A stretch of DNA of 41,457 nucleotides, taken from an uncultured Erysipelotrichaceae bacterium (GTDB lineage Bacteria > Bacillota_I > Bacilli_A > Erysipelotrichales > Erysipelotrichaceae). A program made the position numbers and the translations under genes. The notes beneath the pieces were generated by a model that had not been told where the DNA came from, ran no database searches, and saw only the letters and a program-made list of their open reading frames with translations. The stretch lies in the NCBI GenBank assembly GCA_949296305.1, contig CASFOT010000051.1:1-41457 (forward strand). Reading direction: 5' to 3'. Each line of letters opens with the position of its first letter. Positions within the stretch are counted from its first letter, which is position 1. Positions 1 through 41,457 of the stretch are shown here, one piece after another.

Positions 1-371
1 ATCTTGCATTGTGTCAAGACATCTATGATGTTTTCCATTGGAGATGACGATGCTAATGCGATTTCGATTTTCTTTTCTTTAAGATAGTTGAGCAAGGTGT
101 TTACATAAGGTCTTTGAATTTCTTTATAATTGATTGGATGCTGCATGTAAAATTTATTTTTCTTCTGTTCAAAATCAGAGACAGATAGATTCAGCATTTT
201 ACTGAAAAATTGATTTTCAACTTGGCGGGAACTGCCTGCTAAAAAACGAAGATCCGCAAAAGATGCGGATGCTCCGTTTTCAGCAAGAAATGTTTGCCAT
301 AGCTGGATATATGCAATCTCACTATTTACAAGTACGCCATCCATATCAAATATGATAGCTTTTATCGTCAT
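1..371 (-). CDS. HAD-family phosphatase, partial (3' end outside window)
   Basis: The first 123 codons read leftward from the ATG at 371 and run off the window. The N-terminus has the HAD nucleophile motif FDMDGVL with both aspartates. It continues through a helical cap to a Ser-rich motif II (ASSSP), as in beta-phosphoglucomutase-like and sugar-phosphate phosphatase HADs. The ATG overlaps the stop of the SIS gene by 4 nt (ATGA), so it is the last visible gene of the PTS operon. From the context I infer that it handles a sugar phosphate made by this pathway. The exact substrate cannot be read from the sequence, and motifs III and IV lie beyond the edge. Confidence 0.85.
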   Translation of the reverse strand, partial: MTIKAIIFDMDGVLVNSEIAYIQLWQTFLAENGASASFADLRFLAGSSRQVENQFFSKMLNLSVSDFEQKKNKFYMQHPINYKEIQRPYVNTLLNYLKEKKIEIALASSSPMENIIDVLTQCK

Positions 372-1453
372 GATTGATAATGAGCTAATGGGATGGTAAA
401 TGGATTGATACTTGTATCAATGCCTATATCTTTTGCACCTTTGGCAGCTACGAATTGAAAAGGAATCGTATACATGAGCGGAGCAAGGTATTTGCTTGCT
501 TTATATGTGAAAATTAAATTACGGTCATCATTTTCCATGTCTTTGCAAGAGATGATATGGACACGGTCACTATAGGTACGGAATGCTTGAGCAAAAGAAA
601 GCATGCGTTCATATTCAGCTTCGTCTGAACCGATGATGAAGATGGTCTGTTTATTGTTTAAGGCCATTGTTGGTCCATGTGAATATTCTTCGATCTCATA
701 TCCTAATGAAGGAAGTCGAAGCATTTCACCGATCTTTAACTGTGCCTCTAACACAGTTCCATAATCGATGCCATAACCTAAAATGTAAATACGGTCACTG
801 TTAACGATCGTAGTTTTATTACGATCATACCATGCTTCGCTCTCTTCTAACACTTCTTGGTAATGATCGATTAAGTTCACTGTTTCCTTAATCATCTGAT
901 CATAGGTTTCTTGGGTCAGCTTGTGAGTTGCTTTTGCACATTCTAATGCCCACAAATATACGGATAACAGAGATACCGTATAACCTTTTGTTTCAGGAGG
1001 CGTTAGTTCATCTCCTACGAGAAGAGGAACAACCGTATCGACATATTCAGTTATCCTGCTTTGGGTGTTGCCTGTTAGGGCCAACGTTGGATACCCTTGC
1101 TGTTTGGCATGTTGCATGACTTTAACGGTTGAAATCGAAGTGCCGGATTGAGATATGCCGACGAACAAGATTTCGTTTTTGTTAAGCTTGTCATTCCAAT
1201 CAGCTTTTTCATAAGATTCAAATACGGTTGGATATTGTGCTTCAGCAGCAATTCCTGCGAGATGTTTGAAATAATATGTGGCGATATGAGAAATGTTATA
1301 ACTTGTTCCTGAACCAAAGAAAATGACTTTTTTGATATTGTTTTTTTGAAATATATCGACAAAAGGTTCTACAAACTGTTCTTTGTTTTGGAAAACATAA
1401 GATAGTCTGACCGGTTGTTCTTTGATATATCCTAATACGGATGGTTTTGTCAT
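368..1453 (-). CDS. SIS-domain sugar-phosphate isomerase / deglycase (FrlB/GfrF/GlmS-isomerase-like)
   Basis: This 361-residue protein has two SIS domains. The first sugar-phosphate loop is GSGTS (residues 47-51) and the second is SQSGTS (101-106). ETKGYT (154-159) and EYSHGP (256-261) resemble the corresponding GlmS isomerase-domain segments. There is no N-terminal glutaminase domain, so it is not a GlmS. Proteins of this form downstream of mannose-family PTS genes include FrlB/GfrE/GfrF, which split 6-phosphorylated fructose-lysine or glucose-lysine, and AgaS-type deaminase/isomerases. It lies 13 nt after EIIB and overlaps the HAD gene by 4 nt. Its likely role is cytoplasmic cleavage or isomerisation of the imported phosphorylated amine-sugar; the specific substrate is inference. 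Confidence 0.85.
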   Translation of the reverse strand: MTKPSVLGYIKEQPVRLSYVFQNKEQFVEPFVDIFQKNNIKKVIFFGSGTSYNISHIATYYFKHLAGIAAEAQYPTVFESYEKADWNDKLNKNEILFVGISQSGTSISTVKVMQHAKQQGYPTLALTGNTQSRITEYVDTVVPLLVGDELTPPETKGYTVSLLSVYLWALECAKATHKLTQETYDQMIKETVNLIDHYQEVLEESEAWYDRNKTTIVNSDRIYILGYGIDYGTVLEAQLKIGEMLRLPSLGYEIEEYSHGPTMALNNKQTIFIIGSDEAEYERMLSFAQAFRTYSDRVHIISCKDMENDDRNLIFTYKASKYLAPLMYTIPFQFVAAKGAKDIGIDTSINPFTIPLAHYQS

Positions 1454-1466
1454 AGATTGCTCCTCC

Positions 1467-1943
1467 TTATTTAAATTGTTTAGTAATATTTTCTACTGGT
1501 TTATTTGGTGCAATTTGGTAATAGATCGGTATTCCTTGACCAGCTAGGTATTCAAAAGCTTTTCTTTCTTCTGCAGATATATAGGCATTTTCAGCAATAT
1601 GATCAGCACCTTCCTTACTTGCCATATTTCCGACAGTTACATGATCGATCTGGTAACCGGCCTTGACCAAATCTGCTAACGGCTGTGGATTTTGACAAAG
1701 GATCATAACGCGGATGCCCTCATCAATTTTACGCTTCAGCTTATCAGCAGCTTTTTCCACATTGAAAATGGAGAGTTTGCATGATGGCGGGCAGCCAAAT
1801 TTTAATGCGGTCTTTCTTGCTTCGTCATTGACAATATGATCATCGATGATCAAAATCCGTTGTACGCTGAATTGAGGAACCCAGTAACCACTCACTTGAC
1901 CGTGGATGAGCCGGTCGTCTACTCTTACTTCTACAATAGCCAT
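1467..1943 (-). CDS. PTS mannose-family EIIB component
   Basis: This 158-residue cytoplasmic phosphotransfer subunit begins with the hallmark VRVDDRLIHGQV. His14 of that motif is the expected phosphorylation site that passes phosphate from EIIA to the sugar. The ATG at 1943 is chosen because GAGAGGTG precedes it at good spacing; an upstream in-frame ATG at 1964 would start inside the EIID gene with no ribosome site. It lies 13 nt downstream of EIID. No EIIA domain is fused to it or seen elsewhere in the window, so EIIA is either beyond the left edge or supplied in trans. Confidence 0.93.
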   Translation of the reverse strand: MAIVEVRVDDRLIHGQVSGYWVPQFSVQRILIIDDHIVNDEARKTALKFGCPPSCKLSIFNVEKAADKLKRKIDEGIRVMILCQNPQPLADLVKAGYQIDHVTVGNMASKEGADHIAENAYISAEERKAFEYLAGQGIPIYYQIAPNKPVENITKQFK

Positions 1944-1956
1944 ATATGACACCTCT

Positions 1957-2790
1957 CTATGCAATTAGCCCTAAGACACCTAAAATAAAACCAATGATGA
2001 CGATTGCAATGATCGCAGTAATGACTTTTCCACCTTTGCGCAGATATCCAAATACACTTAGGGTTGTGATCAATGGCAATAGACAAGGCAAAATCTGATC
2101 TAAATAATCTTGTAAGACAATTTCTGTTCCAGAAAGTGTAAATGTCAAAGGACAACTGATTGGTGCCCATAGAGCAATCAGACATCCTACAGCAGCGACA
2201 CCAACAATGCCTGCGCAGTGAGTGAACAGCTGCATCTTTCCGCTTTTTTCCATATTTACCAGCGCTTGGGTACCATTTAGATAACCCCATTTCAAGCAGA
2301 AGTAACGCGTAACAAAATTAGGAATATTGAAAACTATTAAAAGGACAAAAGGAGCAAGTGGATTTCCTTGCTGTGCAAATCCGACCGCCAGCGCACAAGC
2401 TAAAATTCTGAAGATCCCCCAAAAGAATGTATCACCAATACCAGACAATGGCCCCATCAGGGATACCTTTACTGCATTGATTGAATTTACATCAAAATTT
2501 TTATCTTTCTTTGCGAGCTCTTCCATAGCCACTGCGATACCCATGACAAATGGAGCAGGAGCTACCGTCATATTAAATGCTACCATATGTCTGTGACATG
2601 CGGCTTTCATTCCTTCTGGATCATCCTTATAGACCTTTTTTAATGCAGGCATGATTGAATATAGAAATCCTAGCGCTTCCATTCGTTCATAGTTCATTGA
2701 ACCTAATAAAGTAAATGAACGCCAGAAAATACTGCGAAAATCCTTTTTTGTCAAATTGTTTTCTGCACTGATTACATCATTCTTGCTCAT
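1957..2790 (-). CDS. PTS mannose-family EIID component
   Basis: This 277-residue protein belongs to the ManZ/AgaD family, PF03613. It opens with the typical LTKKDFRSIFWRSF segment, followed by NYERMEALGFLYSIMPAL, a central GPLSGIGDTFFW motif and C-terminal membrane helices. With EIIC it forms the membrane translocation channel. The start at 2790 follows GGGAGGA at 6 nt; the longer reading from 2805 has no such site and would overlap EIIC. The gap to EIIC is only 2 nt, so the two are translationally coupled. Confidence 0.93.
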   Translation of the reverse strand: MSKNDVISAENNLTKKDFRSIFWRSFTLLGSMNYERMEALGFLYSIMPALKKVYKDDPEGMKAACHRHMVAFNMTVAPAPFVMGIAVAMEELAKKDKNFDVNSINAVKVSLMGPLSGIGDTFFWGIFRILACALAVGFAQQGNPLAPFVLLIVFNIPNFVTRYFCLKWGYLNGTQALVNMEKSGKMQLFTHCAGIVGVAAVGCLIALWAPISCPLTFTLSGTEIVLQDYLDQILPCLLPLITTLSVFGYLRKGGKVITAIIAIVIIGFILGVLGLIA

Positions 2791-2792
2791 AA

Positions 2793-3587
2793 TTAGTCCT
2801 CCCATTCATCATCATTATTATTGTTTGATGCAGCTGCTGCAGTTGCACCTGAGACAGTTGACTTGATCTCAAAAATGATCCATGCAATAGCGAAAGCAAT
2901 TGATACGATACCGATCATAGAAAGATCACGACCAACGAAGGCGGCAGGAATAAAACCGATAATGAAATACGGAATCAATGATTTGTCCATGATGATGTTC
3001 AACAATAAAGCAAAACCGACACATGGCAACATTACGCTGATTGCGGTCAAACCGCTGTTAGCCCATTCTGGAAGTGAATTGATAATGCCTTCAATTGCAC
3101 TGTTTCCAAAATACATAACGATGAAAGTTAATATGGCATACATCAAGAAATCAAGGATACCTACTAAATAATGATAAAAATTGATCGCTTTTAAATTATA
3201 ATTGTCGATTTCTACATCAACACGTGCCATGAAGCCGGAATAAAGCGTCATCAAGATCGTAGCGCAGAACTGCATCAATACAGCGATTGGAACACCAAAC
3301 ATGATTGCTGTTTCTGCACCTGTTCCGGTTGATAGTGCAGCCGCTACACCAATGGTACCGCCTGTACCAATATCTAACTGTGCCGTTGGACCGATACCTA
3401 CTGCCCCCATCCACATCAGCTGCAGCTGTGCACCGATGATGAGACCTTGCTGTACATCATTTAAGATGCAGCCGACGAGAAATCCGGTGACAATTGGTTC
3501 ACGGAATTTCATTTCCCCGAGCCATCCACCTTCAATTTTTGTTAAGGCAGCTACGCAGCCGATTAAAATTGCTTGAATCAAACTCAT
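2793..3587 (-). CDS. PTS mannose-family EIIC component
   Basis: This 264-residue polytopic membrane protein is of the ManY/AgaC family, PF03609. It opens MSLIQAILIGCVAAL and has the conserved QLMWMGAVGIGPTAQLD region. It ends in an Asn/Asp-rich cytoplasmic tail (SNNNNDDEWED). It is the first gene of the operon, with AAGGAGG shortly before the ATG. It forms the sugar-binding part of the permease; the sugar is unknown. A promoter and a palindromic operator lie just upstream. Confidence 0.94.
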   Translation of the reverse strand: MSLIQAILIGCVAALTKIEGGWLGEMKFREPIVTGFLVGCILNDVQQGLIIGAQLQLMWMGAVGIGPTAQLDIGTGGTIGVAAALSTGTGAETAIMFGVPIAVLMQFCATILMTLYSGFMARVDVEIDNYNLKAINFYHYLVGILDFLMYAILTFIVMYFGNSAIEGIINSLPEWANSGLTAISVMLPCVGFALLLNIIMDKSLIPYFIIGFIPAAFVGRDLSMIGIVSIAFAIAWIIFEIKSTVSGATAAAASNNNNDDEWED

Positions 3588-3610
3588 AAATTTTCCTCCT
3601 TTTTGATTCA

Positions 3611-3631
3611 GTGGTATATAATATATACCAC
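3611..3631. promoter_or_regulatory. Perfect palindrome, probable GntR operator O1
   Basis: This is a 21-bp sequence with exact 10-bp arms (GTGGTATATA and its complement) around one central base. It lies between the -10 box (3642-3647) and the EIIC start, covering the expected transcription start to about +20. HutC-type GntR repressors bind GGTATA/TATACC-like palindromes, and such a repressor is encoded next door. That pairing is inference. Confidence 0.75.
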
Positions 3632-3641
3632 TTTTGACGAA

Positions 3642-3670
3642 AGTATACCGCTTAATGCTCTATTCTGCAA
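3642..3670 (-). promoter_or_regulatory. Promoter of the PTS-SIS-HAD operon
   Basis: Read on the minus strand there is a -35 TTGCAG (3670-3665), a 17-bp spacer and a -10 TATACT (3647-3642). The start of transcription would fall near 3635, at the edge of palindrome O1. Confidence 0.7.
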
Positions 3671-3710
3671 GAATGCAAGAAAAAAATCTAAAAATTTATA
3701 GATTATATAG

Positions 3711-3740
3711 AAAAAAGCCGATAAATAAGGCGGTTTTTTT
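3711..3740 (-). terminator. Probable terminator after the GntR gene
   Basis: A short GCC/GGC hairpin is flanked by runs of A and T with a two-base bulge, so it could work in either direction. It lies between the GntR stop codon and the EIIC promoter. The GC stem is only 3 bp, so this is a moderate call. Confidence 0.45.
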
Positions 3741-3770
3741 AAAAAGAAAATCATTTGCCTAACAAAAAAA

Positions 3771-3789
3771 TTGGTATGATATATACCAA
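3771..3789. promoter_or_regulatory. Second GGTAT/ATACC palindrome, possible auxiliary operator O2
   Basis: This 19-bp sequence has 7-bp arms TTGGTAT/ATACCAA around a 5-bp centre. It shares ATATATACCA with O1, but its half-sites are 2 bp closer together. Its centre is about 159 bp from the centre of O1, and it sits just after the GntR stop codon. It could be an upstream looping operator for the PTS promoter. Confidence 0.5.
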
Positions 3790-3812
3790 TTTTTGTAATT
3801 ATAGCTTTTGTA

Positions 3813-4553
3813 TTATTGATCCACATCATTGCTTCGGCTGGTAATGTAATGAAAACTAGTATATTTTGGGAGGTGATAGGACAATGTGAATTCAACTAAT
3901 TCATGATTTTGATCAAATCCATAGTAATCAAAATGAAATACTTTTTGATTATCTTTTATGTTCATGATCGAAAGGAATTCTTTCGGAAGGCTGTCTATGC
4001 GCAGATAAGTGATCATCGTAGTTGGTCGATGACCTTGGTCATCCATATATTCATAAAGAGAAAAGGTTTCAAAATTGAATCGATCCGCATCTTTAAATTT
4101 AGAAAATGGAATATTTACAATTTGCAATGCATAAGGTTCATCATTGATCAAAGATAAACGTGTGATCTCATAAACATAGCTTTCATTTGGAAAACAATCT
4201 TGTATTTCTCCGCTTGGATGAAGCTTTCTTAATAGCAAGGTCTTGCGTGTAGATTTCATCCCTTTTTGCCGTATTTGAGCACTGAGCGATAAATGGCCGG
4301 TATTTGCCATTTCAAGCTTGCTTTCGATGGAAGGCTGTGCTGATACATATGTGCCGCTTCCTCTTTTTGAAATCAATGTTCCTTCAGCTTCCATTTTTTT
4401 AATGGCGTTGCGTACGGTCATACGGTTGATGCCATATTTTTCTGCCATATCCCGTTCACTAGGTAAACGGTCACCCACTTTTAATTCGCCATTGACAATT
4501 TTCTGTTTGATGTTATCCATCAGCTGTCGATAGATCGGGACAGATTGGTTCAT
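3813..4553 (-). CDS. GntR-family (HutC/UTRA) transcriptional regulator
   Basis: This is a complete 246-residue GntR/HutC protein. Residues about 5-70 form the winged helix-turn-helix, with GDRLPSERDMAEKYGINRMTVRNAI and the wing KRGSGTYV. From about residue 80 onward is a UTRA ligand-binding domain ending in LSYHLPKYTSFHYI. It overlaps the preceding UTRA-only gene by 4 nt (ATGA), so the two are co-translated. It is the likely repressor of the adjacent PTS operon, acting through palindromes O1 and O2 and released by a phosphorylated sugar. Regulators of this form next to SIS/PTS genes include FrlR- and NagR-like proteins; the effector is unknown. Confidence 0.92.
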   Translation of the reverse strand: MNQSVPIYRQLMDNIKQKIVNGELKVGDRLPSERDMAEKYGINRMTVRNAIKKMEAEGTLISKRGSGTYVSAQPSIESKLEMANTGHLSLSAQIRQKGMKSTRKTLLLRKLHPSGEIQDCFPNESYVYEITRLSLINDEPYALQIVNIPFSKFKDADRFNFETFSLYEYMDDQGHRPTTMITYLRIDSLPKEFLSIMNIKDNQKVFHFDYYGFDQNHELVEFTLSYHLPKYTSFHYITSRSNDVDQ

Positions 4554-5068
4554 ACTTTCATCACGCTCCTAAATCTATAGAAAGATGGATCGCAGACCAG
4601 TTCAAAATATTCGAAAGGCAGATCATTTTCGGCTTTGTGTGTGATCCCTTTGATCAGTAGTATCTCAGAACCTTTCGGCATTTGCAATAATTGACATTCA
4701 TCATCTTTTGCTTCAACAACTAATATTTCTTCTTCGCTGCGTATGGTTCGATAACCTTTTTTTTGTAAAATGACATCATAAAAAGAGGTGTTATTAAAAT
4801 CGATTTTTTCGAGTCCTTCTACTAGTTGATAATTTATGTAATTTGTTTCGACGGAACGTGGATGTCCTTCAACGATGCGTAAACGTTTGATGTAAAAAAG
4901 TTTAGCACCTAATCCTAGTTGTAATTGACGACTAATATGATAATTAGCTTCTACAATGCCTTGTTCGAGCACAACGTTTTGGTAATGCAGTTTTTGGCTT
5001 TTGATTGAATCGGTAATAGAAGCAAAATGCTGTAAATCTCGAATGATAAATATGTTATCATTTGACAT
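4550..5068 (-). CDS. Stand-alone UTRA-domain protein (GntR-like, no DNA-binding domain)
   Basis: The 172 residues align in style with the linker and UTRA effector domain of HutC-type GntR regulators: LGLGAKLFYIKRLRIVEGHPRSVE, YDVILQKKGY, a late LLIKGITH and a final FRSVMKV. The whole winged-helix domain is missing. It is not hidden in another frame upstream: the ATG at 5068 has its own GGCAGGAG site, and the DNA beyond it is promoter-like. The following full-length GntR overlaps by 4 nt. It may be a ligand sensor that heterodimerises with that regulator, or a truncated paralogue kept for another reason. I do not know its function. Confidence 0.8.
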   Translation of the reverse strand: MSNDNIFIIRDLQHFASITDSIKSQKLHYQNVVLEQGIVEANYHISRQLQLGLGAKLFYIKRLRIVEGHPRSVETNYINYQLVEGLEKIDFNNTSFYDVILQKKGYRTIRSEEEILVVEAKDDECQLLQMPKGSEILLIKGITHKAENDLPFEYFELVCDPSFYRFRSVMKV

Positions 5069-5103
5069 AAAAACTCCTGCCTCTCTAGTAAAGTCTTACT
5101 TAT

Positions 5104-5133
5104 ATTATAATTCATTCTATCCGCTTCGGATAG
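5104..5133 (-). promoter_or_regulatory. Promoter and inverted repeat upstream of the UTRA-gntR pair
   Basis: On the minus strand there is a perfect -10 TATAAT at 5109-5104, but the -35 position (TATCCG) is weak. A 7-bp inverted repeat, CTATCCG/CGGATAG with a 3-nt loop, at 5117-5133 overlaps the spacer and the -35. It is different from the GGTAT sites, so the regulator pair may be controlled by another protein. Confidence 0.45.
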
Positions 5134-5423
5134 AGCCGTTTATCTAAAATGCAGAAGTTTAGCCAAAAATGTGGGTTTTGAAAGAAATCAAAAGAATGGC
5201 ATTTGAATAAATAAGATTACCTAAAATAATCTCGATAACCACAAACTTCAATGTTTCGATGAGCTGTATTGTTAAATAAAATGGGCAAAAGGTTGTAAAA
5301 TATTAACATATTGGAGTGATTAGTAAAGAAATAGCCGGAAATTTGTAAGAAATTAGTTTCATGCGACACCATTCGACAAATTTTTTACTTTTTTTATGTA
5401 ATAGTGTGTATGGAGGCGATGAT
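5134..5423. other. AT-rich intergenic region with no recognised gene
   Basis: The DNA between the UTRA gene and the small protein at 5424 is AT-rich and has no convincing reading frame on either strand. A weak promoter for the small gene may lie just before it (TCGACA near 5375, TGTAAT near 5396, 18-bp spacing). I see no RNA structure that I can name. Confidence 0.4.
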
Positions 5424-5609
5424 ATGGGGAATCTAGATATCTTGATTTATTATGCAGCAATTAAAGACGGAAAATGCGAAGAAGGGAATATGATAGTCAC
5501 TGGCCCGATCAATGGCGAATATTTGGAAGAATGCATAATGAAATTAAAAGAACAGAAACAATGTGAACAGATCATCATACGTAACATGATGTATCTCTGT
5601 TCAAAGTAG
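5424..5609 (+). CDS. Small hypothetical protein (61 aa)
   Basis: The frame from the ATG at 5424 is preceded by GGAGG at good spacing. It encodes an acidic 61-residue protein (MGNLDILIYYAAIKDGKC...) with three central or C-terminal cysteines and no membrane segment. A strong terminator follows within 1 nt of the stop, so it is a one-gene transcript. I do not recognise the family. The longer in-frame reading from 5361 lacks a ribosome site. Confidence 0.65.
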   Translation: MGNLDILIYYAAIKDGKCEEGNMIVTGPINGEYLEECIMKLKEQKQCEQIIIRNMMYLCSK

Positions 5610-5640
5610 GCATGTTGGCAGGCAACGTGCTTTTCTTTTT
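5610..5640 (+). terminator. Intrinsic terminator after the 61-aa gene
   Basis: An 8-bp stem (GCATGTTG/CAACGTGC, one G-T pair) with loop GCAGG is followed by a tract of nine T broken by one C. Confidence 0.85.
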
Positions 5641-5653
5641 ATACATGAAAAAG

Positions 5654-5662
5654 TGGTATAAT
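5654..5662 (+). promoter_or_regulatory. Extended -10 promoter for the GTPase operon
   Basis: TG-N-TATAAT at 5654-5662 has no good -35 match, which is typical of extended -10 promoters. It sits about 20 nt before the start codon of the first GTPase. No Zur-box-like palindrome is visible here. Confidence 0.55.
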
Positions 5663-5685
5663 AGAAACGTACGAAAACGGAAAGG

Positions 5686-6753
5686 ATGATGGTCAAATTG
5701 ACAACAGTAAATATTATTTCTGGTTTTTTAGGAGCAGGAAAGACGACATTGATCAAAAAAATGCTCAAAGAAGTATATGCGGACGAGCAAGTTGTTTTGA
5801 TTGAAAATGAATTTGGAGAAATTGGAGTGGATGCTGGTTTCTTGAAAGAGGCTGGAATCGAAATTAAAGAGATGAACAGCGGATGCATCTGCTGTTCTCT
5901 TTCTGGTGATTTTACGAAAGCACTTCATCAGGTGTTGGAACAATTCCACCCGGACCGCATCATTATTGAACCTAGTGGCGTAGGAAAACTTTCTGATGTG
6001 AAACGAGCTGTTCAGCATGTGGCAGATGACATTCAGTTGGGAAGCAGCTGCACTGTGGTCGACGTCATGAAATGTGTCATGTATCAAAAAAATTTTGGTG
6101 AATTCTTTGATAATCAGATCACCTATGCGGATGCGCTTATTTTAAGCAGGACACAGCAGGCATCTGTGCAGCAAATGGAAGAAAGCATAGCAGTCTTACG
6201 CAAATTGAATGCAGATGCACCAATCGTTACCACGCCATGGGAACAACTGACAGGTAAAGATCTGCAGCAAGCGATGGAAAATACCGGAAGTCTGAGCAAA
6301 GAATTGTTGGAAGAAGAACATGTGTGTGAAGTATGCGGACATGTGCATGATCATGAACATCATCATGACGAAGAATGTGAATGTCATCATGGTCATCATC
6401 ATGAGCACCACCATCATCATGATCATGATGCGGATGAAGTGTTTACCAGCTGGGGAAAAGAAACTTTGCGTGTGTATACAAAAGAACAGTTGGAAAAGAT
6501 CGTAGAAGAACTGATTCATGGGGATCGTTATGGACAGGTTTTGCGTGCAAAAGGAATGGTGCAGGGAATTGATGCTTGGTATTATTTTGATGTAGCAGGA
6601 GAAGAAAGCGAGATTCGCGAAGGAGCACCTACGTATGCCGGCCGATATTGCGTCATTGGCTCAAAATTAAATGAAGAGGCTTTAGAGACCTTATTTGAAG
6701 GTGAAAAAATGCAGAAAGAAAAAGAGGTCTCTTATCAAATCGAGGTAGAATAA
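5686..6753 (+). CDS. COG0523 / CobW-type G3E GTPase with His-rich metal-binding insert
   Basis: This 355-residue protein has Walker A GFLGAGKT (13-20), ENEFGE (40-45), the metal site GCICC (66-70) and EPSG (95-98). Residues about 212-248 form a linker with CxxC followed by more than fifteen histidines. A CobW C-terminal domain follows from about 255. COG0523 proteins are zinc, cobalt or nitrile-hydratase metallochaperones; the His tract suggests zinc or nickel handling, metal unknown. The usual base-recognition NKxD is replaced by SRTQ (154-157), so nucleotide specificity may be relaxed. Start: ATGs at 5686 and 5689 are both possible, and the GGAAAGG site is closer than ideal. One nucleotide separates it from the next GTPase. 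Confidence 0.9.
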   Translation: MMVKLTTVNIISGFLGAGKTTLIKKMLKEVYADEQVVLIENEFGEIGVDAGFLKEAGIEIKEMNSGCICCSLSGDFTKALHQVLEQFHPDRIIIEPSGVGKLSDVKRAVQHVADDIQLGSSCTVVDVMKCVMYQKNFGEFFDNQITYADALILSRTQQASVQQMEESIAVLRKLNADAPIVTTPWEQLTGKDLQQAMENTGSLSKELLEEEHVCEVCGHVHDHEHHHDEECECHHGHHHEHHHHHDHDADEVFTSWGKETLRVYTKEQLEKIVEELIHGDRYGQVLRAKGMVQGIDAWYYFDVAGEESEIREGAPTYAGRYCVIGSKLNEEALETLFEGEKMQKEKEVSYQIEVE

Positions 6754-6754
6754 A

Positions 6755-7699
6755 ATGGCTGAATGTCTCGTATACTTGTTTACTGGTTTTTTAGAGAGCG
6801 GTAAGACGACTTTGATCCAAGATACGCTGCGTGATCCAGGATTTCATACGAAGGATGAGAAGACGTTGATCCTTCTTTGTGAAGAAGGAGGCGTGCGTTA
6901 TACCAAAGCATTGGCTGATCAGGTCAATGCAACGATCGTTTCTGTAAATGCATTGGAAAAACTTAATGCAGGTTTTTTAGCTAAATGTGAACAATTATTT
7001 CATCCAGATTGCGTGATGATCGAATTTAACGGCATGTGGAGCGTAGATCATTTTTTAGATGTGGAATTACCGCTTCGCTGGATCCTTGTACAGATCTTGT
7101 CTACGGTCGATGCATCGACGTTTGATTTATATTTGAATAATATGCGCAGCATCCTCTATGAACAGCTGCGTCACAGCGAAACGATCATCTTTAATCGCTG
7201 TGATGAGACAACAAGAACCCTGTATCTGCGCAATAACATCAAAGCGATGAACAAACAGGCGCAACTGATCTATGAAAACAAAGATGGTACGATTCGTCCT
7301 GCCGGGGAGGAGACACTTCCGTTTGATGTGCGTGCCGATGCGATCGTATTAGAAGATTATGACTATGGCATCTGGTATATGGATGCATTAGAGCATCCAC
7401 GTAAATATGAAGGAAAAACGATCACATACAATGCAAAAGTCTATCCCGTAGATTTATACAAAGGAAATGCATATGTGCTTGGTCGTGAAGCGATGGTCTG
7501 TTGCAGCAATGATACATCTTTGATCGGTTTATGGGTGTACACAGATCAATTTAAACCAAAACCGCTTTCTTGGATACGCGTTACAGGAAAGCTCGTGGTC
7601 GAGTTTGATGAAGGCTATGGTGGAGAGGTGTGTGCTTTGAAAGAAATACAGCGTGAAGAATTACCGCAACATGAGGATGAATATGTCTATTTTACTTAG
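6755..7699 (+). CDS. Degenerate G3E GTPase fused to a DUF1980 (TIGR03943-like) C-terminal domain
   Basis: In this 314-residue protein, residues 1-about 190 are a reduced G3E GTPase: Walker A GFLESGKT (11-18), IEFNG in place of EPSG (89-93), and NRCD as an NKxD motif (147-150). The CxCC metal motif is missing. Residues about 205-314 match the conserved C-terminal domain of YcgQ/TIGR03943 proteins, with YEGKTITY, VLGREAMVCCSND (CC at 249-250), a W-V-G segment and a final DEYVYF. In the family that domain is usually attached to a membrane segment and paired with a DUF318 permease. Neither is present here, so it looks cytoplasmic. Start is 1 nt after the previous stop, with GAGGTAG upstream. Confidence 0.8.
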   Translation: MAECLVYLFTGFLESGKTTLIQDTLRDPGFHTKDEKTLILLCEEGGVRYTKALADQVNATIVSVNALEKLNAGFLAKCEQLFHPDCVMIEFNGMWSVDHFLDVELPLRWILVQILSTVDASTFDLYLNNMRSILYEQLRHSETIIFNRCDETTRTLYLRNNIKAMNKQAQLIYENKDGTIRPAGEETLPFDVRADAIVLEDYDYGIWYMDALEHPRKYEGKTITYNAKVYPVDLYKGNAYVLGREAMVCCSNDTSLIGLWVYTDQFKPKPLSWIRVTGKLVVEFDEGYGGEVCALKEIQREELPQHEDEYVYFT

Positions 7700-8573
7700 T
7701 AAATGCAAAACATTGATTGTTGGTTCTTTGACGCTGGATATCCTTTTGAAAGTGGATCGTCTTCCAACACGTGAACAAGATGTCAATGCAGAGGAACAGC
7801 TGTTTTTTGCAGGAGGCTGTGCTTTTAATGTTTATCAGGCCATGCGTTCTTGCGGCAGTGAACCGCAGATGCTCACAAGAATGGGAAAAGGGATGTATGC
7901 GCAAGAGCTACGATCGCTGATCAAAGAGGAGAAAGATCTGTTGATCGAATACGGCAGCGAAGAAAACGGCTGTTGTTACTGTCTGATCGAAGAGGATGGA
8001 GAACGTTCATTTATATCTGTTCATGGTGCAGAATACATCTACCCATTGACCTTGATCGAAACGCTTGATTTATCGAATATCTGTTACATATATCTTTGCG
8101 GGATCGATCTGGAAGAGAAGAAAAATCAGCAGATATTGACTGTTTTGAAAAAAATATCAGGAATACAATTGTTTTTTGCCCCTGGACCTCGTTGCAGAAA
8201 TATATCGAATGAATGTTGGCAAAAATTATATGACCTGCATCCGATCCTGCATCTTAATGAAAAGGAAGCCTATATGCTCAGCGGATATCAGCAAGTAAAA
8301 GAAGCCATAACTAGGTTATATGAAAAAAGCAATCAGATGGTGATCATGACGTTAGGAGCAAAAGGCAGCATGGCATATGATGGGAAGCGAATCGTCCATG
8401 TTCCTGCATCCGCTTGTGCGGTTAAAGATTTCGTCGGTGCAGGAGATGCACATGCAGGGGCTTGTTTGGCGATGCTGGAACAACACGCAAATGCAGAACA
8501 GATGCTGAGGCAGGCAAATGAGCTTGCGGCAAAAGCAGTTGAAAGAAATGGTTCCTTTCAAGTGATGGAATAA
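7683..8573 (+). CDS. PfkB-family carbohydrate/nucleoside kinase
   Basis: This 296-residue ribokinase-fold protein has the first PfkB signature around AGGCAFNV (43-50) and the second around DFVGAGDAHAGA, with catalytic Asp255 in GAGD. The start at 7683 is 6 nt after GAGG and lies inside the end of the GTPase gene (17-nt overlap), so it is translated from the same message. The two GTPases and this kinase form one operon ended by a terminator at 8572. Its substrate is unknown: the sugar-contact residues do not point to a specific member, and a link to metal handling is not obvious. Confidence 0.85.
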   Translation: MSILLSKCKTLIVGSLTLDILLKVDRLPTREQDVNAEEQLFFAGGCAFNVYQAMRSCGSEPQMLTRMGKGMYAQELRSLIKEEKDLLIEYGSEENGCCYCLIEEDGERSFISVHGAEYIYPLTLIETLDLSNICYIYLCGIDLEEKKNQQILTVLKKISGIQLFFAPGPRCRNISNECWQKLYDLHPILHLNEKEAYMLSGYQQVKEAITRLYEKSNQMVIMTLGAKGSMAYDGKRIVHVPASACAVKDFVGAGDAHAGACLAMLEQHANAEQMLRQANELAAKAVERNGSFQVME

Positions 8574-8596
8574 AGATGCAGTCGCATCTTTTTTCT
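8572..8596 (+). terminator. Terminator of the GTPase-kinase operon
   Basis: An 8-bp stem AAAGATGC/GCATCTTT with 4-nt loop AGTC is followed by a T run; the stem begins in the stop codon region. Confidence 0.85.
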
Positions 8597-8635
8597 TTGG
8601 CGAACACAGATGAAGCGTTCCATGTTTTTTCTCAG

Positions 8636-8664
8636 TTGCATAATTCGACGATTGATATTATAAT
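8636..8664 (+). promoter_or_regulatory. Promoter of hppA
   Basis: -35 TTGCAT (8636-8641), 17-bp spacer and -10 TATAAT (8659-8664), with about 40 nt to the start codon. Confidence 0.75.
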
Positions 8665-8706
8665 GATGATAACGCTTACATAATAATGAAAGAAGGGGAA
8701 TATCAT

Positions 8707-10797
8707 ATGGAAATGAATCAAGATCAGTTGATCACTTTTCTTATTGTGGTCATCATCATTTCTTTAGCTGCGCTTTTTTATGCTTGGACCTTGTATCAGA
8801 GCGTTAAAAGCGAAGAGATCGAAAATGACCGCTTAAAAGAATTATCATCTTTTATCTATGAGGGAGCGATGGCATTTTTAAAACGCGAGTATAAGATCAT
8901 CGTGCTTTTTATTGTTGCGGTAGCCATCATATTAGCTTCCTTAGGCGTGATTCCATCATTAAACGGAATTGATGGTGTAGGAATCAACGGGGCTATCTGT
9001 TTTGTGGTTGGTACGCTGTGCAGCGGAATCGCCGGTTTTATCGGTATGAAAGCAGCAACCGCAGCAAACGCACGCGTAACACAAGGGGCAAACACAAAAG
9101 GAATGGGAAAAGCTCTGCATATTGCATTTAACGGCGGTTCCGTTCTTGGCTTGTGTGTAGTTGGTTTTGGATTGCTTGGCTTGGCTTCGATGTTCTTATT
9201 GTTTATCTTTGTATTAAAAGACATTCATGCGGCTATTCCAGTCGTAGCGGGTTATAGTTTGGGCTGTTCGTTTATCGCATTATTTGCACGTGTCGGCGGC
9301 GGAATTTATACCAAGGCCGCTGACGTCGGTGCGGATTTGGTTGGTAAAGTGGAAGCGGGCATACCGGAGGATGATCCGCGCAACCCTGCAGTCATTGCCG
9401 ATAATGTTGGAGATAACGTTGGCGATATCGCCGGCATGGGATCCGACCTATGTGAATCTTATGTAGGTGCACTGGTTTCAGCGGTATCGTTAGGCTTGGT
9501 CGTCAGTGTTGGTGGTAAAGATGCAAGCTTGCAAGCAGCAATCTTTCCTTTCATCATTGCAGCACTCGGTATCATTGCATCGATTGCAGGACAATCATTC
9601 ATTCGCGTTCGCTCATGGAACAATCCGCAGCGAGCATTAAGTGTTGCTACTTATGTTGCGACAGGATTCGTATTAGTAGGTTCTTTTGCGGCCTCTTCCA
9701 TGATCTTCCATACGTTGCATCCATTTCTTTCTGTTCTCTCTGGATTAGTTGTCGGTGTATTGATCGGAAAGATCGCAGAATACTATACAAGTGATGAACA
9801 TCATCACGTAAAAGAAATTGCTGATCAAAGTTTGACCGGACATGCTACGAATATTATTTCCGGTTTCAGCATCGGCATGAAATCAACCATGCTGACGGTT
9901 TTATTGTTAGCGGCAGGCATTGTGTTCAGTTATCTGTTCTTTGGCATGTATGGGATTGCATTAGGTGCAGTCGGCATGCTGTCAACGACCGGCATCACAG
10001 TATCGGTAGATGCTTATGGGCCGATTGCAGATAATGCAGGCGGTATTGCGGAAATGGCAAATTTAGATGAGAAGGTGCGCGCGATCACAGATCGTTTGGA
10101 TTCGGTAGGTAATACGACAGCAGCGGTAGGAAAAGGGTTCTGTATCGGCAGTGCTGCCTTTACGGCATTGGCCATGATCGTGGCATATGCACAAGCTGCA
10201 GGCTTGGATTCGATTTCTCTCTTGGAACCAGGTGTCATCGTCGGTTTGATGATCGGCGCTATGCTTCCATATTTCTTCACTGCTTTGACGATTCGTTCCG
10301 TTGGTACTGCTGCTAATCATATGATTGATGAAGTGCGCCGTCAATTTAAGGAAGATCCAGGAATCATGGCAGGAACAAGCAAACCAGATTATGCACAATG
10401 TGTAGATATCTCTACCCGTGCAGCTTTACGTGAAATGATCATCCCAGGCTTGATCGCAGTATGTTCACCAGTGATCATCGGTTTGTTATTAGGCACAAAA
10501 GGGTTAGGCGGCATGCTGCTGGGAGCTTTGTTATCAGCGATTATGTTGGCCGTGTTTATGGCCAATGCTGGTGGTGCTTGGGATAATGCGAAAAAATATA
10601 TTGAAGGTGGAAATTGCGGTGGAAAAGGCAGTGAAGCACATAAAGCGGCAGTAACCGGAGATACCGTAGGGGATCCATTTAAAGATACTGCGGGACCAGC
10701 AATGGATATTTTGATCAAATTGATGTCCGTCATTTCTTTGATCTTAGCTCCAGTGCTCTTGCAGCTTACGCCGATATTGAACTTCTTGTTTTATTGA
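8707..10797 (+). CDS. hppA: Membrane-bound, K+-dependent cation-translocating pyrophosphatase
   Basis: The 696 residues have the multi-helix fold of the family. It hydrolyses cytoplasmic pyrophosphate and pumps Na+ and/or H+ outward. Catalytic motifs are D-x7-K-x-E (Asp206 to Glu216), then DDPRNPAVIADNVGDNVGD, and the C-terminal GDTVGDPFKDTAGP. The segment GNTTAAVGKG has Ala (about 472) where K+-independent enzymes have Lys, which marks the K+-dependent class. SDLCESYVGA carries Glu250 in the position I associate with Na+-pumping members; that ion call is inference. Start: AAGGGGA lies 6 nt before the ATG at 8707, better than the ATG at 8686. Single-gene transcript. Confidence 0.95.
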   Translation: MEMNQDQLITFLIVVIIISLAALFYAWTLYQSVKSEEIENDRLKELSSFIYEGAMAFLKREYKIIVLFIVAVAIILASLGVIPSLNGIDGVGINGAICFVVGTLCSGIAGFIGMKAATAANARVTQGANTKGMGKALHIAFNGGSVLGLCVVGFGLLGLASMFLLFIFVLKDIHAAIPVVAGYSLGCSFIALFARVGGGIYTKAADVGADLVGKVEAGIPEDDPRNPAVIADNVGDNVGDIAGMGSDLCESYVGALVSAVSLGLVVSVGGKDASLQAAIFPFIIAALGIIASIAGQSFIRVRSWNNPQRALSVATYVATGFVLVGSFAASSMIFHTLHPFLSVLSGLVVGVLIGKIAEYYTSDEHHHVKEIADQSLTGHATNIISGFSIGMKSTMLTVLLLAAGIVFSYLFFGMYGIALGAVGMLSTTGITVSVDAYGPIADNAGGIAEMANLDEKVRAITDRLDSVGNTTAAVGKGFCIGSAAFTALAMIVAYAQAAGLDSISLLEPGVIVGLMIGAMLPYFFTALTIRSVGTAANHMIDEVRRQFKEDPGIMAGTSKPDYAQCVDISTRAALREMIIPGLIAVCSPVIIGLLLGTKGLGGMLLGALLSAIMLAVFMANAGGAWDNAKKYIEGGNCGGKGSEAHKAAVTGDTVGDPFKDTAGPAMDILIKLMSVISLILAPVLLQLTPILNFLFY

Positions 10798-10805
10798 TCA
10801 ATAAA

Positions 10806-10873
10806 AAAGCAGGTGAATCTGCAGAGATCTCATTTGAATATTCAAATGGATGCTGTTTAATTTCACCTGTTTT
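10806..10873. terminator. Bidirectional terminator between convergent hppA and the 102-aa gene
   Basis: Outer arms CAGGTGAA (10810-10817) and TTCACCTG (10862-10869) are flanked by A and T runs. They enclose a perfect 18-bp inner palindrome (CATTTGAAT and its complement) at 10831-10848. The right arm overlaps the stop codon of the leftward gene. Confidence 0.65.
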
Positions 10874-11171
10874 CATATTGTGTCATTCGGTCTTCATTCA
10901 TCTCTTCTTGAATCTCTTGGCTATTTTTGATCATCTGTAACATCGCATCATAAGCGTTTTCGAAATCTTCATAAAGACCGCTGCAGTTCAATAAGAAGAA
11001 ATCTTGATGATCATCAAATGCCCAATAGGAACGTCCATCGTCCAATTCCATGATGTAGGTATCCCACTCGTCGCTGGTTGATGGATATTGTGTAATATTT
11101 GTGATGGAAAGAGAAGGAAAATATTGTTGCGCGAGCTCTTCTAACCGCACTTGTACGCGAATGGAGATCAT
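10863..11171 (-). CDS. Hypothetical protein (102 aa)
   Basis: The small soluble, acidic protein starts MISIRVQVRLEELAQQYF. It has a middle IMELDDGRSYWAFDDHQDFFLLNCSG and a charged C-terminal helix. No family is recognised. The start at 11171 has AAAGGA about 9 nt upstream and overlaps the stop of the DUF308-like membrane gene by 4 nt (ATGA), so the two are co-translated. The longer frame to 11219 has no ribosome site. Confidence 0.7.
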   Translation of the reverse strand: MISIRVQVRLEELAQQYFPSLSITNITQYPSTSDEWDTYIMELDDGRSYWAFDDHQDFFLLNCSGLYEDFENAYDAMLQMIKNSQEIQEEMNEDRMTQYENR

Positions 11172-11710
11172 CTGAAAAAGTCCTTTCGATAATGAGAGAG
11201 ACAACGAATGGTCCAGCATTGCGAAATTGCACTATATATAAACAAGAAACCAATCAAACGGATTGCTAAGGTAGCTATTGTGAATGGATAGAAGAGCAAG
11301 ATGCAGGCAGCAGCCATTAGAAGAATGGATAATAACAGGTTCACGCCCCAATTGGCATAATCTGCTTTTTTTAATGTAAAGGCATAGCTGCATTCACGAA
11401 AACCGTAGAATAAGAAGACGATGCCCATCAAAAAAGGAATCGTTGAAATAATGATGTCATAACGAATGATGACAAAAATGCCGAAGATCAAAAGCAACAC
11501 AGCCAAGAACAATGTGATCCCGGAATGAAGCTCATCCGTAAAATGTTGATGGAACAATTGAAATGAATAGAACAATAAGATGATGCCAAACGCATAGCAG
11601 GCAATCTTGCTTACTTTATCTGGAAAGATCAATAAGATCATGCCTAAAAGCAGAAATAGCAGCGCGTTCAAGATCATGTCACGTTTGATATTTGATAAGA
11701 AAATATGCAT
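11168..11710 (-). CDS. HdeD/DUF308-like integral membrane protein
   Basis: The 180 residues are almost entirely hydrophobic, with about six predicted helices in three hairpins and repeated motifs of the type LLLGMILLIFP, LIFGIFVIIRY and LLFYPFTIATLAIRLIGFLFIYSAIS. The pattern matches the HdeD/DUF308 family, in which a G-x-x-x-(L/I)-x-x-P-x repeat recurs. The start is the ATG at 11710, preceded by GGTGA at 5 nt; a GTG at 11719 is the alternative. It leads the two-gene leftward unit with the 102-aa gene. Function unknown; HdeD-type proteins are often linked to acid or envelope stress. Confidence 0.75.
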   Translation of the reverse strand: MHIFLSNIKRDMILNALLFLLLGMILLIFPDKVSKIACYAFGIILLFYSFQLFHQHFTDELHSGITLFLAVLLLIFGIFVIIRYDIIISTIPFLMGIVFLFYGFRECSYAFTLKKADYANWGVNLLLSILLMAAACILLFYPFTIATLAIRLIGFLFIYSAISQCWTIRCLSHYRKDFFR

Positions 11711-11846
11711 ATCATTCACCAGCTTTCTTTTTTCTTTATTATAATTTGCTGTATGTATATTTTCAATCCTGTGATTTTCTTGTTTTCATGTTCATAGGAT
11801 CCTTATTTGTTTGATATGTTGATCAAATTGAAAGATAAAACCATAT

Positions 11847-11875
11847 TTGAAAAAGAAATAAAAGAGGTTTATACT
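11847..11875 (+). promoter_or_regulatory. Promoter of the DJ-1/PfpI gene
   Basis: TTGAAA (11847-11852), 17-bp spacer, TATACT (11870-11875). Transcription would start near 11882, which rules out the longer reading frame from 11807 and supports the start at 11894. Confidence 0.75.
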
Positions 11876-11893
11876 GAATGCGAGGTGAATAAG

Positions 11894-12427
11894 ATGAAAC
11901 TTTTATGTATCATGGATAATGGATTTGAAGAATTAGAAGCCGTCGGTACCATTGCATTGCTGCGCCGTGCGGGAATTACGATCGATGTGGCTGCAGTGAA
12001 AGGGCATGAAGTAGCAGGACGTTTTGAATTGACTTTTACGAATGTAAAGGCATTGGATGAAGTAGATCCTGAAAGCTATGATGGCGTGTTCCTTCCAGGA
12101 GGACCGCATTATCAAAAAATCGAACAAAATGATCAAGTAAAAGGAATCTTAAAATCATTCTTTGAAAAAGGAAAACTGACTGCAGCAATCTGTGCAGGAC
12201 CGACTGTACTGGGACACATGGGATTGTTAAAAGGAAAAAAATATACATGTTTTACCAGCATGAATGAAGATTTTGGCGGTACTTATGTTGATCAATATGT
12301 TGTAACCGATGGCAATCTGATCACTGGACGTTCTGCAGCTGCAAGCATCGACATGGCGTTTGCCATCATCGAATATGTGCTTGGACAGGAAGAATGTGAA
12401 AAAGTAAAACAGTCCGTGTATTATTAA
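11894..12427 (+). CDS. DJ-1/PfpI family protein
   Basis: This 177-residue cytoplasmic protein has the conserved acidic residue region NGFEELE (9-15), FLPGGPHY and the nucleophile elbow AAICAGPT with Cys100. The Glu/Cys pair matches DJ-1/YajL-type proteins, reported as chaperone, glyoxalase or deglycase-like. The length is normal. GAGGTG precedes the ATG. It is monocistronic, with its own promoter and terminator. Which of the family's activities it has cannot be told from sequence. Confidence 0.9.
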   Translation: MKLLCIMDNGFEELEAVGTIALLRRAGITIDVAAVKGHEVAGRFELTFTNVKALDEVDPESYDGVFLPGGPHYQKIEQNDQVKGILKSFFEKGKLTAAICAGPTVLGHMGLLKGKKYTCFTSMNEDFGGTYVDQYVVTDGNLITGRSAAASIDMAFAIIEYVLGQEECEKVKQSVYY

Positions 12428-12431
12428 AAAT

Positions 12432-12484
12432 GACTGCAGCAGCGAAGCAATCAGGATGTTTGCTTCTGCTGTGCAGTCTTTTTA
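12432..12484 (+). terminator. Strong terminator after the DJ-1 gene
   Basis: A long, slightly bulged stem (GACTGCA...AAGCAA against TTTGCTT...TGCAGTC) is followed by a T run. Confidence 0.85.
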
Positions 12485-12701
12485 TATGCTTTCTTGACGA
12501 ATTACTTCTATGATGTTGTGGGGTCAGTGGATCAGCATGAAAACGGAAACTATCAAACAACTAGAGCAGATGATTTTTATGTTTAGCGCTCGTTTCGAAT
12601 AGGAGCCTCTTATCATATTGATGCTGGTTTATGACGATGAAAAAATCGACGGCATCTTTCTGGTACAATAAAATGGCTGTAAAAATAGATCGAACAGTAA
12701 G
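12485..12701. other. Intergenic stretch without a credible gene
   Basis: Only very short frames with no ribosome-binding site occur here, for example a 30-codon frame from about 12512. It may be decayed coding sequence, but I cannot match it to anything. Confidence 0.35.
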
Positions 12702-12726
12702 AAAAAAGGTTGAACGATGTTCAACC
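12702..12726 (-). terminator. Terminator of the DUF2156-GNAT gene
   Basis: On the minus strand there is a perfect 8-bp stem GGTTGAAC/GTTCAACC with a 3-nt loop, followed by six T. Confidence 0.9.
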
Positions 12727-12734
12727 AGATAGAA

Positions 12735-14453
12735 TCAGATGCATTCGCTGATGAATCGATTTTCTTGCATTGTTGGTGCATGTTTCATCATCAATAACGG
12801 CACTCGCTGTGAATGTCCTTTGAACTTTGTCTGAAAGTGTGTATGGATGATCAATGTGTCTGCTTTTATTTGTAATAAAGAGAGCATTTCAAGCAAAGCA
12901 TCTTCATTGACATACATGATCTCATCGATCTCGATTTGCCGATCTTCTTGATGAAGGCTGAGATAACCGTTGATCTCGCCGTTTTTTTCATATTGCCATG
13001 TCTGCATGCCGCAGCATTCTTGATAAGGCAGCCAGAAATCAGCAAAATAGGCTTCATCTCGGATACGCCATCCATCGAAACGCTGCATGCATTGATTGTA
13101 AATACGGGCACAGTTTGCTGCTTCCGGAGCAAGAAAGTGTCCTGTGTCAGTTGCACCTTGAATTTTAGATAGGAGATACTGCTTGCCATAATGCGTAATC
13201 GTATAGCCAAAAGGGACATAGAGATCCCAATCGTAGGCCTGCAGCATCATCGGTTCATTCGGAAATTCTTGATCCAAGTGTTCCATCAGGAGCCGAAGAT
13301 AGCCACAGTTTTGAAAACCGGGATCAACTGCAACGCCTTCTAAGAAACGAATTTCCTGTACTTCACCTTGAATCGACATTTTCCATTTAGGAATCATGCA
13401 CATAGCGATCAGTGTATCTTTGGTCGTGATGATGCGGCAATCTGCTGGATCATAGAGATGTTCAAAATAAAAATCTGCTGTCTGCTGGGTCTCATCTTTA
13501 AAGCTTTTCAGCCATAAGGAACGAATTGCTTCCAGGTCTTGCTCAGCGGGCAAGCGGATCATCCAATCCTCGAACCGGGCACTGTATTTCAATGGGACCC
13601 GGATCGGCCGCATATCATGTTTTGCTTTTGCTAATGATGCTAAGCCCATATCATCTTCTCGATTTAATAAGGTATATTTGGGATCTGCCTGTTCCAGATA
13701 CAGTTTTAAGATTGCAACATAAAGACCACGGATTTCTCTGTTTGCTTTTTCTACATGAATGTCCAGCATCTGTTCGGTGATCGGCGATATGATGGAGAAG
13801 GCTTCCAGCTGTCCATCGATCGTGATCACACCGCCGCTTAATCCTAGTTCTTCAAAATGTTCCAATAAGAAGTGAATGCCGGCATCTTCTTCTTTGATGC
13901 CGAAGAGATCTTCATGAGCGTTCTGCCATCGCCTTAAACAAGCAAAGACATCATCAAAATCAGCAGGGGACAATGCATGGTATTCATAACGACCGCCATA
14001 TTCTTTCAAAAAAGCATTATAGTGGTTTCTTCGTTTCTGCATCTTTTTCCCCGCTAAGGTTTCTTGTTGTTGGCGATCGTAGATATAGTCTTTACCATCC
14101 CATTCCTTATGAAACAAGATCTTGCCATAATAATGTCTTTGCAGCCAATTGCGCCAATCTTTTGATACGCTGGTCATCCGCATCGGCATGTCATGCGCTT
14201 TGCTGTATTGCAGCATCGCATCAATGGCTTCTTTTCGATGTTCTTCTTTACAAAATGGCATATACCAATAGAATTGTCCTGTTTCGCGGATCTGAAAATA
14301 AGCCATAGCAAAATGCGGATGCACCTCGAAAAAGAAAGGATACGGGTCTTTCCACATCAGCATCGTAACAATATTCGCATTGCAATCTTCATATCCGGCA
14401 ATTTGGATCCAAGGCTGCAATTCTTGATAATTTTCAATCGTTAATTCTTTCAT
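12735..14453 (-). CDS. DUF2156 - GNAT acetyltransferase fusion protein
   Basis: This 572-residue protein has two parts. Residues 1-about 290 look like the DUF2156 domain (related to the aminoacyl-transfer fold of lysyl-phosphatidylglycerol synthase), with KMQKRRNHYNAFLKEYGGRYEY and a late LLNREDDMGLASLAKAKHDMRP. Residues about 300-570 look like an Eis-type GNAT acetyltransferase: IRLPAEQDLEAIRSLW, then the acetyl-CoA loop region EGVAVDPGFQNCGYLRLL and an SCP2-like end. In many Firmicutes these are separate genes. No signal or membrane segment, so it is cytoplasmic. Substrates are unknown; one could be a peptide, a tRNA-linked amino acid or an aminoglycoside-like amine. Confidence 0.8.
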   Translation of the reverse strand: MKELTIENYQELQPWIQIAGYEDCNANIVTMLMWKDPYPFFFEVHPHFAMAYFQIRETGQFYWYMPFCKEEHRKEAIDAMLQYSKAHDMPMRMTSVSKDWRNWLQRHYYGKILFHKEWDGKDYIYDRQQQETLAGKKMQKRRNHYNAFLKEYGGRYEYHALSPADFDDVFACLRRWQNAHEDLFGIKEEDAGIHFLLEHFEELGLSGGVITIDGQLEAFSIISPITEQMLDIHVEKANREIRGLYVAILKLYLEQADPKYTLLNREDDMGLASLAKAKHDMRPIRVPLKYSARFEDWMIRLPAEQDLEAIRSLWLKSFKDETQQTADFYFEHLYDPADCRIITTKDTLIAMCMIPKWKMSIQGEVQEIRFLEGVAVDPGFQNCGYLRLLMEHLDQEFPNEPMMLQAYDWDLYVPFGYTITHYGKQYLLSKIQGATDTGHFLAPEAANCARIYNQCMQRFDGWRIRDEAYFADFWLPYQECCGMQTWQYEKNGEINGYLSLHQEDRQIEIDEIMYVNEDALLEMLSLLQIKADTLIIHTHFQTKFKGHSQRVPLLMMKHAPTMQENRFISECI

Positions 14454-14512
14454 CGTCGTTTTCCTCGTAACCTTATTATATCCATCAAGCGCAAGATTAC
14501 AAGCAGACTGCT

Positions 14513-15088
14513 CTATTTGTTTGGCGCAATCGGAGCTCCTCCCGCAATGAATCCTTTGACGATAGCAGCTAATTCCTCAACGGGCACCTGCATTCCTTCT
14601 TTCAGCCATTGTTCCAAGATGGCAATACATCCCGTACTGATGAATGTGTAAAAATAATCCATGACTTTTTGATCACATGCGGGATTCATTCGCAAGTACG
14701 CTTTCATGCATGCTTCTTTGCCGATCGCTACTAAGCGGTATAAAAATGTTTTATCCCCATGCGGGCTCAAAGTGATCAGGCAAAGCTCGGCATTGTTTTG
14801 AATCAGTGAAAAGATTTCTGTGATCATATCGATCAAATCTACATGAGTCGTGCCAGATAACAAAGGCATCATTTTTGTATGGAATTCCTGTGTCATTTCT
14901 TCTTCGATCTGATTCATCAGATCATAAATGTCACGGTAATGAGTATAGAAAGTCCCCCGATTGATCCCTGCACTTTGGCAAAGCTCTCGCACCGTGATCG
15001 CTTGCAGCGGTTTTTCTTTTAATAATTGAAACAGCGCATTTCGAATAAAGATCTTGGTAATGCGTACGCGATTGTCGATTTCTTTCAT
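14513..15088 (-). CDS. TetR-family transcriptional regulator
   Basis: The 191 residues have an N-terminal helix-turn-helix (RNALFQLLKEKPLQAITVRELCQSAGINRGTFYTHYRDIYDLMNQI) and a helical effector domain. GAAAGGAG lies 6 nt before the ATG. It diverges from the ABC transporter at 15261, so it probably represses that transporter and itself. A palindrome at 15108-15120 lies between them. The inducer is unknown. Confidence 0.92.
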   Translation of the reverse strand: MKEIDNRVRITKIFIRNALFQLLKEKPLQAITVRELCQSAGINRGTFYTHYRDIYDLMNQIEEEMTQEFHTKMMPLLSGTTHVDLIDMITEIFSLIQNNAELCLITLSPHGDKTFLYRLVAIGKEACMKAYLRMNPACDQKVMDYFYTFISTGCIAILEQWLKEGMQVPVEELAAIVKGFIAGGAPIAPNK

Positions 15089-15107
15089 GATATACTCCTT
15101 TCACCAG

Positions 15108-15160
15108 TATCAAATTGATAATGGACACTTTCTTTGTCTCTGTTCAATTTTAATACAAAG
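15108..15160. promoter_or_regulatory. tetR promoter region with candidate operators
   Basis: TATCAA-A-TTGATA at 15108-15120 is a 13-bp palindrome within the tetR leader. A minus-strand TTGAAC near 15147 and CATTAT near 15120 make a plausible tetR promoter with 18-bp spacing. Arms CTTTGT (15132-15137) and ACAAAG (15155-15160) form a second, weaker inverted repeat. Which one TetR binds is not known. Confidence 0.45.
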
Positions 15161-15176
15161 TACACAGAACTGATGA

Positions 15177-15205
15177 TTGAAAACGGTTCCTAAGCTTATT
15201 ATAAT
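15177..15205 (+). promoter_or_regulatory. Promoter of the ABC transporter operon
   Basis: TTGAAA (15177-15182), 17-bp spacer, TATAAT (15200-15205). It overlaps an in-frame TTG that would otherwise extend the ATPase, which excludes that extension. Confidence 0.85.
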
Positions 15206-15260
15206 ACAAGTAGAAGATAATAGACAACGTGTTGATTATTTGCGTAAGGAAGGAGAAGTT

Positions 15261-15962
15261 ATGGCATACATTGAATTTCGGGATGTGAAAAAAGTATACC
15301 AGATGGGCGAAGTCTCCATTGAAGCATTGGCAGGCGTTGATTTTTCAATCGAAAAAGGAGAATTTGTTGTTATTGCCGGAGCCAGCGGTGCCGGGAAAAG
15401 CACGATTTTGAATATATTAGGCGGAATGGACAGTGCAACAAGTGGAACGATCATCGTTGATGGAAATCGAGTCAGTGATTATACACCAAGACAGTTGACG
15501 ACCTATCGCCGTTATGATATCGGCTTTGTCTTTCAGTTTTATAATTTGGTTCAAAATCTTACAGTAAAAGAAAATGTAGAATTGGCAACGCAGATCTGTA
15601 AAAATCCGTTAAATATTGATGAAACGATCGAGGCGGTCGGTTTGAGCGAGCGTGCACGCAATTTTCCTGCACAGCTTTCAGGCGGTGAACAGCAGCGCGT
15701 GGCAATTGCCAGAGCTTTGGCAAAAAATCCAAAATTGCTGCTTTGTGATGAACCGACAGGAGCATTGGATTATCAGACAGGCAAACAGATCTTAAAATTA
15801 CTGCAAGATACATGTCGAGAACGCGGGGTATGTGTCATCGTCATCACTCATAATTTAGCTTTGACAGCAATGGGTGACAAAGTGATCAAGGTGCGTAATG
15901 GACGTATCGAAAGCATATCCATCAATGAGCATCCGTTACCGGTAGAAAGGATCGAATATTGA
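15261..15962 (+). CDS. ABC transporter ATP-binding protein (MacB/LolD type)
   Basis: This 233-residue ATPase has Walker [10 protein letters not shown], the Q-loop region [21 protein letters not shown], signature [15 protein letters not shown], Walker [13 protein letters not shown] and the switch His in [10 protein letters not shown]. It belongs to the group that powers FtsX-type mechanotransmission rather than substrate passage. The start at 15261 follows AAGGAGAAGTT. Its stop overlaps the permease start by 1 nt (TGATG), so they act as one complex. Likely role: drug or peptide resistance, or envelope lipid/peptidoglycan work, under the divergent TetR. Confidence 0.95.
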
Positions 15963-18900
15963 TGAATACAGCGCTTCTTAAAGATATATTGCGCGAAATA
16001 CGCAAAACGTTAGGTCGTTTTTTATCTATCTTGCTGATCGTTGCATTGGGCGTTGCCTTTTTTGCCGGTGTAAAGGCGAGCGTACCAGATATGAAATATA
16101 CGGCAGACAATTATTTCGATACCTATAACCTGCAGGATATTCAAATTTATTCCACGGTCGGATTTACTGACGAGGATGTTGAAGCAATTCGGCAAATCGA
16201 AGGGATCGAAGGCGTTCATGCGACCTATTCGATGGATGCGGTGACGACCAAAGGGACAAAACAGATCACATTAAAAGTGCTGACGATGCCGGGTGTTGAT
16301 CCTGATCCGGATGATCCGGATTATATCAACCAGGTCCGCTTGTCTCAAGGACGAATGCCGCAAAAAAGTGGTGAATGCTTGATTGAAGATGCACGTTTGG
16401 TTGAAAGTGATCTGCAGATCGGAGATACCATTACATTATCTACGGGCACAGAGGATCCAATCAGTGATTATTTGAAAGTGGACACTTTTACGATCGTTGG
16501 TTCCATGTATACACCGATCTATTTGTCTTATGAAAAAGGAAGCACGACCATTGGTAGCGGAAGCATCGACAATTATATAACGATCTTGGATGAAGATTTT
16601 AATATGGATTATTATACGGAAGTTGATGTGACCGTCTCAGGTGCGAAAGAAATCAATTCTTATGATGATGCATATTTTGACGTGACAGACCCCGTGAAGA
16701 GCCGTTTGGAAACATTGGCTTTAGACCGTGCAGACCTTCGATTAGAGGAGATTCGGGAAGAAGCGATGAAAGAATATGAAGAAGGGGTTGTTGAATATGA
16801 ACAAGGCGTAGCAGAATTCAACGAAAAGATCGCTGAGGGAGAGCAGCAATTAAATGATGCGGAGAATGAGCTGATCATTTCACAGGCAACCTTAAATTCT
16901 TCACAGCTTTATGCACAACAGGAAATTGCAAGCGGGGAAAGCCAGTTAGCCACATTAGAAACATTGCTGCAGGAAGCCAAACAACAGCAGACTGCATTAA
17001 AAACACAAATCCAATCACGGATCTACGCTTTGCAAGAACAGTTGGAGTCTTTAAAACAGCAGCAGGACGAGTATGATAAGCTGATCGAAGAAAATGATGA
17101 GCGAATTGCAGAATTGAAGGAACAGTTAGAAACTGCATTGCCGGAAGAAAAAGAAGAGATCGAAAATGAGATCAGCTGGCGGGAAACCTTAAAAGAACAG
17201 TTAGAACAGACAAAAAAATCTTTGGTCCAAACAATTGATTCGCTCCAGGCACAGCTTTCAGAATTAAATGCACAGCTCGATCAGACAGATGCCTATGTGG
17301 TTGAACTGGAAGAGATGCTGCAGCAGCAAAAAGATGAATTGGAACAGGCTAAAATTACAAGTGAGCAGCAATTAAAAGACGGCCAGGCACAGATCGATGA
17401 AGGATGGGTGCAATTGGCACAAGGAAAAGTGGAACTGGAGCGGCAGAAAACACTTGGAGAGGCAGAACTTGAATTGGCAAAAGAGCGCTTGGATAAAGCA
17501 AAGGAGCAGATCGATGCAATCGGAGATCCTGAATGGTATGTGCTTGATCGAGAGTCGCAATATGCTTATATGGATTATGGCAGTGTTGCTGATCGCATGG
17601 AAGGGATCTCCAGTGTATTCCCAGTTTTCTTTTTCCTTGTGGCAGCACTTGTCTGCTTAACAACGATGACGCGAATGGTCGATGAACAGCGCAGCAACAT
17701 CGGAACGATGAAAGCGTTAGGTTATGGAAAGAGTGCAATTGCTTTAAAATATTTGTTGTATGCTTTTGCTGCCGGTGTCATCGGATCTATTGTCGGCTGT
17801 GCGCTTGGCATGTGGATCTTCCCGACCGTTATCTTCAATGCTTGGAACCTGATGTATAATTTGCCTGAACTGAAGTTCGTTTTCCAACCGGGATTGATGT
17901 TGTTAGCAAGCGGATTGGTAATTGGCGTAACCATGATGGCCGCTTTCGGTGCGGTATATAAAGAACTGATGGAAGTACCGAGTCAGCTGATGCGGCCTAA
18001 AGCACCAAAGGTTGGCAAAAAGATCTTGTTGGAACGCTTCCCGATGATTTGGTCTCATTTCTCTTTCACATGGAAAGTGACAGCGCGCAATATCTTCCGT
18101 TATAAAAAACGGTTTCTCATGACGGTCATAGGTATTGCTGGCTGCAGTGCATTGCTGGTCGCTGGTTTTGGTATACAAGACAGCATTTCTGATATCGTTT
18201 CAAAGCAATATGATGAGATCTTCAATTATGATGCTTTGGTTTCTTTGGATGCGAATGCAACCATGCTTGAAAAGGATGATTATTATCGATCGTTGAAGAC
18301 AGATGATCGAATCGTTGAAATCATTGGCGTGGAACAGCTGGCTGTAACGGTCAATCAAGATGGAGAGGACAGTTCTGTAACAGTCATTGTTCCAAATGAT
18401 GTAAATGAATTCGCTGATTTTACGTCACTTCGTCATCGCGGAAGCACAGAGGCGATCCCATTAAAAGATGATGGTGCGCTTGTAACAGAAAAACTGGCAA
18501 TGAATCTAGGCTTGCAGAAAGGAGATGTGATCACGATCAAAGACGGTGACGGCATTGAACGGGAAATCAAGATCACCGACATCGTGGAAAATTATGTGGG
18601 TCATTATCTCTATCTGTCCCCTTCTTATTTCCGTGAAGTGTTCAAGGAACGCCAGAATAACACAGCTTTCTTATTAAAGACATCTTCCAGTGAGAGTGAC
18701 TTTGAAACTCTATTAGGAGAAGAGCTGATCAAAGAAGACATTGTTTCATCTGTATCTTTTTATTCAGGTCTGGCTCAATCATTTGAAGATACGATTTCAT
18801 CGCTGAATTTTGTCGTGATCGTATTAGTGATCGCTGCAGGAATGCTTGCCTTTGTCGTATTGTATAATTTGACGAACGTGAATATCTCAGAACGTATACG

Positions 18901-19204
18901 AGAAATTGCAACGATCAAAGTGCTGGGATTCTATGATAAAGAAGTCAGCTCGTATGTATTTAGAGAAACGATCTTTTTGACCGTATTTGGTGCATTAGCA
19001 GGCTTGTTGTTGGGCATCGGCCTTCATCAGCTGATCATGAGCCTGGCGGAAATGGAAAGTGTTATGTTTGGCAGAAATATCGATTGGATTTCTTATGTGA
19101 TTTCTTTTGTCATTACGCTCGTATTTGCTGGAATCGTCGATTTGTTCATGTATCAGAAACTCAAACGAGTGCAGATGGTCGAATCGTTAAAGTCAGTAGA
19201 ATGA
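15962..19204 (+). CDS. Large FtsX/MacB-type ABC permease with extracytoplasmic coiled coil
   Basis: This 1080-residue protein has a first membrane helix at about 18-40, then an extracellular MacB-like domain to about 265. A Glu/Gln-rich coiled coil of roughly 240 residues follows (about 265-510, in the manner of EQQLNDAENELII and LEQAKITSEQQLKDGQAQI). The first FtsX core with three helices runs about 545-680, a further helix and second extracellular domain about 710-930, and a second FtsX core is at the C-terminus. It is a duplicated permease, so one copy may pair with an ATPase dimer. The coiled coil would project from the cell surface. The ATG at 15962 is preferred to the TTG codon directly before it. 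Confidence 0.93.
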   Translation: MNTALLKDILREIRKTLGRFLSILLIVALGVAFFAGVKASVPDMKYTADNYFDTYNLQDIQIYSTVGFTDEDVEAIRQIEGIEGVHATYSMDAVTTKGTKQITLKVLTMPGVDPDPDDPDYINQVRLSQGRMPQKSGECLIEDARLVESDLQIGDTITLSTGTEDPISDYLKVDTFTIVGSMYTPIYLSYEKGSTTIGSGSIDNYITILDEDFNMDYYTEVDVTVSGAKEINSYDDAYFDVTDPVKSRLETLALDRADLRLEEIREEAMKEYEEGVVEYEQGVAEFNEKIAEGEQQLNDAENELIISQATLNSSQLYAQQEIASGESQLATLETLLQEAKQQQTALKTQIQSRIYALQEQLESLKQQQDEYDKLIEENDERIAELKEQLETALPEEKEEIENEISWRETLKEQLEQTKKSLVQTIDSLQAQLSELNAQLDQTDAYVVELEEMLQQQKDELEQAKITSEQQLKDGQAQIDEGWVQLAQGKVELERQKTLGEAELELAKERLDKAKEQIDAIGDPEWYVLDRESQYAYMDYGSVADRMEGISSVFPVFFFLVAALVCLTTMTRMVDEQRSNIGTMKALGYGKSAIALKYLLYAFAAGVIGSIVGCALGMWIFPTVIFNAWNLMYNLPELKFVFQPGLMLLASGLVIGVTMMAAFGAVYKELMEVPSQLMRPKAPKVGKKILLERFPMIWSHFSFTWKVTARNIFRYKKRFLMTVIGIAGCSALLVAGFGIQDSISDIVSKQYDEIFNYDALVSLDANATMLEKDDYYRSLKTDDRIVEIIGVEQLAVTVNQDGEDSSVTVIVPNDVNEFADFTSLRHRGSTEAIPLKDDGALVTEKLAMNLGLQKGDVITIKDGDGIEREIKITDIVENYVGHYLYLSPSYFREVFKERQNNTAFLLKTSSSESDFETLLGEELIKEDIVSSVSFYSGLAQSFEDTISSLNFVVIVLVIAAGMLAFVVLYNLTNVNISERIREIATIKVLGFYDKEVSSYVFRETIFLTVFGALAGLLLGIGLHQLIMSLAEMESVMFGRNIDWISYVISFVITLVFAGIVDLFMYQKLKRVQMVESLKSVE

Positions 19205-19212
19205 TCATACAT

Positions 19213-19255
19213 GGCGGTAATAAACGAATGATCATGCTTATTACTGCCTTTTTCT
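19213..19255 (+). terminator. Terminator of the ABC transporter operon
   Basis: An 11-bp stem (GGCGGTAATAA against TTATTACTGCC, one G-T pair) with a 14-nt loop is followed by five T. Confidence 0.85.
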
Positions 19256-19299
19256 TTCGTGAGCTGACTGCTTTGAAAGAGCGTTTGCTGATGGATCGG

Positions 19300-19328
19300 T
19301 TGAGTTTTAGGAAAGGCTGTGCTATAAT
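19300..19328 (+). promoter_or_regulatory. Promoter of the nucleoside hydrolase-ECF operon
   Basis: TTGAGT (19300-19305), 17-bp spacer, TATAAT (19323-19328). Transcription would begin about 19335, immediately before the aptamer-like hairpin. Confidence 0.8.
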
Positions 19329-19337
19329 CGGAAACGA

Positions 19338-19370
19338 ACTGGTTTCATAACCTCCCAGTATAATCATAGG
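19338..19370 (+). promoter_or_regulatory. preQ1-I-like riboswitch aptamer
   Basis: A 5-bp stem ACTGG/CCAGT closes a 12-nt loop TTTCATAACCTC, followed by an 11-nt A-rich tail ATAATCATAGG. This is the compact H-type pseudoknot layout of preQ1 class I riboswitches. The loop segment ATAACC resembles the ligand-pairing GTAACC of the Thermoanaerobacter tengcongensis aptamer, and the tail AGG can pair with loop CCT to make helix P2. It lies at the very 5' end of the transcript and is followed by an intrinsic terminator, then by genes of a queuosine-salvage type. The tail has more T than usual, so this is a structural match, not a proven one. Confidence 0.6.
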
Positions 19371-19410
19371 CAAACAGATAAATATAATGGAAAATTGGAT
19401 TTTTTTTGCT

Positions 19411-19441
19411 GCTTTGTCTATGTTTGGACGAAGCTTTTTTT
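19411..19441 (+). terminator. Leader terminator (riboswitch expression platform)
   Basis: An 8-bp stem GCTTTGTC/GACGAAGC (one G-T pair) with an 8-nt loop is followed by seven T. It lies before the ribosome site of the nucleoside hydrolase. CAAACA (19371-19376), directly after the aptamer, can pair with TGTTTG (19421-19426) in the terminator loop and could act as antiterminator. That mechanism is inference. Confidence 0.7.
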
Positions 19442-19460
19442 ATGTAAGGAGGCATGTAGG

Positions 19461-20453
19461 ATGAAAAAGCGAGTGATCATCGATTGTGATCCTGGAATTG
19501 ATGATAGTTTAGCGTTGATGATGGCTTTGAGCAGTGATGCGATCGATGTGATCGGAATCACGATTGTTTGCGGAAATTCGCCGATTGACATGGGATTTGA
19601 AAATGCAAAGAAAATCTTGCATCATATGGGACGCCTTGATATACCGATTTATAAAGGGGCAGATCGCCCGCTTGCCAAGGAATATGTCAATGCATTAGAT
19701 ACGCATGGCGAAGATGGTTTAGGTGAAAGCTTTTTAGAAGAAATAGCGGGATACGATACACATGAGCAAGCCGTATCTTTTCTGGCCCGAATTTTACATC
19801 AAGGCCCGTGTTCTGTTATTGCTTTAGGGCCGTTGACTAACTTTGCCCAGCTGATCCAGGAAGATGAAAAAGCATTTGATGCAATTGAACGATTGGTGTC
19901 GATGGGGGGGACGTATCGTTCACATGGGAATTGTTCTCCTGTGGCAGAATATAACTATTGGGAAGATCCGGAAGCTGCAGAGATCGTCTATCGGCACATG
20001 GAACAAACGGGAAAACAGATCGAAATGGTTGGCTTGGATGTGACCAGGCAGATCGTTTTAACGCCGGATCTGTTATCTTATATAGAACGTTTAGATGAAC
20101 GACAAGGGGCATTTATTCGTAAGATCACCAAATTTTATTTTGACTTTCATTGGTCACAGGAGCATTTGATTGGGTGTGTGATCAACGATCCGTTGGCAGT
20201 GGCTTACTTTTTGGATCCAGCAGTATGTGCAGGTTTTTCCAGTCATGTCGATCTGGTGACGGATGGACCAGCAAGAGGACAGACTATTGTCGATGCATTT
20301 GATTTTTACCATCGTTCTCATAATGCCTATGTGCTGACCAAGTGTGATCCATTGGCATTTTTCCAAATGTTCTTGGCCCTGATTCTGCATAAGGAAAAGG
20401 AATCACTAGATTTGTTAGAAAATCTCATAGGGGATAGGAAGGGGATATCATGA
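19461..20453 (+). CDS. Nucleoside hydrolase, probable queuosine hydrolase (QueK-like)
   Basis: This 330-residue inosine/uridine-type nucleoside hydrolase has the Ca2+ and ribose site DCDPGIDD (8-15), the AEYNYWEDPEAA motif (162-173) and NDPLAVA (242-248). The second motif is HDP in classical enzymes; here the leaving-group His is Asn, hinting at a different base. AAGGAGG precedes the ATG at 19461. An ECF S component overlaps it by 4 nt, and a preQ1-I-like leader precedes it. This setting matches queuosine salvage, where QueK-type hydrolases release queuine from imported queuosine (family knowledge; assignment inferred). A plain ribonucleoside hydrolase is the alternative. Confidence 0.85.
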   Translation: MKKRVIIDCDPGIDDSLALMMALSSDAIDVIGITIVCGNSPIDMGFENAKKILHHMGRLDIPIYKGADRPLAKEYVNALDTHGEDGLGESFLEEIAGYDTHEQAVSFLARILHQGPCSVIALGPLTNFAQLIQEDEKAFDAIERLVSMGGTYRSHGNCSPVAEYNYWEDPEAAEIVYRHMEQTGKQIEMVGLDVTRQIVLTPDLLSYIERLDERQGAFIRKITKFYFDFHWSQEHLIGCVINDPLAVAYFLDPAVCAGFSSHVDLVTDGPARGQTIVDAFDFYHRSHNAYVLTKCDPLAFFQMFLALILHKEKESLDLLENLIGDRKGIS

Positions 20454-21007
20454 AAAAGAAAGTTACTACATATCAAATTTGCATATTGGCGTTTTGCGTT
20501 ATCATGAATATCATTGGCGGACAGATTGCCTTGTTTTTACGTTTGCCGATCTATTTAGACAGCATCGGAACAGTATTAGCTGCGTCATTGTTCGGGCCTT
20601 TGTATGGCATGCTGCCCAGCCTGCTGAGCGGGTTGATCATGGGAATCAATGATGTTTATTCCATCTATTATGCTCCGGTTGGCATCCTATTTGGGTGTTT
20701 ATGCGGATTTGTATGGAAAAAAGAAAAGTCTTCATTGATCTGGCCTTTTGTGGCAGCATTTTTCGTAACGATCCCAAGCTCATTTGTCAGTGCATGCATT
20801 ACTGCTTATTTGTTTGGCGGGATCACTTCTTCAGGTTCTACTGTATTGGTACAGCTGCTGGCACAAACACCTTTGGGATTGACGGTCAGCTGCTTTCTTG
20901 CCCAGCTGCTCACCGACTACGCTGATCGTGTCGTTGCTTTTTGGATCACGATCTTGATGAGAAAACGGTTATCGATCGATCATCAGAATCGAAAAGGTAT
21001 TCGATAA
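20450..21007 (+). CDS. ECF transporter S component, probable queuosine/queuine uptake (QrtT-like)
   Basis: This 185-residue hydrophobic protein has about six helices. It contains the ECF S-component style sequence LPIYLDSIGTVLAASLFGPLYG near residues 32-53, then GLIMGINDVYSIYYAPVGILFG. S components bind the vitamin-like solute and share an energising EcfAAT module, which is not encoded here. It overlaps the nucleoside hydrolase by 4 nt (ATGA), so uptake and hydrolysis are coupled. With the preQ1-like leader, a queuosine, queuine or other 7-deazapurine solute is the best guess. Confidence 0.8.
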   Translation: MKKKVTTYQICILAFCVIMNIIGGQIALFLRLPIYLDSIGTVLAASLFGPLYGMLPSLLSGLIMGINDVYSIYYAPVGILFGCLCGFVWKKEKSSLIWPFVAAFFVTIPSSFVSACITAYLFGGITSSGSTVLVQLLAQTPLGLTVSCFLAQLLTDYADRVVAFWITILMRKRLSIDHQNRKGIR

Positions 21008-21021
21008 GCAGAAAAGTATAG

Positions 21022-21027
21022 TATAAT
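21022..21027 (+). promoter_or_regulatory. Possible promoter for the zinc-ribbon gene
   Basis: TATAAT at 21022-21027, with a poor -35 (TTCGAT at 16-bp spacing). No terminator is visible after the ECF gene, so read-through from upstream is also possible. Confidence 0.4.
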
Positions 21028-21057
21028 GTAATACAAAGAAGGCAGGGAGGAATGAAG

Positions 21058-21390
21058 ATGAATGATCGTACATGTCCATTTTGTGGCGGAGTGCAAAGTG
21101 AAAGCCGTTGTGAGATCTGCAATCGTCCAACGGTAAAGATCATCTCACAAGCTTCATCAGGGCAGTCGCTTCATTATGGCCATCCGTATAAAAGGGAAAA
21201 AGAGACGATTTCAAACAAGGTCGACAATCCATATCTGAAGCAGATTCATGAAAAACGCTTGCAGCATAAACGAAATGAATATCGGAAGGTGAAACAGCGC
21301 GAGCAAAACCAAGCCATGCGTATTGCAAATGTTGTTTCATTTATCGTATTCTTTTTCATCTTGGCGTTTATCTTTTTCTTAGCCGTCTAG
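21058..21390 (+). CDS. Zinc-ribbon protein with C-terminal membrane anchor (110 aa)
   Basis: The N-terminal CPFCGG...CEICN supplies two CxxC pairs for one zinc ribbon. The middle (about 55-85) is basic and helical, and residues about 88-110 form a single membrane helix at the C-terminus. The start at 21058 is 6 nt from GGGAGGA; the ATG at 21052 touches that site and is unlikely. It is 8 nt ahead of the HAD gene. No known function; probably a tail-anchored membrane protein with a cytoplasmic ribbon. Confidence 0.75.
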   Translation: MNDRTCPFCGGVQSESRCEICNRPTVKIISQASSGQSLHYGHPYKREKETISNKVDNPYLKQIHEKRLQHKRNEYRKVKQREQNQAMRIANVVSFIVFFFILAFIFFLAV

Positions 21391-21398
21391 AGGTTGTT

Positions 21399-22097
21399 AT
21401 GTATCAGGTCCTTTTGTTTGATGCAAATGATACGATATTTGATTTTCACGCTTGCGAACAGCATGCATTAAAAGAAACTTTTGCCAATCATGCCATTGAT
21501 TTTCACAAAGAGATGGAAGCATGTTATCATGAGATCAATCATGATTTGTGGAGCCGTTATGAAACTGGCGAACTATCGCGAGAAGAAGTGGTCTTTACAC
21601 GGTTTTCATGCTTGTTTGATCGTTTTCATATTGATCTCGACGGGGTCTTGTTTGAAAAAGATTATCAATCTGCATTGGCTGAAGGACACCAGCTGTTAGA
21701 AGGTGCTTATGATTTGTTGACAGCGTTGCACGGACATTTCCGCTTGTTCATCGTCAGCAATGGTGTGGTCACAACACAGTATCAGCGTTTGCATGATGCC
21801 GGCCTAACATCTTTTTTTGAAAAGATCTTTTTATCTGAAGAGGTGGGATTTCGAAAACCGCAACCAGAATTTTTCCAGCCTGTTTTACAAGCAGCAAATT
21901 GTGAGCGGAAAGAGCTGTTGTTGATCGGTGACTCGCTGACCTCTGATATCAAAGGGGCAAATCAAATGGGAATTGATTGCGTATGGATGAACCCACAAAA
22001 GAAAAAGGCACCTGCTTCTTTACGGATCACTTTTGAGATCCAAGCATTGGATCAATTATATGAGATTTTAGGATTAAATGATTCGAGCGTACAGTAA
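21399..22097 (+). CDS. YjjG/YfnB-like HAD hydrolase with altered motif I
   Basis: The 232 residues have the layout of YjjG-type noncanonical pyrimidine nucleotidases: motif I FDANDTIFDF (7-16), helical cap, motif II FIVSNG, motif III FRKPQPEFF and motif IV GDSLTSDI. In motif I the second Asp, the general acid/base two residues after the nucleophile Asp8, is Asn10 (codons GAT GCA AAT). Other motifs are intact. It may be slow, inactive, or use another residue. AGAGG precedes the ATG. A terminator follows, so it ends the transcript that includes the zinc-ribbon gene. Confidence 0.85.
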   Translation: MYQVLLFDANDTIFDFHACEQHALKETFANHAIDFHKEMEACYHEINHDLWSRYETGELSREEVVFTRFSCLFDRFHIDLDGVLFEKDYQSALAEGHQLLEGAYDLLTALHGHFRLFIVSNGVVTTQYQRLHDAGLTSFFEKIFLSEEVGFRKPQPEFFQPVLQAANCERKELLLIGDSLTSDIKGANQMGIDCVWMNPQKKKAPASLRITFEIQALDQLYEILGLNDSSVQ

Positions 22098-22098
22098 C

Positions 22099-22125
22099 AA
22101 AAACAGTGGAGGCACTGTTTTTTCT
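22099..22125 (+). terminator. Terminator after the YjjG-like gene
   Basis: An 8-bp stem AAACAGTG/CACTGTTT with loop GAGG and a T run. It covers the GTG at 22106 that would extend the next frame. Confidence 0.85.
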
Positions 22126-22144
22126 TGGAAAGAAGGTGATTTCA

Positions 22145-23476
22145 TTGGCTGCTCATGACTTGCGTACGGCCCCGATCCGCCGTTTATACCTTACATTCTT
22201 GATTCCGACGGTGATTGCAACGGTTTCGAATTCTTTATATTGCCTGGCAGACATTTATTTTATATCGGTCGGAGCGGGAATGATGGGCTTAGCAGCAGTA
22301 AATATCGTCATGCCGATGTATACCTTATATTCTGCTATTGGTCTATTGTTTGGTGTAGGGGCATCGACCATCATTTCTATCGAACGCGGAGGCAATCATC
22401 CAAAAGGAGCGGATGAGGCATTTACGCTCTGCATGGGATCGATGATCGTCAGCGGAATCATCTTGACGATAGGTTCGTTGCTGTTTTTAGAACCGCTGGC
22501 TTATGCATTGGGGGCAAGTGAGGAATTGCTTCCATATGTGCTTGAATATCTGATGCCAATCGTTAGCGGAACGCTGGCTTTTATCCTCATGTATGCCTGC
22601 GGAATCTTGCTGCGCAGCGATCATGCGCCAAAGCTGGCTATGATCAGCATGTTGATCGGCAATATCAGCAATATATTTTTAGATTACTTTTTTGTCGTCG
22701 TCCTTGGCTGGGGATTAAGGGGAGCTGCCATTGCCACTGCATTTGCACCTTTGATCACGTTGGTTATTGCCTCTTTGCATTTTTTTGGCCAACCTCAATT
22801 GCATCTATGCAAAGTCCATCATATTTGTGTATTATTCCGCCGTATGATCATCAATGGTGCAGGAAGCGGCATCTTGGAATTGACATCCGGATTGATCATT
22901 TTTTTGTTTAATGCAGTCATCTTAGCGGTTGCTGATGCTACGTTCTTGGCAGCCTATGCGATTGTTGCCAATATCGCTTATGTGTTGAAAGGACTGTTTG
23001 CTGCCTTCGGCCAAGCGGCACAGCCGATCATGTCTTTCAATCATGGCGCGCAGGAAACCAAACGAATACAAGAAGTTTTCCAGTTCTCGATGTTGGTAAC
23101 GATAGCGGCTGCCCTTTTGCTGTATGCAGGTTTTCTCTTCTTTCCACGTGCCCTTGCAGCAATCTTTGCCAATGAAGATATGAGAGTGACCGCATTAGCG
23201 GCACATGGCATCACGCTTTACTTTCTTTCTATGCCATTTACTGCTTGGATTACGATCCTCATGTATTATTTTCAATCGGTAGAATATGGAAGGCTGTCTA
23301 CTGTGTTGGCAGTTGCGAAAGGTGTATTGTTTGTGGTGTTCTGGCTGGCAGTTTTATTTTTCCTGTTACAAGAAACAGGTATCTGGCTGACCATTCCTTT
23401 TGCTGAGGCATCTGCCTGTATTCTTGGCTGGTTCTTATACCGCCGACTTCAAAGGAGGGGCAAACATGAAGGATAA
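22145..23476 (+). CDS. MATE-family multidrug/cation exporter
   Basis: This 443-residue, 12-helix protein has the twofold MATE pattern, with SNSLYCLADIYFISVGAGMMGLAAVNIVMPMYTLYSAIGLLFGVGA in the first half and AYAIVANIAYVLKGLFAAFGQAAQPIMSFNHGA in the second. It exports organic cations or drugs by Na+ or H+ antiport. The start is taken as TTG at 22145, which lies 5 nt after AAGGTGA; a GTG at 22136 is possible, while GTG at 22106 lies in a terminator. It overlaps the HD gene by 11 nt. Confidence 0.92.
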   Translation: MAAHDLRTAPIRRLYLTFLIPTVIATVSNSLYCLADIYFISVGAGMMGLAAVNIVMPMYTLYSAIGLLFGVGASTIISIERGGNHPKGADEAFTLCMGSMIVSGIILTIGSLLFLEPLAYALGASEELLPYVLEYLMPIVSGTLAFILMYACGILLRSDHAPKLAMISMLIGNISNIFLDYFFVVVLGWGLRGAAIATAFAPLITLVIASLHFFGQPQLHLCKVHHICVLFRRMIINGAGSGILELTSGLIIFLFNAVILAVADATFLAAYAIVANIAYVLKGLFAAFGQAAQPIMSFNHGAQETKRIQEVFQFSMLVTIAAALLLYAGFLFFPRALAAIFANEDMRVTALAAHGITLYFLSMPFTAWITILMYYFQSVEYGRLSTVLAVAKGVLFVVFWLAVLFFLLQETGIWLTIPFAEASACILGWFLYRRLQRRGKHEG

Positions 23477-24236
23477 AGAATGTTTTCTGTCTTATGTGCA
23501 GCAATTTGATCAATCTGATACAAAGATTGCTTTAAAGCTGGCACATAGTTTCCGTGTCAGTGATCTTTGTGAAGAAATTGCTGTTCGCCTAGGATTTAGC
23601 CAAGAAGACTGTTTGCTTGCAAAGCGCATTGGCTTGCTGCATGATATCGGCCGTTTTCCGCAAGCAGCTCTATACGGGACGTTTGTTGATGCAAAAAGCG
23701 TAGCACATGCACAGCTGAGCATCCAAGTGCTGTTTGAAGAAGGCTGGATCCAGCGATTCATAAATGATCAACAGCAGGAACATGTGATCAAACAGGCTAT
23801 TCGTTTCCATAGTGATCGTTGTTTGCCTGTTGGCCTGGATCCGAAAGAAGAACAATTTTGCCATCTGCTTCGTGATGCAGATAAAATAGATATCATTCAT
23901 GTCCACCAAAACCATTCATATCAAGATTTTCTTGATTGCTCAAAAGAAGAGATGGCTGACTCGTCGATCAGCGATGCTGTGTTGGATGCTTTCTTACAAC
24001 AAGTGACGGTTGATTTTACGAAGCGAACCACGCCTTTAGACATCCTGCTGTCACATGATGCAATCGTTTTTGGTTTGCATTATGAAGAAAGCAGACAGTT
24101 ATTCTCCGAAAAAGGCTATTCATTATTACGGATTATAGAAGGCCTTGATTTTACAAATAAAGAAACACGCAAGCGTCTGCAGATCATCGCGGAGGCATGC
24201 CGGCGTGCCGGGTTTATGATAAAGGAGACCATATGA
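23466..24236 (+). CDS. HD-domain phosphohydrolase
   Basis: This 256-residue protein has the full metal set of the HD fold: His27, His59-Asp60 in LLHDIGRFPQ, and a late Asp in LLRDADKIDI (137-140). This shows a metal-dependent phosphohydrolase of cyclic or nucleotide substrates; the substrate is not evident. AAAGGAGGGG lies 5 nt before the ATG. It starts inside the MATE gene and its end overlaps the next gene by 4 nt, so the three are made together. Confidence 0.88.
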   Translation: MKDKECFLSYVQQFDQSDTKIALKLAHSFRVSDLCEEIAVRLGFSQEDCLLAKRIGLLHDIGRFPQAALYGTFVDAKSVAHAQLSIQVLFEEGWIQRFINDQQQEHVIKQAIRFHSDRCLPVGLDPKEEQFCHLLRDADKIDIIHVHQNHSYQDFLDCSKEEMADSSISDAVLDAFLQQVTVDFTKRTTPLDILLSHDAIVFGLHYEESRQLFSEKGYSLLRIIEGLDFTNKETRKRLQIIAEACRRAGFMIKETI

Positions 24237-24889
24237 AAAAAGTAACTTTTATTCATCACAGCGCATTTATGATCGAGCTGCAGCATCATGTGCTGTTGTT
24301 TGATTATTTTCAGGGGGAATTACCTTCATGGCCAAAAGAAAAGCCTTTGTATGTGTTTTCCAGTCATGCGCATGGCGATCATTTTTCGCCTTCTATCTTT
24401 CAACTCCCTGCACAAGCTTATATACTTGGCTTTGATCAGCCTCTCATGCAGCATGTTCATGTGATGAATGCACATGAACATAAACAGATCGATGATCTGG
24501 ATATTCATGCTTTTTTTTCCACAGATGAAGGTGTTGCTTTTTTGGTAGAATGTGAAGGAGAGCGCATTTATCATGCCGGGGATCTGCATTATTGGCACTG
24601 GATGGATGATGATGAAGAACAAACACAATGGATGAAAAGGCATTATGAAGCAGAGATGAAACGATTAGCATCTTTTGAACCAACGATTGCTTTCGTTGTG
24701 TTGGATCCGCGCTTAGAAGAAAATAAAGAAGAAGGTATGGATATTTTCTATTCCTATATACAGGCAAAAGCTGTATTTCCTATGCATCTGTGGGGTGATT
24801 TTGAATTGGCGAAAATGTATAAGAAAAACCATGGATATGCGAATTTTTACGTATATGGACATGATGGCATGCAATTTCAGCTGAAATGA
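24233..24889 (+). CDS. Metallo-beta-lactamase-fold hydrolase
   Basis: In this 218-residue protein the zinc motif HAHGDH is at 45-50, followed by HAGDLH with His114 and Asp117. The compact form, with an early HHSAF strand, is that of the lactamase_B_3/UlaG-like group. The fold cleaves lactones, phosphodiesters or similar, and this member is unassigned. The late histidine of PMHLWGDF may complete the second metal site. The ATG overlaps the HD stop by 4 nt; AAAGGAG precedes it. Confidence 0.85.
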   Translation: MKKVTFIHHSAFMIELQHHVLLFDYFQGELPSWPKEKPLYVFSSHAHGDHFSPSIFQLPAQAYILGFDQPLMQHVHVMNAHEHKQIDDLDIHAFFSTDEGVAFLVECEGERIYHAGDLHYWHWMDDDEEQTQWMKRHYEAEMKRLASFEPTIAFVVLDPRLEENKEEGMDIFYSYIQAKAVFPMHLWGDFELAKMYKKNHGYANFYVYGHDGMQFQLK

Positions 24890-24973
24890 ACAGTTATTGA
24901 GGCAAAAGGTAAAGAATAAGTAGAGCTTTTTCTATAAATGTGATATATTTATATCAATAAGGGAGGGCTTACA

Positions 24974-25477
24974 ATGAATGTGAAAGATGCGATTATTCAG
25001 GCAATGCAGGAGTATCGAAGAATTACCGGTCTGCGCAGTTACCTGATTCAAGATGTCGATGATATCAATAGTGCAGCTGAACGCAATTATTTTTGCAAGT
25101 GTCTAAAAACGAGTCCCCGCGCATTGAAACATTGTGAAGAATGCACGATGGAAAATTATCGTAATGCACTGGCAGAGGAGAAAGTGAGCATGTATTCTTG
25201 TCATGCTGGATTAGTGAAATGGTCCATGCCGATTCGTCACGGCGATTTTCACGGTGTGATTATCAGTGAAGGGGTCATCACGAAACAGCAGGTAGAGGAT
25301 AGCGAGAAATGGGCGCTTTATCTGAGTGAACGCTATAATGTGCGTAAAGATGTTCTGTTAGATAATTATAAGGTCATCAAAGAAATGACAGAGGAAGAAG
25401 TAAATATTTCAATCAAATTATTAAAGGATCTGGTTGATTATCATCTAGCGATGAACGCAAGAAATGTAAAAGGATAA
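24974..25477 (+). CDS. Stand-alone PocR-type sensory domain protein
   Basis: The 167 residues match the PocR ligand-binding domain, with clustered cysteines C41, C43, C54, C57 and C76 in YFCKC, CEEC and YSCHAGL, then a PI-x-G-x-x-G strand (PIRHGDFHGVIISEG). In known proteins this domain sits before AraC-type or histidine kinase output domains; here it is alone, with only a short C-terminal helix. The cysteines could hold a metal or respond to redox, or bind a small hydrocarbon derivative as suggested for PocR. GGGAGGG lies before the ATG. Own transcript with terminator. Confidence 0.8.
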   Translation: MNVKDAIIQAMQEYRRITGLRSYLIQDVDDINSAAERNYFCKCLKTSPRALKHCEECTMENYRNALAEEKVSMYSCHAGLVKWSMPIRHGDFHGVIISEGVITKQQVEDSEKWALYLSERYNVRKDVLLDNYKVIKEMTEEEVNISIKLLKDLVDYHLAMNARNVKG

Positions 25478-25485
25478 TGAAAGAC

Positions 25486-25512
25486 AAAAAGACGCTCAAG
25501 GCGCCTTTTTTT
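25486..25512 (+). terminator. Terminator after the PocR-domain gene
   Basis: Stem AAAAAG-A-CGC against GCG-C-CTTTTT with loop TCAAG and one mismatch, ending in seven T. Confidence 0.7.
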
Positions 25513-25576
25513 GCGGGCATGACGGTTGATTGCAAGGAAATGCACGTGATATACTTTGAACAAAGGAGCGTTACAG

Positions 25577-25786
25577 GTGAAGAAAAAAGTAGAAAAATTT
25601 TGCCAGATCAATGATGAAAAGCTGGAAAAGGATATTCAAGAATTAGAAGAATATGTGCGCATTCTGGAGGAACAGTTGAAGACGGTCAAAGATCCAAATA
25701 AATTTAAAAAAATGAAACAGCTTGACCGGGATGCCCGTTTGATGATCCATGATCTAAAACAGATGAAGCTGCTGAATCACGAATGA
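25577..25786 (+). CDS. Small coiled-coil protein (69 aa)
   Basis: The highly charged, almost wholly helical protein has a heptad pattern over most of its length (LEKDIQELEEYVRILEEQL) and a KFKKMKQLDRD segment. The start is GTG at 25577, 8 nt after AAAGGAG; the TTG at 25556 is upstream of that site. No family recognised; possibly a partner or regulator that pairs by coiled coil. Sits between two terminators. Confidence 0.6.
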   Translation: MKKKVEKFCQINDEKLEKDIQELEEYVRILEEQLKTVKDPNKFKKMKQLDRDARLMIHDLKQMKLLNHE

Positions 25787-25861
25787 TTACAGTGAGCAGG
25801 GCCGGCTGCTGTTATGAACGTTGTTTCCTGCATATAAAAAATAGATAAGCAAAAGGTTGGC

Positions 25862-25902
25862 AAAGAGCATCGGTGTAAAAATAATGATCTGATGCTTTTT
25901 TT
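25862..25902 (+). terminator. Terminator after the 69-aa gene
   Basis: A 10-bp arm AAAGAGCATC against GATGCTTTTT (one G-T pair) with a 19-nt loop and T run. The rest of 25787-26017 has no gene. Confidence 0.7.
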
Positions 25903-25973
25903 CTATTACGGCAAATAGCAGAAATCACTGGAATTCCTTTCTTTTCATTAAGAAACGTGCTATCATATTAAAT

Positions 25974-25988
25974 ATGAAAACGCTTATA
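25974..25988 (+). promoter_or_regulatory. cre-like catabolite control site
   Basis: ATGAAAACGCTTATA fits the CcpA site consensus WTGAAARCGYTTWNN at every fixed position. It lies 30 nt before the malQ start, near the expected promoter, so repression by CcpA in rich carbon is likely (inference). Confidence 0.6.
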
Positions 25989-26017
25989 TTTCTTAATGAA
26001 TGGACAGGAGGTTAAAG

Positions 26018-27496
26018 ATGGAACGTTGTGCAGGAGTACTTGCTGCTGTGTCTTCGCTTCCGGCCAACCAAGGGATTGGTGACTTTGGAAGAAAAACGAA
26101 GATGTTTATTGATCAGATTGCTGATGCCGGATTTCGCATCTGGCAGGTATTGCCGATGCAGCCCTTAGGGTATGGGAACTCGCCTTATCAGCCATATTCT
26201 TCATTTGCGGGAGAACCAATCTTCATAAATATCGATCGTTTAAGCGAAATGGATCTGTTAAAACAAAGCAGCATCAAAAATTTGAATAAGTTCAAAGACA
26301 GCGTCAATTATGAAGAAGTACGTCAATTTAAAGAACCTTATTTTCGAAAAGCTTTCTATGAATTCAAGAAACAGTTTGCAAAATTTGAAGAAGAATATCA
26401 GCAATTTTGCGCAGACAGTGACTGGTTGGAGGATTATGTGGTCTTCATCACTTTCAAGAAAGCCAACGGGATGAAAGAATGGCGGGAATGGCCCAGCGAA
26501 ATGAAAGACTGGCCGCTGTTTCATAAGGTGGATCTGTCTCCATATGAAAATGATTTGTTTTATGAGAAATTTTTGCAGTTCATGTTTTTTAAACAATGGA
26601 AAGAAATCCATGAATATGCGGCAGCTAAAAATATTCGCATCATGGGTGATATTCCATTTTATGTTGGCTTGGACAGCGCAGATGTATGGACGCGCCGGGA
26701 AGAATTCTTGTTAGAAGAAGACGGTTCGCCAAGCTGTGTTGCCGGAGTGCCTCCGGATTATTTTAGTGCAACCGGACAGCGTTGGGGAAATCCCATTTAT
26801 AATTGGAAATATATGCGGAAAAACCGTTACACATTTTGGGTGGAGCGATTAGCATGGCAGAAAAAATGTTATGATATCGTACGCATCGATCATTTTCGTG
26901 CATTTGATACGTATTGGAAGATCGATGCTGCTTGTGAGACTGCGATCGATGGCGAATGGATCCTGGGCGAGAGCCATGCGTTCTTTGATGCGCTTTATCA
27001 ACAGCTGCCAGACATTGAATTGGTTGCAGAGGATCTCGGCGATATTCGCCCAGAAGTATTGAAACTGAAAGATGATTACCAATTGCCAGGCATGGATGTC
27101 CTGCTGTTTCGGATGGAACCGAAACTATTAAAACGACCGGCAAAGAAAAACAGCATTGTATATACTGGTACGCATGACAATGACACTGCTGAAGAGGCTT
27201 ATAGTACGTATACACACAATCACCGGATCGCTCTTCGTCGTTTTTTTCATAATCGCGGTTATGAAGAACGAAATTTTCACAATCTGCTGATTCATTTTGC
27301 TTTTGACTGCGATGCAAACTATGTGATCATTCCGATCCAAGATATCTTAGGATTGAAAAAAGAAGGACACATGAATCGTCCAGGGACGATTGGTTCACCA
27401 AACTGGGAATGGAAATTAAAAGATTATAAGAAATTCTCTAAAGAGATCATCAAGTTAAAACCGTGGCTGATCGATGCAAAAAGAGCTGAAGAATAA
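26018..27496 (+). CDS. malQ: 4-alpha-glucanotransferase (amylomaltase, GH77)
   Basis: The 492 residues open with RCAGVLAAVSSLPANQGIGDFG and QVLPMQPLGYGNSPYQPYSSFAG. The catalytic nucleophile Asp is in RIDHFRAFDTYW, the acid/base Glu in VAEDLGDIRPE and the third carboxylate in YTGTHDNDT. Complete GH77 length. It rearranges maltodextrins or glycogen chains in the cytoplasm. The start at 26018 has AGGAGG 6 nt upstream. No other maltose genes are visible beside it. Confidence 0.95.
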   Translation: MERCAGVLAAVSSLPANQGIGDFGRKTKMFIDQIADAGFRIWQVLPMQPLGYGNSPYQPYSSFAGEPIFINIDRLSEMDLLKQSSIKNLNKFKDSVNYEEVRQFKEPYFRKAFYEFKKQFAKFEEEYQQFCADSDWLEDYVVFITFKKANGMKEWREWPSEMKDWPLFHKVDLSPYENDLFYEKFLQFMFFKQWKEIHEYAAAKNIRIMGDIPFYVGLDSADVWTRREEFLLEEDGSPSCVAGVPPDYFSATGQRWGNPIYNWKYMRKNRYTFWVERLAWQKKCYDIVRIDHFRAFDTYWKIDAACETAIDGEWILGESHAFFDALYQQLPDIELVAEDLGDIRPEVLKLKDDYQLPGMDVLLFRMEPKLLKRPAKKNSIVYTGTHDNDTAEEAYSTYTHNHRIALRRFFHNRGYEERNFHNLLIHFAFDCDANYVIIPIQDILGLKKEGHMNRPGTIGSPNWEWKLKDYKKFSKEIIKLKPWLIDAKRAEE

Positions 27497-27514
27497 ATAA
27501 AAAAATTGATGATG

Positions 27515-27569
27515 AAAAAAGCGGCAAGCATGCAGCGGATGATGCCATTCACTGAAGCTTGCCGTTTTT
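27515..27569. terminator. Bidirectional terminator between malQ and coaX
   Basis: Perfect 8-bp arms CGGCAAGC (27522-27529) and GCTTGCCG (27557-27564), with A and T runs outside, enclose a smaller GCAT/ATGC hairpin. Confidence 0.85.
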
Positions 27570-27585
27570 GGCTTTATAATAAAGT

Positions 27586-28374
27586 TTATTTTGCTGTTTT
27601 TTGTGTTTCTTTATATCGGTCATAAATGATTTTAAGACCTTTAAAAGTGAGATCTCGGTCGTAGATATCGATCAGCGGTGTATGGCGGTAAATGATCTTG
27701 CCCAAGCCGCCGGTTGCGATGACTTTGATATCCTCTCGGCCCAATTCTTTTTTGAACTGGCGGATGATATATTCTGTCTGGCCAAGGAAACCGTAAAATA
27801 AACCAGCTTGCATATTGGAAGAGGTATTCTTGGTTAAGATGGTTCCAGGAGATTTGATCTCCACTTCTGGTAACTGCGCGGTTTGAGACCATAGCGCATT
27901 TGCGCCAGATTCAACGCCTAAAGCAATCACACCATAACTGAATACACCTTTTTCATCGATATAATCAAAAGTAGTAGCTGTGCCAAAGTCAACGATCAAA
28001 GCCGGACCGCCGTAGACATAATATGCACCGGCACAGTCCACGATGCGGTCTGCTCCGACAGCTTTTGGATTTTCCATCTGTACCGAGATCCCTGTTTTGA
28101 TTCCAGGGCCGACGATGATCGGTTCTTTTTGCAGATATTTTCGAATGCTGTTTCGAAAGGAATGCATGACTTTTGGTACGACACTGGCAATGATTACATC
28201 TTCGATATCGTTATTCGTGATGTTGGCATCATTTAGAAAACTCATGATCATGAAGCCGTATTCATCACTGGTTCGTTTCATTTTGGTGGTTAGACGATAT
28301 GTGCGCTGTAATTGATCTCCTTGGTAGATTCCTACCGTGATATTTGTATTCCCAATATCAAAAACAAGTAGCAT
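27586..28374 (-). CDS. coaX: Type III pantothenate kinase
   Basis: The 262 residues belong to the ASKHA fold, with the phosphate-binding FDIGNTNITVGI at the start and VDFGTATTFD near 128-137. PKAVGADRIVDCAGA and VIALGVESGANALW are typical CoaX segments, as is the late ATGGLGK. It phosphorylates pantothenate, the first CoA step, in an acetyl-CoA-insensitive way typical of type III enzymes. It follows coaBC by 2 nt on the same transcript. Confidence 0.95.
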   Translation of the reverse strand: MLLVFDIGNTNITVGIYQGDQLQRTYRLTTKMKRTSDEYGFMIMSFLNDANITNNDIEDVIIASVVPKVMHSFRNSIRKYLQKEPIIVGPGIKTGISVQMENPKAVGADRIVDCAGAYYVYGGPALIVDFGTATTFDYIDEKGVFSYGVIALGVESGANALWSQTAQLPEVEIKSPGTILTKNTSSNMQAGLFYGFLGQTEYIIRQFKKELGREDIKVIATGGLGKIIYRHTPLIDIYDRDLTFKGLKIIYDRYKETQKTAK

Positions 28375-28376
28375 AC

Positions 28377-29576
28377 TTATTGTTCCCCCTGTTTATGCAA
28401 TGCAAGCATATGTTTTAGAATAGTGACGCCCAGTTCATATTTGCTCATTTTTGGGCAAGGGATGCGCTGTGTCTGATCAATGATGGTTGCTATGTTGGTA
28501 TCACTTTGAAAACCTGCACCTTCTGTATGCAGATCATTCGCAACGATCATATCACAATGTTTTTTCTCCAGCTTCTTTTGGGCATTTGCTAAAAGGTTCT
28601 GTGTTTCCATGGCAAAGCCGCAGATGATCTGATGATCTTGTTTGTGTTCACCAAGATAGGCTAAGATATCTGGATTTTTTATAAATTCGATATGCAGCCG
28701 ATCACCGCTTTTTTTGATCTTCTGTTCGCTGACGTGTACCGGACGATAGTCGCCGACAGCAGCTGCTTTAATGATGAAATCGGCCTGCTTGCTGTATGTG
28801 CAAACCGCGTCAAACATTTCTTTTGCAGTAGTGACCGGATAAAAATGGACTCCTTTTGGCGGCTGTAACTGAACAGGACCGCTGATCAGCGTGACATCTG
28901 CACCCATGTCCAATGCTGCTTGTGCCAGCGAGTACCCCATCTTGCCAGAAGAGTGATTCGTAAGATAGCGTACAGGATCAAGCGCTTCCTGTGTAGGACC
29001 CGCAGTGATCAATACTCGTTTTCCTTTCAGTGCATCACTTCGATGGAAAAACTGTTCAACGTAGTCCAGGATATCTGAAAGATCGCAAAGCTTACCTTTT
29101 CCGCTGTCACCACAAGCCAGATGGCCAACGGCTGGTTCTAAAATGGCATATCCTAGTTCTTTACAGCGTTTCAAGTTATCTTGAGTAACAGGATTTTCAT
29201 ACATTTGCGTATTCATTGCAGGACAAATGACTTTCTGCTTGCTGCAAGCAAGAAAAGTTGTCGACAACATATCATCAGCTATGCCATGAGCGATTTTAGC
29301 GATCACATTGGCACTAGCAGGAACAATGATGAATAAATCAGCTTTTTTAGCCAGCGAAATATGATGGATGCTTCGGTTCGCAACCTTTTCGAATGTATCA
29401 ACGATCACGTTGTGATTGATCAATGCTTCGAATGTAAGCGGAGCGATAAACTCTGTTGCATTCTTGGTCATGATCACTTCCACATCATAATTCTTTTTTA
29501 CAAGATCACTAGCTAATTGAGCTGCTTTGAAAGCAGCAATGCCACCAGTGACCCCAAGTACGATGGTCTTTTGCAT
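28377..29576 (-). CDS. coaBC: Phosphopantothenoylcysteine decarboxylase / phosphopantothenate-cysteine ligase
   Basis: This 399-residue fusion is organised as usual. Residues 1-about 180 are the FMN-dependent CoaC half (VTGGIAAFKAAQLA, HHISLAKKADLFIIVPASANVIAKI, PAMNTQMYENP). Residues about 185-399 are the CoaB half, with GPTQEALDPVRYLTNHSSGKMG and IKKSGDRLHIEFIKNPDIL. The start at 29576 has AAAGGAAG 9 nt upstream. Together with coaX, three CoA steps from pantothenate to 4'-phosphopantetheine are encoded in one leftward operon. Confidence 0.96.
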   Translation of the reverse strand: MQKTIVLGVTGGIAAFKAAQLASDLVKKNYDVEVIMTKNATEFIAPLTFEALINHNVIVDTFEKVANRSIHHISLAKKADLFIIVPASANVIAKIAHGIADDMLSTTFLACSKQKVICPAMNTQMYENPVTQDNLKRCKELGYAILEPAVGHLACGDSGKGKLCDLSDILDYVEQFFHRSDALKGKRVLITAGPTQEALDPVRYLTNHSSGKMGYSLAQAALDMGADVTLISGPVQLQPPKGVHFYPVTTAKEMFDAVCTYSKQADFIIKAAAVGDYRPVHVSEQKIKKSGDRLHIEFIKNPDILAYLGEHKQDHQIICGFAMETQNLLANAQKKLEKKHCDMIVANDLHTEGAGFQSDTNIATIIDQTQRIPCPKMSKYELGVTILKHMLALHKQGEQ

Positions 29577-29626
29577 GAGCGCCCACTTCCTTTGCATTTA
29601 ATGCGATTCTTTTACAGAATATCCCT

Positions 29627-29635
29627 ATTATAACA
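29627..29635 (-). promoter_or_regulatory. Extended -10 promoter of coaBC-coaX
   Basis: On the minus strand TG-T-TATAAT (29635-29627) has no strong -35. A TATAAT at 29736-29741 may serve the divergent NAD(P)HX gene. Confidence 0.5.
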
Positions 29636-29762
29636 TATCTCTTAAAAAATGAATCAATTGTTTCATGTTCTTTTATCATGCGGTTTTCTCATATGTTTCT
29701 CTTAAGAAATGCACAAAAAAGAGTGTGTGATAGGGTATAATGAAAGAAAGAGAGGTGATCAT

Positions 29763-31286
29763 ATGATCGCAACAAGTGAAGAGATGAGAAAAATGGATCA
29801 GCGAGCTGTTGAAGAATACCAAATACCCATGCATCAATTGATGAAGCAAGCAGCTGATGCTTTTTTTGAAGCTTTGATCGATCATTACGGAAGACAAGCA
29901 TGCTATGGGATTTTTTGCGGAAGCGGCAATAATGGCGGGGATGGCTATGCATTAGCTTTGCGTATGAAGAAGGAAGGCGTGTCCTTTTATCTTTGTGCGC
30001 TGCAGCCGCCTCACAGTGAAAGTGCCCGATATTACGCGGCAATGTTGACAGAGATCGGCGATGAATGCATGTTTGATGAAACACGATATATGCATGTCCT
30101 TGACCGGTCAGACATTTTAATTGATGCGATCTTTGGTACAGGCTTAAACCGGCCTCCGCAAGGTAATGATGCACAAGTGATCCAGGCACTGAATCATAGC
30201 AGAAAACCAATCGTATCTATGGATGTTCCAAGCGGAATCAGCGAACAAGTGTTTGATCCTGAACGAAGCATTCATGCACAATTGACAATTACTTTTGAAT
30301 GTGTGAAGAAAAGCCTGTTGCCATATTCAAGGCGGTCATGCTGCGGGAAGATCAAAGCAGTATCGATCGGCATGCCGCAACCATTACGGCAATGTGAAGA
30401 TCAAACGATCATCTTGGATCCGTGCCAGGCAGGTGCGTATCTGCCGCTACGAAAAGCACAATCACATAAAGGAACTTATGGAAGAGTGTTGGTCATTGGC
30501 GGCAGCAGATCGATGAGCGGGGCTTTGGTGATGTGCACGAGCGCATTGTTACGCAGCGGGGCAGGACTGGTGACTTGTATGCTGCCGTCATGCATTCATC
30601 CGATCGTTGCTGCTCAGCTGCAAGAAGCGATGTTTCAAGTGATGAAAGACGATGGCAGCCAATTTGACATTCGCTTTTTCTGTTCGATCGAGGATCTGAG
30701 AAAATACGATCTGATCATCGTAGGAAATGGGATGGGCAGAGGTGCTGCGACAAAAAAGATCGTCGAAGATGTCCTGGCGAGCGAAGTGTCATGCATCTTG
30801 GATGGCGATGCGATATATGAAGCAGGGACACAGGATCTATTATCATTGCATCGAACTGCTGACGTTGTAGTAACGCCCCATCTGAAAGAATTGTCTTATT
30901 TATTGGGAAAGCCGTTGGATGAATTGCGGGAAGAACCGTGGATTGCTGCTCAATCCTGGCTGAAAGAGCATCCTTTTGTGACGATCGTCGCAAAAGATGA
31001 TATCACTTGGATCTTGCAGCAAGACCAGCAGGCATTAAATATCATCGGAAATCACGGATTAGCCAAAGGTGGCAGCGGCGATGTGCTTTGTGGCATGATC
31101 GCTGGGTTATATGCGCAATCGAAAGATGCATTTGCCAGTGCCTGTGCAGCAGTTTTTGCACATGCATTTACAGCTGATCAATTAGCAGACACCATGGATC
31201 CAATGAGCATGCTGCCAAGCGATCTGATCGCACAGCTGCCAACGACCTATAAGCAGCTGCGAAAAGAAGCGCAGAGAAAAGTGTAG
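29763..31286 (+). CDS. nnrD: Bifunctional NAD(P)HX epimerase / ADP-dependent dehydratase
   Basis: In this 507-residue fusion, residues 1-about 210 are the epimerase (NnrE/YjeF_N) with GSGNNGGDGYALALRM, DAIFGTGLNRPP and MDVPSGI. Residues about 220-507 are the ribokinase-fold dehydratase (NnrD), with GTYGRVLVIGGSRSMSGA, TPHLKELSYLLG and the catalytic GNHGLAKGGSGDVLCGMIAGL. It repairs hydrated NADH and NADPH. AGAGGTG lies before the ATG at 29763; the upstream frame to 29709 has no site. It diverges from coaBC. Confidence 0.95.
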   Translation: MIATSEEMRKMDQRAVEEYQIPMHQLMKQAADAFFEALIDHYGRQACYGIFCGSGNNGGDGYALALRMKKEGVSFYLCALQPPHSESARYYAAMLTEIGDECMFDETRYMHVLDRSDILIDAIFGTGLNRPPQGNDAQVIQALNHSRKPIVSMDVPSGISEQVFDPERSIHAQLTITFECVKKSLLPYSRRSCCGKIKAVSIGMPQPLRQCEDQTIILDPCQAGAYLPLRKAQSHKGTYGRVLVIGGSRSMSGALVMCTSALLRSGAGLVTCMLPSCIHPIVAAQLQEAMFQVMKDDGSQFDIRFFCSIEDLRKYDLIIVGNGMGRGAATKKIVEDVLASEVSCILDGDAIYEAGTQDLLSLHRTADVVVTPHLKELSYLLGKPLDELREEPWIAAQSWLKEHPFVTIVAKDDITWILQQDQQALNIIGNHGLAKGGSGDVLCGMIAGLYAQSKDAFASACAAVFAHAFTADQLADTMDPMSMLPSDLIAQLPTTYKQLRKEAQRKV

Positions 31287-31346
31287 ATGTTTGATGATAG
31301 AAAATCTGATAGATGCTATACTGGATGGTAGAGGAGGATATACTAC

Positions 31347-33125
31347 ATGATGCGAATAAAAAAAGCATTTACAATTGTATGTGCAACAGTGTTGATCTTT
31401 CCTTTGACTGCATGTCAAAGCAAGGATCCGCAAGAAGAACAACAGGCATTTGATGAGTTTATGGAACAGCTTTTTGTTGATTCGATGCAGTCAGATTATA
31501 CGAGTGCACATACGTATCTGCAGGAACCAGAAGACTTCGGCGTTGATCAAGATTCGATCGAAGTCAGCTTAGGAACACGTTTTGATGAGGAATCCATGCA
31601 GGAAGCAGAAGAGAGCTTCAAGGAAACCTATGAACAGTTTCAGGCTTTTGATCGTGAATTGCTGAATGAACAGCAGCAAGATCTTTATGATACCTTTGCA
31701 TTTCAGGCAAAGATCAGCGAGCAGTTGATGGATGATAAATTTGATTATTATCCACAAGTTTTTGAGAGCATGAGCGGTCTGCAGTTTCAGCTGCCTAGTT
31801 TGTTTTCTGACTGGGAGATCCGTAATGAACAAGATGTGAAAGATTTGATCGTGCTGTTGGATGATGTGTTGCCATACGTCAACAGTGCATTAGACTATAC
31901 AAGGGTACAAGAAGAAAAAGGATTGCTGATGATCGATGCAGATTCGGTCTTGACATATTGCGAAGGGATTTTAGAACGCGGCACGCAGTCCTCCATCCTT
32001 GCTTCGATGCAGGAAAAGGTCGAAGATCTGGGATTAAGTGAAAAACAGACCAAAGCGTACCAGCAGCAATTAGAAGACAGCTTTGCAAATTCATTTTTAC
32101 CTGCTTATCAGAACATTTGTGATCGAATGGAAGAAATCAACGACAGCGGCAAAAACAATGAAGAAGGACTTGCAGCTTTTCCAAACGGAAAGGAATATTA
32201 TGCATTGATCCTGCAGCAAAGCATTGGGTCAGAAATGTCACCAGAAGAAGTAAGAACAATGATGGATGATGCTTTTAATGATCACTTGATGAACTTGCAG
32301 CTCATCGTATTGGCAAATATGGATGCGATCGAACCATTGTTGAATGGTGAGATGCCATCGACGCCTTATGCAAGTTATGATGAGATCTTGAACAGCATCA
32401 GCAAAGCCATGCAGGAAGATTTCCCTGAAGTATCCAATTTGAACTATCATATCGTTGACATGAACGAAGAAATTGCATCGGATGGCATTGCGGCCTATTT
32501 CAATATTCCATCGCTTGACGGAGACAGCATCAAACAGATGCGTGTAAATCCGAGCAGTGCCGATGCTGGTTCATTAGATACGTATATTACGGTGTCGCAT
32601 GAAGGCTTTCCTGGCCATATGTATCAGTATGCGTATTTGTATGAAAACATCGATAGCAATTATGCAAAGACGATGTTAAACGTGGGTGCCTATGTGGAAG
32701 GATATGCCGTATATGCAAGTTATCAAAGCCTCAATTATCTGGAAGATATCAACAGCAGCCTGTTAAAAGCTTATCAGGAAAATGAATTGGCATCCTACTG
32801 TTTGTATATTCAAGCGGACATTGGTATCCATTATGAAGGATGGACACTGGATGATCTGCAAGATTACTTTACCAGTGAAGGGATCGCAGTGAATAAGGAA
32901 GAGGCTGGTCTTGCTTATGATCAGCTGCAAGCCAACCCGGCAGCTTTTGAACCATATTATGTTGGTTATGAAACATTTACTTCCTTACGAGAAAAAGCAG
33001 AAGAAGCTTTGGGCGAAAACTTTGATGCGAAAGCATTTCATACAGCCATTTTGGAATGCGGGATTGCTCCGTTTGAAGTGGTAGAACGTCATGTTGATGC
33101 GTATATCGATCGAGCAAAAGCATAA
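31347..33125 (+). CDS. DUF885-family lipoprotein (metallopeptidase-like)
   Basis: In this 592-residue protein the N-terminus is a lipoprotein signal (KKAFTIVCATVLIFPLTAC) with the lipid-bearing Cys at about 23, so it is surface-anchored. The C-terminal half has the DUF885 signature SHEGFPGHMYQY (a HExxxxH-like metal site) and EGYAVYASY, which resemble zinc peptidases of the gluzincin type. Expected role: extracellular peptide hydrolysis (family inference). GAGGAGG lies 9 nt before the ATG. The next gene is an amino acid symporter, which fits peptide use, though a terminator separates them. Confidence 0.9.
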   Translation: MMRIKKAFTIVCATVLIFPLTACQSKDPQEEQQAFDEFMEQLFVDSMQSDYTSAHTYLQEPEDFGVDQDSIEVSLGTRFDEESMQEAEESFKETYEQFQAFDRELLNEQQQDLYDTFAFQAKISEQLMDDKFDYYPQVFESMSGLQFQLPSLFSDWEIRNEQDVKDLIVLLDDVLPYVNSALDYTRVQEEKGLLMIDADSVLTYCEGILERGTQSSILASMQEKVEDLGLSEKQTKAYQQQLEDSFANSFLPAYQNICDRMEEINDSGKNNEEGLAAFPNGKEYYALILQQSIGSEMSPEEVRTMMDDAFNDHLMNLQLIVLANMDAIEPLLNGEMPSTPYASYDEILNSISKAMQEDFPEVSNLNYHIVDMNEEIASDGIAAYFNIPSLDGDSIKQMRVNPSSADAGSLDTYITVSHEGFPGHMYQYAYLYENIDSNYAKTMLNVGAYVEGYAVYASYQSLNYLEDINSSLLKAYQENELASYCLYIQADIGIHYEGWTLDDLQDYFTSEGIAVNKEEAGLAYDQLQANPAAFEPYYVGYETFTSLREKAEEALGENFDAKAFHTAILECGIAPFEVVERHVDAYIDRAKA

Positions 33126-33131
33126 GGGATG

Positions 33132-33161
33132 AAAAAGAGGGCAGGTCACTGCTCTCTTTTT
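33132..33161 (+). terminator. Terminator after the DUF885 gene
   Basis: A 13-bp stem (AAAAAGAGGGCAG against CTGCTCTCTTTTT, one G-T pair) with loop GTCA and T tract. Confidence 0.9.
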
Positions 33162-33206
33162 GAATGCGCACAAGTCATCGCTCATAAGTTGATAATAGGT
33201 GATTTG

Positions 33207-34565
33207 ATGCAAAAAATAGAATGGATCGTTTATACATGGAACCAATTGGTATGGGGAAAGTACACTGTATGTTTTCTCTTGTTCAGCGGTGTTTGGTTTT
33301 GGTTCAAAAATCGCAGTCTATTGATTTCTCATCCATTGTTGATCTTAAAAGGATCCTTGTATGCAATGAGCGGAGAAAAAGGAAGACAGACCAGAAAAGA
33401 TTTTTATACTGCATTGGCGGGAACGTTAGGGATCGGCAGCATTGTTGGAGTTGCTTCTGCCATTGTGCTTGGCGGTCCAGGCGCATTGATCTGGATGCTT
33501 GTCAGCGGCGGATTGGGCATGGCGCTGAAATATGCAGAAACATCGCTTGCATGTGCTTATCAAGTGCGATCAGGAAGTGGTTGGATCGGTGGCACCATGA
33601 TATTGTTAGGAAATGTGAGAAACCGAGTTTTTCTTTCTGTCTGTTTTTCTCTCTGTTGTCTGTTTGCGGCGTTTGGCGTGGGAGCAATGGCACCCAGTGC
33701 AGCCATCTGCACGAGCTTGCAATCACTGTTTCATTGTGAACGTTGGATCGGCGCAGCAGTCGTTGTCAGTGCTGTGCTTGTTGTTTTGGTTGGTAAGACA
33801 CACCGGCTTCAGCAGGTAAATGCAGGATTGTTGCCGTTGGTTTGTGCAGCTTATATCGGTTTATGCATATGGATCCTCGTTTTGTCCCGGCATCGCTTAG
33901 GTACGCTTCTTTTTGCTGCATGGAACGCTGCTTTCAGTTTGCAAGCTGCAGGTGGAGGCATCGGCGGGCATCTGCTATCCTCAGCTATGCGTTATGGATT
34001 GACCAGAGGTTTATTCTCGCATGAAGCAGGGATGGGCAGTGCACCGTTGGCATATGCTTCTCATCGTTGTGAAGAACCGGCCGAACAAGGCTTTCTGGGG
34101 ATGTTAGAAGTGTTTTTTGATAGTTTTGGCATTACATTGTTAAGCGGGCTGGTATTTTTGTGCGCATGGGAGAAGATTCCGGTTCAAACGGTGGATGGGA
34201 CTTTGCTGATGTCTTCTGTTTTCACACTGTATTTTGGCTCTGTTGGAGGCTGCCTGTTTTCCATCATGATGATCTTATTTGCTTTTCCCACGATTTTAGG
34301 ATGGTATTATTATGCGGATCAATGTCTTACTTATCTGTTTAGGGGCAGTCTTCCTAAAATTGTATATCTTTTTTTCTTTTTGGGCAGTTTAGCTGGTGGA
34401 GGAATCTTTCATGTTTCATTGGTCTGGGCTTTCAGTGATCTGTTCAATGGATGCATGCTGATCATCAACTTATTTACATTATGGTCCTTTCAGAAAGAGA
34501 GCATATGGATAGGAAAAGATTATCTGGATCGTCATGATCTGAATAAGTGCTCAGCAAAGGGATGA
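33207..34565 (+). CDS. AGCS-family sodium:alanine/glycine symporter
   Basis: The 452 residues form about eleven membrane helices. Family marks include ALAGTLGIGSIVGVASAIVLGGPGALIWM, LKYAETSLA and GLFSHEAGMGSAPLAYA. It takes up a small neutral amino acid with Na+, which fits the Na+ economy suggested by hppA. The start at 33207 has AGGTGA 6 nt upstream; a longer frame from 33129 lies in the preceding terminator. The N-terminal helix sits after an IVYTWNQLVWGKYT segment typical of the family. Confidence 0.9.
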   Translation: MQKIEWIVYTWNQLVWGKYTVCFLLFSGVWFWFKNRSLLISHPLLILKGSLYAMSGEKGRQTRKDFYTALAGTLGIGSIVGVASAIVLGGPGALIWMLVSGGLGMALKYAETSLACAYQVRSGSGWIGGTMILLGNVRNRVFLSVCFSLCCLFAAFGVGAMAPSAAICTSLQSLFHCERWIGAAVVVSAVLVVLVGKTHRLQQVNAGLLPLVCAAYIGLCIWILVLSRHRLGTLLFAAWNAAFSLQAAGGGIGGHLLSSAMRYGLTRGLFSHEAGMGSAPLAYASHRCEEPAEQGFLGMLEVFFDSFGITLLSGLVFLCAWEKIPVQTVDGTLLMSSVFTLYFGSVGGCLFSIMMILFAFPTILGWYYYADQCLTYLFRGSLPKIVYLFFFLGSLAGGGIFHVSLVWAFSDLFNGCMLIINLFTLWSFQKESIWIGKDYLDRHDLNKCSAKG

Positions 34566-34628
34566 ATGCCTTTTACAGCAGACAGCTCATGCATAACATA
34601 CATTGAGAATAGATAGAGGAGGGAAAGA

Positions 34629-35558
34629 ATGGCTTTATTGAATGGAATCGATATCTCCAGTTATCAAAGCGGTATTGAGATCGATAAAATCAAAGCAGAT
34701 TTTGTGATCGTCAAAGCAAGTGAAGGACTGAATTATGAAGATCCCAATTTCCGGCAGTTTGCAAGAGATACGCTGCGGGCAAAAAGAAAATTAGGCATAT
34801 ATCATTTTGCAAGACCTGGAAAAGAAAATACGGCAGAAAAGGAGGCAGCATGGTTTCTTGAATTGTTTCGTCCCTATATGGGCAAAGCAGTTCCAGTGCT
34901 GGATTGGGAAGCAGAAGAAATCAGCAATGTGTCCTGGGCGAAAAAATGGCTAGATAAAGTTTATGAAGACAGCGGCGTGCGCCCATGGATCTACATGAGC
35001 GAATCAGTCGCTAATGCGTATGATTGGAGCCAAGTGGCAAAGGAATACCCTTTGTGGATGGCGTTGTATCATACGAATGCGCCTATGTATAATTATGATA
35101 TGCGCGATGCAGGAACACTGGTGCAAGTGAAACATTGGAAGCGGATCGTTTGCTGGCAATGGACAAGCCATGGACGTTTAAGCGGCTGGAACAAAGATCT
35201 GGATCTTGATCGTTTTTACGGAGATGGTTCTTTATGGGAATCGTATGAAAGAAGTGAACAAACGTCATCGAAAAAAAGCAATGAGGTAATTGCAGATGAG
35301 GTGATCGAAGGAAAATGGGGATCAGGAAAGGAACGAGAACAGCGTTTAGAAGCGGCTGGTTACGATTATTCTGCCATACAAAGACTGGTTGATGAAAAGC
35401 TAGAGGAACAATCGAAATATATTTACATTGTGCAACAAGGAGATACCTTAACTTCGATTGCAAAACGTTATGGAACCAGTGTAGCAGCGCTGATCAAATT
35501 AAATCAAATAGCAGATCCTGATCTTTTGCATGTCCATGAACGGCTGCGAGTACGTTAA
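34629..35558 (+). CDS. GH25 lysozyme with CW_7 and LysM domains, no signal peptide
   Basis: In this 309-residue protein, residues 1-about 205 are a GH25 muramidase with GIDISSYQ (Asp8) and the catalytic pair VLDWEAE (Asp92, Glu94), ending in WQWTSHGR and DLDLDRFYG. Residues about 217-258 are a CW_7/Cpl-7-type wall-binding repeat (EVIEGKWGSGKEREQRLEAAGYDYSAIQRLV). Residues about 263-309 are a LysM domain. There is no signal peptide or anchor, which is the architecture of a phage endolysin. No holin, portal or other phage gene is nearby, so it may be a domesticated endolysin or be exported another way. Confidence 0.93.
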   Translation: MALLNGIDISSYQSGIEIDKIKADFVIVKASEGLNYEDPNFRQFARDTLRAKRKLGIYHFARPGKENTAEKEAAWFLELFRPYMGKAVPVLDWEAEEISNVSWAKKWLDKVYEDSGVRPWIYMSESVANAYDWSQVAKEYPLWMALYHTNAPMYNYDMRDAGTLVQVKHWKRIVCWQWTSHGRLSGWNKDLDLDRFYGDGSLWESYERSEQTSSKKSNEVIADEVIEGKWGSGKEREQRLEAAGYDYSAIQRLVDEKLEEQSKYIYIVQQGDTLTSIAKRYGTSVAALIKLNQIADPDLLHVHERLRVR

Positions 35559-35581
35559 GAAGAGGGCGGCCTCTTCTTTTT
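35557..35581 (+). terminator. Terminator after the lysozyme gene
   Basis: A 9-bp stem AAGAAGAGG/CCTCTTCTT with loop GCGG, then T tract; it begins in the stop codon. Confidence 0.9.
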
Positions 35582-35673
35582 GTTTGCAGACAGATCCTAT
35601 TTTTGGTCAGATGCTGGAACAAGATAGCGGATTATGATACTATCTAATTAAGAGAATGGAGGGAGGCTGGGCT

Positions 35674-36837
35674 ATGAAGATTCTCGTAGCTTGTGACTCT
35701 TATAAAGGATGTATGACATCTAGAGAGGTGTCGGAGCATATCAAACAGGCAATTTTGCGTGTCGATTCTTCTATTGAAGTGTGTACGTATGCCATGGCAG
35801 ATGGCGGTGAAGGGACTTCTGCCGCATTTTGTGATGCATGTCAAGGAGAGATGGTCGAATGTGAGACGACAGATGCTTATGGCAGGCACATGCGTGCTTG
35901 TTATGCATTGATCGAAGGAGGCAACACAGCAGTCGTTGAGGCTGCAGCCTGCATCGGTTTGACCATGGTGCCAAGGGAAAAAAGAAATCCGATGGCTGCC
36001 AGCAGCTATGGGGTAGGCACGATGTTGCTGGATGCGAAAGAACGTGGTTGTCAACGGATCATCGTTGGTTTGGGCGGAAGTTCTACCAATGACGGCGGAA
36101 TGGGGCTGCTGCAAAGCTTAGGGGTTCGTTTTTATGATGCTTCCCATAAATATCTGTCACCTCAAGCAATGAACTTAGAAAAGATCCGCTACATTGATTT
36201 TAATCGTTTGACTTCATTTGACGGCATAGAACTGATCGTCGCTTGTGACGTAAAAAATCACTTATTAGGACCGCAGGGGGCTACTTTTACGTTCGGCCGG
36301 CAAAAAGGCCTTTATCCAAACCAATTAGAGCGGATCGATCGAGCGATGAGCAATTATCGGGATCAGATCAAACGCTATCGAAAGATCGATCTTGATGATT
36401 TTGAAGGCGGAGGTGCTGCCGGCGGGATCGGTGCAGTATTGATCGGGCTTCTGCATGCCAAAATGGTTCCAGGCATCGAACTTTTATTATCGTATAGTTC
36501 TTTGAGAGAAGAAGCACAACATTGTGATCTGCTCATAACGGGAGAAGGCCAAAGCGATGCGCAGACGATGTATGGCAAGGTTCCAGCAGGCATTGCAGCA
36601 ATCGCAAAGCAGGCAGATAAACCGATCGTTTGCATCAGCGGTGCTTTGGGGCTGGGTTATGAACAGCTGTACGATCTGGGGTTCATCGGTATCTTCAGCA
36701 TTGCTGATCGGGCGATGAGTTTTTCACAAGCACTGGAATCCGCACCTCAAAAATTAGAATCCGCAGCCTATTCGATCATTCGCATGTTTCATTTTTTATC
36801 GCAAGAAGAAAAAAGGAAGCATTCTATTTTACTTTGA
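35674..36837 (+). CDS. Glycerate kinase (GarK/GlxK family)
   Basis: The 387 residues are typical of PF02595: VACDSYKGCMTS (6-17), MADGGEGTSA, GLGGSSTNDGGMG, GGGAAGGIGAVLIGLL and ITGEGQSDAQTMYGKVP. It phosphorylates D-glycerate to 2-phosphoglycerate. The start at 35674 has GGAGGGAGG upstream. It ends just ahead of the 94-aa gene, whose promoter lies over its last codons. No glyoxylate or tartronate genes are nearby. Confidence 0.95.
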   Translation: MKILVACDSYKGCMTSREVSEHIKQAILRVDSSIEVCTYAMADGGEGTSAAFCDACQGEMVECETTDAYGRHMRACYALIEGGNTAVVEAAACIGLTMVPREKRNPMAASSYGVGTMLLDAKERGCQRIIVGLGGSSTNDGGMGLLQSLGVRFYDASHKYLSPQAMNLEKIRYIDFNRLTSFDGIELIVACDVKNHLLGPQGATFTFGRQKGLYPNQLERIDRAMSNYRDQIKRYRKIDLDDFEGGGAAGGIGAVLIGLLHAKMVPGIELLLSYSSLREEAQHCDLLITGEGQSDAQTMYGKVPAGIAAIAKQADKPIVCISGALGLGYEQLYDLGFIGIFSIADRAMSFSQALESAPQKLESAAYSIIRMFHFLSQEEKRKHSILL

Positions 36838-36856
36838 GAATAGAGAGGACTATAAT
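36828..36856 (+). promoter_or_regulatory. Promoter of the 94-aa gene
   Basis: TTTACT (36828-36833), 17-bp spacer, TATAAT (36851-36856). It overlaps the end of the glycerate kinase gene. Confidence 0.7.
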
Positions 36857-36884
36857 AAGAGAAAAGAGACAGGAGGTAAGATGT

Positions 36885-37169
36885 ATGGCTTATGAAGTGA
36901 CGGTAGATGGTATTCAAATTTTATCCAATGAAGAGTTAAGCGAAAAGGAATGCCGCGCTTATATTCAATACATTCAGTCGAAGAATCATAATCGCAGCAT
37001 AGAACGTATCAATCTTGATTTTGAAGGCGATGACGTGAATCTGGGTTATTACTTAGAGCCGCAAGGATTTGAAAAAATTCGTCGAATTACCGGATATTTG
37101 GTTGGAACGGTCGATCGTTTTAATGACGCAAAACGCGCGGAAGAGCGTGATCGAGTAAAGCATATGTAA
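36885..37169 (+). CDS. Small NrdD-C-terminus-like protein with glycyl-radical-type motif (94 aa)
   Basis: The C-terminal third reads IRRITGYLVGTVDRFNDAK then RAEERDRVKHM. This resembles the end of anaerobic ribonucleotide reductase NrdD, whose glycyl radical lies in an R-[IV]-x-GYL motif followed by an N-x-x-K-x-x-E stretch; Gly70 would be that position. The first 60 residues (MAYEVTVDGIQILSNEELSEKEC...) are not NrdD-like, and the NrdD zinc-finger cysteines are absent. Small proteins of this kind are often named for NrdD by homology; real function unknown. AGGAGG lies 8 nt before the ATG. Monocistronic, with own promoter and terminator. No nrdD/nrdG here. Confidence 0.75.
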   Translation: MAYEVTVDGIQILSNEELSEKECRAYIQYIQSKNHNRSIERINLDFEGDDVNLGYYLEPQGFEKIRRITGYLVGTVDRFNDAKRAEERDRVKHM

Positions 37170-37195
37170 AAAAAACCGCTGTTGCGGTTTTTTTT
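37168..37195 (+). terminator. Terminator after the 94-aa gene
   Basis: Stem AAAAACCGC/GCGGTTTTT with loop TGTT, in A and T runs; it could act in both directions. Confidence 0.9.
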
Positions 37196-37267
37196 ATATG
37201 AAAAATGTAATCGAGTTTACATGAATGAACGATAATGAAATGAAAAATGAAAATTTTTTGAAAATGA

Positions 37268-37296
37268 TTGCTAAATAGTTTCATAGTCGATATAAT
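37268..37296 (+). promoter_or_regulatory. Promoter of the hydroxy-acid oxidase operon
   Basis: TTGCTA (37268-37273), 17-bp spacer, TATAAT (37291-37296), leaving a leader of about 37 nt. Confidence 0.7.
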
Positions 37297-37339
37297 AAAG
37301 GAGTACCTAGTAAGAAATAGTTAGGAAGTAGGGTTGTAA

Positions 37340-38362
37340 ATGAAATCATGGGATGAAATCTATGCTTCTGCCCGTCAGAAGTGTACGGTTTGCCGCTGTT
37401 GTCCATCTTGCAATGGCCTTGCATGTCGCGGCGAGACACCTGGCCCAGGTGGGAAAGGCAGTGGTTCTGCTTTCGTACGTAATATAGAAATGCTGAATAA
37501 GATTACGATCGTCATGGATACGATTACGGGCAATGAAGAGGTAAGCACTGCTTCCGATTTTTTTGGTCTTCCGGTGTCTTTGCCTGTTTATGCAGCACCG
37601 ATCAGCGGTATTACGCAAAATTATGGTGCGCAAATGAGCGATCGTGATTATACAGAAGCGGTCGTTGCAGGAAGCATCGAGGCCGGAACATTTGCTTTCA
37701 CTGGTGATGGAAAGTTTGATGCAATGTTCAAAGAACCTTGTGAAATCGTGAAAGCACATGATGGGAAAGGCATTCCGACAATCAAACCTTGGGCACAAGG
37801 TCATATGGATTGGCGTATTGCGTTAGCAAATGAATGCGGATGTCCTGCAATCGCATCAGACATTGATGCCAGCGGTCTTAGCAATCTGAGAAATAGCGAT
37901 GTACCTGTCGGCTTTAAAACGATCGAAGATCTTCAAGCCATCACCGCACAGACAAAGGTTCCGTTTATCCTGAAAGGGATCATGAGCGTGAAAGGTGCGA
38001 AAAAAGCACTAGAAGCAGGTGCTCAAGGAATCATTGTATCCAATCATGGTGGACGAGTGTTAGACGGGGCACAAGCGGGTATTGAGGTGTTGGAAGATAT
38101 CGTTGCAGCTGTTGACGGAAAGATGAAAGTGTTCGTTGACGGTGGATTCAGAAGCGGAAATGATGTATTTAAAGCATTAGCGCTTGGTGCAGATGGTGTG
38201 CTGATCGGCCGTCCGATCTCTCATGCAGCAATTGGCGGCGGAACGCAGGGCGTTGTTACGTATTTGCAGAAGATTCAGCTGGAATTGAAAGAAGCAATGG
38301 CGCTTGCCGGCTGTAAACGAATGGAAGATATCGCAAGAGACATGGTAGTCTGCGACTTTTAG
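37340..38362 (+). CDS. FMN-dependent alpha-hydroxy-acid oxidising protein with Cys-rich N-terminus
   Basis: This 340-residue TIM barrel has the hydroxy-acid oxidase marks LKGIMS (Lys212), VSNHGGRVLDGA (catalytic His236) and the FMN phosphate loop VDGGFRSGNDVFKALALGADGVLIGRP. Residues 15-29 hold six cysteines (CTVCRCCPSCNGLAC) followed by a Gly-rich GETPGPGGKGSGSAF, not present in lactate or glycolate oxidases. They could bind an iron-sulfur cluster or zinc, allowing electron exit other than to oxygen in an anaerobe (inference). The ribosome site is weak. The pyrophosphatase-like gene follows by 10 nt. Confidence 0.9.
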   Translation: MKSWDEIYASARQKCTVCRCCPSCNGLACRGETPGPGGKGSGSAFVRNIEMLNKITIVMDTITGNEEVSTASDFFGLPVSLPVYAAPISGITQNYGAQMSDRDYTEAVVAGSIEAGTFAFTGDGKFDAMFKEPCEIVKAHDGKGIPTIKPWAQGHMDWRIALANECGCPAIASDIDASGLSNLRNSDVPVGFKTIEDLQAITAQTKVPFILKGIMSVKGAKKALEAGAQGIIVSNHGGRVLDGAQAGIEVLEDIVAAVDGKMKVFVDGGFRSGNDVFKALALGADGVLIGRPISHAAIGGGTQGVVTYLQKIQLELKEAMALAGCKRMEDIARDMVVCDF

Positions 38363-38372
38363 GAGGAATATA

Positions 38373-38762
38373 ATGAATACTTTAGAAAATAATGCGTTTT
38401 TTTGGCAGAAATTAGATACGTTGTACTTATCATCTAAATTGGTCGTTGATCGTCCAAAGGGAACTTGCCACTATAAGTACAGCAATCTGATTTATCCTGT
38501 TGATTATGGTTATTTGAATGATACTACCGGATCAGATCAAGCACCGATCGATGTATTCCGTGGTTCTGTAAAATCAAATTTGATTCAAGCGGTCGTTGTC
38601 AGTGCGGATATCTTAAAAAAAGATTGTGAAGTCAAACTGCTTGTCGGCTGCAACAGCGAAGAAGAACGAAAGATCTTAGAGTTTTTGAATCAGACCGAAT
38701 TTCAGAAAGCGATCCTGGTACGACGCGGAAAAGAAGTACCTGATTGGGCCGTAAATGATTAG
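38373..38762 (+). CDS. Reduced soluble inorganic pyrophosphatase-like protein (129 aa)
   Basis: Residues 24-64 follow family I pyrophosphatases (VVDRPKGTCHYKY, YPVDYGYLNDTTGSD...PIDVFRG). In the DxDPxD metal site the middle Asp is Ala57, leaving Asp55 and Asp60. The downstream metal-binding aspartate block is missing, and the protein is about 45 residues shorter than usual. It probably does not hydrolyse pyrophosphate in the normal way. AGGAGG lies 6 nt before the ATG. Co-transcribed with the Cys-rich oxidase, so a role tied to that enzyme is possible. Confidence 0.8.
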   Translation: MNTLENNAFFWQKLDTLYLSSKLVVDRPKGTCHYKYSNLIYPVDYGYLNDTTGSDQAPIDVFRGSVKSNLIQAVVVSADILKKDCEVKLLVGCNSEEERKILEFLNQTEFQKAILVRRGKEVPDWAVND

Positions 38763-38787
38763 ACGCAGATCAATGCGTCTTTTTTTA
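38761..38787 (+). terminator. Terminator after the pyrophosphatase-like gene
   Basis: Stem AGACGC/GCGTCT with an 8-nt loop and seven T; it begins in the stop codon. Confidence 0.9.
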
Positions 38788-38820
38788 TGTTGGAACATAT
38801 ACTGAATCAGAGGTGAGCAC

Positions 38821-39255
38821 ATGCGTAAATGGGTGGTCTTGTTGTGTTTATTGTTTTTATGTGGCTGCGGAAAAGGATCGATGACGCATGACAATTTAGA
38901 TATGGAACAAGCTTTGATCGATATGGCTGTGGAGATGCGTGAAAAAGGAATCGGATCGATAATGGATGAACAAAACCAAGGGACAGAAAAAATCAAACAA
39001 AATTTTGAGTTGTCACTAACAGAAGAAGATTATGCGTATTTGTGCAGCATTCGGCAAGATGTATGGCAAGAAGCGGTAATTTTTCACTGTAATGATGAAA
39101 ACTGGAGTATAATAAAAGAGAGTGCGCAGCTTCGGATGCAAGCAGCATTGCAGCAAGGAATTCCGGCTTCACTTGGAACTTGCGGCGATTACCTGTATCT
39201 TTTGATCGGCAATCAAGCACAATGGATGCGTACGTATATGGAAGGATTGTCATAA
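38821..39255 (+). CDS. Small lipoprotein, DUF4358-like
   Basis: In this 144-residue protein a short signal (RKWVVLLCLLFLCGC) with lipobox Cys16 is followed by MEQALIDMAVEM and a domain with AYLCSIRQDVWQEAVIFHCND and a final GDYLYLLIGNQAQWM. That pattern is like DUF4358 lipoproteins of Firmicutes. AGAGGTGAG precedes the ATG. Its stop overlaps the next start by 1 nt (TAATG), so the lipoprotein and the YihY-like membrane protein are coupled. Function unknown. Confidence 0.75.
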   Translation: MRKWVVLLCLLFLCGCGKGSMTHDNLDMEQALIDMAVEMREKGIGSIMDEQNQGTEKIKQNFELSLTEEDYAYLCSIRQDVWQEAVIFHCNDENWSIIKESAQLRMQAALQQGIPASLGTCGDYLYLLIGNQAQWMRTYMEGLS

Positions 39256-40076
39256 TGGAATTCATCAAGAAAGTCTATCTGCTGTTTGATTCGTTTCAAG
39301 GGCGCTTGTTTCGCTATGCGCTTTCTTTCAGCTTGCTCTTGGCTATTGCTCCGATCTTGATCGCGGTCATCTTGGTATTCAAGTATGTGATCGTCATCAA
39401 TGAAGGCGTATATCAAGTGTTCGTGCAGGTGCTCATTCAATATTTGCCTAGTGATATCATTCTCCCTTTTGTTGATTGGTTTGCCGGAGAAGGAGAACCG
39501 ATTGGCTTTGTCGCGACCATTTCTACTTTGATCCTCTCTTTCTATCTTGCCAGCAGGAGCATCTATTCATTTTTAATGATCTCTGCACAAGTAGAAAAAG
39601 TAAAGCTAAATTCGATCTATGTCCGAATCCGTGCCATCATTTTAACGGTTTATTTTGCGCTGTATCTGGGTGTTGCTTATTTCTTTTTGATGTTGTTGCC
39701 GCAGTTTTGGCTGATCGTTGCTACGATACTGGCAATTATCTTATTTATGTGCATGTTTCATGCATTGTCTTATTATCAGCGGCCTTTGTTGTTTGGTTTG
39801 GCAGGTTCTTTGTTCAGTGTCAGTGCATTTGTATTGCTGGGAATGCTGTTGACAAAAATTTTAGAGACTTTTACGTCCTATCCGACCGTTTATGGACCAT
39901 TGGCATCCTTTATGACTTTATTGTTGTCAATCTACATAATTGCCTGTATTATATATCTTGGTTTTTGTATCAATACGGTAATCGAAAATACGGAAAATGT
40001 ACAAGGATGTACACCAAAATATGGCCGTATTCGCCGATATATAAGAAAAGTACGTGCAGAGAGGAAAAGAGATTAG
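39255..40076 (+). CDS. YihY/UPF0761-family membrane protein
   Basis: This 273-residue protein has about six helices, with LFRYALSFSLLLAIAPILIAV at the start, SLYLASRS-like central segments and a basic C-terminal tail (YGRIRRYIRKVRAERKRD). The arrangement is that of YihY/BrkB proteins, whose function is unsettled. Start overlaps the lipoprotein stop by 1 nt; it ends 1 nt before rlmD, forming a three-gene run. Confidence 0.85.
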   Translation: MEFIKKVYLLFDSFQGRLFRYALSFSLLLAIAPILIAVILVFKYVIVINEGVYQVFVQVLIQYLPSDIILPFVDWFAGEGEPIGFVATISTLILSFYLASRSIYSFLMISAQVEKVKLNSIYVRIRAIILTVYFALYLGVAYFFLMLLPQFWLIVATILAIILFMCMFHALSYYQRPLLFGLAGSLFSVSAFVLLGMLLTKILETFTSYPTVYGPLASFMTLLLSIYIIACIIYLGFCINTVIENTENVQGCTPKYGRIRRYIRKVRAERKRD

Positions 40077-40077
40077 T

Positions 40078-41388
40078 ATGAAAGTAACCATCAAAAAAAT
40101 GGGTATCAACGGGGAAGGGATCGGCTACTTAGATCGCTTGCCGGTATTCGTGCCTGGAGCGCTTTGCAATGAAGAAGTAGAAATAACACTGACTGAAAAG
40201 AACGGACGTTATGCCAAAGGGAAAATTACGCGAATATGTAAAAAAAGCGATAAAAGGGTACGTCCGATTTGTGGGATCCAGCGTCGTTGTGGCGCTTGTC
40301 CATATATGATCTGTGACTATGAGGAACAGCTTCGTTTCAAAAAAGATGATCTGCGTCAATCATTGATCAAATATGCGCATATTGATCCCCGCCTGATTGA
40401 AAAAATCCGTCCTTCGAACAAGACATTGTTTTATCGCAATCAATGCAAACTTCCTTGTGGCATGGATGATGGAGAACTTGTCAATGGCATGTATTCGCCA
40501 AATTCGAATATCTTTGTGCCGATGGATACGTGCTACGTACATGAGAAAGAACTGGAGATCATGCGCAAACGGATCTTGAAAGTGTTGAACCGTTATCATG
40601 TGCGGCCATATGACTGGCACCAAAAACGGGGATTGCGTTATTTGATCTTGCGGGGCTTTGAAGGTAAGTTTCAGTGTACGCTAGTAAGCGGAGAAGAGAA
40701 ATTTGATCCGCAGATGATCGAAGATCTGATGGCTTTGGAAGGGATGCATTCTTTATGGCAAAGTTATCAAACACAGAAAAAGGCAGTAGAACTGTTTGGA
40801 CCGAAAATGATCTTATTAGGAGGGGAGCGTTACATCTACGTAACATTAGATGGTGTGCGCTTACCTGTTTCACCACGCAGCTTCTTTCAGCTTAATACCC
40901 AGCAGGCAAAAAATATGTATGCATGCATTGCGGAAATGGTAGGCAGGCAAAATGAACGCATCGTGGAAGCATACAGCGGTATAGGCGGTATTTCGATGAC
41001 GTTAAAAGATGATGCCAAAGAGATCATCGGCATTGAAATCGTTAAAGATGCTGTGATCAATGCCAGACAGAGCGCAAGAGAAAATCATATCACAAATGTA
41101 GAGTTTGTATGTGCAGATGCAGCGGATAAATTACTATATCTTTCAAAAAACAGTTCGATCGATGTGCTGGTGGTAGATCCGCCTCGTACAGGTCTGGATG
41201 AAGCGATGTTAGCTGTTATTTTGCGAAGCAAGATCAAAAAGATCATTTATGTTTCTTGTAATCCGTCTACTTTAGCAAAAAATTTAGCAATCTTGAGTGA
41301 TCGCTATGAGGTAGAGCGCATCGTTCCATTTGATATGTTCCCGAATACTGCAAAAGTAGAGACGATCGTATCGTTGAAACGCCGATGA
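40078..41388 (+). CDS. rlmD: 23S rRNA (uracil-C5)-methyltransferase, RlmD/RlmCD type
   Basis: In this 436-residue protein, residues 1-about 55 are a TRAM domain (MKVTIKKMGINGEGIGYL). A cysteine cluster CGIQRRCGACPYMIC (Cys near 66, 72, 75 and 81) is the expected 4Fe-4S site. The SAM-binding region is VEAYSGIGGISMTL, then DPPRTGLDEAML, and the catalytic Cys is in YVSCNPSTLAKNL. It makes m5U in 23S rRNA. GAGG stands before the ATG at longer than usual distance. In Gram-positives one RlmCD enzyme may modify two positions; which applies here is not visible. Confidence 0.93.
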   Translation: MKVTIKKMGINGEGIGYLDRLPVFVPGALCNEEVEITLTEKNGRYAKGKITRICKKSDKRVRPICGIQRRCGACPYMICDYEEQLRFKKDDLRQSLIKYAHIDPRLIEKIRPSNKTLFYRNQCKLPCGMDDGELVNGMYSPNSNIFVPMDTCYVHEKELEIMRKRILKVLNRYHVRPYDWHQKRGLRYLILRGFEGKFQCTLVSGEEKFDPQMIEDLMALEGMHSLWQSYQTQKKAVELFGPKMILLGGERYIYVTLDGVRLPVSPRSFFQLNTQQAKNMYACIAEMVGRQNERIVEAYSGIGGISMTLKDDAKEIIGIEIVKDAVINARQSARENHITNVEFVCADAADKLLYLSKNSSIDVLVVDPPRTGLDEAMLAVILRSKIKKIIYVSCNPSTLAKNLAILSDRYEVERIVPFDMFPNTAKVETIVSLKRR

Positions 41389-41427
41389 AATAGGACAGAG
41401 GATAATGATGGAAGGCGTTCACCTTTC

Positions 41428-41456
41428 TTGAAAATTTTGGGAATTATAATTATAAT
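41428..41456 (+). promoter_or_regulatory. Promoter at right edge for a gene outside the window
   Basis: TTGAAA (41428-41433), 17-bp spacer, TATAAT (41451-41456). The gene it serves lies beyond the window. Confidence 0.7.
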
Positions 41457-41457
41457 A

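Follow-up and report, generated by a model that had tools for sequence, protein, structure and literature searches.

A leader element related to preQ1-I type I riboswitches precedes a putative queuine-salvage operon in Erysipelotrichaceae

The window analyzed here (the whole stretch of 41,457 nucleotides from an uncultured Erysipelotrichaceae bacterium) contains a short leader element related to the preQ1-I type I riboswitches, followed by a terminator and the genes for a nucleoside hydrolase and an ECF S component. The best explanation of our results, to which we assign a probability of roughly 0.6, is that the leader is a transcriptional OFF riboswitch descended from preQ1-I type I, that the operon behind it serves direct queuine salvage, and that the ligand is queuine. 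This reading joins computed results (the motif with its alternative structures, its association with particular genes and its pathway context) to what we infer for the ligand, the substrates of the hydrolase and transporter, and the specificity of the tRNA-modifying enzyme TGT. In the proposed mechanism, the ECF S component would import queuosine or queuine, the hydrolase would release queuine from queuosine, and a fusion of a queuosine precursor transporter (QPTR) with TGT, encoded elsewhere in the genome, would insert queuine into tRNA. With little queuine in the cell, the CATAGGCAAACAG tail would base-pair with the terminator (5' arm and loop), and the operon would be read. Abundant queuine would dock between P1 and P2 (the CCU/AGG helix), its guanine-like face paired with C19354, and formation of P2 would take the AGG from the antiterminator, so that the terminator would form.

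Leader architecture and competing structures

The promoter, the 33-nt hairpin-plus-tail (19338-19370) and the intrinsic terminator that the first-pass annotation had proposed were all borne out (Table 1). The promoter agrees with the consensus at 10 of 12 positions, the element has an ACTGG/CCAGT stem, a 12-nt loop and a CCU complementary to the AGG of its tail, and the terminator has a 10-bp stem and a T run. Of the 25 aligned leaders, 23 have a hexamer that resembles a -10 box in four or more of its six positions and lies 1-10 nt upstream of the element. The C of the aptamer loop that matches C17 of preQ1-I (C19354) is presumed to be the ligand-pairing base.

Table 1. Features of the leader and operon in the window.
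Feature	Position	Strand	Basis or remark
Promoter TTGAGT-17-TATAAT	19300..19328	+	10/12 consensus positions
P1 5' strand ACTGG	19338..19342	+	Conserved in orthologues
Aptamer loop, 12 nt	19343..19354	+	U19343/U19344 match U6/U7; U19353-C19354 match U16/C17
P2 5' strand CCU, complementary to AGG 19368-19370	19351..19353	+	Nearly invariant complement
P1 3' strand CCAGT	19355..19359	+	Conserved in orthologues
Tail AUAAUCAUAGG with P2 3' strand AGG	19360..19370	+	A30/C31 equivalents are C/A in the window
Antiterminator 5' strand CATAGGCAAACAG, includes P2 AGG	19365..19377	+	Duplex -15.0 kcal/mol (predicted)
Antiterminator 3' strand CTG/TTTGTCTATG, overlaps terminator 5' arm and loop	19409..19422	+	
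Intrinsic terminator, 10-bp stem (19411-19434) and T7 run	19411..19441	+	
Shine-Dalgarno AAGGAGG	19446..19452	+	Sequence; precedes ATG 19461
Nucleoside hydrolase (IU_nuc_hydro), 330 aa, proposed queuosine hydrolase	19461..20453	+	PF01156, 293 bits; PDB relatives
ECF S component, 185 aa, proposed queuine/queuosine uptake	20450..21007	+	4-nt overlap with hydrolase

The antiterminator suggested earlier, CAAACA/TGTTTG, was replaced by a longer, conserved one in which CATAGGCAAACAG pairs with CTG/TTTGTCTATG and which, in the window, has a predicted energy of -15.0 kcal/mol versus -13.6 kcal/mol for the terminator. In 24 of the 25 leaders, pairing between the tail (CAUAGGC...) and the terminator (5' arm and loop) draws on the AGG that P2 would also need; the sole leader whose antiterminator does not use a terminator arm is that of genome G167, and at least two of the three AGG bases are paired in the antiterminator in all 25. 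The antiterminator strands co-vary between genera with pairing kept (AAUAGGU with ACUUAUU in L015, AGGCAAGG with CCUUGUC in L018), and the duplex beats 95% of shuffled downstream regions in most, not all, leaders. Because the antiterminator and terminator are mutually exclusive and the aptamer AGG is part of the antiterminator, the layout supports reading the leader as a transcriptional OFF switch, with a ligand response that we infer. The competition for the AGG thus upholds, in these 24 leaders, the OFF-switch expression platform that had been placed behind the preQ1-I-like pseudoknot.

Distribution of the element and its relation to preQ1-I type I

Close orthologues of the S component occur in about 28 of 273 family genomes, with the hydrolase directly upstream wherever the contig holds both genes. 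Nearly all operon genomes share the element as aACTGGUUU, a variable stretch and ACCUCCCAGUAUAAUMAUAGG, followed by a terminator, and the alignment of 21 orthologous sequences has 19 invariant columns. A covariance model trained on 21 sequences gave 47-64 bits in 26 of the 273 genomes, all of them among those with a close S orthologue, and the remaining genomes gave noise, none of it above 25 bits; an order-wide search of 316 genomes with this model found no genomes beyond the 26. The near identity among orthologues and the separation of the 26 genomes from noise place the element beyond chance. When 84,980 species were scanned for the exact pattern, all convincing matches came from Erysipelotrichaceae and MAGs of that group, among them Merdibacter massiliensis, Faecalicoccus, Faecalitalea, Longicatena, Traorella and Absicoccus. 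Matches in Kluyvera, Paenibacillus, Opitutales, Balneolaceae and Thermosediminibacterales, which have neither a P1 partner nor Q genes, were set aside as chance.

The element lies upstream of the same hydrolase and S component pair in nearly all 26 genomes, and its sole other host gene is QPTR (Vut_1/TIGR00697). Three model matches from outside the training set scored 52.6-53.0 bits (G166, G169 and G086). In G166 and G169 (L105, L111), a second copy about 0.8 kb upstream precedes a QPTR-family gene (PF02592 above its cutoff; TIGR00697 at 40 bits versus a cutoff of 51), and the two switch copies are thus in adjacent transcription units. In G086 (contig C34, L115), the element is followed by a truncated S component without a hydrolase, and this locus is a decayed copy of the operon. 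Presence and absence compared by Fisher tests gave p values of 1e-8 to 1e-34, which ignore phylogeny and do not come from independent trials because the genomes are akin to one another; the weight rests on an association that extends over 13 genera, two transporter families and two pathway markers. Within the element, P1 shows one compensatory change, from CUGG/CCAG to CCGG/CCGG in genus g9. P2 is nearly invariant and lacks true covariation (in leader L016, UCU replaces CCU and creates a G-U pair), so that its support is conservation and homology rather than covariation.

By sequence, the element is a relative or variant of preQ1-I type I and not a strict member. Scoring against the Rfam preQ1-I model (RF00522), a check that the first-pass annotation had recommended, gave the window element 12.4 bits, below the gathering cutoff of 39, with model positions 6 to 31 aligned. 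The variant element reaches 26.3 bits in G236, and the cutoff was passed by no family genome, the best being G204 at 38.7 bits. Most weak RF00522 matches in the family are noise, and Rfam matches to sroB, Spot 42, the L10 leader and PyrR, far below their cutoffs, were dismissed as chance.

The element shares with the type I riboswitches (RF00522; structure from Carnobacterium antarcticus) the H-type pseudoknot plan with a 5-bp P1, the UU after the P1 5' strand, the UC before the P1 3' strand, a tail that pairs back to the loop, and Q-salvage genes on its 3' side. Comparison with ordinary preQ1-I examples and published structures (PMC8752633, PMC11625349) showed that, of the type I pocket bases U6, U7, U16 and C17 (PMC8752633), U7 is present in 27 of 28 copies and the other three are invariant. 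In contrast, C31, which reads the second preQ1 in type I (PMC8752633, PMC11625349), is replaced by A in 27 of 28 copies, giving AUA for the conserved tail CUA, and position 30, A in the known riboswitches, is A in 17 copies and C in 11. From P1 to G34 the variant counts 10 nt, 3-6 nt fewer than the 13-16 nt of ordinary preQ1-I, and it occurs in hosts without QueA or QueH. G167 alone keeps ACUA, at the variant tail length, and its tail looks intermediate. Ordinary preQ1-I elements are recognisable in the same family upstream of genes that read as QueT-like, with a gene that reads as QueF-like next in some.

Operon proteins and pathway context

The best curated match of the S component is NF045596 (CD3073 family), whose relatives often adjoin nucleoside hydrolases, at 90.7 bits versus a cutoff of 180. 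A Pfam search at E 0.001 gave no match, and an orthologue fragment from G167 scored 23.8 bits against PF12822, the QrtT model (cutoff 30.7). In a tree with weak rooting and support, the protein falls outside the CD3073-like and QueT clades, beside a clade from G204 and G301, in both of which the S component is preceded by an ordinary preQ1-I element. On score and tree, membership of the CD3073 family was rejected; CD3073-like members form another clade and mostly have their own EcfT and EcfA. CD3073-like S components clustered with nucleoside hydrolases, EcfT and EcfA were seen at L032, L033, L154 and L155; these clusters are a different, putative nucleoside uptake system. As for the hydrolase, the NDP in place of HDP that had been taken to fit a non-standard base is correct and conserved, but it is also present in hydrolases of other ECF clusters. 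The results support the queuosine-related salvage operon proposed at the outset, with a hydrolase and an ECF S component behind a preQ1-I-like pseudoknot. A YjjG-type pyrimidine nucleotidase gene at 21399-22097, two genes 3' of the operon, is probably separate from it, and one also lies 3' of the operon in a genome of the same genus (L100).

QueA was found in 0 of 28 operon genomes versus 22 of 29 other genomes tested, and QueH in 0 of 28 versus 13 of 17. These absences indicate that preQ1 is not an intermediate in the host lineages, which seem neither to produce nor to use it; most relatives that have ordinary preQ1-I, QueT and QueF possess both QueA and QueH. Searches for tgt, QueA and a QueL-like gene, which were among those that the first-pass annotation had called for, recovered tgt in 26 of the 28 operon genomes but neither QueA nor a QueL-like homologue. 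The sole QueL-like radical SAM gene seen, in G301 (L161/L166), follows an ordinary preQ1-I element together with an S component and encodes a 233-aa RaSEA-like protein that may be QueL; it has no homologue in the operon genomes.

In C. difficile, too, Q salvage combines a riboswitch with a nucleoside hydrolase and an S component of the ECF type: its queK-qrtT-queL operon carries a preQ1-I riboswitch (PMC11477304). Unlike C. difficile, the hosts studied here have a variant aptamer and no QueL-like gene, QueA or QueH, so that salvage of queuine would be direct rather than indirect, and direct queuine salvage is what the operon looks like it serves. Chlamydia is known to take the direct route (PMC11570991), and 'Aq' genomes with TGT only are regarded as direct queuine salvagers (PMC6593275). 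The present hosts resemble Chlamydia trachomatis and the 'Aq' genomes in having TGT without QueA or QueH, and QPTR-TGT fusions have been reported (PMC11130926); they differ in adding a riboswitch-controlled hydrolase/ECF module and in their TGT pocket.

The TGTs of operon genomes form a separate group, at about 350 bits to PF01702 versus about 540; nearly all genomes with the element have such a divergent TGT, in many cases fused to QPTR. In all 8 sequences examined, the pocket loop facing the 7-substituent reads GGAFL---KE instead of GGTSVGE; the ligand pocket has a three-residue deletion (L001, L090-L097) and DEL in place of DEC, and the catalytic Asp residues are kept. The reported queuine-type signature GG[LS][AS]G (PMC11570991) was absent from all 8, and on these residues the pocket is of neither the published queuine nor the preQ1 type. 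In the window genome (L001:1492-3327, contig C22), QPTR (Vut_1) and the divergent TGT are fused in a protein of 611 aa, and a similar fusion of 651 aa occurs in G002, of the same genus. QPTR and TGT are encoded by adjacent genes in two genomes without the operon, G005 and G006, and tgt adjoins the operon in part of genus g9.

Candidate ligands

Queuine is favored as the ligand because it would provide end-product control: the hydrolase would produce it and TGT would use it, in hosts where preQ1 appears to have no role. We further propose, at about even odds, that the element is a separate queuine riboswitch class, which arose from the two-ligand preQ1-I type I after Erysipelotrichaceae moved from preQ1 to direct use of queuine, and in which the two-site pocket was rebuilt for a larger single base. 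Other steps involving Q precursors are already known to be riboswitch-controlled, and in the papers searched no riboswitch for queuine was described. If queuine is the ligand, a natural riboswitch would have changed its ligand together with the pathway, and this change would be open to dissection because ordinary preQ1-I, the intermediate tail of G167 and the variant all occur in one family. The element would then also provide a queuine sensor, queuine being a micronutrient that gut bacteria and their host exchange, and salvage genes would be identified in common gut Erysipelotrichaceae.

The strongest counter-evidence to queuine is G204 (L029/L167), in which an ordinary-looking preQ1-I aptamer (38.7 bits) lies between the hydrolase and S genes of a genome that has an altered TGT and neither QueA nor QueH. 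Aptamer type therefore tracks the pathway imperfectly: either ordinary aptamers tolerate queuine, or G204 represents a transition state, or our reading of the pathway is incomplete. The departure of the TGT pocket from GG[LS][AS]G and the lack of covariation in P2 also weigh against the queuine reading, as does the Bartonella case described below.

The first-pass annotation had named preQ1 as the likely ligand, and a divergent type I aptamer might still bind it, perhaps at one site instead of two, with preQ1 shutting the operon. We consider this unlikely, since the hosts have neither QueA nor QueH with which to use preQ1, a hydrolase that frees the base from queuosine yields queuine and not preQ1, the TGT pocket is rebuilt, and the low Rfam score (12.4 versus 39) is accompanied by a changed edge-reading tail, with C31 lost and position 30 either A or C. 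Nevertheless, U6 and C17 of the first site and the type I bases U7 and U16 are kept, the sequence clearly resembles preQ1-I, with a score as high as 26.3 bits in G236, and G204 has its ordinary aptamer in the same pathway context. Furthermore, the Bartonella TGT uses preQ1 although QueA has been lost, which shows that a lineage without QueA and QueG has not necessarily switched to queuine (PMC11570991).

It is somewhat more doubtful that the compound sensed by the aptamer, and salvaged by the operon, is queuosine (the presumed substrate of the hydrolase) or a different purine, for example guanine. Any guanine-like face could pair with C17, but U6, the base that touches N9 of preQ1 in the structures known (PMC11625349), is invariant in the variant element, which disfavors a ribosylated ligand. 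The nucleoside hydrolase is the first gene of the operon, and CD3073-type ECF clusters with several hydrolases in relatives suggest that the S-component superfamily may carry other nucleosides; however, the same leader is also found on QPTR-family genes, and an OFF switch that answers its own imported substrate would be less sensible than end-product control by queuine.

Finally, a non-ligand RNA, i.e. a conserved hairpin and attenuator such as a protein-binding leader, is very improbable: the motif is short, with little covariation and a nearly invariant P2, but its unpaired positions are conserved as strongly as the paired ones over many genera, the preQ1-I pocket bases are kept, only Q-related genes lie downstream of the element, and the related S genes of G204 and G301 have recognisable preQ1-I riboswitches.
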